Positions 1 to 64,000 of a stretch of 64,000 bases of DNA are shown here, one piece after another. The stretch is from Prorocentrum cordatum (taxonomy: Eukaryota > Sar > Dinophyceae > Prorocentrales > Prorocentraceae). Under the pieces are notes generated by a model that was not told where the DNA came from, did not search any database, and saw only the letters and a list, made by a program, of their open reading frames with translations. Numbering within the stretch: the first letter of the stretch is position 1; each line of letters starts with the position of its first letter. The position numbers were made by a program, and so were the translations under genes. The stretch covers positions 75,001 through 139,000 of the forward strand of contig CAUYUJ010000348.1 in NCBI GenBank assembly GCA_963575745.1. The letters run 5' to 3'.

Positions 1-121
1 CTAGTAGTAGTAATAGTAGTAGTAGTAGTAGCAGCAGTAGTAGAAGTAGTCGACGGCGTAGTCGTCGTCGTCGTAGTAGTAGTAGCAGTAGTAGTAGCAG
101 TAGTAGTTTGTCGTAGTAGTT

Positions 122-157
<36 letters not shown>

Positions 158-335
158 ATAGTAGTGGTAGTAGTAGTAACTAGTAGTAGTAGTGGTGGTG
201 GTGACGGTGGCAGTAGAAGAAGAAGAAGTAGTAGTAGTAGTAGTAGTAGTAGGAGTAGTAGTAGTAGTAGTGGTAGCAGTAGCAGTAGTAGTAGTAGTCG
301 TCGTAGTAGTAGTAGTAGTAGTAGTAGTAGTCGTC

Positions 336-384
<49 letters not shown>

Positions 385-400
385 TAGTAGTAGTAGTCGA
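1..400. repeat. (AGT)n trinucleotide microsatellite
   Basis: An almost uninterrupted run of AGT/GTA triplets with scattered CGT and GGT variants. Reading frames through it give only poly-Ser or poly-Val and are not taken as genes. Confidence 0.95.
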
Positions 401-479
401 ACTACAAGTCATGTTGGTACTAGTAGAAGAAGACTACGACATCATATCAATACTAGAGGTACAACCACGAAAAGATGGG

Positions 480-1200
480 ACGAATGAAGCGTGCATGCAG
501 CGATTCCAAAGCGTATGTGGAGCGTACATGAGAAGCAACCGGTACGCACTTGAAACGTAACTGCTGACGCAACACTTATGATGCGTGTATTATACGCCAA
601 TGAAACGTATATGGAACATTCGAGAAACGAAAATGAACATTACATGAACCTCATATGCCGCGTATACGGCACATATGACACGCACGCAAAACGTTAGCGA
701 AACGCGTACGCAACGTACACCGACACACACGATCGTACACGATACGTTTACGAACCGTATGCTAAACGCGTGCGGGACCTATGTGAGACGTGGACGATAT
801 GTATATGGAGCGTATACGCAACGTGTACGGCACGACCACCAATCGCACACACCTAACATACGAATTGTTTACGACACATGTGCGGAACGCGCGTGGGACG
901 AGCACGGAACGTATGCAACAACAACAACTCTACAACACGCAAGGGCATACATACACAATGTATATTCAAAAAAACACAAACCAACATACAACCAACGACG
1001 TGTACACCACGTATCAGAATCACGCCCGCTACGTACACAAAACGCATGCAACAACGATGCAATACGTATACGCGTCGCTACAAACACGACGATGGCACGT
1101 ATCGACCACGAAGCAACACACATCATACGACACGACCACGACACTCATTCGCAACGTCGACCAAACGCGTCCAACACTACTACGACACTCAAGTTCACAA
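480..1200. repeat. degenerate short-motif repeat
   Basis: Low-complexity DNA built from variants of ACGTATGC, CGTACGCAAC and GGAACGTAT. There is no fixed period and no convincing protein in any frame. Confidence 0.5.
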
Positions 1201-1204
1201 CACA

Positions 1205-1722
1205 CAACTCGTGTCCCTGAGGACGCGCCTGAGGAGCCTGAGGGAATTCAAAATAAAAACACGAGCACCCCTGAGGACGCCTGAGGGCGTTCAGGTACTA
1301 CTAGTCGGTTCCTCACGATCCCAAACGGATCCCTGAAGAGCCCGAACGATTCCAAAGGATTCGCGCACACTCCTGAGAATCCCAACCATCATTTCCCGAC
1401 AAAACCGAAAACTTCCCGATGATTCATCGAGATTCCTGGGGACTCTTAGAGCTTCTTGGGGATCCCTAAAGATTCCGAAGGACTCCAAACTATCCCTGTG
1501 GGGTCCTACAGATTCCTGGGGATTCGTGAGGACGCCTGGGTGTTCCCGAGGGCTCCTGCCAAGGAGCGCCTTAGAAGCTGCCAAGAGGCGCACCAAACGC
1601 AGCCAATGAGCGCGCGGGAAGCTGCTCAGGCTCGCCTTAGAGGCTGCCAAGGGGCGCCTTGGAAGCTGCCAGGGAGCGCCTCAGAAGCTGCCAAAGAGCG
1701 CCTTCGAAGCTGCCATGCGTTG
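1205..1722. repeat. degenerate minisatellites, ending in 22-bp units
   Basis: The left half holds diverged units such as TTCCTGGGGATTC and CCTGAGGACGC. From about 1565 it becomes a clearer 22-bp tandem repeat beginning GAAGCTGCC, for example three successive units at about 1667-1720. No gene is seen. Confidence 0.65.
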
Positions 1723-2970
1723 GAAGTTGCCGCAGATCGTCTTCTCAGGGACGTACCCACCCCCTTGAAACCATATTGCGGCTGCATACATGACCGCTCC
1801 GTACAAACGAAATCGCTAAATTACCTACAGTGGGCAGGAGCATTCAAGAATGAGATCTGAAGAGCGCGGCAGCGGAAGCAACGACAACCCCCAAAACATG
1901 GAAGCAAAACTATACTGTGAGGCAAAAGCCCGAAAAGTGGATCCAAAAGGGAGCGGCAGCGAGAGCAACGACAAGCAGAGCAAGGCAACGCAAGCAACCA
2001 GAAACAACGCAAGCAACCCATGAAAGTGGCGACAGTTTCGCAGTTCCCAGCTGCGAGGTTTCGACTGGCGTACAACTCCACTCTGCTGGACCTCCGAGGA
2101 GCCCACGAGAGTGGCGACCTTTGCGCACTTCGACACTTCGAACTCCCCAGAGATCCGCGAGGTCTCGATTGGGTATGCGTACAAACCCACTGGGTGTGCG
2201 TAGAACTCCGCTCCGCTGGACCTCCCAGGAGCCCAGGTGGGGAGGATCGTGGGCTTCCCCTCGCCGTGCTTCCAACACCCAGATTTTGGACCCCCCCCCT
2301 TGAAAAAACGAATATCTCCTTGAAAAGGGGGGTGGGGGGTTTGGGGGAGGTCCCCCCAGACCCCACCCCAACAAAAACCCTTAGGGGGAGGGGGTGGGGG
2401 GGTCGGGGAGGGCTTCAACCCTCTCAGGGAGAATCACACCACTCGCCAGTCGACGCTGAATCGATGCCAATCAACGCGAAATCGGCGCTCTCCCATCGAC
2501 TACCAGACGCCAGCGCACGCGAATGCCCTCAACAGATTGAGCTTCGAGGACACGCAGAAGCCTTTTCTGGCCACGACGAGCCTCGGCCACGGGACCCGCC
2601 CCCCGACCTGATCCCAGGAGCGGCACGAAAACCAGAGCCTGGGCCCAGCCTGGGCCCCAAGCGCTCCTTACTTCGCCGCCTCGGCTGCATACTTCACCGC
2701 CTTGGCTGCATCGCCGTCGGGCCGACAGCCTGGGCGCACCGCCAACTGCATGCCCGAGCCTGCCCCAGGCATGGCCCGCCGTGCTTCCTGCTCCGAGGGC
2801 TCTCCGGCCGCCTGCGGCCCTCTGAGAGGGCCGCGGGCGGCCGGAGCTCCCTGGAGGTCACCGCGCGTGTGGGGGCTGTACCGGCATGAGGCGGGGGAGG
2901 AGGCACAGGGAGAGAGGGCCGCTCTCCTCCTGTGCCTCCCGCCGCCTGTCTGCCCCTGTCTCGCCATCGC
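1723..2970. other. no gene seen; homopolymer-rich stretch inside
   Basis: Short repeats of GCAACGACAAGC and CCTCC(C)AGGAGCCCA occur. From about 2290 to 2410 there are long C and G runs that are partly complementary to each other. Open frames here show no domain and carry no recognisable composition bias. Confidence 0.4.
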
Positions 2971-3115
2971 TCGGACGTCCAACCCCCGTGCATGTTTCGA
3001 GTTCGTGCGTGCGTTTTCGCGCAAGGCGCTCCAAGATGCTCCTCGGCGCCTCGACGGCTTTCGCCGAGACAAGAGGCACACGCCCGAGCGATGCCAAGCC
3101 GCACCCAACTAGCGC
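2970..3115. repeat. dispersed repeat, relative of 37870-38010
   Basis: Shares ordered blocks with the second locus: CCGTGCATGTTTCG, TTCGTGCG, GATGCTCC, CTCGCCGAGA, and CACACG followed by CCGAGCGATGCCAA. Function unknown. Confidence 0.6.
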
Positions 3116-4195
3116 AACAGCAGCCCAGCTAGTGCGCCTCGGACCCGAGATGCCCCAGACCTCCGGCGCTCCTTGCTTTTTCTTCCACGCGTGGGCCCTC
3201 AGAGGCCCGGACAACTGGCCCGGGGCCGGCCTTCCGTCCTGAATCGCTGTCTGGCGCTCCGTGGGCCCGCGGAGGGCCCCCGAAGGCCGTGCACGGCCAA
3301 GACCCGGCCGCCCCAAGCTGTGCGGCGCCTCAGACCTCTGGGGCCGCCGATCAGACACAAGACCGGTCTCGTCGTCGTCTGAGGAGCGGGAGAGACACAC
3401 AAACTGTCGGACTTCAAGGTCTTCAGTGGCCCCATCGGCTGGCCCCGTCCCCAGATAGCTTGATCCGAAGACGATTGCCTTGTTCACCGACGCCTCGCCC
3501 GTCGCCTCCAGGGGTACATCGTCTATGCGTTCGCCCAGACGGGGGTCGGGGGTGGGCCTAGGATCTTTCAAATTCTGGGCCCTGCAAACTCTCCTGGGCG
3601 AGGGGCATGCAAACTTTTCCGCCGCCTCATCTTCCAGGCACTGTGCAATTTCTCGGGGCTGCTAATGCACTGTGCGTTCTTCGGGAGCGGCCAAGAGGGG
3701 GGGTGTCAAAGAGGGGGGGGTGCAAATCATGACCGGCGGCATGTGCGCGGCCCAGCGGGGGGGCCAGGGACGTAATGAAATGAGAAGCGGCGCCATGAAA
3801 TCTGGGAACTATCATGGCCCACGCCATGAGATCCACCCCCCCCCCTAGTCATCCCCCCCCCTCTTTGCCGCCCCCGAGTTCTGGCCATGTAAACTCTTTC
3901 GGGGCCCCGCACGGCGATTCCTGGCTGGGCCTGGGCGGGGCGACGCCCAGGAAAAAGGAGCGGGGGGCCCTGCGACTGTCGGCCGCGGGCTTTCTGGCCA
4001 CACTCCACCCCATGGAGCTCGGCCACAGACCCGCTGCACGGGCGGAGCAGAAGGCCGCGCCGAGGGTAGGCGGAACGGGGCAGGGAGGGGCAGGGCAAAG
4101 GCTTCTTCCGGCTGCCCGAGTTTGCCTTTGTGCGTGTTTTCCTGGTCCTGATCGTCGGCGTCGTCGTCGCCTGCGTCGTCTGGCCCCAGGTGTCG

Positions 4196-4217
4196 GCGTC
4201 GGCATCGTCGTCGTCGT

Positions 4218-4255
<38 letters not shown>

Positions 4256-4545
4256 GCCGCGGCGGCGTCCGTGTTGGCGTCGGCGTCGGAATCGCCAGCG
4301 TCGACGTCGTCGGCGGCGTCGTCGTCGGCGTCGGCGTCGGCGCGGGCGTCGGCGGCGACGTCGACGTCGACGTCGACGTCGGCGTCGGCGTCGGCGTCGT
4401 CCGGCCTCTGGTGGCGCGCCGACGGTGGCCCCGAGCGCGCGGCCCAGGCGCAGCCGCTCGGCGGCGGCGGCCTCCGCGCGCACGTTCGCGCGCGCGCGCG
4501 GGCCACGCCGCGCCGCCGCGGCGCGGCGGCGCGGCGGAGGGCCTC
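4196..4545. repeat. (CGT)/(CGG) trinucleotide tract with adjoining coil-like segment
   Basis: CGT, CGG and GTCGGC triplets run to about 4400. The adjoining 4400-4545 reads on the minus strand as Ala/Arg/Glu-rich helix-like sequence (RAEAAAAERLRLG). The same coil-beside-repeat association recurs at 32.6, 42.3 and 45.2 kb. The coding status of this short stretch is uncertain. Confidence 0.5.
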
Positions 4546-5180
4546 CGCTCGAGGATCGAGCTTCGAGGATCGGGGATCGGGGCTCAAGGATCGGGGCCTG
4601 GGGTTCGGGGATCAGGGAGCGAGGCTCGAGCATCGAGGTGCGAGCACCGAGGTGCGAGCGCGAATCGAGGCTCTGGGGTCGAGGTTCGGGGAGCGAAGTT
4701 CGCGGCGGCGGCGCGGGGGAGAGACTCCGCTCGAGGGCCGGGGCAGCAAGCAGAGTATCGATGGCACGCCGGGCCGCGGGAAGCCCATCGGCGTTGGGGC
4801 AAAAGCGGAGCATCACCAGGAAGCTGGAAGCACACGTGGCTGCATTCACATGTGGAACATCTGGAGGCCTCGCGCTGGGTACACGTGCGGAAGCCCTGCG
4901 TGCAAGGGTCTAGAAGGGCCGAGCGCTGGAGAGGCAGGTGACCACACCTGTATCCAGCTCTCGCCCAGGCTGGCCGCGTCATATTTTATCCCGCTTCCCG
5001 GTAAGACGCTGACGGGCTCCCGACAGCAGCGTGTCGTGGATACTCGTCTTCCTTCCCGGATGATCGGGGATCGAGCGTCGGGGTTGGGGGCTCGGGGTTC
5101 GAGGGTCGGGGTCTGGGGATCGAAGTCCGACGAATCGATAGGGGATCGAGGCTCGACGAATCTCGAGGTTCGGGGGGCGC
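4546..5180. repeat. GAGGATCGGGG minisatellite, two blocks
   Basis: Blocks at 4546-4700 and 5063-5180 are built of 10-14-bp variants of GATCGGGG, GGATCGAGG and GGTTCGGGG. The intervening 360 bp has no recognisable feature. Confidence 0.7.
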
Positions 5181-5718
5181 CTTTTGTCCCCCCCTGGGGC
5201 CTCCAGGGGTGGGGGCTTCTCCTCGCAATCGCGGAGGTTCCCGAGTCCCTGGGATCGTGAGCTCGAGGAGCCGGCGCAGACTCAAAAATCAGCCTGAGCA
5301 GCCCTGTCTGCCAAGGCGGGGTCGTACAATCGGACCTGGGACAGAAGAACGTGAGACCCTTCGCCGACCGAACTGAAGAACATTCGATCGAGGGTACACT
5401 CCCCCAGGATTTGTTGATTGATTCCCCATCGAGCTCGCAGCATGCTGCACTAAGGTCTGTGCGTGCGCCCGGGGCCTCAGGCTTACAGCCTGGTTGTCTC
5501 TCACTACGTGGTGTTCTCTGCGCCCGTCGCTCTCTTCCCAAGGTTACTACTGCACCGAGGGGCGCAGGCGGTGCGCCGGCCAGCCTCGCTGAATACCAGC
5601 CCGCACTGGGCAAGCTAACTCAAGCCTTCAACGTTCGAACCATTGCGCCCGTGGGGGCCCGTCCCGGTTTGTTCTGCCAGCCCATGGCCCTGAGGACCCT
5701 ATACAACGCGAAATCGAC

Positions 5719-6036
5719 CTACGTGACCTTCCCTGGGCAAAGGCTGGCCTCAGAAAGCTCGAGGGGGCACGCTTGAATGACTGCGCCTGCCGCGGCCTTG
5801 TCCTCGGGACTGCTGTCCTTGGATTGCACCACGGCCCATGCGGCCTCCGCGTCCACGAGGAGCTTCTCCGCCCCCGCCTCGTCGCGAAGGACAGACACCG
5901 AGCCGAGGGTCTTGAGCGTCAAGCGGGACACTCCGCTGTCGTGGGTGCCGCTCAGGTCGCACTGCTTCACCCACACTCCCCCAGGATGCACAAGAACATC
6001 CAACGAACACGGAAAACATGAGTGTGCTTCCCCCAA
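5719..6036 (-). CDS. possible exon, unknown helical protein
   Basis: A 105-codon minus-strand frame whose second half looks like real soluble protein. It has an amphipathic, acidic and Ala-rich stretch around residues 35-85 with motifs such as LRDEAGAEKLLVDAEAAW and SSPEDKAAAGAVI. It ends in TAG at 5719. No family was recognised. The surrounding 5.3-6.5 kb is one of the few stretches without simple repeats, which raises the chance of a genuine gene. The first 30 residues may lie upstream of a splice acceptor. The true start is unknown and no spliced leader is visible nearby. Confidence 0.35.
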   Translation of the reverse strand: MGEAHSCFPCSLDVLVHPGGVWVKQCDLSGTHDSGVSRLTLKTLGSVSVLRDEAGAEKLLVDAEAAWAVVQSKDSSPEDKAAAGAVIQACPLELSEASLCPGKVT

Positions 6037-6060
6037 GCCGACCCAAATCTGATACCTCGG

Positions 6061-6426
6061 TCAAACCGTACGGTCGGAAGGCCATCTTAGAGACAGACAC
6101 TGAGAGCTGAGCCGAGACCGACAAAACGTGCGGCCATGACGAGGCAAGATGCGGCACATGTGCCACACTGACTGTAGTTCCAACGACAGACTTTGAATGC
6201 CATCAGCCACCATTCCGTAGTTTGTGTAAGGGAGCTTATGCACTTGATGATCTATGCCTTGCTGAAGGGTTGCCCTCGTCAGGAATCTCGCAAAACCACA
6301 CCCTGCAACAGTGGTATGGTCGCGCCACGTTTCCAGGAATGCCCTGAGCGGAGATGATGCGAATTCCGAAATACAACTCCACTCAAAAGCAGAATAGCAC
6401 AGGACCGAAGCTGAAGCTATACTCAA
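6061..6426 (-). CDS. possible exon upstream of 5719-6036
   Basis: A 121-codon minus-strand frame with mixed, non-repetitive composition (for example FLETWRDHTTVAGCGF and HKLPYTNYGMVADGIQSL). It lies on the same strand and just upstream of the helical frame at 5719-6036, so both could belong to one gene. GC content is lower here than in neighbouring DNA. No domain was recognised, and part of it may be intronic. Confidence 0.25.
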   Translation of the reverse strand: MSIASASVLCYSAFEWSCISEFASSPLRAFLETWRDHTTVAGCGFARFLTRATLQQGIDHQVHKLPYTNYGMVADGIQSLSLELQSVWHMCRILPRHGRTFCRSRLSSQCLSLRWPSDRTV

Positions 6427-6594
6427 GGGCCCTGGGAACGAACATGTGGATCATCACGCTCTTGCGAACCTTCTCTGTGCCAAACACAAACGTTAGCCAG
6501 CGTCCCAATGTTTCGAGCAATACACGGTCTGCAACCGATGCGGGACAACCAATGTGGTGCAATCTACGTAGTGCAAGCTGCGTGGTTCAATTTA

Positions 6595-7190
6595 TGGTAT
6601 AAAATCCACTCTGCTGAACTTGAAGTCGTCATCCCCACTGCTCGCGCAAACATCCCACCCACCCACCCGCAACTTGGTTTGCAAAACCTGTTAAGACCGA
6701 CTACGACGACACCGACGACAACGACTAGAACGACACCGACGACGTCTCCGACGACTTCGACGACGACAACGACGCCGACGCCGACGACGACGAAGACGAC
6801 GACGACGCCAACGAAGGCGACGACGAGGGAGGAGGAAGGACGACGACGGCGACAACGACGACAACGACGACAACGACGAGGGAGGAGGGAGGACGGCGAC
6901 GACGCGAACGACGACGAAGGAGGAAGGACGGCGACGCCGACGACGACAACGACGAGGGAGAAGGGAAGACGACGACGACAACGAGGACGACGACGGCGAC
7001 GAAATAGGAGGGACGACGACGAGACGCCGACGACGGACGACGACGACGACGACGGGAGGGAGGAGGAAGGACGACCACGGCGACAACGACGACGGAAACG
7101 ACCACGACGCCAAAGAGGACGACGACGACGAACACGAGAAAAGACAGAGGACGACGTAGGCGACGACGATGACGACGCGGGAGGAGGGAG

Positions 7191-7221
<31 letters not shown>

Positions 7222-7803
7222 CTAGAGCGCGCGCGCGCACGCTTTTGTTGAACATCCGTGTTGCGAACCCTTGGGTTTTTGTGAATTTTTTGGACGCACG
7301 ATTTTGAAATCCTTTCCCAACCGATGGGTTTTGAAGGTTTTCGGCATACTCCCGCGACGACGCGCGCGTCTGCACTCCGTCCCATTTTTTGCAGAGGGTC
7401 CTCGCGACAGCACACGCGCAAGGGCGTTCGACAGATTTCGACATGCGCGCGCGAAGCCCGTTTGGTAGCATTTTGTGAAAATCTTGAAAAACCTACGGTT
7501 ATCTTAAGATGTTGCAAGAGCTCGCGCGGAAGTTTTTGTTAGCAAATGAGTGTTGCGAAACCATGTGTTTTTGTATGCGTTTTGGAAACTCGATTGCGAA
7601 ACCCTTCCCGCACCGAATGACTTTGAAGGATTTCGGCATGCGCGCGCGACGACGCGCGCGCGTGCGCACTTCGTCCCATGGTTTGCAAGGGATTCGTGAA
7701 AAAGTGCGATGATAGAACAAAAAATGTCACCGCATAGTGTTTTTTTGGTTACAAGGGAACCTCAGGGGGGGGGGCCCGGCCTGGCTGGGATGATATGATT
7801 TCA
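6595..7803 (+). repeat. family P composite repeat, copy a
   Basis: Module order: head (CTTGAAGTCGTCATCCC, CAAACATCCCACCCACCC, GCAACTTGGTTTGCAAAAC); a CGA/ACG triplet tract at about 6690-7230; then two subunits centred on CGCGCG-ACGA-CGCGCG dyads; then the tail CACCGCATAGTG, ACAAGGGAACCTCAGG, CTGGGATGATATG. The same order recurs at 17.5-21.0 kb. The copy is cut at 7804 by a TIR-1 element. Confidence 0.8.
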
Positions 7804-8911
7804 TATCCCACCAGCCCTCTGGGCGTAGGTGGTCTAGAGCAGATCCTCTTCCACCCCTCCCTCTTCCCCCTTGGGGAAGGGTTTACCCCTCCCCCTACCC
7901 CCTCCCCTGGACGGGGGGGGCCGCGGCGCGCTGGAGCGTCCAAGGTGGCCAAATATGGCTTCAAAAGCGCCTCAGAGAGCCCAAGATGAGCTCCAAGACG
8001 GTCAGAGATAGCGCAAGATCGCTGACGATGGCTTCCAAGATGCTCCAAGAGGCCCCAAGATGATCCCAAGACGGCTCCAAGTGGCCAAAGAGCTCCCTAA
8101 GGAGGCCCCGACGAGGCCAACATCGCCCCCAAACCTGAGGGAAAACAATGTGTTTTGCGTTCTCGCCTTTTCGCTTCCGATGGACATCCGAGGCCTCAAT
8201 ATGGCTCCAAGATGGCCCAAAAGGGCCCCACAAGAGGCCCAACAGAGCCCCAAGACGGCCCCCAAAGCGCCCAAGAGCGCTCCAAGAGCGCTCCAAGAGG
8301 GGCCCAAGAGGCGATTTATGGGGCTCCCGCGGGGGGAGGCTAATTGGAGCTCCCCTCTTGTTTGATCGATCTCCTCCAAGATGGCCCCAAGAGCGCCCCT
8401 ACAGCCCCCAAGAGCGCCCCAAGAGCGCCCCAAGAGGCGCCAAGACGTCCCCAAAAGGCGCCCAAGAGGCCTCCAAGAGGATCCCAGGAGACCCCCAAGA
8501 AGCCTCAAGAGGATTTCCGAAAAAAGGCATTCAAGACGCTTCTGGCTCTTCGGTTCGCCGTCCTCTTCCTCTTCCTCTTCCTCAACCACCTCTTCCTCTT
8601 CCTCCCTCCTCCTCCTCATCCCCCTCCTCCTCCTTCTCCTCCCTCCCTCTGCTCCTTATCCTCCTTCTCGTCCTCCTCGTCCTCGCCCTACTCCATATCC
8701 TCCTCATTCTCCTCCTCCTCCTCCTCCTCCTCCTCCTCCTCCTCCTCTTCCTCCTCCTCCTCCGACTCCGACGACGACGGTTCCTCTTCCATCCTCCCCC
8801 TCTCGGGGTCTGTGACAGCTTCCCCCGCCCTTTGTTATTCTGCCTGCTCCCCGACTTCCCTGATCACCTCAACTCCCCTGAGCATCGTTTCTGGATGGGC
8901 TGGTGGGGATA
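7804..8911. mobile_element. TIR-1 inverted-repeat element, copy 1
   Basis: The left end TATCCCACCAGCCC and right end GGGCTGGTGGGGATA are inverted copies differing by one extra base. The left subterminal region is a pyrimidine-rich block (CCACCCCTCC, CCCCTACCCC). The middle is hundreds of bases of CCAAGAGG / CCAAGATGGCC variants, then CTC-rich DNA before the right end. No transposase is visible, so it would be non-autonomous. Copies 2 and 3 share both ends and the internal order. Confidence 0.7.
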
Positions 8912-8989
8912 CTTTTTTTTGTTTTTGATCAGCGGCCCGCAAGGAAGAGTCCAGAGGGCGTGTCTATCGGGCTGACTGGAGAACAGAGC

Positions 8990-9400
8990 CAGATAATTAG
9001 CGAACACCGCTGTCAGTGTCGACAGCCAGTCGCACGTGCGAGCATGCAGAACATTAGCGAACCCAGCCGTCACTGTCGACAGCAAGAGGGGGGACTATGA
9101 ACAGCGCCGATTAAAAGCAAACTCGGCCGCCAATGAAGCCAGCCAGCCGCGCAGTGTCAAACGGGCTGGCACGGGCACAGCGCCAGAAAATTCGGTGCGG
9201 GCATGCAGAAAATTGGAGCTCAGCCGTCGCTGTCGACGGCCGACCTCAACACAGCGGGCGAACCGGGCAGAGGCGGGCCTGGAGGGCAGCGGCCGTCGCA
9301 GTGGACAGCGAGACGCAGACCACTGGGCAGACTGAACCACGAACCCAAATAGTTGAGACCAGCCATCACTTTAGACGGCCGACCGGCATGCACCGTTCAA
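8990..9400. repeat. diverged repeat around GTCGAC cores
   Basis: Several imperfect copies of GCATGCAGAA-A-TTAGCGAACCC followed by CAGCCGTC-CTGTCGAC-GC, spaced roughly 50-100 bp apart. No protein was recognised. Confidence 0.45.
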
Positions 9401-10105
9401 GGCACCAGCACGTCGGGCCGGGCGGCGCTGAGCGGGGCGAAAAGGAAGACAGAGGAGAAAGTGGGGGCATCACTCACTGGGCACCGCGTGCTCAAAGGCC
9501 TTCCCTGACACAGGCGGCGATAGACATGGCGTGAGCCCAACGTGGCAACTGACACCCATCGGACAGGGAACCGTCGACGAAAGGTAGCAGCCACTGAACA
9601 AGAGGACCAGTTGCTGGGCACGTCGAGTGGACAGTAGGGTGGGCCTTGGGCCGGCGCCCTCCAGCTTCCCAGACGGACACCAGCGAGGAAGGGCCCAGAT
9701 CGGGAACGGGCCAGTGCTCCAATCGCCGGAACCGCCAGCGCCGCTCGGGCATGCCCACACGCCACAGTGGGACCTATGCGCAGTGCTGTGTGAGGTACAC
9801 CTCGCCCCCAGGAGGTGCCACTAGGGTATTAGGCCGGAGCCACACTGCGGTGAACCACGCCTGACCGACTGACGGCCACCAAGATGGCGTAGACCAGTGA
9901 CCCCTGCTAGGGGCGTGCCTGTGAGCGTCACACGTAGTCGGCCCACCACCGCGGTCGTCGAGGGCGTCAGGAGGGAGGGGGGAGGTGCAGCCGAGAGCCG
10001 CATGACATTTGAACACACAAGGAGGAGGAGCCATGCAGTGGCGACGTCTGTCGAGTACCCAACACTCGGAGTCGGTATGTCGTGGCGTGTACGCGAAGCG
10101 TCAAC
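9400..10105. other. no feature seen
   Basis: Non-repetitive GC-rich DNA. The open frames lack recognisable domains. Confidence 0.4.
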
Positions 10106-10420
10106 AATTTGAGTGCTCGTAGATCACCACGCGACAGGCGTCCGAATGGATGTACAGAGATGAATACTGGTCGTTATGGCTGCTGCCAACCCAACCATGC
10201 GAACCGACCCCGTATGTGGCAGAGAAGCCACCGCCACAGCCATGCTGATACATCGTCACAGCACAAGTGGCACCGTTGCTGCTGTTGCTGCTGTGCGACT
10301 CGACCCCGCCGCCGCCTCCTCATCGCTCACGGCACTGCCGTTTGGCACGCTCGTCGCCCGCTGCATACCAGAAACTCCGCGCAGCCCGAGAACCACGGGG
10401 AGCCAACCCTTGACTGCCAT
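10106..10420 (-). pseudogene. crystallin/VWD retrogene, unit 1, 5-prime fragment
   Basis: ATG at 10420, downstream of a complete spliced-leader relic. The N-terminus (MAVKGWLPVVLGL) resembles a signal peptide and is identical to units 2 and 3. The copy is broken in two ways. One A is missing in the Ser/Asn-codon run near 10294 (CTGCTG-TGCG, where the other units have CTGCTGATGCG), shifting the frame before the crystallin-like domain. Homology also stops at 10106, so the linker and VWD-like domain are absent. It is a truncated array edge. Confidence 0.85.
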
Positions 10421-10502
10421 TGGGGCGACGCTGACACGCTGTCTGATAGCGCAAAGTAGGGTACGGTAAGACTGTGAACCGAATGGGACATGATCCGCAC
10501 GG

Positions 10503-10524
10503 CTTGAGCCAAAATGGCTACGGA
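10503..10524 (-). other. DinoSL spliced-leader relic, unit 1
   Basis: The minus strand reads T-CCGTAGCCATTTTGGCTCAAG, a perfect match to the 22-nt dinoflagellate spliced leader with T at the variable first position. It lies about 80 bp upstream of the retrogene ATG. The next bases are CCGTGCGG, not a GT donor, so this is a leader copied from a trans-spliced mRNA and not an SL RNA gene. Confidence 0.95.
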
Positions 10525-11340
10525 GGGGCCTCTTGGGCCGTCTTGGAGCGGTCTGGGGAGGGTGGGAAGCGGTGCTGTCAGAATGGAGGCGCTGGGGATG
10601 CTGCCGAAATACTTTGGGCAAGAAGCGGGGAAACGGAACGAGACGCGACTCCGAGACGAAACGCACGAGAGAAGGGCGAGAACGTGCTCTGGAAGAGCGC
10701 TTTTTGAGCACGCTGGGTGATGGCCCCCGGGTCAGCAGGTCGTCGACCACAAATTTGGGTGCCGGGGCGCTTGAGGGGCTCCGGAGGCGTAGAAAACGGA
10801 GCCAGGAAGCGCCAAGAGATACCAAAGACGCTCCAAGAGGGTCTCGAGACGCCTGAAGGTCGCTCCAAGACGCCCAGGGTGGCTCCCAGACGGCCTGGTA
10901 GACCTCAAACACGTTCCAAGAAGTCTCCACGAGGCCTTTCCACAGAGGCCCAAGAGGGGGGAAAATCATAGTACCATTATTGTCTAGTGGCATACGGCCC
11001 ATCCCTCCACCGTGCTTGGGTTGTGGGTTAGAAGCCTCGTGGATGTTCGTGGGGATATCGTAAAAAGACTGTCGAGAGCTTCTAAGAAGTAGTTTTGAAG
11101 CCTCTTGATGGCCGTTTGGCGGCCTCTTGGGGCGTCCTGTGGGCGGGGCCTCGTGGGGCCTCTTAGGGGCCTCGTGGGTCCTCTCGGGGGCCTCGTGGAA
11201 CCTCCAGGGCGGCGTCCTGGGGCGAAACGCTCGAATTGTGGGTTCGTGTTCCCCTCTCTTGGGCCCCTCTTGGGGCCGTCTTGGGGCTCTCTTCTTGGGC
11301 CGTCTTGGACGCCTCCTGGGACCCCTTGAGGGCCTCTTGG
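10525..11340. other. array spacer, CTTGGGCC-type degenerate repeats
   Basis: Upstream spacer of the unit-1 gene, repeated at 13061-13880. It is built largely of GGCCTCTTGGG / CCAAGACGCC variants resembling the interior of TIR-1 elements, with a short unique block around 10960-11090. No gene was supported. Confidence 0.5.
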
Positions 11341-11344
11341 GCCG

Positions 11345-11346
11345 CG

Positions 11347-11379
<33 letters not shown>

Positions 11380-11570
11380 ATATATATATATATAATGTTT
11401 TCTATAGCAAAAATGTCGATGTGGAATCAAGCAGAACGTGCGAGCTGGCTAATGTGATAGCCTCGCGCGGAAATTAACACTAGCGTCCCAACCCGCCCTA
11501 AGGGGAGGAGGAGGAGGAGGAGGAGGAGGAGGAAGGAGGAGGAGGAGGAACAGGGGAGGGAAACAGTGGA
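11345..11570. repeat. TA/TG microsatellite and GGA tract (repeated at 13879-14105)
   Basis: (TA)n, then TGTGTGTGCA, then (TA)n is followed by a 100-bp conserved block and a (GGA)n run. It sits between the stop codon of the unit-2 gene and the spacer of unit 1. The copy at 13879-14105 differs in TA length and in point changes within the GGA run. Confidence 0.9.
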
Positions 11571-11607
11571 GGAGGGAGTGGCGACAGCAAGACGAGGGCA
11601 GGGCGCC

Positions 11608-12956
11608 TCATGCAAAGCTTGCTTCTGCGACGGAGAAGAGGTGCGCACTTTGCTCATTCAGGCCAGATACGTGAAGAAGCGATGCACGGTGGACACATTC
11701 CTCCGCGGGCGTCGCTGCCTCCTGATGATCATCCTCTCCCAGCAATCCTCCGACATCGAATCCAGCATGCCCAAGGTGCTTGACGTAGAAGTTCAAGTAA
11801 GTGATGCCCTGCTGCGTGTGTCCATGCGCAACTTTGATTTGCACCTTCCCAAACATTAACCACTTCGGACTTTCGTCGGACACAACCTGAGCTTGAAATC
11901 GGAGACCGCCGGCATGCTTCTCCTCCACCCACGACCCCGTCACGTTCAAGTCTTGAAAATACATGTCAGTGCATTGTCCACCCAATTGACTCGCCTCGGC
12001 CTCTACACGAAGCATAACATTCTTCTGCCTTCCACGAGGGATGTTGATCAGAACGTGGTTGCCTGGCTTCATCAAATCGAACCTCTGACCCAGAACATTT
12101 GCCAGGTGGGGATCGCCAGTGGCAGCCACACCGCCAGCTGCGCCCGCCATGGGAGCTCCAGGAGGAAACGTCGGCTGTGGCGTCGGCCATCCTGGAGGAT
12201 ACGTCGGGCTAGGCGTCGGGCTGGGCGTTGGGAAGGACGTCGGGAAAGGCGTCGGGTAGGCGTGGGGAAGGCCGTCGGGTACGCCGTCGGGTATGGCGTC
12301 GGATCGGGTATCGGGTACGGGTATGGGTACGGCGTCGGGTATACTCGGTCGGGTCGGGTATGGCGTCGGGTACGGCGTCGGGTAGGCGTCGGGTACGGCG
12401 TCGGGTAGGCCGTCCGTCGGGTACGGCGTCGGGTACGTCGGATGGCGTCGGGTAAGGCCGTCGGGTACACCGTCGGGTATGGCGTCGGCGTCGGGTACGG
12501 CGTCGGGTATGGCGTCGGGTACGGAGTCGGGTACGTCGGAGATGGCGTTGACGTGTCGTACACTCTCAATGAGCTCACTTGATCGTTGCCACACACTCCA
12601 TGACAACCAACGCCCTCGTAGGAGCAAGCCCAGCCGTAAAAATTTGAGTGCTCGTAGATCACCACGCGACAGGCGTCCGAATGGATGTACAGAGATGAAT
12701 ACTGGTCGTTATGGCTGCTGCCAACCCAACCATGCGAACCGACCCCGTATGTGGCAGAGAAGCCACCGCCACAGCCATGCTGATACATCGTCACAGCACA
12801 AGTGGCACCGTTGCTGCTGTTGCTGCTGATGCGACTCGACCCCGCCGCCGCCTCCTCATCGCTCACGGCACTGCCGTTTGGCACGCTCGTCGCCCGCTGC
12901 ATACCAGAAACTCCGCGCAGCCCGAGAACCACGGGGAGCCAACCCTTGACTGCCAT
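11608..12956 (-). pseudogene. crystallin-like / PTPY linker / VWD-like secreted protein retrogene, unit 2
   Basis: ATG at 12956, 83 bp after a perfect spliced-leader relic. The N-terminal hydrophobic stretch resembles a signal peptide. A beta/gamma-crystallin-like segment follows, with Cys and Tyr-rich motifs (GGGFSATYGVGSHGW, CRVVIYEHSNFYGWACSYEG). Next is a Pro-Thr-Pro-Tyr linker on a 12-nt repeat, then a VWD-like domain starting [15 protein letters not shown] and ending at 11608. The crystallin frame runs correctly into the linker (SSLRVYDTSTPSP). Indels inside the 12-nt repeat then shift the frame more than once before the VWD-like part, so no intact product is encoded as read. Assembly or sequencing error in the repeat is possible. 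Confidence 0.75.
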
Positions 12957-13038
12957 TGGGGCGACGCTGACACGCTGTCTGATAGCGCAAAGTAGGGTAC
13001 GGTAAGACTGTGAACCGAATGGGACTTGATCCGCACGG

Positions 13039-13060
13039 CTTGAGCCAAAATGGCTACGGA
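13039..13060 (-). other. DinoSL spliced-leader relic, unit 2
   Basis: Same perfect 22-nt leader on the minus strand as unit 1, again followed directly by the retrogene 5-prime UTR (CCGTGCGGATC). Confidence 0.95.
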
Positions 13061-13878
13061 GGGGCCTCTTGGGCCGTCTTGGAGCGGTCTGGGGAGGGTG
13101 GGAAGCGGTGCTGTCAGAATGGAGGCGCCGGAGATGCTGCCGAAATACTTTGGGCAAGAAGCGGGGAAACGGAACGAGACGCGACTCCGAGACGAAACGC
13201 ACGAGAGAAGGGCGAGAACGTGCTCTGGAACGCTTTTTGAGCACGCTGGGTGATGGCCCCCGGGTCAGCAGGCCGTCGACCACAAATTTGGGTACCGGGG
13301 CGCTTGAGGGGCTCCGGAGGCGTAGAAAACGGAGCCAGGAAGCGCCAAGAGATACCAAAGACGCTCCAAGAGGGTCTCGAGACGCCTGAAGGTCGCTCCA
13401 AGACGCCCAGGGTGGCTCCCAGACGGCCTGGTAGACCTCAAACACGTTCCAAGAAGTCTCCACGAGGCCTTTCCACAGAGGCCCAAGAGGGGGGAAAATC
13501 ATAGTACCATTATTGTCTAGTGGCATACGGCCCATCCCTCCACCGTGCTTGGGTTGTGGGTTAGAAGCCTCGTGGATGTTCGTGGGGATATCGTAAAAAG
13601 ACTGTCGAGAGCTTCTAAGAAGTAGTTTTGAAGCCTCTTGATGGCCGTTTGGCGGCCTCTTGGGGCGTCCTGTGGGCGGGGCCTCGTGGGGCCTCTTAGG
13701 GGCCTCGTGGGTCCTCTCGGGGGCCTCGTGGAACCTCCAGGGCGGCGTCCTGGGGCGAAACGCTCGAATTGTGGGTTCGTGTTCCCCTCTCTTGGGCCCC
13801 TCTTGGGGCCGTCTTGGGGCTCTCTTCTTGGGCCGTCTTGGACGCCTCCTGGGACCCCTTGAGGGCCTCTTGGGCCGC
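13061..13878. other. array spacer, second copy
   Basis: Near-identical copy of 10525-11344, with a few substitutions and a 3-base difference near 13229. No gene was supported. Confidence 0.6.
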
Positions 13879-13921
<43 letters not shown>

Positions 13922-14147
13922 CATATATATATATGTTTTCTATAGCAAACATGTCGATGTGGAATCAAGCAGAACGTGCGAGCTGGCTAATGTGATAGCC
14001 TCGCGCGGAAATTAACACTAGCGTCCCAACCCGCCCTAAGGGGAGGAGGAGGAGGAGGAGGAGGAGGAGGAGAAGGAGGAGGATGAGGAACAGGGGAGGG
14101 AAACAGTGGAGGAGGGAGTGGCGACAGCAAGACGAGGGCAGGGCGCC

Positions 14148-15582
14148 TCATGCAAAGCTTGCTTCTGCGACGGAGAAGAGGTGCGCACTTTGCTCATTCA
14201 GGCCAGATACGTGAAGAAGCGATGCACGGTGGACACATTCCTCCGCGGGCGTCGCTGCCTCCTGATGATCATCCTCTCCCAGCAATCCTCCGACATCGAA
14301 TCCAGCATGCCCAAGGTGCTTGACGTAGAAGTTCAAGTAAGTGATGCCCTGCTGCGTGTGTCCATGCGCAACTTTGATTTGCACCTTCCCAAACATTAAC
14401 CACTTCGGACTTTCGTCGGACACAACCTGAGCTTGAAATCGGAGACCGCCGGCATGCTTCTCCTCCACCCACGACCCCGTCACGTTCAAGTCTTGAAAAT
14501 ACATGTCAGTGCATTGTCCACCCAATTGACTCGCCTCGGCCTCTACACGAAGCATAACATTCTTCTGCCTTCCACGAGGGATGTTGATCAGAACGTGGTT
14601 GCCTGGCTTCATCAAATCGAACCTCTGACCCAGAACATTTGCCAGGTGGGGATCGCCAGTGGCAGCCACACCGCCAGCTGCGCCCGCCATGGGAGCTCCA
14701 GGAGGAAACGTCGGCTGTGGCGTCGGCCATCCTGGAGGATACGTCGGGCTAGGCGTCGGGCTGGGCGTTGGGAAGGACGTCGGGAAAGGCGTCGGGTAGG
14801 CCGTGGGGAAGGCAGTCGGGTACGCCGTCGGGTATGGCGTCGGATACTGCGTCGGGTACGGCGTCGGGTAGGCCGTGGGGAAGGCCGTCGGGTACGCCGT
14901 CGGGTATGACGTCGGATACTGCGTCGGGTACGGCGTCGGGTATGGCGTCGGGTACGGCGTCGGGTATGGCGTCGGGTACGGCGTCGGGTAGGCCGTGGGG
15001 AAGGCCGTCGGGTACACCGTCGGGTATGGCGTCGGGTACGGCGTCGGGTAGGCCGTGGGGAAGGCCGTCGGGTACACCGTCGGGTGTGGCGTCGGATACG
15101 GCGTCGGGTACGGCGTCGGGTACGGCGTCGGGTATGGCGTCGGGTACGGAGTCGGGTATGGCGTCGGAGATGGCGTTGACGTGTCGTGCACTCAATGAGC
15201 TCACTTGATCGTTGCCACACACTCCATGACAACCAACGCCCTCGTAGGAGCAAGCCCAGCCGTAAAAATTTGAGTGCTCGTAGATCACCACGCGACAGGC
15301 GTCCGAATGGATGTACAGAGATGAATACTGGTCGTTATGGCTGCTGCCAACCCAACCATGCGAACCGACCCCGTATGTGGCAGAGAAGCCACCGCCACAG
15401 CCATGCTGATACATCGTCACAGCACAAGTGGCACCGTTGCTGCTGTTGCTGCTGATGCGACTCGACCCCGCCGCCGCCTCCTCATCGCTCACGGCACTGC
15501 CGTTTGGCACGCTCGTCGCCCGCTGCATACCAGAAACTCCGCGCAGCCCGAGAACCACGGGGAGCCAACCCTTGACTGCCAT
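14148..15582 (-). pseudogene. crystallin-like / PTPY linker / VWD-like secreted protein retrogene, unit 3
   Basis: ATG at 15582 after a leader relic carrying one substitution. The signal-like and crystallin-like region is open. A 2-base deletion near 15195 (GTGCACTC, versus GTACACTCTC in unit 2) then shifts the frame. From 15191 a clean frame of 347 codons runs through about 40 PT[PAVQS][YF] units (residues 5-168) and the complete VWD-like domain (from GDPHL at residue 183) to a stop at 14148. Unit 3 therefore has the best-preserved linker and VWD part, and unit 2 the better domain junction. Such crystallin plus VWD combinations suggest an extracellular or cell-surface protein; function unknown. 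Confidence 0.75.
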
Positions 15583-15664
15583 TGGGGCGACGCTGACACG
15601 CTGTCTGATAGCGCAAAGTAGGGTACGGTAAGACTGTGAACCGAATTGGACTTGATCCGCACGG

Positions 15665-15686
15665 CTTGATCCAAAATGGCTACGGA
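15665..15686 (-). other. DinoSL spliced-leader relic, unit 3, one substitution
   Basis: Reads CCGTAGCCATTTTGGATCAAG on the minus strand: the C of GGCTCAAG is A. This agrees with neutral drift of a leader no longer under selection. Confidence 0.9.
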
Positions 15687-15914
15687 GGGGCCTCTTGGGC
15701 CGTCTTGGAGCGGTCTGGGAAGGGCGGGAAGCGGTGCTGTCAGAATGGAGGCGCCGGAGATGCTGCCGAAATACTTTGGGCAAGAAGCGGGGAAACGGAA
15801 CGAGACGCGACTCCGAGACGAAACGCACGAGAGAAGGGCGAAAACGTGCTCTGGAAGAGCGCTTTTTGAGCACGCTGGGTGATGGCCCCCGGGTCAGCAG
15901 GTCGTCGACCACAA

Positions 15915-16727
15915 ATCCCACCAGCCCTCTGGGCGTAGGTGGTTCCGGGAATTTCCTCTGCCACCCCTCCTTCTTCCCTTTGGGGAGGGTTCACCCCTCC
16001 CCCTAACCCCCTCCCCTGGACCTGGACGGGGGGGGCCGCTGGTAGTTAGAGCGTTCAAAACGGCCTCGGCGAGGAAGCCAAAATCATCGGTTTTACATAG
16101 GTTTTGGCCCCATTTTGGCCTCTTGGGGGGGCAGGGCTAATTAACTCCACCCTCTTCTTTGATCGATCGCTTCCAGGATGGCCCCAAAAGGCGCCCAGGA
16201 GGCCCCAAGAGGCTTCCAAGAGGCCTCCAAGAGGCCCCAAGAGGCCGCCACGAGGCCCCAAAAAACCCCCAAAAGGCTCCAAGAGGCTCCCAGGATGGTT
16301 CCAAGAGGCCTCCAAGAGGCTCCAAGAGGCCGCCATGAAGCTCCAAGAGACCCCCAAGAGGCCCCAAGATGCCTCCAACAGGCCCCCAAGAGCCCCCCAA
16401 GAGGATCCCAAGCGGCCTCAAAAGGCCCCCCCGAAGCACCCAAGACGCCCAAGAGCCCCCATTGACCGCCAAGAGACCCCCAAGACGCCCGAAGAGGCTT
16501 CCAAAAGGCTTCCAAGAGGCATCCGAGCGGCATTCAACCATCCACCCAGCGTCATCATTCTCCTCATCCCTCCTTCGCTCGGTTCCTCGCCACCCCCTCA
16601 TCTATCCATCTGGCCTCCTGTTCCGCCTCATCCTTTGCACGGATCGGCTGTCCCTCTCGTTGCTCCCCCACTTCCCTGATCTCTTCAACTTGCCCGGACA
16701 TCGTTTCTGGATGGGCTGGTGGGGATA
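15915..16727. mobile_element. TIR-1 inverted-repeat element, copy 2
   Basis: Left end ATCCCACCAGCCC and right end GGGCTGGTGGGGATA. It shares the CTCTGGGCGTAGGTGG and CCCCTCCCC block and the CCAAGAGG interior with copy 1. It starts exactly where array unit 3 stops (ACAAAT). Array sequence does not resume on the right, so a deletion or rearrangement accompanied or followed insertion. Confidence 0.7.
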
Positions 16728-17059
16728 CTATATATATACACATATATATACATATATATATACATATATAAAGAAGAAAGATGAGAAAGAGAAAGAGAGG
16801 GAGGGGGAGCTTGAGGTTGAGAAGGAGTAGGATGCTGAGGAGGAGGAGGAGGGGCATCATAAACATGAGATGGTGAGATTGGATTGCAATGCGCCGCGAA
16901 AGACTGAAGTCGCTTCGCGCTGAAATGTTTGGATTGCAATCGACGGAATTGCGGTTTGCAACGTAGCAAACCATCATGAAGAAAAACAAGAGGAAGGAAC
17001 GGGTTATGATGACTGGAGGGATGATGGGAGAATGTGTATGATCATGTGGGGGGGCGAGC

Positions 17060-17091
<32 letters not shown>

Positions 17092-17571
17092 GGCCGCAGG
17101 CGAACGCGCCAGCGGCGGGCGAAGTAGGTCGGGCCGCGACCGGCTTAAATTACCGACGGCTAACGATCGCGACTAGGCGGCCGCGGCGGCGCCGGATGCA
17201 GCAAGCAGCAACTGCGGCGAAGGTGAGGCTGATCCCAGGGAGAGCAGAACCCAGGGCAGAGCGGCAAGGGGACCCAGGGAAACCCAGGGAGCACCAAATT
17301 AGCCAAACCGGACACGCGCTGCCAAAATGGCGCGAAATCTGAAGAGGCGCCAGCCGAAGCGTCGCACACCGACAGATCAAGTAATGACCGCTCAAAGGTA
17401 GGTAAACCTGCGTCCCAGGAACAATCATGTGCACCGTGGTCCATGCATAGCATAGCAAGACCTGGGGATACATAGCAATGCAACCGAGCAGGATGGACCA
17501 CACCCAAAGACTGGTGGGGATACGCGAGACGTCAAGATTTGGGATGGACGAGTACGCATAATACATTTATA

Positions 17572-17602
<31 letters not shown>

Positions 17603-17605
17603 GAA
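16728..17605. repeat. TA microsatellites around unique DNA
   Basis: (TA)n-type runs at 16728-16770, 17058-17092 and 17565-17602. Between them a 16860-17050 stretch contains a CAATCC/GGATTGCAAT inverted pair. Nothing coding was supported at 17093-17530. Confidence 0.7.
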
Positions 17606-19510
17606 ATTATACTATCCCAGGGGGAAGCGATAAGTCCGGGGGGGGGGGGGTAGAGTCTATTATCTTTTTAGAAAGGAGCATCTACGTCGTGCAATCTATA
17701 TTTTACAAGTTAGATTGTGCAATATTTGTGGGGCAGTCGATGTGCTGCAATCTACGTTAAGCAACCCACGTTGTTCAGCAACGGTGGCGCAACACACGTG
17801 AGGCAATATATGATGCGGTGCGCACTCTATGTTGTGCACCCGACGTGGTGCAACACGTGTGCTGTTGATTATGTGCAGACTGTATTGATATGATGGAACG
17901 TATGCGGTGCAGTCGACGCGTTGCAATTTATGTGGCCGGTCTATGTTGTGCAATCGCAGTGACAAAATGTGTGCGGAACAATCTGCGTGGCGCAATATAC
18001 GCGGTGCAAGTTATAGTGAGAGGCCTACGTGGTGCAATTTATGTGGTGCAACTAATTTCTGTTCGCAGTGAGTTGTCCACTCCACTGCTCGCGCAAACAT
18101 CCCACCCCCCCACCCGCAACTTGGTTTGCAAAATCTCTCAAGACCGTGACGGTGGGTACCACATGGCGCTTGGCAACAACAGCGACGCCGACGACGACAG
18201 CGACAACGACGATGACGACGCCGCCGACAACGACTACGACGACACCGACGACGTCTCCAACGACTTCGACGACGCCGACAACGACGACGACGACGACACC
18301 GACGACGACGACGACACGACGCCGACGACGACGACGATGACAACGACGACGACGATGACGACGCCGACGACGACGATAACGACGACACCGACGACGACGA
18401 CGACGTCAACGACGCCGACGACGACGACGACGACGACGGCGGCGACGACGACGACGCCGACGTCGACGACGACGAAGACGACAACGACGCCGACGCCGAC
18501 GACGACGACGAAGACGACGACGACGTCGCCAACGAAGACAACGAGGAAGGAGGGAGGACGACGACGGCGACAACGACGACAACGACGAGGGAGGAGGGAG
18601 GACGGCGACGACGCGAACGACGAAGAAGGAGGAAGGACGGCGACGCCGACGACGGCAACGACGAGGGAGGAGGGAAGACGACGACGACGACAACGACGAC
18701 GACGACGACGAAATAGGAGGGACGACGACGAGACGCCGACGACGGACGACGACGACGACGAGGGAGGAGGAGGAAGGACGACCACGGCGACAACGACGAC
18801 GGAAACGACCACGACGCCAACTAGGACGACGACGACGAACACGAGGAAAGACAGAGGACGACGTAGGCGACGACGACGACGACGACAACGACGCGGGAGG
18901 AGGGAGGACGGCGACGACGACGACGACGACGCAAGAGCGCGCGCGCACGCTTTTGTTGAAAATCCGTGTTGCGAAAACTGTGTTTTTGTACACTTTTGGA
19001 CGCACGATTTTGAGATCCTTCCGGAACCGATGGGTTTTGAAGGTTTTTGGCATACGCCCGCGACGACGCGCGCGTCTGCACTTCGTCCCATGTTTTTGCA
19101 GAGGATTCTCGCGACGGCACACGCGCAAGGGCGTTCGACAGATTTCGACATGAGCGCGCGCGACGCCCGTTTGGTAGCATTTTGTGACAATCTTGAAAAA
19201 CCCATGGTTCCCTTAAGATTTTGCAAGAGCTTTCGCGGAAGTTTGTTTAGCAACTCTGTGTTGCGAAACCCTGTGTTTTTGCATGTTTTTTGGAAACTCG
19301 ATTGCGAAATCCTTCCCGCACCGAAGGTTTTTGAAGGATTTCGGCATGCGCGCGCGACGACGCGCGCGTGTGCACTTCGTCTCATTTTTCGCAAGGGATT
19401 TGTGAAAAGTGTTATGCTAGAACAAAAAAGTCACCGCATAGTGTTTTTTACAAGGGAACCTCAGGGGGGGGGAACCCGGCCTGGCCGGGATGGTATGATT
19501 TCATATTTAG
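17531..19510 (+). repeat. family P composite repeat, copy b
   Basis: Starts at GGGATGGACGAGT, then AGTCCGGGGGGG-TAGAGTCTATT and a block of TGTGGTGCAAT variants (17690-18060). The conserved head follows at 18070-18130, a long CGA/ACG tract at 18180-18930, two dyad subunits and the tail. It ends in TTTAGGATGGACGAG, where copy c begins head-to-tail. The triplet tract explains the long Asp/Thr/Arg/Val frames. Confidence 0.85.
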
Positions 19511-21050
19511 GATGGACGAGTGGTCAGAATCATCTATGATTTACAGACCCGAAAGGGGAGCTGATAAGTCGGGGGGGGTAGAGTCTATTCTCCTTTTAGA
19601 AAAGAAGATTCACTCTGCTGAACTTGAAGTCGTCATCTCCACTGCTCGCGCAAACATCCCACCCACCCTCCCGCAACTTGGTTTGCAAAACCTGTTCAGA
19701 CCGACTACGACGACACCGACGACAACGACTAGGACGACACCGACGACGTCTCCGACGACTTCGACGACGACAACGACGCCGACGCCGGCGACGACGAAGA
19801 CGACGACGTCGACGCCAACGAAGGCGACGACGAGGGAGGAGGAAGGACGACGACGGCGACAACGACGACAACGACGACAACGACGAGGGAGGAGGGAGGA
19901 CGGCGACGACGCGAACGACGACGGAGGAGGAAGGACGGCGACGCCGACGACAACGACGAGGGAGGAGGGAAGACGACGACAACGACGACGACAGCGGCGA
20001 CGAAATAGGAGGGACGACGACGAGACGCCGACGACGGACGACGACGACGACGTGGGAGGAGGAGGAAGGACGACCACGGCGACAACGACGACGGAAACGA
20101 CCACGACGCCAAAGAGGACGACGACGACGAACACGAGAAAAGACAGAGGACGACGTAGGCGACGACGGACGACGACGACGCGGGAGGAGGGAGGACGGCG
20201 ACGACGACGACGGCAACGACGAGGGAGGAGGGAAGACGGCGACGACGACGACAACGACGACGACGACGAAATAGGAGGGACGACGACGAGACCCCGACGA
20301 CGGACGACGACGAAGACGAGGGAGGAGGAGGAAGGACGACCACGGCGACAACGACGACGGAAACGACCACGACGCCAAAGAGGACGACGACGACGAACAC
20401 GAGGAAAGACAGAGGACGACGTAGGCGACGACGACGACGACGACAACGACGCGGGAGGGGGGAGGACGGCGACGACGACGACGACGACGACGAATCCGTG
20501 TTGCAAAACGTTGTGTTTTTGTAGGTTTTTTGGACGCACGATTTTGAGATCCTTCCGGAACCGATGGGTTTTGAAGGTTCTCGGCATACGCCCGCGACGA
20601 CGCGCGCGTCTGCACTTCGTCCCAGTTTTTGCAGAGGATTCTCGCGACGGCACACGCGCAAGGGCGTTCGACAGATTTCGACATGCGCGCGCGCGAAGCC
20701 CGTTTGGTAGCATGTTGTGAAAATATTGAAGAAAAATCTATGGTTTTGTGAAGATTTCGCAAGAGCTTGCGCGGAAGTTGTTTTAGCAACTCGATGTTGC
20801 GAAACCCTGTGTTGTTGTATGTTTTTTGGAAACTCGATTGCGAAATCCTTCCGGCACCGAAGGTTTTTGAAGGATTTCGGCATGCGCGCGCGACGACGCG
20901 CGCGTGTGCACTTCGTCTATGTTTTGCAAGGGGTTCGCGAAAAAGTGCTATGTTAGAACAAAAAAGTCACCGCATAGTGTTTTTTACAAGGGAACCTCAG
21001 GGGGGGAACCCGGTTTGGCTGGGATGATACGAGTTCATATTTAGGATGGA
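19511..21050 (+). repeat. family P composite repeat, copy c
   Basis: Same module order as copy b. The CGA/ACG tract at 19705-20490 carries an internal duplication of about 300 bp (the CGAAATAGGAGGGACGACGAC block occurs twice). Tail CACCGCATAGTG is at about 20968-20980. Confidence 0.85.
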
Positions 21051-22155
21051 CGAGTGTGCAGAATATATATATATATATATAAATAAATGTATGTACGTAT
21101 TTGTATACACACATACACACATACATACATATATATATATATATATCAAATCGTACTATCCCAGGGGGACGCGTTAAGTCCGGGGGGGGGGGAAGGTTTA
21201 TTCTCTTTTTGGAAAGGAGAATCTATGTGGCGCAATTGAGTTTAGCAAACGAGTTGACACATCCCATGCTCTTGCAAACATCCATTCCGCCCACCCACCC
21301 GCAACTTGGTTTGCAAAACCCATGAAATGGCGCTTGCGATACATGCTTGGCGTTGGCTGGTGCGACTCTGTGGCCGCGCCAACCCTAGCACGCGCGCGCA
21401 GCGGCCAGCTAGTTTGGCGCCACCGACGCGGCCGCGATGGCGCTGACCGCTGGGCACATCCCAGCGGGCACTTCAGTGCGAGTCGGCGACTTGGGCGGGC
21501 GCGGTATCATGGCAACGTCGATCACGGTAGAAACGATGATGGTAATAGCGATGTTGGTGACGATGTTGACGACGACGACGGCGCGGCCAATGCGGGCGCC
21601 GATGCTGATCACGCTGGCGACCATGACGGCGCCCTCGCATCGGTGATGAAGGTTTAGGAAGGAGTTGGGACATGCGCGCGCGGCCGACGCGCGAGAGTGG
21701 CCCGCATGGTACTATTTGACACGGACCGTGCCCCCCCCAGCACGCGCGCAAGGGCGCGCGAATGATGTCGGCATGCGGCGCCAGAGGCCCGTTTGGCAGA
21801 ACTCCATGAACATGTTGAAAAACCACTGGTCTTTTTTTGAGGATTCGCAAGAGCGTGGGCGCACGCTTTTTTGAGACCTAATGTTGGGAAACATTTCTGT
21901 GAGTGTTCTAGCCTGCGCGCGCGTCGACGCGCGCAGTTTGTCCTCTTTTTTGCATAAAGGATTCTCGCGACGGCACGCGCGCAAAGGCGCTCGAACGATG
22001 TCGACATGCGCGCGCGAAGCCCGTTTGGTAGCACGTTCTAAAACTGTTGAACAAGCTTCGGTTTTCTGAAGAATGGGCACAATCGCGCAAGTGTATTTGA
22101 ACATCCGCGTTGCGACGCCGTTGTTTTATATAAAAAATAATTTGTGACACTTGAT
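21051..22155 (+). repeat. family P composite repeat, copy d, left part
   Basis: Begins with TTAGGATGGACGAG and a TA/CA microsatellite. It has the head at 21240-21320 and a non-triplet spacer shared with 28870-29090 (GGCGCGGT-TCATGGCAACG), then dyad subunits. It is interrupted at 22155 by the tyrosine-recombinase retrotransposon and resumes at 28421. Confidence 0.85.
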
Positions 22156-22262
22156 GGCCCTCTATTTTCTCCAGCACAAGCTTGAGAGGGCGCTGGGGCA
22201 AGGCATCGGCAACAGTGACAACAGAACGCAGCAGCATCGAACAAGTAAAAAACTCTGGGCCT
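22156..22262 (-). repeat. split direct repeat B2 (3-prime end of element)
   Basis: 107 bp; matches B1 at 22401-22507 except for a compensating one-T difference and a few substitutions (GGGGCAAGGCATCGG versus GGGGCGAGGCACCGG). A 63-bp unique spacer (22263-22325) separates it from A2. Confidence 0.9.
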
Positions 22263-22325
22263 GTTAAATTCTGAATTCGTGCGGGAATGAAAGGCGGAAG
22301 AGCAGAGAAGGGGGGGAGGGTCGGG

Positions 22326-22400
22326 CGGCTCGCGCGGCTGATTAGAGCCAACGGTTGCGGATCACCAAATTGACAGGCCAACCCGATAAACTATCTCCAA
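22326..22400 (-). repeat. split direct repeat A2
   Basis: 75 bp identical to A1 at 28346-28420, beginning CGGCTCGCGCGGCTGATTAG on the plus strand. It directly abuts B1. Confidence 0.95.
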
Positions 22401-22507
22401 GGCCCTCTATTTTTCTCCAGCACAAGCTTGAGAGGGCGCTGGGGCGAGGCACCGGCAACAGTGACAACAGAACGCAGCAGCATCGAACAAGTAAAAAACT
22501 CTGGGCC
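22401..22507 (-). repeat. split direct repeat B1
   Basis: First B copy in element orientation, lying directly after the methyltransferase-like frame and joined without spacer to A2. Confidence 0.9.
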
Positions 22508-22526
22508 ATATTCACGTCCAGATTCA

Positions 22527-23288
22527 TTAGTGTACTGGTAATACCGCCAAGCATTTACAAATGTCCCACAACCGAGAGAGCCTTCGACTATTCGACGCAT
22601 CTACAAGAGACTTGGCAAGGGTCTTGCACAGCGCCTTGGGGCAAGGCTGGGCTACTGCAGTCCAAAACTGGCCACCGGGGGCCTTGCCCTCTAACACTTG
22701 GCGAGGCCTCTGGGACCTCTCACAAATGCCTTTACCGTGGCACTTTCGCCCAAGAAGCTCCGGAGAAACGTGCCAGAGGCGAAGCCGTGTTCGTTTGCGC
22801 CACGGCTCACCCCACATACAAAAGTCAGTGAAAACATCGTGAACATTGAGGAGCCTACCGAGACCTAGCACAGGCGGACACAGCCAAAGACGAGAAAAAG
22901 CGGGATTCTCGAGCCCTCCAGGGATCCCTCTGGTGTGAGCTAGCTAAGCAAGCACGACAGAGACACGCATCAAACGGTTTCCCAACTGCACTCTCTTTTG
23001 ATCGGGACCGGAGAGGCCAGGCAGTCCAAGAGGGAACTCTTTGGACCTCAAGGGCCCTGGCCCAGACTTGGTGTGCCTACGGGCCAACGAGAAAGAAGCG
23101 CATGGAGTTCCTAACCACAAGATGCTCACCTCACCGCTGAGAATCCAACCTTTCAGAACTTCGACACTGGGCGCCTTGGTGAGATCAAACTGTGCTCCTC
23201 GAATGATGTCCCACTCGACCGTGGGGGCGCCATTGGCCCGAAGCGCCGAGGCGAGACGGCCTGACCCAGCGAAGACCTCGACGGCGAC
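22527..23288 (-). pseudogene. C5-cytosine-methyltransferase-like domain of the retrotransposon
   Basis: Motifs in order: cofactor loop VEVFAGSGRLASAL (motif I, 23282-23241); E-W-D about ten residues further; GTPCASFS with the catalytic-type Pro-Cys near 23102 (motif IV); LENPAFSRLW near 22913, where classical C5 enzymes have ENV; and DFCMWGEPWRKRT (motif VIII-like). It shares a frame with the RNase H. An in-frame TAG at 22944-22946 splits it between motifs IV and VI. No target-recognition domain was recognised, so activity even before the mutation is open. DIRS elements carry an N6-type methylase, and C5 methyltransferases have been described in other eukaryotic retrotransposons, so a role on element DNA is plausible. 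Confidence 0.75.
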
Positions 23289-24247
23289 CCTATCTCGCCC
23301 CAGGCGCACTCTGTGGAGCGTCGCGGTGAGCAGCTGGCGAACCGCGGCGGCGGTCTCTGCCGGCTGAGTCGCAGCCGCTCCTGCGCCACGGGCGGCGCCT
23401 GCGCCACTTGCAGCGCCAGGCGGCCGTGCGTCTCGTAACTCCGCGCGGACAGGCGGGCTAGCCCCCTGCCTCTCTTGGCCACCTCCTCGAGCGACCTCCT
23501 TCCCACGATTCGATCGTGGCTTTCTCCTCCTTGCCGTAGGCAGTACAGCGTGGCACCGATGCTCTGAAGACCCAGCACCGCCAGCGCGCTCTCGAGCTCC
23601 TCGCGCAGCTGCACGCAGCCGAAACTCCACAGCGGCCCGCGGAGCTCCCACCGCGCCTTCAGATCCCTGAGCACGGGGGTAGGCCAATGGAGCTCGGGCA
23701 CGTCCAGCGGCAGCGAGTCGTCTAGCTCGACAGTCTTGCTGGGCACCAGCAGCTCCTCTGGATGAAGCACCAGCGTCCACCAGTGAAACCCGCCCTGCAG
23801 CCCGGCCGCAGGCGGCACCAGCTGAAACGCCTTCATCGCCAGGAGCTCTCCGGGCCGAAGGTAGCCGTGGAACATGAGGCAGCGAGCACACGCCATCGCC
23901 ACCTCCCGCTTCAGCAGCAGGAGCTCCAGCACGCCGCAGAGCACCAGCCCGGGGAGCGGCGGGCGAGAGTGGCCAGGCCGCTTGCGCTTCCAGCCCAGCA
24001 GCGCCCGGCTGCTCCTCGGCAACACCACCCGCAGGGGCCGCCCCAGCGCTGGTCGCGCCCAGAGCACCGCCGACAATACCTTCGCAGCCCTGTTCGGCCG
24101 CACTCCCTGCGCGAACTCGTCGTTCAGGTACTGCAGCAGTGCGTCGACCCACCCCAGCGCGCTCCAGCTGGGCAGCGCCTCCACTCCGAGACAGCTGCAG
24201 AGGCCACTGAGGAACTTCAGGTAGCTCTGCGGGGTAGAGGGCCCCAT
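23153..24247 (-). pseudogene. tyrosine recombinase of the retrotransposon
   Basis: Open frame of 364 codons whose last ~70 overlap the methyltransferase frame. N-terminal helical core-binding-like region (residues 5-60: TPQSYLKFL...VDALLQYLNDEF). First catalytic Arg is in FHGYLRPGELLAM (R131). The second box is TLYCLRQGGESHD (R238, H244), where the usual first His of the H-x-x-R box is Tyr. The likely nucleophile is Tyr271 in RSYETHGRL. It would cut and join a circular cDNA at the target. The frame differs from the RNase H before it. The YR of DIRS-type elements may be a separate overlapping gene, so the shift need not be a mutation, but no convincing start context separates these options. 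Confidence 0.8.
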
Positions 24248-24499
24248 CGCCTCCAGCTACAGTCCTGACGCGCTCGAGCCCAGGAGGCGGTGCCACTGCA
24301 AGGCCGTCGGCCTCCGGGTCGCGGCAGCGGGCCGAGGGCGTCGGACACAGGTCCTCGCCCGAGCCGAGAGCGCGCGGCCCGGCAAGCCCAGGAGGCGCCT
24401 CCGCCCAAGGCCGCTCGCCGGCGCCCTCGGAGCAGGCAGCGGCTGCGCACTCAATGCGGCCGCCGCGAGCCGACGGCGCTCCATCGCCCCGCAACCGGC

Positions 24500-25355
24500 G
24501 GGGCTCGAACCGCCTTGAAGGACCGTCGGCGGGGTTCCACTCTGAAGGGATCCATCGCACTGACACACGACAAGACGATGCGAGCTGAAGAGCGGTGAAG
24601 TGTCTCAACTGAGCGAGGATGGGAAAGTCCGAGGCTCTTCCTTTTGCAACTGCACAGTAAATACACATGCTGTCTGACAAAAATAGAAGCCTGCACCCAT
24701 GATGCGCCACTCGCCGCACCTGCCGTCGCATGGCCCATAGCAGCGCTTCGCCCTCCAGAAGATGGATGGGGGCGCGATGACGCCACCGTCTCGAGGCCAC
24801 GGTCTTCCACGAGGCGGCCTTGCAGAAGTCAGACGGCACGTCGGGGAACGGAGAGTCGCCGACGGCGCCTTCACGCAAGGCGCGTGCACGCGAGCCTTCG
24901 GCCACCAGCTCGCTCTCCTTGAACCTCCAGCGCTCTCTGACTCGGCCGATGCGCCCGACGTCGCGTGGGTCCGCGGAGCGCTCCACCGCGCCCAAGCCAG
25001 TCAACGAGGCGTCCACGGCCATCACGCCGGGGGCCCAGGCGCCGCGCAGATCCGCCCACACCAGCGGCAGCAGTGCTCGCATCCAAACCAGCTCTCGGCG
25101 CACCGAAGGCCAGAGCCGCACGCGCCGAGTGTAGCACTTGCTGACAAAGATGTAGGATGCACTGAGCAAGCTGAGCACCTCGCGTCGTAGCAGCAGCACG
25201 TGCGTCAAATGCCCGATCAGCCGCTCTAGCTCGGCTCCCGTCAGGAGGGGGTGCTTCAGGATATAGTCCAGACTCAAGACCAGCCTCCAGAACCGCTTGG
25301 GCGCGATGTGAATCGCCCCCTTCACCCCGTCGATGTGGAAACCGAGCAGTTCCAC
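24500..25355 (-). pseudogene. RNase H domain of the retrotransposon
   Basis: Follows the RT, one frame over. Residues 1-100 after the junction are the connection region (ELLGFHIDG, LTGAELERLIGHLTHVLLL). RNase H acidic residues are seen in VMAVDASLTGLG (D115), the LLEGEALLW helix, FLSDSMCIYCAV (D228) and the closing IPSEWNPADGPSR (D277), the order expected for the retroelement RNase H fold. It removes the RNA strand during cDNA synthesis. The frame stays open past the domain through the recombinase region, but residues about 300-680 there read as Ala/Gly/Arg-rich shadow and are not claimed as protein. Confidence 0.8.
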
Positions 25356-26698
25356 GTCAACCTGCGGCCCGAGATGTCGTGAGTACTTAGACCGCGTCCC
25401 CTCAGCTGCCTCTCCATCGAGTCGCCGTCGAGCTGGACTGCCTCCTTTACAGTCCCCAGCGAGGCGAAGTTGTCGATGTACAGGAGAGCAGCGGGCTCAC
25501 GCCCGGCGACAGCAGGCGCGCAGCGGCGATTGCAGATCCAGCGGCGGGCCCCTTGCGGACCAGCCCGCAGCAGCTCCTCGTTCGCCGCCTGCGCCAGCGC
25601 CACGGCCCAGCTCCAGCCCATCGGCACCACGCGCACCTGGAAGTGAACGAAGTCGTTCCCGGGCGGGAACAAGCGGCGCAGGCTCCGCGGCAGCAGCTTC
25701 CGAGGCACCGCCGGTAGTGCGAAGTCGGCCCTCAGGTCGTCAGGCAGCAGGAACTGGTAGTAGCAATTCTCGACATCGCCCTCACTGACCCACAACCGCT
25801 GGCCGGCAGGCAACTCAAGATCACCCAGGGCCTCAGGAGAAGCCAGGGCAACACTATCGGGAGGTACAAACTGCGAGTTCGTCCTTCGGGGATCGAAGAT
25901 GACCCGCAACGAGCCGTCCTTCTTACGCACAAAGAAGACTCCCACAAAACTGCGAACCTCAGTCGCCGGCTCGACGACGCCCGATTCGCATGCAGACATC
26001 AAAAACTCGGCGTACTTGCTGGGCGACCTGGTCAGGATAGGATCCATCGCAGGGCCCAACCCGTCCACCTCTGCCGCCACGTCCTTTGTGCACACTGCTG
26101 GTAGCCGAATAGCGCGGCCACTATCCTCCGGCAACTTCTGGTAGTGGTCGGGCAGGCAACTGACGAGGTCGATCGCCTGGTTACCGACCGCTGGCAGGGC
26201 AAGCCTGCCGCGCTGGTAGGTCGCGAACTCTCCGGCGACAACACCTGCAACGGCGTAGCCGGAACCGCAGCCCCGAAGCGCAGGCCACACTCCCGAGGCG
26301 GTGAGGTCGTCGGGCGGCGGCGGCACGGCAAAGTAGGCCCGGGCCAGGCTGGCCACAGCCTGGCGCTGGATAGCACCTGGCAGCACTTTGGGGCCCCACT
26401 CCTCGCCGCGGCCGCCCAGAACGTTGAGCGTCGAGATGCCGTCCTGCAGCCGCGCCTCGGCAGCCCGTCGGCGCGAGCGCCGCCGATCCGCACAGCGCGA
26501 AACACCCAGGCCCGCTGGCGAGAGTCCCTCCAGGAGATCAGCCAGACAGCGCCCCGATGGCAGCGGCAGCAAGTCCCGAGCCCAGTCGAGGCCTTCACCT
26601 GCAACACCGAGGCGGCCCGCCATCCTCCTCAAGCGGGCAGCCCTCCCCTCTGCAGAATGGGCGGCGGCCGGGGGCCTCCGCCGCCCGTGGCAGCTCAA
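25322..26698 (-). pseudogene. reverse transcriptase of the retrotransposon
   Basis: 458-codon frame. A 230-residue N-terminal extension precedes the polymerase. RT motifs follow in order: FVGVFFVRKKDGSLRVIFDP (251-270), motif A GDVENCYYQF with Asp308, VPMGWSWAVALAQ (358-370), and motif C LLYIDNFASLG with YIDN at 407-410 (25469-25480) where most RTs have YxDD. The frame fails about 35 codons later, and RNase H homology (GFHIDG) continues in another frame, so one base has been gained or lost near 25375, or frameshifting occurs. The frame opens with TTG, not ATG, directly at the stop of the upstream Gag-like gene, suggesting expression by frameshift or re-initiation. Confidence 0.85.
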
Positions 26699-27966
26699 GC
26701 AGCGTCACCCCCCGGCCCGCCACCATTCTTCTTCGGGCGCCTGGGGGGCTTCTCGTCGTTCTTGCCGCTTCCAACACCTGGAGCAACCTCGGTCGAGCGG
26801 GCCAGCTGCCGCTCCCCCTTCGCCTTGCGGCGCTCCTTGAGCACCGCGCTCTCCTCGGACAGCTTCTGGGAGATCCACGACTCTAGGGCAGGCGCCACAA
26901 GCGCGCGACCATGGCGGCCCTCCTCGCCCATGAACAGCCTGTCGTTGTCGAGGTGGCCGCTGTCGCCACCCGCAGTCGCCGCGATTAGCATGCGGGCGTA
27001 CCTCTCCTCGAGCAGCTGGTATCGCCTGCCTGCAAGCTCCAGCGACGCCAACTCGCCGAAGTTCAGCTGGTCGTACGTCAGCGCGTACTCGAAGAGGCGG
27101 CTCAAGGACTCGCGCTCTCCGACGCCCCAATCGCTGGGGCCCAGGCCCAGCAGCTGTCTCCACCAGAAGTGGCGGCGCACGGGCGTGAGCTCCTGCCGAG
27201 CGATCTCCCGCGCCAGCCACTCCGCCGTCCTCGGGCCGCTGATCGGCCAGTCCTCGAACGCCGTCGTCGTGGTCAGCGATGCGGCCTCCTTGTAGGAGCG
27301 ATGCCGCTGGCTGGCCGTCTCGTACTTCACCGGGAGTGTGCGCAGCTCGTTGGACACAGGCTCCGCTTCCTCCACTTCCCTCGGCGTGGGCATCTGCTGG
27401 CCCGGCCGGAAGAACGAGCAGGACACGAAGACGTCGCCGACCAGGGCCACTCCACGATCTCCTCGATGGCAGCCCGCCTCCAGCTCCGCGTCGCCGACGC
27501 GCTCGCCCAGCCGAGCACCGCCGCGGTTCTCCGAATGCCGCCAACCTCCATCGCCCGAGCTAGGCACACCCTCCAGCGCCAGCGGCGGGGGCGCGCCCGC
27601 GGGCGGCGGCAGCGGCGGAGTAGCGGCCAGGCCCAGCTCACGCCTCTCCTGCAGGGCCAGCTCCGCGCCATCCGTCTGGAGCCTCAAACTCTCCTCGCGG
27701 CGCAGCGGGCCCTGGGACGAGTTCCTGAACAGGTGTGTAGGCCCACGGTCCCACCCGATCGGCAAGCCTCCCATGGGGCCCAGCAAGACGAGGCTCTCGA
27801 CGCCCTCCCTGAGGTCCTCAAGATATATGTCTCTCTCGGGTGTGGTCACCACCCACGAGCCTTCGTGCACGTGCGCACACAGAAGGCGCTCATGCCACAA
27901 CAGCTCGCGCGGGTCCTCGTCGTAAGAGACGAGCACTCGCTGGCCCTGACGAAGATGCTCTGACAT
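26695..27966 (-). CDS. Gag-like protein of the retrotransposon (ORF2)
   Basis: ATG at 27966, 423 codons, stop TGA overlapping the start of the RT frame by a few bases. N-terminal part has LVSYDEDPRELLWHERLL and WVVTTPERDIYLEDLREG. The middle is Pro/Gly-rich (residues 120-170). Residues 240-390 are a conserved-looking helical region (FEDWPISGPRTAEWL, RRHFWWRQLLGL, LEERYARMLI). The tail is basic (ERRKAKGERQLA, RRPKK). No zinc knuckle is present. By position before pol it is the likely Gag equivalent. This is the longest intact gene of the element. Confidence 0.65.
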   Translation of the reverse strand: MSEHLRQGQRVLVSYDEDPRELLWHERLLCAHVHEGSWVVTTPERDIYLEDLREGVESLVLLGPMGGLPIGWDRGPTHLFRNSSQGPLRREESLRLQTDGAELALQERRELGLAATPPLPPPAGAPPPLALEGVPSSGDGGWRHSENRGGARLGERVGDAELEAGCHRGDRGVALVGDVFVSCSFFRPGQQMPTPREVEEAEPVSNELRTLPVKYETASQRHRSYKEAASLTTTTAFEDWPISGPRTAEWLAREIARQELTPVRRHFWWRQLLGLGPSDWGVGERESLSRLFEYALTYDQLNFGELASLELAGRRYQLLEERYARMLIAATAGGDSGHLDNDRLFMGEEGRHGRALVAPALESWISQKLSEESAVLKERRKAKGERQLARSTEVAPGVGSGKNDEKPPRRPKKNGGGPGGDAA

Positions 27967-28330
27967 CGTTTCCGTCGGTCAGGTACGGCGTCTCCGCGCT
28001 CTCCGACGTGGCACGACACTCCGAGCGACTCCAGCACCACCAGCCACAGGATGCAGCAGCGGCGGATCCTGCCAGGAAAGCCAGCACCGCCACCAGGAGG
28101 ACCACCAGTCCAGGGTAGCCCGAACACTCTGGGGGCGGGCACGGCGCCGGCACCGTGAGGTTGGCGGGCCCGCACCTTTGCAGCTGACCTTCCAACAGGC
28201 GCAGCAGCTCACGGTCCACCGAGAAACCGTCTCCCAACTCGACCTGGCAGGTACAGCGCTGGCCGTGCCACAGGCTGCCCAGGTGCGCCAAGCCGCCGGC
28301 GCCAGCTGCGGCAGCCCTCGCCCACTCCAT
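27890..28330 (-). CDS. small Cys-rich protein with one membrane segment (ORF1)
   Basis: ATG at 28330, only 16 bp inside repeat A1; 146 codons, overlapping the next gene by 77 nt in another frame. Features: Cys-rich N-terminal part (RCTCQVELGDGF, QRCGPANL, CPPPECSG), then one strong hydrophobic segment at about residues 74-93 (GLVVLLVAVLAFLAGSAAAA), then CGWWCW. The last 25 residues lie in the overlap. No family was recognised. Alternatively it may be the N-terminal part of the Gag-like protein joined by frameshift, since its frame reaches past the downstream ATG. Confidence 0.5.
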   Translation of the reverse strand: MEWARAAAAGAGGLAHLGSLWHGQRCTCQVELGDGFSVDRELLRLLEGQLQRCGPANLTVPAPCPPPECSGYPGLVVLLVAVLAFLAGSAAAASCGWWCWSRSECRATSESAETPYLTDGNDVRASSSGPASARLLRRGPARAVVA

Positions 28331-28345
28331 AGAGGGGCGAACTAC

Positions 28346-28420
28346 CGGCTCGCGCGGCTGATTAGAGCCAACGGTTGCGGATCACCAAATTGACAGGCCA
28401 ACCCGATAAACTATCTCCAA
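28346..28420 (-). repeat. split direct repeat A1 (5-prime end of element)
   Basis: 75 bp identical to A2 at 22326-22400. Its outer edge (CTCCAA) abuts family P sequence TTTGAAAGC. Confidence 0.95.
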
Positions 28421-28750
28421 TTTGAAAGCATTTCGACATCGGATGTTTTTTGAAAGATTTCGACATGCGCTCGCGACGACGCACGCGTGTGCACTTCGCT
28501 TCCTTCTCGCAAGGCGTTCATGGAAATTGCCAAAACTTGATAAACGAGTGCGCGCGCATAGTAATGTTTTGCAAAGGATGGCGGGGGGGGGGGGGTCGAG
28601 CCCGGCTCGGCTGGGATGGTATACGTGTATATATATATGTATATATACACATATACATATACATATGTACATATACATATACATATACGTATACATACAT
28701 ATCTATATACACATACCTACATACATACACATATATATATATAAATATAT
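28421..28750 (+). repeat. family P copy d, right part
   Basis: Resumes the unit cut at 22155: TTTGAAAG...TTTTTTGAAAGATTTCGACATGCGC, then the CGACGACGC dyad and alternative tail (AAACGAGTGCGCGCGCATAGT, GTCGAGCCCGGCTCGGCTGGG), followed by a TA/CA microsatellite. Confidence 0.85.
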
Positions 28751-29868
28751 TTCGGATGGACGATGGGGGCAGACTCATATGTAAATTGCAACAAAAAGGT
28801 GTACAGATAAAAAACCGGGGGGGATATTACTACTTGTCAAGGAAGGAGGGTATATCTATATATATTGAGCAATGGATGTGGTGCGACCGACTTGGGGCAC
28901 ATCCCAGCGGGCACTTCAGTGCGCGTCGGCGAATTGGGCAGGCGCGGTGTCATGGCAACGCTGACAACGGTAGACACGATGATGCTAGTGGCGATGCTGG
29001 TGGCGACGTTCGCACCGACGAGGGCGCGGCCAGTGCGGGTGCCGATGCTGGTCACGCCGGCGACGATGACGGCGTCCTCGCGTCGGTGATGGAGGTTTCC
29101 AAAAGAGTTCGACATGCGTGCGCGGCCGACGCGCGAGACTGGCCCGCATGGATTTTTTGACGCGGATCGTGCCCCCCCAGCACGCATGCAGGGGCGTGCG
29201 AATGATGTCGGCATGCGGCGCCAGAGGCCTGTTTGGCAGAACTCCATGACAATGCTGTGAAACCTACACTTTTCTCAAGGATTCGCAAGAACGCGCGCAA
29301 ACTTTGTTGGAAAACAGAAATTGCGAAACCGTGTGGTTTTGAATGTATTTGGGCCGTTCGGTTTTGAATTTGCTACGAAACCAAAAGTGTTTGCAGCATG
29401 TCGGCATGCGCCCGCGACGACGCGCGAGTGTGCACCACGTCCAAGTTTGCAAAGGATTCTCGCGACGGCACGCGCGCAAGGGCGTTTGAACGATTTCGAC
29501 ATGCGCGCGCGAAGCCCGTTGATTTGTCAATGTTGAAAAACCTATGGTTTTCCTCAGAAATGCACAAATGCTGGCACGCTTGTGTGGTTTTGTTTGTTTG
29601 AAAACCCGTTTTGCGAAACCATGTATGTTTATATGTGTTCTGGACACTCAATTTTCAAAACTCCTTCCGGAACCAACGTTTTTTTTAGGATTTCGGCATG
29701 CGCGAGCGACGACGCGCGCGTGCGCACTTCGTCTCGTTTTCTGCAAAGGATTCATACAAACTGAGAAGGTTTGATAAACGAGTGCGCGCGCATAGTCGTT
29801 TGTTGCAGAGGACGGCGGGGGGGGGGTCGAGCCCGGCTCGGCTGGGAGTGTACAAATTCATATCTAAT
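28751..29868 (+). repeat. family P composite repeat, copy e
   Basis: Starts at CGGATGGACGATG. It carries the spacer module CATCCCAGCGGGCACTTCAGTG...ATGGCAACG at 28904-29095 (also at 21450-21655), then four dyad subunits with CGCGCGACGACGCGCGCG-type cores and the alternative tail at 29780-29850. Confidence 0.85.
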
Positions 29869-30877
29869 ATGCACGATGTGGCAGAATCATATGTAGCTTG
29901 CAACCCCAAAAATGTACCAATAAAACAGCGGGGGGGGGGTAGAGTCTACTTTCTCGTTGAAAAGGAGGACTGATTGTTACAAACGAGTTGACACATCCCA
30001 TGCTCGTGCAAACATCCCACCCACCCACCCGCAACTTGGTTTACAAAACCAATGCGGCGGCGATTGCGAGGAGTAAAGAGTTCGACATGCGCGCGCGGCC
30101 GACGCGACAGAGTGGCCCGCATGGTATTGTTTGTCACGAGTCGTGCCCCCCCTCAGCACGCGTACAGGGGCGTGCGAATGATTTCGGCATGCGGCGCGAG
30201 AGGCCCGTTTGGCAGAATTCCATAAACATGTTGAAACCGAAAAAAACCATGATACTTTCAAAATTCGCAAGAGCGCGAGCGCAGGCTTTTGTGAAAACTG
30301 ATGTGGCAAAACCATGTTTTTCCTTGGTTTCGGGAAGCCCGGTTTTGACATCCTTCCGAAACCTAAGGTTTTTGACTGATTGCGGCATGCGCACGCGACG
30401 ACGCGCGCGTGCGCACGTCGTCCCATTCGCTGCAAAGGACTATTGCGACAGCACGGGCGCAAAGGCGTTCAAACGATTTCGACATGCGCGCGCGAAGCCC
30501 GTTTGGTAGCATGTTTAGCAAATTTTCAAAACCAATGTTATTCTTAAAGGTTCGCAAGAGCGCGAACGCAAACTTATTGTTGACCATCCGTGTTGCGGCA
30601 ACTCATATTTTCACATGAGTTTGGACATTCGTTTTTGAAATCCCAACGAAATCGAAGGTTTTTGAAAGATTCCCGCATGCGTGCACGACGACGCACGCGT
30701 TTGCATTGTCTCATTTTTTGCAAGGGATTCTTGCACACTGAGTAGTTTTGATAAGCGAATGCGCGCGCACATACATATACATATATATATATATACACAT
30801 ATATATATGTACACATATCCAGAGGATGACCAGGGGTGGCGATACAGGCCTGTTTGGCACGGTACGAATTCATATTC
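29869..30877 (+). repeat. family P composite repeat, copy f
   Basis: Head (ACGAGTTGACACATCCCATGC...GCAACTTGGTTTACAAAAC) at 29980-30050, no triplet tract, then several dyad subunits, ending in a TA/CA microsatellite at 30765-30820 and AGGATGGATGGACGATG. Confidence 0.85.
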
Positions 30878-31011
30878 AGGATGGATGGACGATGGGGGGG
30901 AGTCATATGTAAATCGCAATGCGACAGGGGAGGGCAATCCCGGGGCGGGGGTAGATTCCGATTCCTTTTTAAGAAAGGCGAATTTATGTTGTGCAATCTA
31001 CGCGACGGCGA
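30878..31011 (+). repeat. family P, partial copy g
   Basis: Only the GGATGGACGATG...GGGGGTAGATTC...TTTATGTTGTGCAATC head survives before GGC-rich minisatellite DNA. Confidence 0.7.
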
Positions 31012-31290
31012 GGCGGCGTCTGGGCGGCCGGCAACATAGCCACCAAACCGGCTGACAGGCCCAGACGACGGGCGGCGACAAGACGGCGTCTGGGCGGCGA
31101 CGGCGGAAACATAACCGCCAGACCGGCAGACAGGCCCAGACCACGGGCGGCGACGGGGCGACGACGGCGGCAGCATAGCATCCAAATCAGCAGGCAAGCC
31201 CAGACGACGACCGGCGACGGAGCCGCGACGGGGCGGCGACGGCGGAAGCTTAGCCGCCAGACTGGCAGACAGACCTAGTTCCTTAGAGCA
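31012..31290. repeat. minisatellite, about four units of 60-75 bp
   Basis: Units contain CATAGCC(A/G)CCA-ACCGGC-GACAGGCCCAGACGACGG and GGCGACGGCGGAA. Confidence 0.75.
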
Positions 31291-31344
31291 GAAGCACGAA
31301 CCCCTATATGCAGTCACTGTTTGAGGAATGACCGACGTAAAAAA

Positions 31345-31480
31345 AACTGGGACTCACACGCGATGACATACAGACCTTACGCGGTGGCACACGCGGGCCG
31401 CCAGTACGGCACGCTACATTGAAAACGTGGGCATGTACGCGCGACCATGCGCGTGCACCTTACGCGCGAATGTCCGTGGC
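31345..31480. repeat. dispersed repeat shared with 63215-63345
   Basis: Shared ordered blocks: CGCGGGCCGCCAG-(A/G)CGGCACGCTACATTG-AAACG, CGCGCGACC, and TACGCGC(G/A)AATGTCCG. No gene is seen in 31290-32200; the open frames there lack domains. Confidence 0.65.
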
Positions 31481-32215
31481 CGAAAGAATCCCGATCCGAT
31501 CGCCTATCCGTTCTCTCCGCGCGCCTGCATCACTACGTTGTTGAAACGAGAGCGGCTGAGGAAACGTTGCCCCCCCCCTGCGCGGGAGGCGAACAGAGAG
31601 CCAAATAGCGTCCACCAGTCCCTGTGCCTGGGCGGCACTAAGAGATACACTAGCTTACCTGGGAACGAAGGAAGAGTGCACCGAACAATGAAAAATGACG
31701 TCCGAGCTAACGAGCGCCCCGCCCCCCTTGTGGAAAGAGAAGCTGGGCAACACAGACTGAGCGCGTGCAAAGCGCAATACGTTCATACCGTGACGTCGCC
31801 AACATCGCATGAACGCCTGGTGCGGGGACTGTACGGCATGCCAAGCTAAGGATGCTCGGGCAAAGGGTCACCCGAGCGAGGATGGAGGCGCCTTGTGATG
31901 CGAGGGACCGTCTGCTCCTAGATGGAACGGGTGCTGGGCACTTCGCTTGCGCCCGTACGGACATGTTCGAATTTCTGGTTGCGGCCTTGGCGCACGGAGT
32001 GCGCTGGGCGAAAGGAGGACGAGGAGGAGGAGACCAGCGTATGAGAGAAGTTGGTCCTCATCTAAGGCCACCCCGAGGCGGCTGCACGGGGCGGCGGCTG
32101 GGACTGGTTGGGCCCGCCTGTTGCGAGCATCCCGAAATCGCGGCGCGTGTTGGACGAAGGCGGCAACGAGGTCGCGAAAGAGGCGGGCGCGGACAACACG
32201 ACCGACGCTATGAGG

Positions 32216-33000
32216 ACAAGGAGGAGGACGATGACGAGGAGAAGGAGGAGGAGGAGGAGGACGACGACCCAGAGGACGGGGAGAGGGAGAATCTGATGCT
32301 GACGGTGATGATGATGAGGACGAGGAGGAAGAGAAGGAGAAGAAATCTTGCGCGACAAGCCTTTCCACAGCTCGAGGCTCCAAGGAGTCGGATGAGGAGG
32401 AAGAGCATGGCGCATGGGGCAGCGAGAAGGAGGCGTTGCTGGTGAGGAGCAGGAGGAAAAGGAGGAGGAGGAGGCGAATAATAATAAAAAGACGGAGGAG
32501 GAGAAGGAGGAGGAGAAGGAGGGGGAAGAAGAGGAGGAGGTGGAGAAGGAGCAGGAGGAGAAGGGCGCGGCAGCCAGCTCTGGGGCGCCGCCAGTGGGCT
32601 GCAGGAACGGCGCCGCGACTGGCTGCTGCGGCGCCGCCAGGGAGCGGCCGCGGCCGGGGCGCGGCGGCGGCGGACCGGCAGCTGCGCTGGCGGCGAGCTG
32701 CTGCGCGCGGGCAAGCGGGCGCGCGCGGCGCGTCGTCCGTTCTCCCGCGGGGTCCCCGCGGACTCGGGACCCTCTGGGCAGGAGGACAAAGACGAGGACG
32801 AAAAGGAGGAGGGGGCAAAAAGGAGGAGGACGAGGACGAGACGAAGGAGGAGGAGGAGGAGGAGGAGGAGAGGAGGAGGGGGAGGAGGAGGGGGAGGAGG
32901 AGGAGGAGGGGGAGGAGGAGGAGGAGGAGGGAGGGGGAGGAGGAGGAGGAGGGGGGGAGGAGGAGGAAGAGGAGGAGGAGGAGGAAGCGGAGGCCCGCCT
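32216..33000. repeat. (GGA)/(GAGGAGGA) tracts
   Basis: Purine-rich GGA runs at 32216-32340, 32440-32560 and 32790-33000, separated by GC-rich coil-like sequence. Glu/Arg-rich and Leu/Ser-rich frames here are products of the repeat. Confidence 0.9.
32560..32760 (-). other. possible coiled-coil exon between GGA tracts
   Basis: The minus strand reads Ala/Arg-rich helix (RTTRRARPLARAQQLAASAA) between two purine runs. It resembles segments at 42.3, 45.2 and 50.0 kb in composition and setting, but no splice sites are clear. Confidence 0.25.
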
Positions 33001-33160
33001 CGCGCGCGGCCTCCACACTCCCGGCCAGCAGCCGGTCGTCGTCCTCCGGGCCAGCCATGCGCGCCAGGGCCTGGCGCGCAGCCTCCGCGAGCTGGGCGCC
33101 GCGGGCCGCCTGGGCGGCGGGGCGGTCGGGTTCTCTCCTCTAGTTGCAGTGCCGTGTTCT
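33000..33160 (-). other. possible coiled-coil exon
   Basis: The minus strand gives QLAEAARQALARMAGPEDDD followed by RLLAGSVEAAREAGLRF, an amphipathic helix bordering the GGA run. Coding is inferred from sequence character only. Confidence 0.3.
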
Positions 33161-33175
33161 TCAAGGGCTCCTAAG

Positions 33176-33204
33176 TTCGCGCTTCGCGCTGCGCGAAGCG
33201 CGAA
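33176..33204. repeat. perfect 13-bp hairpin
   Basis: Arms TTCGCGCTTCGCG and CGCGAAGCGCGAA around CTG. The half GCGAAGCGCGAATAACTTCGCGC is repeated about 90 bp downstream (33286-33308). Confidence 0.8.
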
Positions 33205-33309
33205 TAACTTCGCGCTCTCGCGCCGCCCCCCAAGGGGGAGAAGAGGAGGACGAGGAGGAGGGGGAGGAGGAAGGAGGACGGCGAAGCGCGAAGCGCGAAT
33301 AACTTCGCG

Positions 33310-33966
33310 CCCTCCTGGGAGCCCTTGGTTCTTCTGAAGCTCGGAACCCACTATCGCTTGTCGACGTTCGTTCGCTCGTCGCCCCCCCGGGCCCCCCTGC
33401 CTCTTCCTCCTCAAGGTGGCCGCGATGGCCCCAGGGGAACACCCGGCAGGCCCCACGAACCCCTCCCCTCCTCACCCCGCCTCGCCTGGCCATCGCCCTC
33501 CCTCAGAGACGGGCCAGAGCATGCGTGCCACATGTTTTGTCCTGACACGGCAACCAAGACGGTCTCGCGGCTCGCGCTGCGCCACAAAACGTGACGGAAG
33601 GTTGTCGTTTACGTTTGGCCTTCGGGGGCCCTCGCCACGCCAGGCCTCGGGACCGTCAGAAAAGGACTGTGGATGGAAAGCAGCTCCAAAGGAATGGGGC
33701 GAAACCAAAACTTGAAAAACAAATCGTTGGGGCCATATGGATGGAAACCTATGTGCACCGTGAAAACGGAAATGACGCCGGCAAAACTTTGGCTGAGACA
33801 TGCCAAACTTGTAGGGGAAACCTTTCAATGGCCAGTGACAGCTCAGGTGCGACGCCAAAGTTGGGCGTGTGGCTGCAGACGCAATCCAAGTGAAGGCCGA
33901 TAGAGAAGCGGGGCATCCACATCTTGTCCGTACACACACAACACACACACACACACGCACTCAGTT
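33310..33966. other. no gene supported
   Basis: Contains a fragment also seen near 41.0 kb (CAGGCCTCGGGACCGTCA) and a lower-GC stretch at 33670-33890. Ends in a (CA)n run at 33932-33958. Confidence 0.4.
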
Positions 33967-35038
33967 TATCCCACCAGCCCTTTGAACTAAAGTGGTCTAG
34001 CGGTATCATCCTTTCCTCTTCCAAAAACCCTCTTCACTTCGGGAAGAGGTACACTCCCCCTCCCCTGCCTGAGGTTTTTGGTGGGGCGGGCCGCGATCGA
34101 TCAGAGCGTCCAAAATGGCCAAAGATGGTTCCAAGAGAGCCTGCGATGCTCCAAGGTGGCTTCCAAGGCTGCTCAAGACAGCCGAAGATAGTTCAAGATA
34201 GCTTCCGACATGGCTCCAAGAGACCCGACGAGGGCCAAAGACGGTTTCAGGCCCTCGCGAACCACCCATTCAGGACCCGAGAGGCCCGAATGCTTCTAAC
34301 ACCTGAGGGAAAACAATGAGTTGTGCCGTCTCGCCTTTTCGCTCCCGATGCACTTTGTAAGCCTCGTGATTACCCAAGATGGCCCAATAGAGACCAACGT
34401 GGGGCCCATGAGGCCCCCAACATTGCCCCAAGAGCGCCCAAGATCGACCCAAGAGCGTCCACACCCAAGACCGCTTCAAGAGGCAATTTTGATGGCCCAG
34501 AGGGGAGAGGGGGTAAATTGGGGACCCCCCCCCCTTTTGATCGATGGCGTCCAAGATGGCCCCAAGAGGCCCTCCAGGGCAACCAAGGGATCCCCAAGAG
34601 GGCTCCAGGATGGCCCTAAGACCCCCCAAAACGAACTCCAAGAGGACCCCGAGATCCCCCAAGAGCGTCTCAAGAGAGCTCCAAGAGGCGATGTTAAGAT
34701 ATCTGTCCCAGTACTCGTTGTCCTCCTCCTCCTCATCCTCCTCTTCCTCGTGCTTGCGCTCATCGTTTTCCTTTGACGTTGCCTCCACTTCCTCGTCGTC
34801 GTGTTAGTCGTCGTCGTCCTCCTCCTCCTCCTCCTCCTCCTCTTCACCTCCTCGTCCTCTTCTCGCCCCCATGCGGGCCCCAGGCAGATGATGGCCCGAA
34901 GAGGCCCTCCAAGGCCACCCCCTTGCTCCCAAAGATCTATCTGTTCACCATGGCTGCCCGCTTTATTTCACTAAGTAAATGTGTCTCGTCGTCCCTTTCC
35001 CGTCATGGATAGGGGTTTCTGGATGGTCTGGTGGGGAT
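33967..35038. mobile_element. TIR-1 inverted-repeat element, copy 3
   Basis: Left end TATCCCACCAGCCC and right end GGTCTGGTGGGGATA (one mismatch). Interior order matches copies 1 and 2: pyrimidine block, CCAAGATGGCC/CCAAGAGG variants, CTC-rich segment. More diverged than copies 1 and 2. Confidence 0.7.
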
Positions 35039-36900
35039 ACGCCTGTGTGAAGAATAGCATCCCCTCTATCCCACACACTCTCTCTGTCTATATCTCTCTA
35101 TATATACAGAGATATGCACATTATGTATGCAAATATGTGTATACACAAGCGGCACGTGCGCGCCCAGGCTCGTATACACTGAATTGCAGCACGTAAGCAT
35201 TGCAAAACATGGTCCTTAAGAGGAATCCGAAGCCGGATCCGAGAAGGATGAGGAGAAAGATGGATAAGCAGAGCAGTCAGGAGAGAAGGATAGTGAAGAT
35301 TGTAAGTGAGCTCTTAGGAACGAGGTGCAGCAATGGGATTCAAGTCGAGCGCATGTGGGGTTGTTACACCCTGCGATGTGTGTGTGTGTGGCGCAGCAGG
35401 GTGTTCCACACCTTGCGATTGCAGTTGGAGAAAGCTCCGAAACCACTTTTTGGATGGCCCACAACCCAGGCACGATGGCGGGGATGGGCCGAAGGCCACT
35501 CGATATATCGCGTTCTTTCGCTCTCTCTCTCTCTCTACATGTATATTCGGTATATATATATATATAGCTCTCTCTTTCTCTCTCCTTCTCGCATGATGCG
35601 TGTATATGTTCGTATTCATGCATATGCATATGGATATGTGCATCTTTGCGCCCATACATGTATGATGAGGCATGTGCAAGAATACAGGTGGTTGCCTACC
35701 TCCGTCACCTTCCTGTCTGCTGTCGAAGCAGGCTCGGCCATGGCCCGCTCTGCCTGCTATCGCCTGCCGTCGTAGCAGTAGTGCCGAGGGGCCCCGCTCC
35801 CCTGGTCCTGGCAATATCGTTGGCTCGCCACTTTCAATCGCTTGCCCCGCCGCCCAGATAGATTGAGATCCCCGCTGTCCTCGCTTGTTCGCCACTAGCC
35901 CCGATCGGCCGTTTTATTTTGTTTGAGGTGGGATCGCAACCACAAAGCTTCACCCGACTCGGCCTCAACCGCTGTGCGAATCAACAAGTCGCCAGGCAAA
36001 TCGAGAACACCACACGAGCCGACCTGCGTGCGATATGCAAGCATATGCGCTGAACCGTGGCCTGAAGGATGAGCGAGCGTGCCGCATGCGAAACGAGAGG
36101 AAAGAGCGAGAAGGAGGTAGCGCCAGGGAGGGAAAGAGGGAGAAAGAAGCGAGATGCCTAATGCGGCCGAATGGCGGCTGGCACTAAACACGAGCTGTAC
36201 CAGCACCTGGGCACGCACGAAGCGGGAAACAACACAAACTCCACAAGCCGCTCCGGCATGGCGGGCAGGGCGGGCGAAAGCCGAGGGCTCGCAACAGCTA
36301 CACTCCTCAGCCTCACGGTGGGGCGCACTGAACTGCTTGTCGGAGCGGAAGAAGCTAGCCCCCACCAGCCGTGATGCCATGGCTCGTTCAGGATCCCGCT
36401 CACTCTGCCTGGCTGGGGGCGCGTGGCCGAAGGTGGGAGCAGGGTGACTCGAGACAGCGGCAGCTCAAAACGGGTCCTTGGACCCCTGCCGAGGTCCAAA
36501 CTGCGAGGCGTGGATTTATCGATACCCATCGCCTGAGAACCGACGTCCTGGTGCCCCAGCGGGCGGTGGATATGGATGTGGTTTGGCCCCCGGGGGCCCG
36601 AATATACCCTTCTCCACCGCCGGTGGAGATCCGCACGGATCGATCCCCCAGGCGGTGGTTATGGATAAATCCCTGCCTCGGACAAACGCACCAAGTTCCC
36701 GAGTCGCGTTTGGCCGTGGCGACGAGCGACCCCGCCCCCCGAAAGTCCAACTACCGGTGTCTCAGCTGGCCCTCCACCTAGAGAAAGGGCCGACGTGGAG
36801 CGGGGGAGCGCCCGGCCCCACACTTCCGTGTTCTTTTCCGCCGAGAGGCGGGCGGCACCGACGGCTCTCGTCCTGCTGCCCGCGCGCCTGTGCTGCTCTG
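35039..36900. other. no gene supported; TA and CT microsatellites
   Basis: (TC)n/(TA)n at 35080-35130 and 35515-35590. A non-repetitive plus-strand frame at 35200-35490 is basic but unrecognised. 35660-36900 holds GC-rich DNA with short palindromic fragments (GCGGTGGAT...CCACCGCC) also found near 39.9-40.1 kb. Confidence 0.4.
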
Positions 36901-36945
36901 CCGCGGCAGGTGCTCCGTGCTCCGTGGGGAGCTCGGGGCGCCTCC

Positions 36946-37500
36946 TCCTCCTCCTCCTCCTCCTCCTCTCCTCTTCTCCTCTTCCTCCTCCTCCTCCTCC
37001 TCCCTTCTCCCCTCCTCCTCCTCCTCCTCCTCGTTCTCCCCCTCCTCCTCCTCCTCCTCCTCCTCCTCCTCCTCCTCCTCCTCCTCCTCCGCCGCGTCCG
37101 CTTCCGCCTCCGCCTCCGCCTTCTCTCCCTCTCCTCTCCCCTGGCGCGCGCGCCCACCTTTTCCTGGCGGCCGAGAGGCGAGCGGGACCGAGGGGGTCTC
37201 TTCCTGCCGCGCGCGCTCGCGGGGCCGACGGCTGAGCCCTCGCCTCGCGCGGGAGTGCGCTCGCAGTCCCAGAGGCGCCCGGCAGGCGGAGGCCCCCCCT
37301 GCGGGCCTCGCGCCAGGTCTGGCGCCGCGCGGCGAGGGGGGCGGCCACTCAGAGTGGGCGGTGGGGGAGGGGGAGGGGGAGGGGGAGGAGGAGGGGGAGG
37401 GGGAGGAGGGGAGAGGAGGAGGAGAGAGGAGGAGGAGGAGAGGAGGAGGGGGGAGGAGGAGGAGGGGGAGGAGGGGAGGAGGAGGAGGAGGACAAGAGGG
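36946..37500. repeat. (CTC)n tract 36946-37090 and (GGA)n tract 37365-37500
   Basis: The pyrimidine run and, 280 bp later, a purine run on the same strand could pair. The GC-rich stretch between them reads on the minus strand as Arg/Ala-rich protein (PLAARRQTWREARRGG), of uncertain status. Confidence 0.85.
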
Positions 37501-37620
37501 GGCGATGGCGCTCCGAATGACCTTCCCGAACCGACGCAGTCAGAGCGGAAATGGCCTGAAACAATAAACTCTGTACCTGGGGGCATGGGGTCGGCTACGC
37601 GCAGTGATTGGCCTGGGGAA

Positions 37621-37742
37621 AGGTGACCTTTGGTGCGCGGCTTTTGGGGGGCCGCGGTAGGGGCCAAACACAAGCGCGCAAGACGCCACTGTTGCCTCGG
37701 GCGATCGGAGGACCCCAGTGGGCCCGCACCGAAGGTCACTCC
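37621..37742. mobile_element. TIR-3 small inverted-repeat element, copy 1
   Basis: Left GGTGACCTTTGGTGCG and right CGCACCGAAGGTCACTCC are inverted copies with one mismatch. 122 bp with no coding capacity. Relatives at 60561-60701 and, left half only, at 50524. Confidence 0.65.
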
Positions 37743-37869
37743 GGCGAGTCGATAGGAATGCCGCGTACGCGACGCTCCCGAAATAACCCCTGGGACTCAG
37801 TCGGGGCTCTCGGGGAGCTCAGGAGGACTTCATGTGGGCGGCTTCCCCTGAAAAGCGCGGGGTAACTCG

Positions 37870-38010
37870 CCGGACGTGAATTCCCTGTGCATGTTTCGGC
37901 TTCGTGCGAATTTGTTCTTTGCAAGATGATCCAGGATGCTCCCTGATGGTCCTCGCCGAGATAGAAGCGCACACGTCCGAGCGATGCCAAAGTGAAACCC
38001 AGGCCCCCGG
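37870..38010. repeat. dispersed repeat, relative of 2970-3115
   Basis: Ordered blocks CTGTGCATGTTTCGGCTTCGTG, GATGCTCC, CTCGCCGAGA and CGAGCGATGCCAA are shared with the earlier locus. Confidence 0.6.
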
Positions 38011-38084
38011 CCTGGTTGGGGCGGTGCTGCACTCCTCCGTGAGGCCTCTACGTATGAGGTGCCCGCCCTCCTCCTGCTTTGCCG

Positions 38085-38282
38085 CCGCCTCCTCCTCCTC
38101 CTCCTCCTCCTCCTCCTCCTCCTCCTCCTCCTCCTCCTCCTCCTCCCCCTCCTCCTCCTCCTCCTCCTCCTCCTCCTCCTCCTCCTCCTGCTTCTCCTCC
38201 TCCTCCTGCTTCTCCTCCTCCTCCTCATCCTCCTCCTCAGGAGGAGGATGAGGAGGAGGAGGAGGAGGAGAAGGAGGAAGAT
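38085..38282. repeat. (CTC)n run meeting (GGA)n: triplet-repeat palindrome
   Basis: CTC repeats from 38090 turn into GGA repeats at 38240, giving an inverted repeat CCTCATCCTCCTCCT-CA-GGAGGAGGATGAGG at the centre. Confidence 0.85.
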
Positions 38283-38351
38283 TAGCCCCTAACGTTCACA
38301 GCGTATACAATAGCCCCGTCGATGCCGATGACGACGGTGATGAGTATGCGT

Positions 38352-38549
38352 GGGAGGGAACGACACGGGGGGACCGGCTCAGAGGGAGTCGGCGATTTAT
38401 CGGCGATGAGCCCCCGACAACGAACCTGAACGTTCCTAGGCGGGGCGAGCTATCAGGCCCATGTCCGTGATTCATGGGCGATTGGGGGTCGATGCATCTC
38501 CCCCCCCACCCAAGCCGATCTCCCCCGCCCCTTCCCCAACGTTGCCCCT
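38352..38549. mobile_element. TIR-2 element, diverged copy 1
   Basis: Right end AACGTTGCCCC and interior GGCGATTTATCGGCGAT...GGGCGATTGGGGGTCGATGCATC match the copy at 39172-39374. The left end is degraded, so its limit is approximate. Confidence 0.5.
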
Positions 38550-38639
38550 GAGGCAGGGGGGGGCTTCTCTGAAGGGATCGGCCCCCTCTTGGGGGCGTCT
38601 GGGATACTGCTGTTCGAATTCTTTCTTTGTAAAGGTCGT

Positions 38640-38705
38640 TACCCAGGGACACACACACACACACACACACTGGAGGGCGTGTATTTTCGGGGGGGGGGGG
38701 GGGCA
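38640..38705. repeat. (CA)n and poly-G tract
   Basis: ACACACAC run followed 30 bp later by about 14 G. Confidence 0.9.
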
Positions 38706-38989
38706 GGAGGGCCTATCTCGGGAGCGGGGCGCCCTCATGCAGCAGGCCGCGCTACTGGACCCCCTCCCCTCCTGAGCTGCTCGCGGGCAGCGGCGGTAAG
38801 GCCCTCCAGAGCGAACGCGGCTCTACATTCCCAGAGTCCCTCACGTCAAGGAAACATCACCACGGAAGGCTTATCTCGCCCACCCCGAGACCGTCCAAAA
38901 CAGCTCAGGATGGAAAGCCGGTCCTGGGGCATGGGTCGAGACCTCAGGGGGTGCACGTTGCAAAAGAAATCACCATGGCGGGGGGCTGG

Positions 38990-39130
38990 GCCTCTGCTCC
39001 TGGCAAGTACTGGAGGAACTGGACAGGGCAGCCGCCTCGTCCTGGTGTTGCCGCCAGCGCCGCTGCTCTTCTTGAGCGGCGCAGCTGCGCTGCAGCGCCA
39101 GAACAAGGACAGCCGAAAAACAGGCCACCG
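38990..39130 (-). other. possible coiled-coil exon
   Basis: The minus strand reads ALQRSCAAQEEQRRWRQHQD with helix periodicity. Short and without clear splice signals. Confidence 0.2.
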
Positions 39131-39171
39131 TGGCATGGCTGACAGCCAGACCTTCCAATCATAGGGAGTGA

Positions 39172-39374
39172 GGGGCAACGATAAGGGAGGACTGGCATAG
39201 GGGGGGAATGCACCTGGAATCGGCGATACATCGCCGATAGATCGGCGATAGGACCCCGGCAGTGAATCCGCACCTTGCTGTGAAGGTTGGGGCTATCGGG
39301 CCCCCATCGGCGATCAATGGGCGATTGGGGGTCGATGCATCCCCCCCATGGCTATCCCCCCTATCGTTGCCCCC
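39172..39374. mobile_element. TIR-2 small inverted-repeat element, copy 2
   Basis: Left GGGGCAACGATAAGGGAGGA and right CCCCTATCGTTGCCCCC are inverted. 203 bp, with internal hairpins CGGCGATACATCGCCG and GATCGGCGATAG. No coding capacity. Confidence 0.7.
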
Positions 39375-40490
39375 GAGGGAGGGGCGTGAAGGGCGGTTGT
39401 TGGACAGAATCCTGCACCACCCGCGCGACTGAGGCGCCGGCGCAAACTTCATCGCGCCACCCTGCCCCCGAATCAATGTCGGTTGGCATCGCCAGCGGGG
39501 CGCAGGATTTCGGCCAGCCGACAAATCGACACATCGCGGCGTAGCCCGCCAGTACAGTGGAGGCCAGTCCACACGAAACCTTCCACAAGAAGCCCAACCC
39601 TGAGACCCCAGGACTTCCATTGATTTTTGGTGTGGGAACGTCACGCTTTCCATGGCATGGGTCTCCACTGTACTCACTGTGGAACGTGGGGGCGTTCACA
39701 AAGAAACATCAGAACATGTTGCAGGATGTTGTCTATCAACAGGAGGACACCCTGGAAGTGACGAAGCCGGAGGCCGAATCTCAGTCGTCGCCCTGCTTCG
39801 GGCCGCCCTGTGCGGGGGCTGCGCCGCGGCTGCGCGCCTCGGGATGCGGCCCGCGTTGCGACTGCGGCTGCGGCTCGGCCTCCCGACCGGCGCCACGCGC
39901 GGCCGGCGGCGCCTGGCTCCGCTGGCGGCCTGTGCGAGGCGGGGATGCACGGTATCCACATCCACCGCCTGTGGAACCGACGTTCTGGGACCCTAGCGGG
40001 CGGTGGATCTGGACATACCTGGGCCCCAGAGGGCCGAATATGTCCGTATCCACCGCCTCCCTGGAGGGGCAGCAGGGGCACGAAACCTGAGAAACAGTAG
40101 GGTACTCCGATACCCTCCTCGCTCTGGGTGGGAGGGGCACGAAACCTGATGAATAATATGGTGCTCCGATACCCTCCTGCCTCTGGCGGGGACTCCGAAA
40201 ATCGATCCCCTAGGCGGTCGAGATGTACAAATCCCTGCCTCCCAGACCCCCGACGTCATCTTTTTTTCATAACGTCGACCCCCAGAGGTCTGGACCCCTT
40301 CCCCAAGACTGGTTTCTTATCCTGCGTAGTTTTTTTGACAGCCCCGAGGCCTGGTAATTAGGGCCCCCCCGAGGCCGAAAGTAGCGAATAGGCAAGCCGT
40401 CGTAACTCTTTCATGCCTCGGGGGGCACCCACGAGTCATCCCGGGGCCCCGTAGGGGCCCCCGGAGGCCGAGAGTAGCGAAAAACCTCTC
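39375..40490. other. no gene supported; paired inverted fragments
   Basis: Contains GTATCCACATCCACCGCC / GGCGGTGGAT repeats at 39950-40060, two CACGAAACCTGA-AATA repeats (40078, 40138), and CCCCCGACGTCAT-TTTTTTTC-ATAACGTCGACCCCC at 40246-40282, an imperfect hairpin related to 41039-41080. Confidence 0.45.
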
Positions 40491-40493
40491 GTC

Positions 40494-40578
<85 letters not shown>

Positions 40579-40660
40579 ACGACGACGACGGACGACGGAC
40601 GACGGACGACGGACGACGGACGACGGACGACGGACGACGGACGACGGACGACGGACGACT
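40491..40660. repeat. (GAC)n then (GGACGAC)n tract
   Basis: About 75 bp of pure GAC followed by a GACGACG/GACGGAC 7-base repeat. Confidence 0.95.
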
Positions 40661-40839
40661 GGCGGCGCGGCGGCCACGGCCACGGCCACGGCCACGGCCA
40701 CGGCAGGGCTCTCGGCTCGGAGCCTGCTCCTTCCCAGCGCTCCCCGGCCGCCCCCCTCGCTGGCGGCGGGAGCGGCGGCCGAGCGCGCCCGCTGCCGCCG
40801 GACGGCGCGCTCCCCGCGCTCTCGCAGCCGCTCACAGCT

Positions 40840-40930
40840 CCACGCGCGGCTGGCGACGCAGGGGCCCGCTGGTGGCCTGCTCCCTCCGGCGCTCCCTGGC
40901 CTCCTCCTCCTCGGGACGCCAACATGCGCT
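40840..40930 (-). other. possible coiled-coil exon
   Basis: The minus strand reads PEEEEARERRREQATSGPL after CGTCCCGAG. In a neighbouring frame CERLRERGERAVRRQRARS is also helix-like, so the frame is ambiguous. Confidence 0.25.
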
Positions 40931-41400
40931 GACCCCATCGAGCCATGAAACGCATCGCGACGAGAGGCCTCTCGCTACTTCAGGCCTCCGAGGGCCCTCA
41001 CCCGGCCTCGGGACCGTCAAAAAACTGCCCAGGCAGACCTCGGGGGGTCGACGTCATGACAAAATCATGACGTCGGGGGTCTGGGAGGGCTGTCATAGTT
41101 GCGACGGTTGGCCCAAGAAGATGCGTTCCAGAACTTCCGGAGCGTCTGGCGGCCCTCGCTTCTGCAGCCCATGCGTGACATTGGGAGGCCCTGGAGAGCG
41201 GGGCGGTCTGGAAACGCATCCTTACCGTGACTTCCTCCTTGACCCTGGGGAACATGGGAAATCAGACACGTCTGGGGAATCTAGGAACACATCATTTTGA
41301 TCTGAAGCCCGTCCTCCGCCCAGGGGCTGGAGGCAAAAACGCTCGGGGACTGAGAGGATGACACGAGGAGGCGGCGAGGGCGGAGAAGGAGGAACGCACC

Positions 41401-41618
41401 ATTACGGTCGGGAACCCTTACTTAGCGTGTCGCCACAGCGGCCCCGACCACACGCCATGCCTTGCGAAATGATCGCGTGTCGCTCCGCTCCGCGGGCCGG
41501 GAGGCTCGGCAAGGCAACCGCTGGGGCCCAGGGAAGCGGACGGCGTGTCGCGCCGAAGCGCAGTGGGCCAGAACCGGCGGAGCGACTCGCTAATTATCCA
41601 AAAGATCCCTACCGTATT
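41401..41618. mobile_element. TIR-4 small inverted-repeat element, copy 1
   Basis: Left ATTACGGTCGGGA...CTTAGCGTGTCGC and right GCGACTCGCTAA...TCCCTACCGTATT are inverted over about 34 bp. The core (GTGTCGCCACAGCGGCCC-GACCACACG) is shared with 44471-44614. Confidence 0.7.
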
Positions 41619-41664
41619 GCGATGTCTCCTTCCCTGAGATCCGACGCGCGAGACATCCTTGAAA

Positions 41665-41775
41665 AATCACGACTGGGGCCCCAGCCCCCACCCTTCCGCG
41701 CCATTTTTCGAGCCAGAGCGATCTGTGCGGGCTCTGGGGCCCGAAACCGAGCGAAAACGCCCGTCGTGAAAGAAA
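41665..41775. repeat. dispersed repeat shared with 43565-43690
   Basis: Shared blocks: AATCACGAC, CGCGCCAT-TTTCGAGCCAGA, GGCCCGAAACC and CGAAAACGCC. DNA at 41776-42250 shows no supported gene, only AGAAGG/TTCTGAGAAG repeats. Confidence 0.6.
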
Positions 41776-42255
41776 GCGCGGCGCCAACGCATCACGCTCG
41801 TCCTCCACGCTGAGTGTATCCTTACCACGACTTTTTGCCCCATCTGGTTCGGCGGCGAGCGAGGGGGAAAAGTGAGAAGGGGCGGGCCTTCTCAGAAAGC
41901 TCGGAAGTCCCCGGGCATTCTGAAAAGTGTTCTGAGCCTTCCTGGAAGACGCCAACAACTTCTCGGAGGGCGCGGGGGCTTCTGAGAAGTCCCACCGCCT
42001 TCTGAGAAGGTCTTCTCCTTCTCACCTACCACCCTGGGCGCGCCGCCGAATATCGGTCAAAATGGTTCCCCGGACCCCTCCCGGGGTCCATCCGACACGG
42101 CTTTTCACCCCGGATCGAGCTTCGGGGGTCCCGGGACCCGACAACGGCCCCCAGAGGCCGAAAACCGAAAACTACGAGAAACCTTCTGGAAGTTCGAACC
42201 TCGGAGTTCGAACCTCGCAGTTCCGCCCCCCCCGTCGCTCGCCGCCGACTGGCTC

Positions 42256-42366
42256 CTGGCGCTGGGCGAGCGCCCGCCTCTGCTCGCGCTCCTGCTGCAG
42301 CTCCCGCAGCAGCTCGCCGAGGCGCGCTCGCTCCCGAGCGAGCTCCTCGCGGAGGCCGCCCTCTTC
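42256..42366 (-). CDS. putative coiled-coil exon
   Basis: A pyrimidine-rich stretch ending CCCTGCGCAG precedes GAAGAGG on the minus strand, a plausible splice acceptor. The following 37 codons give a charged heptad-like helix (LREELARERARLGELLRE, LQQEREQRRALAQRQ) and end at CGCCAG|GAGCC. Coil character and one-strand codon periodicity support coding. No family can be named. It is bounded downstream (42468-42590) by a CTC run. It might belong to the same minus-strand gene as the segments at 45.2, 50.0, 51.3 and 60-64 kb, but this rests on similarity of style only. Confidence 0.4.
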
Positions 42367-42420
42367 CTGCGCAGGGCGGGAGCGCTGCGCGCAAGAGCGA
42401 CCCTTGATGGGCCTGTTTTC

Positions 42421-42620
42421 CACCACCACCACCACCACCACCACCATAAGTTGGAGGGGCAGGGGGTCCTTCTCCTCCTCCTCCTCCTCGTCCTCCTCCT
42501 CCTCCTCCTCCTCCTCGTCTCCTCCTCCTCCTCCTCCTCCTCCTCCTCCCTCCTCCTCCCTCCTCCTCCTCCTCCTCCTCCTCCTTCCCCCCTCCAACTG
42601 ATGGTGGTGGTGGTGGTGGA
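42421..42620. repeat. CACCAC and (CTC)n tracts, ends inverted
   Basis: CCACCACCACCACCACCATAAGTTGGAGGGG on the left and CCCCTCCAACTGATGGTGGTGGTGGTGG on the right are inverted repeats enclosing the CTC run. Confidence 0.85.
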
Positions 42621-43170
42621 TAACAGGCCCATCAAGCCTGGCTCGGGAGCCCACAGAGAGGACGTGCCCCACTAGTGAGCGGCCCCCTTCTGGGGTGACC
42701 AGGGTAGTCACGAACCGCAGCTGGACAGCAGAGCTATGGCCGGAAAGCCACCTGGCCATTGGCAAGAGCGACGCTCCACTGCCCTGGCAAAGTAATGCAG
42801 CTTTAATCGTCGCTTTGTTTGCTTTCGTCGCCTTCGGCTTTTCGTAGCTCTTGGTCTCCGGGGGCTGTTTCCGAGCCCCAGGAATGTCAGAAACGAGCCA
42901 GAGATGAAAAACTACCCCTGGGGAACTCCCTTAGACGATTCTTCGAGACGACCTGCAAATTTGCATTGCCTTTCCAGGAGGGGGGGCAGCAGGAGTGACC
43001 CTTGGCGCGCGGCTTTAGCTGGAGGAGGAAAAGCTATACCGATGCCGCTGCTCGTCCTGGAGAGCTCCCGTCGCCCCGGCTGGGGTCTCCTGGAAATCCT
43101 GGTCAGAACGCACCCTGGGAAGGGTCCAGGGAGCACGGGCACACGTCGGTTGGAATATGTGAAAACATGC

Positions 43171-43285
43171 AGTAGGAAGACGGATAAAGTATGTTGGGTT
43201 TAGGCCCTCCCAGAGAAGAAGAACACGCAGCAAACGCATATCGATGATTGAAGTAAGAAGGCGCTTGAAGTAAATTTGGGATCAG
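43171..43285. repeat. 115-130-bp dispersed repeat R, copy 1
   Basis: Blocks AGTAGGAAGACGGATAAAGTA, CAGCAAACGCATATCGAT and TGAAGTA(A/G)GAAGGCGCTTGAAGTA are shared with 60389-60518 and 62283-62405. Confidence 0.7.
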
Positions 43286-43323
43286 GAAATATACAAAACA
43301 CCTAATTTCAACAACCGGCGTGT

Positions 43324-43475
43324 CAACTTTCGAATGTCCGCGCGAACTTCTTCAACCCGTGATGAACACCCCTCCATGGCGTGCGGAGCACGCCAGGGGC
43401 GGCGCCGCAGCAGCGCGCCAGGGGGGGCCCAGCGCCGACCCCCAAAAAAAATCCGCGGGCCGCGTGGAAAGCTTT
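43324..43475. mobile_element. TIR-5 small inverted-repeat element, diverged copy
   Basis: Left CAACTTTCGAATGTCCGCGCGAA and right AATCCGCGGGCCGCGTGGAAAGCTTT pair imperfectly. The interior GGGGCGGCGCCGC-GCGCGCCAGGG is shared with 45811-45950 and 62116-62260. Confidence 0.5.
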
Positions 43476-43689
43476 GGTGTATGCCGCTTGTCTTCCTCGG
43501 CCAAAGGTCACCATGGCGAGGGGTCCCTATTCCCTGTGCTCCGACGGCGCGAAACACAAACACCGTGAGCAATCACGACCAGAGTCCCAGATCCCATCTT
43601 CCTGCGCCATGTTTCGAGCCAGATTGATGTGTGAGGGTCCCGGGCCCGAAACCAGTCGAAAACGCCTGGCTCGAAACAATGAGCGCACG

Positions 43690-44465
43690 TCCCCAGGGGG
43701 ACGCGCGCGCGCAGATCAGCAATCCGAGGGCGCGCGCGCGCGGGGCATCGTGGAGCTAAGCGCGCGGGGCCCCGAGAATGCACGCTTAGAGGCCTCCCAG
43801 CTGGGGCCAAAGAAGATGGTAAGACGAAGCCGGGACGAGGATGACATCGGCTCCGAATAGATAAATCAGGAATCTCTGATATCTGGCGGCTCTGGAGGAT
43901 GCCTCGGGCGCTGCGGCCTTATCAGAGCGTTCCGGAACGTTCTGAGAGCGTTCCGGAACGGTCTGGAAAGGATCTATCCTCGTCCAAGCCCCGTCCGAGA
44001 TGGGGTTAGAGGCTCGCGACGCGTCGCCGATGCATCGCCGATGCATCGGCGGCGCCGGCGATGCATCGGCGCCGTCGGAGCGGAGAAGACTGGGCTCCAC
44101 ATCGAGGCGCATCCCCGATGCCTCGGGGAGGAGTGGAGCGCGACCCAGCAAATCGCGCGCGCGCGCCCAGATCAGCAATCGGAGGGCGCGCGCGCGAGAC
44201 GGAGCGAGCGCGCGTTCCAGAGGCGCACGCGCGCCCCCAGATCTAGGGAGCCCACCAAAGACGGTCGAGCCCAGCCACTTGCTGGAACACGATCCCCCCA
44301 GTCCGCGAAGCCAGCCTCGTGTCGCGAACGCTCGCGCAACGCACGCCCTCGAAACCCACGACGGATCCATGTACACGTACGTCTTCGCTCCTGAGGGTCA
44401 GCAATCCGAGGGCTCGCGCGCGCGACACCATGAAGCTGGCGCGCGGGGTCCCGAGGGTGCCTACA
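43690..44465. repeat. GCGCGCGC-AGATCAGCAATC repeat family and GATGCATCGGC palindromes
   Basis: Blocks CGCGCGCGCAGATCAGCAATC(C/G)GAGGGCGCGCGC at 43708-43745 and 44154-44196, and a related GGTCAGCAATCCGAGGGCTCGCGCGCG block at 44397-44425. At 44028-44075 there are nested CGATGCATCG palindromes. GCGCGGGGCCCCGAG is also repeated at 43759 and 44676. Confidence 0.6.
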
Positions 44466-44470
44466 GTCGC

Positions 44471-44614
44471 CTACAGTCGGGGACTGTTGCTCAGCGTGTC
44501 GCCACAGCGGCCCTGGCCACACGCTGTGCCTTGCGAGGTGATGGCGTGTCGCGCCGAGTCGTGGTGGGCCAGGACCGATGAAGCGACACGCTAGTCCAAA
44601 GCTCCCGACTGTAC
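44471..44614. mobile_element. TIR-4 small inverted-repeat element, copy 2
   Basis: Left CTACAGTCGGGGACTGTTGC...AGCGTGTCGC and right GCGACACGCT...GCTCCCGACTGTAC form inverted ends of about 32 bp. 144 bp, non-coding. Confidence 0.75.
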
Positions 44615-44951
44615 ATTTTTTCTGAAAACGACCTCCCTTTACGCGCGCGCGCGCGAGCGACATCATGGAGCTTGCGCGCGGGGCCCCGAGGGTGCAGACT
44701 TAGAGGCCTTCCAAGTAGGGTTCGAGTGGATGGGGTCGGTGAATCGCGCCGCGTCACCAGTGCATCGCCGAGCGATGCACCGTCTCCGTCGCAGTGGAGA
44801 ACATCGGACTCTACGTGGAGCCGCATCCCCGATGTATTGGCGATGCAGCGCGATCCTCCGACCCCATCTACTCGGACCCTATATGGGAGGCCTGGACAAA
44901 CGCGCAGCTGAGGTCCCAGGGCTACGCGCAGCCAAGGCTCGAACACCTTGA

Positions 44952-44952
<1 letters not shown>

Positions 44953-45031
<79 letters not shown>

Positions 45032-45032
45032 T
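44953..45032. repeat. (GAC)n microsatellite
   Basis: Pure GAC/ACG run. Mixed GAC/GGC triplets resume at 45258-45405. Confidence 0.95.
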
Positions 45033-45092
45033 AAAGGCGGCGGCGACGAGGACGAGCACGAGGACGACAACCACGACGATGCAGCCGAGGTC

Positions 45093-45248
45093 CTGCCTCG
45101 CCTCGTCGCGCTCGCGCGAGGCCGCGGCCAAGAGGCCGCGCTCCTCGGCCAGTGCCGCGGGCGTGGCGGACTCCCTCTCCAGCCGGGCGGCCTGCCGCTC
45201 GAGCCCCTGCGCGTGCCGGGCCCCATGCTCGATCGCCCGCTCGGCGGC
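45093..45248 (-). CDS. putative coiled-coil exon
   Basis: The minus strand starts after GTGCGCCAAG and reads 52 codons of charged helix (AAERAIEHGARHAQGLERQ, ARLERESATPAALAEERG, LLAAASRERDEARQ), ending AGGCAG|GACCTC. Just upstream, across a triplet run, 45404-45440 reads PEAAERANEFTQ in matching style after a pyrimidine-rich TTCTCTTCCCCTGAG. The two could be consecutive exons, or one exon expanded by a triplet insertion. No named family. Confidence 0.4.
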
Positions 45249-45810
45249 CTTGGCGCACGACGATGGCGGCGGCGGCGGCGGCGACGCCGACGCCGACGAC
45301 GACGACGACGACAACGACGACGACGGCGTCGGCGACGACGACGCCGACGACGACGACGACGGCGGCGGCGGCGGCGGCGTCGGCAACGACGACGCCGACG
45401 ACTGCGTGAACTCGTTCGCCCGCTCGGCAGCCTCAGGGGAAGAGAACTCTGCAGAAGCATAGACGGCATAACAATCGACGGCGAGGTTTCGGGCGTTTTC
45501 GCAAATTCTCTGGGGCTTTCCAGCCTCTGGAGGCTCCCCAGTGGCTCCGCCTCGCCGAGGGCGTTCCAGGGATGCGCCCGAACGGCCGCCAGAGAGCCGA
45601 GGCATGACCCGAAAGCCAAAAGACGTGAAAGCTCAGCATAAACGCGTTTGGCCTGCGGCGAGTTGGGTCCAACAAGAGGCCAAGCAAACGGCGGCACGCA
45701 TCCGTTGCGAATTGAAGCACAGGGGCGCAGATGGGCGACGGGCGGAGAGAAGGAAGACCGCGGAACGGCGCGAGAACCCTCTCGTGTAGACGGCACTGCC
45801 TAAACATAAA

Positions 45811-45950
45811 CTTTCGGAGGTCCGCGCGGATTTCTTGGATCGTCCCTCGGCCCCCCTGGCGGCGCCTGCGGCGCCGCCCCTGGTGCGTTCCGCGCGCCAG
45901 GGGAAAGGAATCCAGCGCCGATACGAGAATTCCGCGCGGATCTCCGAAAG
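45811..45950. mobile_element. TIR-5 small inverted-repeat element, best copy
   Basis: Left CTTTCGGAGGTCCGCGCGGA and right TCCGCGCGGATCTCCGAAAG are inverted with one mismatch. Flanking CTGCCTAAAC / ACTTTAGGCAG extends the symmetry. 140 bp or slightly more. Confidence 0.75.
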
Positions 45951-46889
45951 CATAACTTTAGGCAGACTTTCTCCTTCCATGGACAGCCTTGAGGCTGGCT
46001 GCTCCGTTTGAGGGGCGAAGGGCTCGCCCTTCTTCAGCACCCCACTGGGCCATGGCATGTCAGCCCCATCAGCCCACCCTCCTAGGTGGGAGCAGGCCCC
46101 GCGAAATCCGAAGAAACAGGGATCTATCTCCAACTAGGAGCAGAGGCCACGCCAACTGGGATAGGGATCGAATCAACGATGCTCACGTCCCGCACTGGTG
46201 CCCGAAGGCCCTCGTTGGATAGTGGGCACGGCGCCATCAGTCTGCCCTCCGAGAAACCCGCGCGGACCACCGGAAGTCTAGGAGATCTGTTTTTTTGATT
46301 CGGCGATAGCCTGGGTTATCCGTGGGGGGGTAGATGCCGGTGGATAACCTAACATCGTCGCTCTGGGCATCCCCACGCGTGCCCGCGCACACCAGCACTG
46401 CACACCCCCGTCAGACATGCACAACCTAGAAAGGTCAGGCTACATCTGGGGGGGGGGAGGGGGGCGGGAGGGCCCCATAGTCCGAGTTATCGCCAGACCC
46501 TGAAAAAAACAACAATCTTTGTGGAAGCCAGAGTGCACCGATGCTACAACTTCCCAGACCTCTCCCGGGGTGCGCTCTGACGAGGATTTCGACGCGAATG
46601 CACCGGTGGCGATGAGGGCTTCCCAGGAGGCCCCAGCGGGGAAAAACGGGCGGAGGGTAGCGGTATGGGTAACTCTTCCTCCCCCGCAGGTTATAGCCTG
46701 GACCCTTCACGAAAACAGTCTCTAGGCTTGTGCAGCGATTGGCTCCTGAGCATCGTTTAACCGACCCCATGTCCCTATCCCCATCCCCATCTGGATGCGG
46801 ATGGGGATGGGGATAAAGACGTCGATGAGTATTGAAACCGGGAGGCGACATCAATAATCTCGCGACTTCACTGATTTTCGCCCGCCTCG

Positions 46890-46895
<6 letters not shown>

Positions 46896-46929
<34 letters not shown>

Positions 46930-46980
46930 CCTCCTCCTCCTCCTCCTCCTCCTCCTCGTCCTCCTCCTCCTCCTCTCCCA
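46896..46980. repeat. (CTC) / (CTGCTC) tract
   Basis: CTCCTG hexamers pass into CTC triplets, giving poly-Leu in the plus frame. It lies upstream of the LINE ORF1-like gene. Confidence 0.9.
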
Positions 46981-47223
46981 GTTTCTGCCCGAGGGCTTGG
47001 GGGCAGACGGGCCGCCGCAAGTTCCCCTCGGGCGGGGACCATCGCGCTGCCATCGGAGGCACTGTGGCACCAGCGCCTCCGCCGCGAGCGCGCTTCTGCT
47101 CGCGCACTCCTGCGCGCGTGGCGGGGGCCGCCTTCGCCCCGCCAGCGCTGCCACCTGGAGGCCGCTGCGGCGCTTCTGGACAGCCACCACGGCTCGGCGG
47201 CGACGTCCCCCACGCGCCGCGGC

Positions 47224-48387
47224 ATGGCCGCCGCGGGTGGAGGCGCGCGCCTGGCCTGTACGCACTGTGGCTGCCGCAAGAACGAGACGTGGTGGAGCTG
47301 GTGCGGCCACTGCAAGAGGCCACTGGTTTGGGGCCACCCTGGCTGCGCTGGCGCTGGCGGCGCTGGGGGCAGCTCTCGCAGGGCCTCCAGCCGCGGCCGC
47401 GCGGCCCGCGCGCCGCCCTGGCGCTTCGCGGCGGTCGCCCCCGACGGCGCCGACGCCGCCCAGCAGCCTGCGCCCAGAGGCCGCCCCTCCCCAGGCGCGG
47501 GGGCAGCAGGGGCCGCCGCAGGTGGTGCTCACGGCGCGGGAGGGCGCCCACACAGCAGCAGCCTGGGCGCCCGCATCTCTGGCGAGGCGCAGGTCCTGGA
47601 AGCCGACGTGGACCCCGATGAGGCCAAGTACAAGCGAGAGCTGGACGAGCACAGGGCCAAGCGCTTGGCCAAGCCGCTGTCCGTCGCCGAGGCTGGCGCA
47701 ACGCGGGGCGCGGCTGCTGCAGCCCTGGACGCAGCCCTCGCCGTGGCCGACGGGCTCCAGCAGCGCGTCGCCCAGGCCACGGAGACCGTCGCCGAGTGCA
47801 CTGCGGCCCTCGACGGCGCCACCGCGGCATACGCCAGCGCGGTGCAGGCCCTGGCCACCACGGCGACGCCCGCCCGCGAGGTCGCGGCCCCCGCCCTCAG
47901 CATCTCGGCGGTCTGGAGGAAAGGCGGCTTGGGCGCTGATCGACGAAGGCCCGTTCGGCCTGGAGGCCCTCGAGGATTGCGGCGCCGCGAGGAGCTCCAG
48001 GACAAGTTCGCCACCATGGCCAAGGAAGCGTCCTGCCAGGTCCAATCGGAGGCGCAGGCGCTGGACAGGGCACGCCGCGAGCAGCGGGGGCGCCTCAAGT
48101 CCAAGAGGAATCGCACGGCGGAGAGCGCGCCCCCGCCCGCCAAGGACGCTGAGGAGGAACAGCCCGGGGCCGCCTCTGGCGGCGCGGGCGCTGCCGAGCC
48201 TGCAGGCACCGCTTCCGTTGTTGCCCCGAAGGCCGCGGGCGCCGCCGCCGCTCCCGGCGCGCGCGACGGTGCAGGGGCCCTTGGCACTGTTGCTGCCGCG
48301 GTCGACGGCGCTAGGGCCAGACAGGAACTCGCGGCATTGGGTGACCCTCCGTGCGATCGTAGCCAATGGAACTTGGGAGCAGGCTAG
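47224..48387 (+). CDS. LINE ORF1-like zinc-finger and coiled-coil protein
   Basis: ATG at 47224, 387 codons. Residues 10-36 hold a four-Cys zinc ribbon (CTHCGCRKN, then CGHCKRPL). Residues 40-110 are Ala/Gly/Pro-rich. Residues 120-220 are a predicted coiled coil (YKRELDEHRAKRLAKPL, VADGLQQRVAQATETVAE). A short break of Arg/Pro-rich sequence at about 228-252 may be a local frameshift. Then more helix (EELQDKFATMAKEASCQV) and an Ala-rich tail. A Cys-ribbon plus coil protein immediately before LINE pol remnants points to ORF1 of a non-LTR retrotransposon. The last 25 codons probably run into deleted DNA in the wrong frame. Confidence 0.5.
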   Translation: MAAAGGGARLACTHCGCRKNETWWSWCGHCKRPLVWGHPGCAGAGGAGGSSRRASSRGRAARAPPWRFAAVAPDGADAAQQPAPRGRPSPGAGAAGAAAGGAHGAGGRPHSSSLGARISGEAQVLEADVDPDEAKYKRELDEHRAKRLAKPLSVAEAGATRGAAAAALDAALAVADGLQQRVAQATETVAECTAALDGATAAYASAVQALATTATPAREVAAPALSISAVWRKGGLGADRRRPVRPGGPRGLRRREELQDKFATMAKEASCQVQSEAQALDRARREQRGRLKSKRNRTAESAPPPAKDAEEEQPGAASGGAGAAEPAGTASVVAPKAAGAAAAPGARDGAGALGTVAAAVDGARARQELAALGDPPCDRSQWNLGAG

Positions 48388-48389
48388 GA

Positions 48390-49330
48390 AACACCGCCAT
48401 GTCATTGCGAGTGCCCATGGACCTTTTCGGCCTGGGTCCCGGGCCAGTGTTCGGCGACCCGGGCTCGTGCGAGGTTACGACCTCCCCCCTTCTCTTCGGG
48501 CTGAAAAGGAGGCTCACTCGGCCTGGACCCTCTGGAGGCACGCCCTGGTCCCTGATCCTCGGCTCTCTGTGCCTGGTTCCGCGCCCTCCCTCCTCGTCAA
48601 ATGGCGCAAGCGTCCTGTGCAAGGTAACATCGAAGGCGAGGCCTTCGGTGACGGCTCGTGCACGTCTCCTGTGCAAGGCGACCCCCGACTCGCTAGAGCG
48701 GGCTGCATGGTCGGTGGTCCAGGTTGATGCCACTTGCTCCCTGGTCGCATCCTTGTGCGGCCTGCTTCCAGGCCCGCGCCAGGCGTCGGACCTCGCGGAG
48801 GCCGTCGCCCTCCTCATGTACTTGATGCATGCGGCGCTGGGACCTTTCCGCTTCCACTCGGACTGTGCGTGGGTCGTATCGAGCTTTGCGCGTGGGCGTG
48901 CCGAGACGACGGGCGCACAGTGCGAGGTCGCGAACCTCTGGTCACGGATTTGAGATCGGGTGGACGACCTTGGTGGTGGGGTGGAGGTGCTGAAAATTAA
49001 AGGCCATGCTCGCCTCAGCCAGGACGGCGACGTCGAGCGAGGCATGGTCAAGCGCTGGGGCAATCCCTTTGCTGACCGTGGCGTTCGGGAGGGCGCTTCC
49101 CTCCAACCCGTCGACGAGGCGGCGACGGAGCGCGTGAAGCGCACCCTCCGCCTCGTGACTCTCGTAACTGAGTTCCTGGCTCGGGTCATGCTGACAACGG
49201 GCCCGAGCCAGCAGGATGCACCGCAGCACGGCCTCGTGCGGCGTGCGCAGCAGCGAGGTCGCACCCCCGAGCTGACGGCAGACACGGCGCCGCCCGACGG
49301 CTCCCACGAGCCCGTGCCGTGCGCCAGGGG
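48390..49330 (+). pseudogene. LINE ORF2 remnant: post-RT segment and RNase H
   Basis: The frame ending at 48727 carries a post-RT segment (TLWRHALVPDPRLSVPG) and the first RNase H strand (GEAFGDGSCTSP, Asp codon at 48650). A one-base shift near 48700 moves homology to the frame giving AAWSVVQVDA, SDLAEAVALLMYLMHA and FHSDCAWVVSSF (Asp codon 48861). An in-frame TGA at 48951 interrupts it. The same frame continues with VLKIKGHARLSQDGD and KRWGNPFADRGVREGA, the closing RNase H motif. A Cys-rich tail (CARCYRVV, LLCACCEAH) follows to about 49480. The endonuclease and RT catalytic part are absent, so the LINE is internally deleted. Confidence 0.7.
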
Positions 49331-49810
49331 CTTCCGATGCGCTCGTTGCTACCGCGTCGTGAGGGCGCGCGACGCCTTCTCCCCCGCGGTGTGTGCCCCA
49401 GGAGGAGGCCATGGCGTACGGAGCGTGGGTTCCTTCCTTCTCTGCGCATGTTGCGAGGCGCACTCGAGCGCGAACGCCCAGCTCCTCGCGCAGCTTTGCT
49501 TCGGGGCTTTCCCCCCGCAGACCGCGGCCCCGCTTGGGGCGCCTGTGGGCTGGGCAGCACCCGCGCACTGGTCTGCCGCTGCTGCCCTCGGCCAGCAGCC
49601 AGGTTCGGCCACAGCCGTTCGCGGACTTCGTCCGCGACGCCCTGGTCGGAGACCTGGTCGTCGTGGGAGAAGACGCTGACGGCGTGCAGGCCCCTGGCTG
49701 CGCCTGCTGACACTCCCGCGTCGGGAGGTGCTCGGGCAATCTTCCCCTTGTCGGGCGCGCGCCCGAGTCGCCTAATCGTGCCTGCACGCTAGTCGCCGAG
49801 CCTGTGAAAA

Positions 49811-49892
49811 CTCCTCCTCCTCCTCCTCCTCCTCCTCCTCCTCCTCCTCCTCCTCCTCCTCCTCCTCCTCCTCCTCCTCCTCCTCCTCCTCT
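49811..49892. repeat. (CTC)n microsatellite
   Basis: About 80 bp of pure CTC. Poly-Gly on the minus strand is an artefact. Confidence 0.97.
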
Positions 49893-49997
49893 CCTCCTAC
49901 CGGGAAACGAGATGAATGAACTCGGAAGCCCACGGGTCTTAACTTCTGGATTCGCTGACATTCCCGTTACGCGATGTGGATGACTGTTATGTTCCTC

Positions 49998-50107
49998 CTT
50001 CAAGGCCTGCAGGGAGGCCTCCAGCTGCTCCACCCTGCCGACCGCGGCGGCCAGCAGCCGCGGGCCCTCGCCCAGCATCCCGCGCACCCGCGACAGCTCC
50101 ACCTCCG
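49998..50107 (-). CDS. putative coiled-coil exon
   Basis: TGTCATTCCTGCATGCAG, a pyrimidine-containing acceptor-like sequence, precedes CGGAGGTGGAG on the minus strand. The exon reads EVELSRVRGMLGEGPRLL and AAAVGRVEQLEASLQALK, a clear heptad helix, then AAG|GAGGAAC. Isolated between a CTC run and unique DNA. Confidence 0.4.
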
Positions 50108-50523
50108 CTGCATGCAGGAATGACACGGGGTACACCCTTGACTAGAGTTAAAGCGAGTCGGTGTTACGTTAAGAAACTGGTCTCCGCTCCAATGTGTTTC
50201 CTTAAACAACTGTCCAGGTCCAGATGAACGTAAGTTCTACGATGAAGAAAGTTCCAAGAAAACGCCCAGGGCCCAGCCCAGATGCTGGATTTGCTTACGC
50301 GAATTCTAGGGCCCATGAAGGTGGACGCTTAAGATGCCTTCTGGGTGTACAGTCAAAACTGATAGCAAGGAAACGCGATAAGAATGCCAGCCCCTTGTCA
50401 GCCTCTGTGGACACTTTTCGAGCGGAATGCGGCCATCGAACGTGGTTCAGGATGGACCGAGAATACAGGGATGCAAGGATACCCCTGGAAGGCGATCCAT
50501 CCTTACCATCGGTTTCGAAAGTA

Positions 50524-50600
50524 AGAGTGACCTTTGGTGCGCGGGTGTTTGGGGGCCGCGGGGAACCAGGCACAGGCGCGCGGGATGCTACTACAGCCAA
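50524..50600. mobile_element. TIR-3 element fragment
   Basis: AGAGTGACCTTTGGTGCGCGGG and the following GTTTGGGGGCCGCGG match the left half of 37621-37742. No right end was found. Confidence 0.5.
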
Positions 50601-50757
50601 CCCGTACAGCAAGGATGCGCAGTAAGAACGCAAGGGCCTCGGAGGGCTATGCTAGCCTTTTTTTTCGAACGAGGCTGGCCAGGGAAAGTCGCTAAGAATG
50701 GTCCGAGAGGGCAAGGATGCAAGGGTAACCTTGGAACGTCGTTCATCCTTCCCCCGG

Positions 50758-51000
50758 GCGAGGTCGTCGGTCGTCGGTCGTGGGTCGTCGGTCGGTCGGT
50801 CGGTTGGTCGGTCGGTCGGTCGGTCGGCCGCCGTCGTCGTCGTCGCCGTCGCCGTCGTCGTCGCCAGCCTCGGTGTTCGTCGTCGTCGTCTTCGTCGGTG
50901 TTCGTCGCCGTCGTCGTCGTCGTCGTCGTTGTCGTCGCCGTCGTCGGTCGTCGTGGGTCGTCGTGGGTCGTCGTCGCCATTGTCGTCGTCGTCGTCCTCC
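50758..51000. repeat. (GTC)/(GGTC) tract
   Basis: GTCGGTCGGTCG tetramers pass into GTC/GCC triplets. Confidence 0.95.
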
Positions 51001-51059
51001 TATCGCATCGCGCTGGGCCCGCACCATTCGGGGACCTGCTGACCGGGTTCAATCCAAAC

Positions 51060-51235
51060 CCAGGTCAGTCAGGCCTTGCAGAGTCCCGCAAAATCCTGCA
51101 AAATCCTGCACCCAAACCCGGGTCAATGCGAAGGATCCTGCAGGATCCTGCAGGATCCTGCACCCAAACCCGGGTCAATGCGACCCTGGCCCTGCAGGAT
51201 CCTGCAAGGTCGGGGCGCTCTGGCTGACCCCCGTT
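51060..51235. repeat. GGATCCTGCA minisatellite
   Basis: Repeats of AATCCTGCA / GGATCCTGCA combined with two copies of CACCCAAACCCGGGTCAATGCGA, rich in GGATCC, CTGCAG and CCCGGG palindromes. Confidence 0.85.
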
Positions 51236-51311
51236 TGCACTGACCCCCGTCTCGAGGCTCCCGAACCATGAGCAAAAAGGCCACTCCGGCGGAGGGACCC
51301 CGCTTTGCGTG

Positions 51312-51402
51312 GTAGGTCGGCCGCCTCGCGCTGCCGGAACTCCCCGTCCCGGGCGCGCAGGGCCCGCTCCGCGCTCTGCTGCCGCTCCAGCCGCACGAGC
51401 AC
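51312..51402 (-). CDS. putative coiled-coil exon
   Basis: After CTCTCGCCGCTCGTGGCCAG the minus strand reads VLVRLERQQSAERALRARDG then EFRQREAADL. The opening VLVRLE is also found after AGTGGAAG at 60136, encoded by the same 12 bases GTGCTCGTGCGG, suggesting duplicated exons. Confidence 0.4.
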
Positions 51403-52240
51403 CTGGCCACGAGCGGCGAGAGCTCATCCGCAATGTCGTTCGGATGGCGACCACTATATCGGGGATGGACAGAACCCCCGTTATCAAAACGTGGTCTTTC
51501 GAAAACGACCTCGGGCCCAAACCTGGCGGGCGCGAGCCTGGAATATGACGGCCGCGGCGCCATCTCGAGAACCGAGAACGGACAATTCGCTTATCGACGT
51601 GTCAGGGAGGGTTTTCTGTCCACCCCCGAACACAAGACTGCGGGGTGAAAGAACAATAAAACAAAACAGTTGCCGAATCTTCGGCTTCCGCTTCGCTTCG
51701 GCTCCGTCTGGCCCTTCGTCTGTCCGGGCGCGCGCCCGACGAGGGCGGGAGGGAACGATGAAAAACAAATCCGGGCTGGGGGCTCGTTCTGCTAATCATC
51801 ATCCGGGGGGGCCGCCGCGTGAACACGACCTCCAGCAGTCTCTTCATCATCATCCTGCAATATCCACGCCCCCGCGGTCTGGACTCGGGGGCGCGATCCC
51901 GCGGATACGCAATCGCATGGATACGTTCTGCGCGGGGCGTCCGCGAAAAAGAATGCCCCGTGTCGCGCTCGTCTGCCGCTCCTAGCGGGCCACAACATGG
52001 TCAGAATGAGGGGGCCGAGCGGTCAGTCATTGTCGCCCAGTCCGTGAATGAAGTGTCATTCCGCTGCGCTGAGTCTTGTTGTTGCGTTGCTGCTGTGCTG
52101 TTGAATGTCAACTACTCAGTAGGTATTGTTGTTGGACCCCCTAGAAGCGCTTTGGCGCTCTCGCCCCGGCGCTGGCTGCATCCCCTTTGAAAGTAAAGGT
52201 CATGCTCCAGCGTTTCGGGGTAGAGCCCAAGCCGCCCCCC
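51403..52240. other. no gene supported
   Basis: Unique GC-rich DNA. The frames carry no recognisable domain. Confidence 0.4.
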
Positions 52241-52242
52241 CA

Positions 52243-52460
52243 CCAAAACAACAACAACAACAACAACAACAACACCAACAACAACACCAACAACAACAAC
52301 AACAACAACAACAGCAACAACAACAACAACTACTACATCAACAACTACAACAACAACAACAACTACAACAGCAACTACAACAACAACTACAACAACAACA
52401 CTAACAACAGCAACAGCAACAGCAATAGCAACAGCAACAGCAACAACAACAGCAACGCTC
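52243..52460. repeat. (CAA) trinucleotide tract
   Basis: CAA with CAG, CTA and CCA variants, giving poly-Gln, Asn or Thr by frame. Not a gene. Confidence 0.95.
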
Positions 52461-52519
52461 CCGTGCGGCACTTCCTCACAATTTACTCCGAGACGCCCTG
52501 GCCAGAGAGGGCACGACTT

Positions 52520-52670
52520 TCAGGAAGGGCGCTCGACTCCCTCGTAGTGTAGCACCACAAGAGGGTTCTTTAGAGCAGTATTGCCGCTTCTTGCGGATGC
52601 GAGAACGGCCGTTTCGACTGAGACTCCCTCGCAATTTAGCACTACAAACCCACACCCTAACCAGCAAATC
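52520..52670. repeat. diverged ~95-bp unit, relative of 57555-57775
   Basis: TAGCACCACAAGAGGGTTCTTTAGAGCAGTATTGCCGCTTCTTGCGGATGC matches the tandem units at 57.6 kb. Confidence 0.65.
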
Positions 52671-52869
52671 CCGAACCTAACCTGACCCAGCCCCTGTCGA
52701 CACTGCGCCAAAACGAACCTGACCCATGAAAGCTAACGTGACCAACGGCTCGGCGACACCAGTGTTCACGCGTGCGCGCGCCAGAGTGGAGCGACACAGC
52801 AGCACGCAATGCAAAAGTGCCAAGTGTAGCGCTGATCCCTCTTCGGTTCCAATGAAGAGTCTGGCCGGC

Positions 52870-53430
52870 GCTGTGGCGAGAGCAACCTTCGCAATGGTGG
52901 ATGTGGCCGGCGCGTGTCTGGCGCTGAACCGAGAGCAACTTTCGCAACCGTGGATGTGGCCCGCGCTGAAGCGAGAGCATCTTTCGCAATCGTGGGTGTG
53001 GCCGGCGCTGAAACGAGGGCAACCTTCGCAATCATGGATGCGGCTGGCGCTGAGGCGAAGGCAGCGCTCGCAATCACGGAGGCTGGCGCGGAAGCGAGGG
53101 CAACGCTCACAATCATGGATGCGGCTGTCGCTGAAGCGAAAGCACCTTCTGCAATAGTGGATGCGGCTGGCGCTGTGGCGAATGACGTTCGCAATCATGG
53201 ATGTGGCCGGCGCTGCAGCGAAAACACCGTTCGCAATCATTGATGTGGCTGGCGCTGGGAAAATCGCAGTCGACGATGTGGCCGGCGCCGGGTCGACACC
53301 AACATTCGCAATCATGGATGCGGCCGGGATTGAAGCCGAAACGACAATCGTAATAGTGCATGTGGCCAACGGTGGGGCCAGAGCCTCCGTCGCTATCGTG
53401 GACGAAATGCCCCACTGCACGCGCACACCG
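52870..53430. repeat. 42-bp minisatellite
   Basis: About 13 units of the type GCTGAGGCGA-GAGCAACCTT-CGCAATCATGGATGTGGCCGGC. Since 42 is divisible by three, both strands stay open; the plus strand gives 14-residue units AGAEARATFAIMDA. Confidence 0.85.
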
Positions 53431-53459
53431 GCTCTAGCGAAAAAACAGCACCACTGAAA

Positions 53460-54170
53460 CGAGCACTATGAGGAGCAGCAGCACCATGCGCAGCAGCAGC
53501 AGCAGCACCACCACCACCACCACCACCAACGCATCTAGAAGCTGTGGCGCAAGCAACATAAGCGGCACCACCAGTGCCCATATGACCAGCACGACGACAA
53601 ATAGCACCACCACGCGCGCCAACACAAGCGACACTAGCAGCACAAGTACGACAACCTCGGCGGGGACTAGCAGCGCTACTTTTTCGGTCGCGGCCACGAG
53701 CGAAGAGCGCACGCGGCGAACAGGGTGTCCGGGCCGACGGGCCCAGCAGCACTACGCGCAGCAAGAGTAGCACCAACACAGTCAGCAGCAGAAGCACAAG
53801 CGAAATAAGCGACACCAGCAATACCTCCTCGACCAGCACGACGGCAAACAGCACCAGCACGCGTACCAACACCAGCGACATTAGCAGCACAATTATGGCG
53901 ACCACGACGGGAAGCAGCAGCACCACGCGACGCAGCAGAATCGTTAGCAACAACACCACTGTGACAATAACGGCATCAACCAGCAGCACCAAGCGCAGCA
54001 GCACCAGCGCCACCAGCAGCATCACTATGACAAGTACGACGCGGAGCAGCAGCACCTCGCGAAGCAGCACCAACGCCACCAGCAACGCCATTATAACCGG
54101 CACGACGGGAAGCAGCAACACCATGCGCAGCAACACAAAACCTACTAGCAGTTCCACAAGAACGACAGGC
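53460..54170. repeat. ~66-bp minisatellite, block 1
   Basis: Units contain GCACCAGCGCCACCAGCA...ACCACGCGCAGCA, for example starts at 54001 and 54067. Hydrophobic Val/Leu frames on the minus strand are a by-product of the AGC-rich plus strand. Confidence 0.75.
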
Positions 54171-54950
54171 GATTCGAACTGGACTGCGCGAGAGCCCTCA
54201 CATCCCAGCTGGCCAGAGACGCAAACATCCCAATGTGTCGCATTATTCACACGCCAAGAAAGGACTTGAGCTGTGTACACCGTAGTGAGAGGATCTGATG
54301 CGGCAGCGATATTCGAAGTCAGGACGAAACGTTCAGATACTTTGTAAATTCGGCTAGCTGTGAAAAAGGCTGATGCCGGGAATCTACCGTCTGCTGGATT
54401 ACGACTGGCCGCCTCTACATCGGAAGATTGTCCACGCTGTTTGTTCCACCATGTCCACTGTCACATAAGCATTAGGTATCGGTGCTGTTGCATACGAACA
54501 ATCTTACATTGGAAGGTGTGTGCTGAATCCGAATGTCCCGCTTTGGGAATGAGAAATACATTGCAGACGACTTAAACGAATCCAGGTTTTGCGAATGCTG
54601 AAAGAAGCCTTTTGGCTACGACCAACTGAGGCTCACCCTGTGTATTTTGTTTTGTTCCATTCCGCAAACCAATTCTCAACCAAGCCTTAGCGCGCAGGCG
54701 CCACCAGGTAATGCACTTGGACAGGAAGGGGGCGGGAGGGTGGCCAGCGGGGGGCTTGTTCCGGCAGTCCAGCACAACGCGTCACGTCCCAGTTCGCTCG
54801 ATTGCGCGCTGGACACCAGGGTCGCCCCAGGGCAGAGCCCACAGCGTGCCCCACACGCGCTAACTGCTCACCCCTCGCACCAGAGCTCCCGCGGCCTGGC
54901 GGAGATGCGCCCGACGACCCGCACCGCGTCGGTCGTGAAGCAACAGCCGC
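54171..54950. other. no gene supported; part of a higher-order repeat
   Basis: The piece at 54152-54225 (AACTGGACTGCGCGAGAGCCCTCACATCCCAGCTGGCC) recurs diverged at about 55970-56010. The piece at 54740-54890 recurs at about 56010-56160. Confidence 0.5.
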
Positions 54951-55985
54951 ACGAGCAAAACGAGCACTTCAATTGTGATCAGCCCGACAGAAAGCAGCAG
55001 TACTTCAGGCAGCAGCACCACCAGCGCCATCAGCAGCCTAACTGCGAATACCAAGACAAAGACTAGTGACTAGCACCACTACGCGCAGCACCAGTGCCAC
55101 CAACACTACCACTGCGCCGAGGACTGCTGGAAGCAGAAGCACTACGCGCAGCAGCATCACCGCCGCCAGCAGCAATAGCGCGAGCAACGCAATCACCATC
55201 ACCAGTACCTCTGTGACAGCAATCAGCAGGAACACGCGCAGCAACACCAGCGTCACCAGCAACACCACCGTAACAAGCACAACGGGAAGCAGCACGACAC
55301 GCAGAAGCACCAGCGCAACCAGCAATAACACGTTGGCCAGCACAGCGGGAACCAGTAGTACCACGCGCACCGGCTCTAGCGCAACAAGAAGAACCACTGT
55401 GACGAGCACTACACCTTCATCGACGCCACCACTAGCAGTAGTTCGAGCAGTATAAGCGACATCTGTAATAGCTCTGCGGATTAGCACGGAAGCAGGCAAC
55501 ACAACCGCGCACACCAGTACTAGCGGCATTGACAGCACAAGCATGACGACCGCGACGGGGATTCAGGAACATCACGCGAAACAACATCAACGCCACCAGT
55601 AATACCATTGTAACGAGCACGATAGTAAGCAGCAAGCGCAGCAGTTCCAGCGCCACCAGCAACATCAGTGCGACGAGCACGACAAAAAGGAGCAGCGCCA
55701 CGCAAAGCAACACCAGCGACGCCAGCAACTGCAGTGTGACCTGCAAGACAGGGAGCAGCAGCGCTACGCGCATCAGCGCAAGCGCAACGAGCAGCAGCAC
55801 TGCGACGAGCACGACAGGATCCAGCAGCGATGCGCACAAAAAGCACCCGCGCCACCAAAAACATCACTGTGACCGACACGACGGGAGCAGCAGCACCTCG
55901 CGAAGCAACACAAACGATACCAACAGTTCGCCAGAACGGTCGCGGCGGGCACCGGCAGAGCCAGGCTATTCGCGCTGAACTGCGC
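54950..55985. repeat. ~66-bp minisatellite, block 2
   Basis: Same unit type as block 1 (GCAGCACCAGCGCCACCAGCAACACCAC-GTGACGAGCACGACGGGAAG), about 15 units. Confidence 0.75.
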
Positions 55986-56289
55986 GAGCACTCCCATCCC
56001 CTCGCTGGCCGGATCGGCGGGGGAGGAGGCGCGCCCGTGCTCCAGCGTAAAGCGTCACGGCCCAGATCGTTCGATTCTGCGCTGGGCATCCGGGGCGCAC
56101 CAGAGCAGAGATGCGCAATCCATCCGCGCGAAGCTTGGCTGTGAGCCGGTGCGAACCCCACCCCCCGAGCAACTACTGCTCGGCCCAAGCCCAGGGGCCG
56201 GTCGCTCCCAGCGGGAAGGGTTGCGCCAGCGGGGGCCTTTAGTAACAACGCTACCCAGGCCGCCGGCGTCGCCAGTGCCCGATGCGGCG

Positions 56290-56535
56290 GCTGCGGGCCG
56301 CCACGCGTCGGGCCTGCAGTAAAAGCAGCACGAGCGCAACAAGCAATTCCACTTTGACCAGCACGACAAGAAACATCAGCACCACTCGCAGCAGTACCAG
56401 CGCCACCAGCACCGCCTCTGTGAGTAGCTCGACAGAGACTTGCACCACGACGCGCAGCAGCACCAGCGCCACCAGCAGCAACTCGCAGCACCACCAGCAG
56501 AACCACCAGCAGAACCACGAGCGTCACCAGCAGCC
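56290..56535. repeat. ~66-bp minisatellite, block 3
   Basis: About four units following another copy of the 56.0-kb unique block. Confidence 0.7.
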
Positions 56536-56639
56536 AGCACTAGCGCCACTGGTAGCACCTCACTTTGGTGCCAAACTGGCCGCGGATGGGGCCGCGATCC
56601 GGAAGCTTGCGCAGCCCACAGGCTTGTGAGGCTGCGTCT

Positions 56640-57470
56640 TCCCCTGTGGCGAGAACGGTGCTCGCAATCAAGATGTGGCGGGCGCCCCAGCGATGGTGTA
56701 ATCTATAATCAAGGTGGGAGCGGCATTCCTAATCAAGGGTGCGGCCGGGGCCGAAGCAGCAGAGACGATATCATTCGCTGTCATGTTTTCGACCGGCTCT
56801 TGGCGAGAGCAGCAATCCGAATCGAGACCGCGATCCGCGCTGAGGCGAGACAACAATCGCAATCATGCACGCGGCTGGCGCCTAGGTGGAAGCGCAATTT
56901 TCAATCTGAGATGTGGCTGGCGCCAGGGCGAGGACAACACGCTCAATGAAGGATGTCGCCGGCGCCTAGGCAGCATCACCATTTTCAATCAGAGATGCGG
57001 CCGGCGCCGAGGCGAGAACGACATACTCAATGAAGGATGTCGCCGGCGCCTGGGCAACAGTAACATTGTCAATCACACACGTGGCCCACGCATAGGCGAG
57101 ATCGACATGCTCGATGAAGGATGTAGCCAGCGCCTAGGCGACAGCAACACTCTCAATCAGAGATGTGCCTGACGCCAAGGCGAGAAAGACATGCTCAACG
57201 AAGGATGCCGCAAGCGCCTGGGCAACAGCACCATTTTCGATCAGAGATGCGGCCAGCGCCAAGGCGAGATCGACATGTTCAATGAAGGAAGTCGCTGGCA
57301 CCTAAACAACAGCACAACTTTCCATCTGAGATTTGAATGGCGCCAAGGCGAGAGCGGCATGCTCAATGAAGGATGTCGCTGGCGCCCAGGCGACAGCAAC
57401 ATGTTTGATCAGAGATATGGCCCACGCACAGGCCGTAGCATGACTCCGAGACAAGCGTGTCGCCAGAATG
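56640..57470. repeat. 42-bp minisatellite, 84-bp higher-order form
   Basis: Two alternating 42-base units: GGCGCC-AGGCGAGA-CGACAT-CTCAATGAAGGATGTCGC and GGCGCCT-GGC-ACAGCA-CAT-TTCAATCAGAGATGTGGC. The plus strand gives a 28-residue repeat (LNEGCRRRLGSITIFNQRCG). A dimerised relative of 52870-53430. Confidence 0.8.
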
Positions 57471-57554
57471 CAAGTGACACGCCCATTCCGCGCGGGCCAG
57501 GCTCGGTGTCACCGAGGTCCCGGTGACGTTGGGTGGGTAGTCCACGTTTGGGGG

Positions 57555-57775
57555 GGTGTACAGACGGGGCCCTTCAGAACCAGATTGCTGCAACTCCCGG
57601 ATGCCAGAACGGCCTTTTCGCGCAAGACTTCCTGACATTTCAGCACCACAAGGGCGTCTTTCAAAGCAATATTGCTGCCACTCGCGGATGCCAGAACGGC
57701 CGCTTCGCTTGAGATTTCCTCACAATTCAGCAGCACACGGGAATCCATCAGAGCAGTCTTGCCCAGACTTGCGAC
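57555..57775. repeat. ~95-bp tandem repeat, two units
   Basis: AGATTGCTGC-ACTC-CGGATGCCAGAACGGCC occurs at about 57583 and 57678, with AGCACCACAAGGGCG between. Confidence 0.75.
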
Positions 57776-57789
57776 TTGCGGAGGCTCAG

Positions 57790-58165
57790 AAAGCCCCAAG
57801 ACGCTCCCGAGATATCTGTTCGGGGAGCGCTTTTCGGCCCTCCCGTCCCTGGGAGGCCTAAGGAGGCCCCAGGAGAGACTCTGTATTGGGATACGTATTC
57901 GGGGAGCGCTTTGCGGCCACCCCGCCCCAAGGAGGCGCCAGGAGGCCCCCGAGACGCTTTACTGGATTGGGGTATGTGTTCGGGGAGCGCTGTTCGGCCC
58001 TCCCGCCCCAAGGAGGCCCCAGGAGACGCTCTACTGTCTTGGGATATGTGTTTGGAGAGCCCTTTTCGGCCACCCCGCCCCCAGGAGACCCCAGGAGGCC
58101 CCAGGAGGCATTCGTCTGCATTGGGATCTATGTTCGGGGAGTGCTTTTCGGCCCCCCGTAGGCTT
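57790..58165. repeat. tandem satellite, five units of 80-95 bp
   Basis: Each unit has TGTTCGGGGAGCGCTTTTCGGCC-CCCGCCCC-AGGAGGCCCCAGGAG-ACGCT-TACTG-ATTGGGATATG. Confidence 0.85.
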
Positions 58166-58199
58166 CGCCCCCATGAGCTTCGCCGTCCCTTTCCAGGGG

Positions 58200-58455
58200 C
58201 TCCTCGAGTCCTCCGTGCTGCACGTATGTTACAATGGATTGCCATGCTCTTGGAGCTCGAACCCTTTGTGTTTGACGTATGTTCCTATATATTGCCCCTC
58301 AAGTGGGGCTCGAAACCTCTGTGTGTACGTATGTTCTTATATATCGGAGGTTGGGGGTGAGATCGCAATGGAACGGAGACCCAGGGAAATCGTTTCGTTT
58401 CGTTTGTGTCGTGCGTGCGGGCGAGGCGAAGCTGCGTGTGCGCGCGAGAGGCATG
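58200..58455. repeat. short tandem duplication around GCTCGAAACC(T)CTGTGTGT
   Basis: GGAGCTCGAACCCTTTGTGTTTGACGTATGTTCCTATATAT is repeated as GGGGCTCGAAACCTCTGTGTGTACGTATGTTCTTATATAT. Confidence 0.75.
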
Positions 58456-58459
58456 AACC

Positions 58460-59080
58460 CGCCGTTGTTAAGGCGAAGTCAAGACAAATGATTCTCCTCC
58501 GTCCGTCCGTCCGTCCGGCGGTGGCTCGCGGTGTCCCACGGTGTCCCGTTGTGTCCCGTGGTGTCCTGTGATGTCCGCCGTTGCTAGGGCGAAGTCAAGA
58601 CAAAAGATTCTCCTCCGTCCGTCCGTCCGTCCGGCGGTGGCTCGCGGTGTCCCACGGTGTCCCGTTGAGTGAGATCGATCGTGAGATCGATAGTGAGGTC
58701 GATAGTGAGATCGATACTGAGATCGATGTGGTGCCCCGAGATGTCCCGTGGTGTCCCAAAAAGTGAAATCGATAGTGAGATCGATAGTGAGATCGACAGG
58801 TGTCCCGTGGTGTCCAGTGGTGTCCCGTTGAGTGAGATCGACAGTGAGATCGATTGTGAGATTGATAGTGAGGTCGATGAGGTGTCCCGAGGTGTCCCGT
58901 TGAGTGAGATCGATAGCGAGATGAATAGTGAGACCGATAATGAGATCGAGAGGTGTCCCGCGGTGTCCCGTGGTGTCCCGTTGAGTGAGATCGATAGCGG
59001 GATTGATAGTGAAATCGACAAGTGTCCCGTGGTGTCCCGTGGTGTCCCGCTGAGTGAGATCGATAGTGAGATCGATTGAG
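58460..59080. repeat. 97-bp duplication and GTGTCCCGTGG / GATCGATAGTGA satellite
   Basis: AGGGCGAAGTCAAGACAAA-GATTCTCC, CCGTCCGTCC, GGCGGTGGCTCGCGGTGTCC occurs twice (58470-58560, 58578-58665). It is followed by alternating GTGTCCCG clusters and GAGATCGATAGT clusters to 59078. Confidence 0.9.
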
Positions 59081-59157
59081 TCAGATGTTGGTTCCCCCCC
59101 TCGCCCCCCTGCCCACAACCTCCTTAGCACCCGAAGGGTGGTCGTAAAGGTATAAGT

Positions 59158-59245
59158 GTATATATATATACATACAAATACAAATACAAATACACATACA
59201 AATACACATATATATATATTTATAAATAGATTATATATTATACAC
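59158..59245. repeat. TA / ACAAATAC microsatellite
   Basis: (TA)n, then ACAAATACAAATAC, then (TA)n. Confidence 0.95.
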
Positions 59246-59660
59246 ATGGATTGCCTCTCGGTTGGGGGCTCGATTTGTTTGGTGGTTTGCGTGCGCTCCT
59301 AAAGAATGTCCCTCTCCTGGGGCCGGAACCTCTAATGGTTGGAATCCTCACCGCTCCCCGAAGTCGCACTCAAATTTGATGTGCCGCGCAAGCTGAGAGT
59401 GGGAAACCGCCTCGGTAGAAGGTGTTGGCGAGATCTCCTTGGGCGAGAGATCTGGGTGTGGGAATATCGCCCCCTTTGCATATAGTTCCCCAAAGAAGGG
59501 GTGTCATCATGGTGGACGCATGTGGCATGTAAAAGCATGGCGCGTGAAGGTAAACTGATTGCTATTGCTGGTCTCGTCCCCCCCGCGACCCACCCCCAAC
59601 CCATCCCGCGACCCACCCACCCGCCGCGCCCCCCCACTCTCTCATCCGCCATTGCGGGGT

Positions 59661-59730
59661 GCTGCGTAAAAAAATCACTTTCGGAGGTCCGCGTGGCTTT
59701 CTTGGATCTGCGCTGGACAGCGACAAGAAC

Positions 59731-59808
<78 letters not shown>

Positions 59809-59840
59809 TGCCGAGAAATCCGCGAGGAGCTCCGAGAACC
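59661..59840. mobile_element. TIR-5 element containing a (GAC)n run
   Basis: Left CACTTTCGGAGGTCCGCGTGG and right AATCCGCGAGGAGCTCCGAGAA are inverted ends like 45811-45950. The interior is mostly GAC triplets (59722-59812). Confidence 0.55.
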
Positions 59841-60089
59841 GGCGGCGCGCCCAGCGGGGGGGGGGGGCTGCCGAGGGGGGAGGCCCTCTCGGAAGGCGGT
59901 GGGGCTGCCGAGCAAGCTCGGAAGGCCCAGGGCCTTCTCAGAAGTGCCGTGGGCCTTCGCCGAAGACGCGGGAAACCGATCAGAGGGCGCGAGGGCCTCT
60001 GAGGAGTCCCGCCCCGCCTTGGGAGAAGGCCTTCCCCCCTGGCTGTCCCCCCCCCCCCCTGGCCTCGCCGCGGAGAGAGATCGTGTCCA

Positions 60090-60310
60090 TGCCGTGGTTT
60101 GTCTTGCTGCTCTTCGAGCTCCAGCCGCACGAGCACCTTCCACTCGAGGAAGTGCCTGCTGGCCGTGGACTTCTGGGCCTGGGCCATGTTCCTCGTGGCG
60201 ACTCCGAAGGGTTTGGTCTGCACAGGGCGAGGTCTGCAACCCGCAACCTGAGGGAGCCGGGCGAGGACCTCGGCAGAGATCGCTGCCGCGCCCCGAGGAG
60301 GCACCACGAG
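60090..60310 (-). CDS. putative Sfi1-like helical exon(s)
   Basis: The minus strand reads ISAEVLARLPQVAG, RNMAQAQKSTASRHFLEWK and then VLVRLELEEQQDK. FLEW followed by a basic helix resembles the Sfi1 / centrin-binding repeat (hydrophobic-F-x-x-W). VLVRLE recurs at 51.4 kb. An AG at AGTGGAAG|GTGCTC may mark an exon edge, or the frame is continuous. Confidence 0.4.
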
Positions 60311-60388
60311 GGCAGCGCCGTCCCTCCCCAGCCCCAGCGGCGCAGATCGCAGACCACGCTCTGGCGTACCCGCCAGTCGGAAGAAGTA

Positions 60389-60518
60389 CGTGGAAGCATG
60401 AAGTAGGAAGGCGGATGGAGTAGGACTATAGGGTTCGGGCCGCCCAATCAGTTACCAAACACAGCAACAACATATCGATTCTTGAAGTAGGAAGGCGCTT
60501 GAAGTATATTGGGACCTG
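60389..60518. repeat. dispersed repeat R, copy 2
   Basis: GGAAGCATGAAGTAGGAAGGCGGAT, CAACATATCGATTCTTGAAGTAGG and GCGCTTGAAGTATATTGGGA match the other two copies. Confidence 0.75.
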
Positions 60519-60560
60519 GATGCCCCAAATTCGGTTACACGCAAGAGTGAACCTGGGCAA

Positions 60561-60701
60561 GAATGACCTTTGGTACGCGGCTCAACGGAGGGCACGGGGT
60601 GGCCAAATCTGGGCGCGCAAGCCGCTGTTTCCACTTCGCGCTCAACGATCGGGGGGGCCCATTGCGCCCGCGCCAAAGGACACTCCGTCGAAAGGTCACT
60701 C
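60561..60701. mobile_element. TIR-3 small inverted-repeat element, copy 2
   Basis: Left ATGACCTTTGGTACGCGG and right CCGTCGAAAGGTCACTCT inverted. An internal CGCGCCAAAGGACACTCC offers a second, nested right arm. Confidence 0.55.
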
Positions 60702-60737
60702 TCACGACTAATGGACTCTTTATAATCGTCGAACCTG

Positions 60738-60795
60738 GCCAGGAACCACACCCTTTGTGGTTGACCAGTCGACTACAAAGGGTGCGGTTCCTGGC
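60738..60795. repeat. 25-bp-arm hairpin
   Basis: GCCAGGAACCACACCCTTTG and CAAAGGGTGCGGTTCCTGGC pair with one mismatch over 20 bp; the symmetry extends to GTGGTT/GACTAC around CAGTCG. Confidence 0.85.
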
Positions 60796-60947
60796 GAGTA
60801 CCATTGACGACCCTTACGCCTAGGCGACTCTTACGTCTCGTCGACTCTTGCGCGGGAGGGCCCCTCGTAGACTCGTACGTCCACTCAGTCGACTCTCTGC
60901 AGCCTCACGACCGGCGTGTCACCGCACCCTATGTGCAGCCGCCGATC

Positions 60948-61072
60948 CTCGCCAGGAACCGCCTCCGGCCGCGCTCCTGCCGCCGCGCCGCGGCCCAGGC
61001 CCGGAAGCACAGCGCGAGGCGCGGGCCGCTGGAGGTCTCCCGGACCAGCCACAGCGCGGTGCGCACGCCCTC
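60948..61072 (-). CDS. putative Sfi1-like helical exon
   Basis: GTGTTCCTTCGCCCAG, a good acceptor-like pyrimidine tract, precedes GAGGGCG on the minus strand. The exon reads EGVRTALWLVRETSSG, PRLALCFRAWAAARRQERG, RRRFLA and could end at GGCGAG|GATCGG. The F-x-x-W followed by a basic stretch is typical of Sfi1-type repeats. No full domain can be assigned from 42 codons. Confidence 0.45.
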
Positions 61073-61544
61073 CTGGGCGAAGGAACACCACACACATATC
61101 CGTACCCATCGACCCCTGCGCACAATCAGGAGATTTCGAGGCCAAGATGGGGTGGGCACCACTCGAAGCGATCTCTTGCTGCGTAGTCCAGGTCCAGGTG
61201 TACGAAAGTTCTGCACAAGAGAAACAGCCCCAAGAGAGCGCCCAGGGTCCAGTCCAGATTCCGAACTTTCTTCAGCGAAATCTGGAGTCCATGAGAAATC
61301 ATGTTTTTGATATGAAGATTCCGATGGATGTAGGGTGGTCGGAGGGAGGACTGGCTATGGGTATGGGTGCGGGTTGTCGGACCTCGGAGGAGGCTCCCGT
61401 TCGAGCGGACACCCCCATCCGACAGCACGCACCCACAGCTCTTTCCGTCACCCCAGCGGGTATGGGTGCGTGTTGATCGCTCGCCACTCCTGTCGGAGCC
61501 CGCGCGCGGTCCTCAGGATGCTGGCCTGGTACTGCCACGCCTCA

Positions 61545-61671
61545 ACGAAGGATTGCAAAAAAACCCTTCGTTTTTTTGCACGAAGGATTGCAATCCTCGT
61601 GCAAAAAATTCTTCGTTTTTTGCAATCCTTCGTTTTTTTGCAATCCTGGGTTTTTTTTGCAATCCTTCGTG
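61545..61671. repeat. inverted/direct repeats of GAAGGATTGCAAAAAA
   Basis: ACGAAGGATTGCAA occurs in both orientations several times (GAAGGATTGCAAAAAAACCCTTCG, TTTTTTGCAATCCTTCG), giving nested hairpins and long T runs, in contrast to the GC-rich surroundings. Confidence 0.85.
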
Positions 61672-61808
61672 GAAATAATTGTTGTCTAAGTCAGCGGGCG
61701 CGAGCGAGCCGGACCAGGTGCAGGCGTCGGTCGGGCGACGGGCGGGACGACGCGCCGGAAGCGGATTGGGAGACGTCGGGGGAGAAGAAGCAGCACAAGA
61801 ACATAAAC

Positions 61809-62018
61809 TGGGCAACGATAGGGAAGGACTGGCATAGGGGGGGGGATGCCGCGGCCTGGAATCGGCGATACGTCGCCGATGGATCGGCGACAGGCCTCCG
61901 ATAGCCAAACCGCACAGTCCTAGGCGGGTTGGGGCTGGCGGGCCCGCATCGGTGATCAATGGGCGATGGGGGGTGCCGATGCACACCCCGTATGCCCATT
62001 CCCCCCTACCGTTGCCCC
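61809..62018. mobile_element. TIR-2 small inverted-repeat element, copy 3
   Basis: Left TGGGCAACGATAGGGAAGGACTGGCATAGG and right CCCATTCCCCCCTACCGTTGCCCC inverted. Interior shares CGGCGATACGTCGCCGATGGATCGGCGA with copy 2. Confidence 0.7.
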
Positions 62019-62115
62019 GAAACATGCAGTGACATAGACAAAAACTGTGGGAGCTCCGCGCGGATCTCTCGGAGCGGCTCTGGAGCCCCCTCACTGGCCA
62101 GAACCCTCAGATCGC

Positions 62116-62260
62116 GTAGACGGCACTGCGCAAACAGAAACAGAAACCTAAACTCTGGAGGCCCTCAGCGGCGCCTCTGGCGCCGCCCCTGGAGGCGCCC
62201 TGCGCGCCAGGGAGGGGGGCCCACCGCCGATCCGAGAAATCCGCGCGGAGCTCCGAAAGC
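62116..62260. mobile_element. TIR-5 small inverted-repeat element, copy
   Basis: The left GTAGACGGCACTGC matches the flank at 45787. The interior GGCGCCTCTGGCGCCGCCCC and right end AATCCGCGCGGAGCTCCGAAAGC match 45811-45950. The left arm is altered. Confidence 0.6.
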
Positions 62261-62282
62261 TTATCCGCCAGCAAGAAAAAGC

Positions 62283-62405
62283 AGGTAGAAGCATGAAGTA
62301 GAACGGCGGATAAAGTAGATAGGGTTCGGGCCCGCTCAACGAAGAACACACAATACCAACAGCATATCTGTCCTTGACGTAGGAAGGCGCTTGCAGATTG
62401 GGATT
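62283..62405. repeat. dispersed repeat R, copy 3
   Basis: GTAGAAGCATGAAGTAGAACGGCGGATAAAGTAG, AACAGCATATCTGTCCTTGACGTAGGAAGGCGCTTG. Confidence 0.75.
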
Positions 62406-62431
62406 TGGGAAGGCAAGGCAAATGCCTACTT

Positions 62432-63157
62432 TCAGCGACTGGCGCTGACATTCCATTTGTGACACCGTCTGCTGCTCTGCGCCTGGAGGACCCAGCTGCT
62501 CCAGAACTGGCCCTGCAGGCTGCCGATCTCGGCCAGCTTCCTCTCGAGGAGCTCGTGGCGGCGGGTCTGGCGCGCCACGGCCAGGCGCGCGGCCCCGAAC
62601 TCCCGCGTCATGCCCTCGAAGTGCGCCTTCGCCGCCGCGTGGCGCGCCTGCGCCAGCGCCCCGCGCCACGCGGCCCAGGCCTCCGCCAGCACGGCACGCT
62701 GCGAGGCCCGTGCGGCTCTGCAGGCCGCGGCCCAGGCCTCGAAGAAGACGCGGCGCCCCACGGCCGCGTCCTCCGAGGCGGCCGCCAGCCGCGCCAGGGG
62801 GCGGGCACCGCTGCCGCCGCCCGTCAGCATCCTCTGGCGCAGCTGCGCCAGGTGGCGCTCGCCCCGCTGGCGCGTGGCCAGGGCCCAGGCGAGCAGGCAG
62901 AGGCCACCGACGAAGGGGTGCGGACCCGAGCGCCGCCAAACCAGCCGCCCCGCAGGCATCAGCTCGACGTGATCGCCGAAGCGAACCTTGCACACGCCCG
63001 CGTCGGTGGCCGAGAGAAACGTGCCCGTGCGCTCTCTGGCGGTATCTCTGACCAGCTCGTCCCTCGGGAGGTCGCGCGGTATTGCATGCTCGGACGTGAA
63101 GGGCAATGCCTTGAGCAGCTGCCTCAGCGCAATCGCCCGCGAGCGCGTTCCCAACAA
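62432..63157 (-). CDS. unknown protein with Sfi1-like helical repeats
   Basis: The best non-transposon coding candidate of the right half: 241 codons without simple repeats, stop at 62432. Residues 1-75 are mixed (ALRQLLKALPFTSEHAI, LVRDTARERTGTFLSA, VCKVRFGDHVELMPAGRL). Residues 85-225 are continuous amphipathic helix with regularly placed aromatics (VFFEAWAAACRAAR, LAEAWAAWRGALAQARHAA, FEGMTREFGAARLAVARQ, GQFWSSWVLQAQ), resembling Sfi1/centrin-binding repeats. The nominal start is a non-ATG or internal codon, so the true start probably lies in an upstream exon, perhaps 63640-63945. No promoter or leader acceptor was identified. Confidence 0.5.
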   Translation of the reverse strand: MLGTRSRAIALRQLLKALPFTSEHAIPRDLPRDELVRDTARERTGTFLSATDAGVCKVRFGDHVELMPAGRLVWRRSGPHPFVGGLCLLAWALATRQRGERHLAQLRQRMLTGGGSGARPLARLAAASEDAAVGRRVFFEAWAAACRAARASQRAVLAEAWAAWRGALAQARHAAAKAHFEGMTREFGAARLAVARQTRRHELLERKLAEIGSLQGQFWSSWVLQAQSSRRCHKWNVSASR

Positions 63158-63214
63158 CCTGTGTCATTCAGCAAGCGGGTCCTGAAGAAAATGCGCGACA
63201 AGACGAACTGGGCT

Positions 63215-63345
63215 TTACGCACGATGACGATGACGTAGCGACCTTTCGCAGTTGCTTACGCGGGCCGCCAGCGCGGCACGCTACATTGGAAACGAGGGGA
63301 CTTTCGCGCGACCTTCCGCGGGTAGTCTACGCGCAAATGTCCGCG
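63215..63345. repeat. dispersed repeat shared with 31345-31480
   Basis: CGCGGGCCGCCAGCGCGGCACGCTACATTGGAAACG, CGCGCGACC and TACGCGCAAATGTCCGCG align in order with the 31.4-kb copy. Confidence 0.65.
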
Positions 63346-63639
63346 CAATCGAAACCGCTTCTCTGCGTCGTTCAAATGGATCCTGGACCCCAGGGTCTTC
63401 CCCCAAGACAGGCTTGTCGTCCCGAATCGTTTTCGAACATTCCTGGGGCCAGAGGTTCCGTCGTCCTCCAAGGCGCGGGTTTAGCCTCGGACCTGTATCA
63501 ATAACACACCGTAGTCAGAGATAACGGACGCCAGTAGCATACATCAAGACAGACACGACGGGCATGCCTGGCTGACTCGGCCATCGCCGAAACTCACCGG
63601 GGAGGGCCCAGGGAGGCCAGAAACGGCGAAGGGCCCTCT

Positions 63640-63945
63640 TCCCTCAAGACCCGCTTGCTCCACGGCGAAACCTCGAGGCGGCGTCGCGGCGGGTCGCGCG
63701 CCAGAGGTCGCGGCGCTCGTCGGCCGCCGCCAGCCACGCCTGGAAATACCTCTCGGCCGCCGCAGCGGACAGCTGTGGCGCCGCCGCCCGCGCAGCACGC
63801 GCCCGCGGCGGCGCCGCCAGCGAGCCGGCGGCGGGCACCAGCGGCGGCGGCCCCGGCGAGGAGTCGCGCCGCTCGCCCTGGCGCTGCAGCCTGGCCCGCA
63901 GGGCGCGAGGGGTCGAGGGGGCGCCCTCGTCCTCGGGCGTGCAGT
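63640..63945 (-). CDS. putative Sfi1-like helical exon, window edge
   Basis: The minus strand after CCCGAG reads APSTPRALRARLQRQGERR, a Pro/Ala-rich linker, then AAAAERYFQAWLAAADERRD and LWRATRRDAASRF. The F-x-x-W helix matches the style of 62432-63157 and 60948-61072, and it lies directly upstream on the same strand. A frame stop occurs just before 63640. Could be the preceding exon of the 62.4-63.2 kb gene. Confidence 0.4.
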
Positions 63946-64000
63946 ATTGGGGAGGCGAGGAATGGGGTGGTGGAAAGGTGCACCGTTGGGGCCCTCAGGA

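Follow-up and report, generated by a model that had tools for sequence, protein, structure and literature searches.

The window, by which we mean the whole 64,000-nucleotide stretch of Prorocentrum cordatum DNA that was analysed, contains what is very probably a damaged copy of a multi-copy tyrosine recombinase (YR) retrotransposon of the order DIRS, of the type with split direct repeats, which would replicate by the cycle proposed below. The element spans positions 22156-28420 and is read on the minus strand in the order A1, genes, B1A2, linker, B2. Its features, from the 5' end of the element to its 3' end, are as follows.

28346..28420, minus strand: A1 repeat, 5' end of the element, identical to A2
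27890..28330, minus strand: ORF1, 146 aa from the first ATG, with one membrane segment predicted from hydropathy
26695..27966, minus strand: ORF2, 423 aa, in the position usual for Gag (open frame, selection)
25322..26704, minus strand: N-terminal part of Pol with the reverse transcriptase (RT; domain about 25384-25930), assigned from RVT_1 and relatives
24400..25355, minus strand: RNase H region of Pol, assigned from acidic residues and weak profile matches
23153..24256, minus strand: YR open frame, nested in Pol in a different frame, assigned from the profile match of a relative and from motifs
22527..23396, minus strand: C-terminal part of Pol with a C5-methyltransferase-like domain (about 23285 to 22574), assigned with hhalign
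22401..22507, minus strand: B1 repeat, from repeat comparison
22326..22400, minus strand: A2 repeat, identical to A1; the joint of B1 and A2 is a putative circle junction
22262..22325, minus strand: A2-B2 linker, 64 bases in the window copy
22156..22261, minus strand: B2 repeat, 3' end of the element, with ends kept across copies

The preliminary description, made from the letters alone, had the strand and the host group right, and its identical A repeats at 22326-22400 and 28346-28420 do match at 75/75 bases. The B repeats were said to be near-identical, which holds for their sequence (2 substitutions and 1 base in length separate B1 from B2) and not for the B2 end given as 22262, one base too far: in 21/21 copies compared, B1 and B2 have different bases just before GGCCC, so B2 ends at 22261. 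B1 directly adjoins A2, with the joint at 22401/22400, and at the level of sequence this adjacency is consistent with the proposal that the joint preserves a circle junction. With its boundaries set one base shorter, the linker measures 63 bases in 20/21 copies and 62 in L019.

To compare copies, the host assembly (4.13 Gb) was searched with the 3' end, and the best 20 of 41 matches, all of this subfamily, were fetched. The proposed order A1-genes-B1-A2-B2 and the proposed ends at 22156 and 28420 recur in 20/20 of these other copies, so the A and B repeats are not of chance origin. The reading as a retrotransposon of the YR type, its direct repeats split, is supported. The first 13 bases of A1, TTGGAGATAGTTT, are exact in 18/20 of them, L019 and L026 each having a single substitution. 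Three further 3'-end matches, outside the best 20 of 41, span just part of the 3' end. L018 carries the same element as L017, base for base, next to 5' flanks that differ at 14/200 positions, and for this reason was not counted for selection, sites or final distances; L029 was left out of the selection counts, and L030 and L031 were left out as partial, nested or diverged copies.

One could argue that local duplication, in an element already dead, gave rise to the A and B repeats, which would then be uninformative on replication. One copy, L023, does carry an additional A-linker-B unit, which unequal crossing-over could produce, and the two repeats of one copy resemble each other only a little more than repeats of different copies do (1.1 differences versus 1.3-1.9 for A, 2.4 versus 2.6-2.9 for B). 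Nevertheless, we consider this account highly unlikely given the constancy of the layout, which is the same in 21/21 copies at 20 sites and recurs in L043, a family whose repeats match those of the window copy by no more than 8 bases. Moreover, at A position 67 the rarer base occurs in both A1 and A2 of the same 4/21 copies, and 5 bases from the B end the rarer base occurs in both B1 and B2 of the same 4/21 copies. Such subfamily variants, shared by the two repeats of a pair in each copy concerned, speak against local duplication and are what templated copying predicts.

Solo A-linker-B units were considered and rejected. A same-strand upstream A1-ORF1 boundary (from a list allowing up to 3 mismatches) accompanies 38/46 A-linker sites with at most 2 mismatches, lying 5.7-7.1 kb away in 37 and 14.1 kb away in one, and it accompanies 20/20 exact sites. 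Most of the 8/46 sites lacking this boundary belong to a diverged type, which the second pattern may fail to detect, and solo units of that type may exist. Matches to the A-linker pattern with 3 mismatches were not counted, since at up to 3 mismatches a reversed control pattern by itself gave 40 matches against 65.

At the insertion sites, a target duplication of 3-8 bp was found at 0/20, and 2 bp are common to both flanks at 4/20 against 1.4 expected. Six stretches within the window match across the joined flanks of the window copy with no gap at the join, and so represent the empty site. The sites bear on a further alternative, in which an LTR retrotransposon, or something like it, was inserted by a DDE integrase and A and B are fragments of its ordinary LTRs. 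Direct repeats and an RT are common to LTR elements; here, however, the B1A2B2 block and A1 do not pair as duplicates of a single terminal repeat, the flank duplication is missing, and no protease or DDE integrase family is among the Pfam matches of the scanned ORFs (E up to 1). We therefore regard an LTR element as extremely improbable and continue with the YR retrotransposon.

The predicted membrane segment of ORF1, already noticed in the preliminary description, is supported: its hydropathy maximum of 2.63 (19-residue window) was equalled by 0/2000 shuffles. ORF1 has at least 132 matches in the genome, and shared changes give an omega of 0.21, indicating purifying selection. The same holds for ORF2 (shared-change omega 0.16), which is open along its full length in 13/21 copies. 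ORF2 retrieved no match in PHROGs or NCBIfam, and its only Pfam match, GCV_T (E 0.0069, below the cut-off), was taken as chance.

A single Pol frame carries the RT, the putative RNase H and the C5-methyltransferase-like domain, each under purifying selection as judged from shared changes. In the window copy Pol is broken, by a frame break near 25370 that is absent from 20 other copies and from L029, and by an in-frame stop at 22944-22946 in its C-terminal part that is likewise private to this copy. The preliminary description mentioned neither this damage nor the nesting of the YR frame within Pol. With the window frame, the RT retrieved RVT_1 at E 1.6e-5, which falls short of the cut-off set by Pfam, and it has 11 homologous proteins; its profile matches the solved polymerase 7sr6 (E 0.0029), and its motif C reads YxDN. 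RT scans of viral contigs and of prokaryote genomes yielded no relative, and the RT sequence searched singly against PDB gave nothing useful. The RNase H region retrieved only weak matches to a viral polymerase C-terminal family (E 0.064 and 0.23). Its acidic residues D, E, D and D, at about 25013, 24749, 24674 and 24527, are kept in all 22 rows apart from three exceptions, a single substitution in L019, another in L015 and a gap in L010, and the region lies in the frame of the RT in L009, L025, L027, L028 and L043.

Annotating the nested frame, which has 483 codons in several other copies, as a tyrosine recombinase is a modest assignment, drawn from one modest profile match and the motif pattern Arg, Arg-x5-His, Tyr. 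The match is that of P0012, 66% identical to the window YR frame, to a PHROG integrase (E 0.0034); the L013 YR reaches E 0.16 against a PHROG integrase, and the window frame itself has no PHROG match. No Pfam match was found for the YR, and none of the hhalign comparisons with three integrases, those of lambda, HP1 and P2, was significant, with E values of 0.43, 0.12 and 0.034 and a highest probability of 1.5. Neither a YR scan of viral contigs nor YR-protein and DNA searches of phages found a relative, and PDB searches with the YR sequence and a two-sequence YR profile gave nothing useful. Purifying selection on this frame, from shared changes, is weak.

The C5-methyltransferase-like domain, which the preliminary description had also proposed, is supported by hhalign comparisons accompanied by negative controls, with a probability of 94.7 (E 6.2e-8) against phage C5 methylases and of 88.8 against PF00145-type phage enzymes. 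These point to C5-cytosine methyltransferase motifs that we take to be I, IV (PC), VI (EN) and VIII-like; the cysteine of the PC motif is present in 21/21 copies. In the phage C5 methylases of Javan126, CHPC577, Pumpjack, CHPC129 and ACM616_1, motif I, PC, ENP-x-S and an RK-x-T-like region align with the domain, but those enzymes are free-standing proteins, whereas the present domain ends a retrotransposon polyprotein. PF00145 was not reported for the L013 methyltransferase domain or the whole L013 frame (E up to 1), nor for P0013 (E up to 5), on which the Pfam match MoeA_C (E 0.18) was taken as chance. A scan of viral contigs for the domain found no relative; a relative of the domain searched against phages gave five matches, only at E 3-8, two of which led to methyltransferase yardsticks. 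Against PDB, the sequence searched singly gave nothing useful, and the best match of the profile was DNMT1 (E 0.26).

Known split-direct-repeat elements, of the PAT, Ngaro and VIPER-like group, likewise have the order A1 ... B1 A2 B2, an RT and an ORF1 in the Gag position; their RNase H and YR have putative counterparts here, and their RT/RNase H and YR frames often overlap. On the proposed cycle, a transcript that spans A1 to B2 would be translated into a membrane-anchored ORF1 product, ORF2 in the position of Gag, a Pol polyprotein comprising RT, RNase H and the C5-methyltransferase-like domain, and, from the frame nested in Pol, a tyrosine recombinase. The RT would copy the element RNA, with the internal B1A2 as the template from which both ends are restored; its product would be a closed circle with a B-A junction, at which the YR would insert the circle with no target duplication.

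The closest published elements are SymbioDIRS-Dnmt3 of Symbiodinium, coral symbionts, with an A-coding-B-A-B layout and a cytosine methyltransferase in Pol (PMC5890265). That the present element is a plain member of this group and no distinct variant seems rather unlikely to us, although the two share the layout, a methyltransferase in the frame of the RT, a separate recombinase frame and a dinoflagellate host (PMC5890265). The methyltransferase of SymbioDIRS-Dnmt3 is described as Dnmt3, and DNMT genes were counted there with PF00145 (PMC5890265). PF00145 is silent on the present domain, yet it has 129 matches elsewhere in this genome, and the best profile match of the domain is to the phage C5-methylase group. 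By description, which is the basis on which the Symbiodinium elements were compared, the present element may further differ in its YR nested in Pol, the membrane segment of ORF1 and the YxDN of RT motif C; the words transmembrane and YxDD are absent from the main text of PMC5890265. The methyltransferases reported for DIRS elements outside Symbiodinium are Dam-like adenine enzymes (PMC5890265), in contrast to the C5-type domain found here.

The preliminary description had suggested that a membrane-segment ORF combined with such a domain may define a distinct lineage. As far as the A-coding-B-A-B layout and a methyltransferase in Pol are concerned, this had already been published for Symbiodinium (PMC5890265). 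A distinct lineage is nevertheless reasonable, since the L043 family keeps the same plan, including split repeats, membrane-segment ORF and methyltransferase domain, at only 36% Pol identity. More tentatively, and as a possibility to which we give less than even weight, these elements may form a deep dinoflagellate YR lineage, with a membrane-anchored ORF1, a YxDN RT and a phage-type C5 methyltransferase ending Pol, that replicates tethered to a membrane and methylates its cDNA before integration. If so, the tether would perhaps be the persistent nuclear envelope, and elements counted as DNMT-less with PF00145 would carry a cryptic methyltransferase. Because a conserved methyltransferase-like domain is missed by the standard model, counts of DNMT-free DIRS elements may be too high. 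In this large dinoflagellate genome, a clearly bounded multi-copy family for which an empty site is known makes split-repeat replication, circle integration and element-borne methyltransferases testable.

The element is real and well bounded, and occupies 6265 bases on the minus strand of the window, from 28420 to 22156. The preliminary description held its A repeats to be identical and its B repeats nearly so, and both statements hold: A1 equals A2 over 75 bases, and B1 (107 bases) is one base longer than B2 (106 bases) and has two substitutions relative to it. B1 adjoins A2 directly, and A2 is followed by a 64-base linker and then by B2.

A search of the 4.128 Gb assembly (21,875 contigs) with positions 22156-22600 returned at least 41 matches, 34 of them at 91-100% identity (the window itself counted, and two falling within one copy) and seven at 77-79%. 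From these 41 matches, the 20 best-ranked other copies were compared with their flanks, together with three of the seven diverged matches; the 20 were ranked by their 3'-end match, which favours complete ends. The claimed split-repeat layout and common ends were borne out in this set, as 20/20 copies retained the order A1-genes-B1A2-linker-B2 and aligned with the window element through to both ends, with L020 and L021 one or two terminal bases short and L020 containing an internal gap. L017 and L018 represent a duplicated site, leaving 19 independent other sites. Mutual identity of the 21 copies is 91.8-100%, and the window copy is 97.3% identical to its nearest relative. Three lower-ranked matches are confined to positions 32-445, 52-445, and 152-445 of the query, and these partial 3'-end matches may be truncated copies. 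One copy, L023, carries an extra A-linker-B unit at 7515-8006 (element orientation), joined in tandem through an exact B|A junction and with 1/246 differences from the neighbouring unit, which could have originated by unequal crossing-over or small-circle integration.

If the two members of a repeat pair template each other, a subfamily change must occur in both. The rarer base at A position 67 is shared by A1 and A2 of L011, L022, L023, and L024 and occurs in no other of the 21 copies. Five bases from the end of B, B1 and B2 of the same 4/21 copies (L009, L013, L019, and the window) share the rarer base; in the column alignment one of these four scores as discordant, with a two-base gap in L013 close to this position. 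Most remaining repeat differences are private to single copies. Across 20 copies, repeat pairs taken within a copy differ only a little less than pairs taken between copies (2.4 versus 2.6-2.9 differences for B, 1.1 versus 1.3-1.9 for A).

The flanks of the window element are members of a local repeat family. When joined, they are spanned by six other stretches of the window at 70-79% identity, and a seventh starts three bases before the join; when all seven are placed in a multiple alignment with the joined flanks, the join is ungapped. With L018 left out, a flank duplication of 3-8 bases was found at 0/20 sites, and two-base sharing between flanks at 4/20 versus 1.4 expected. The 5' flank is biased (G at -3 in 12/20, C at -2 in 12/20, G at -1 in 0/20, in surroundings of about 30% G and 30% C), as is the 3' flank (A at +1 in 10/20 and at +3 in 12/20, against a background of 20%). 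The usual B end is GCC, and because GCC in the 5' flank preference is the same sequence, we may fairly infer, and go no further than that, integration through a short shared core. At the 3' end of the L021 element, AT replaces CC, and AT also ends its 5' flank, as if resolution of a two-base core had favoured the target sequence. Diverged dispersed repeats that recur in the window lie beside the element (about 6600-7700, 17600-20900, 21000-22100, and 28450-30800), with TA-rich simple repeats near them. Elsewhere on the minus strand, two very similar frames (11608-12708 and 14148-15191) contain PTPYPT-like repeats and a GDPHL...GQRFDL stretch, which we take to resemble a von Willebrand type D domain.

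ORF1 has a single strong hydropathy peak (2.63, reached by 0/2000 shuffles), and its frame stops five codons earlier in many copies. In L027 and L028, Pol forms a single frame of 1384-1385 codons, and in L012 and L013 it belongs to open frames that are longer still; in these four copies the YR frame (483 codons, 480 in L012) lies fully within Pol in another frame. The break in the window Pol frame near 25370 is absent from 20/20 other copies and from L029, a diverged copy, and an in-frame stop at 22944-22946 occurs at that place in 0/21 other rows; copies with open frames are present.

Omega was estimated from 20 copies, with shared changes (present in at least two copies) counted apart from singletons. 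Shared and singleton values were 0.21/0.47 for ORF1, 0.16/0.79 for ORF2, 0.31/0.89 for RT, 0.35/0.69 for RNase H, and 0.27/0.54 for MT, as compared to 1.44-1.85 and 1.01-1.32 in shifted-frame controls (ORF1, ORF2, RT, and MT). Where Pol and YR overlap, the values were 0.81/1.08 in the YR frame, 0.72/0.77 in the Pol frame, and 1.26/1.15 in the third frame, which weakly shows constraint divided between two frames. With indels left out, stops occur there in 1/22, 6/22, and 22/22 rows for the Pol, YR, and third frames, respectively.

A second family, represented by L043, has a Pol 36% identical to that of L028 and the following repeats:

L043, 390-454: A repeat
L043, 6571-6645: B repeat
L043, 6646-6710: A repeat
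L043, 6752-6826: B repeat

These match the window repeats over at most 8 bases. L043 encodes an ORF whose membrane peak reaches 2.47, ORF2, a Pol of 1431 codons, and, nested, a YR frame of 572 codons. Another relative, L044, has B1, A2, and B2, with Pol and YR frames as in L043; A1 and ORF1 were not found within the fetched stretch. Relatives in the genome reach down to 31% identity for ORF1 and, among the 97 matches listed, 39% for RT.

RT motif C is usually YxDD. In the window it reads YIDN (about 25470-25480), and its last position is N in 21/21 copies and I in L029. Among aligned RT homologs reaching the motif (P0008 stops short of it), N is found in P0001, P0003, P0004, P0006, P0007, P0009, P0010, and P0011, as well as in L043 and L044, with I in P0002 and D in P0005.

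The best reading of the nested frame is a tyrosine recombinase, for which profile comparison falls short of proof. Against the PHROG integrase family, P0012, which is 66% identical to the window YR frame, scored E 0.0034 and L013 scored E 0.16; the window frame itself had no PHROG match. Compared with the integrases of lambda, HP1, and P2, three alignments scored E 0.43, 0.12, and 0.034; the last of them paired the expected Arg residues, but at a probability of 1.5. The box I Arg, Arg-His-Gly-Gly-x-x-His, and Tyr line up across families, with exceptions in L044. The Tyr is present in 19/22 rows, the residue following the Arg of box II is H in 11/22, R in 10/22, and Q in 1/22, and the window copy deviates at 2/6 tabulated positions.

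SymbioDIRS-Dnmt3 elements from Symbiodinium are described as A-coding-B-A-B, with DNMT and RT in Pol and a separate YR ORF (PMC5890265). A second account sets out the split-direct-repeat groups, notes frequent overlap of the RT/RH and YR frames, and mentions a methyltransferase or hydrolase in some DIRS elements (PMC6681497). The layout, a DNMT in Pol, and the replication model are therefore already known. In the literature listings searched, which left out most subscription journals, we found no earlier report of the present family, and none of a membrane ORF or YxDN motif in YR retrotransposons.

The MT domain had no credible match in Pfam and none in NCBIfam or PDB. Against PHROG methyltransferases, the MT-side relative P0013 scored E 0.39 and 0.56 and P0017, which holds YR-like and MT-like parts within one protein, E 0.0057. 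A 16-sequence MT profile aligned to five phage C5 methylases from motif I to a VIII-like region (probability 94.7, E 6.2e-8), and its alignment with three PF00145 enzymes spanned motifs I to IV (88.8, E 2.5e-6), as compared to 0.04 and 0.07 for two unrelated-profile controls. PF00145 itself matches four of the five phage methylases, the fifth being without a match. The PC cysteine is kept in 21/21 copies, with a gap in L029. PF00145 has at least 129 matches in the P. cordatum genome (123/3988 candidates scored), of which none lies on the window's contig. Many of these score alike, with frames of 383-478 codons (e.g., C15245:60405-61364), which suggests that P. cordatum carries DNMT-bearing repeats, as Symbiodinium does.
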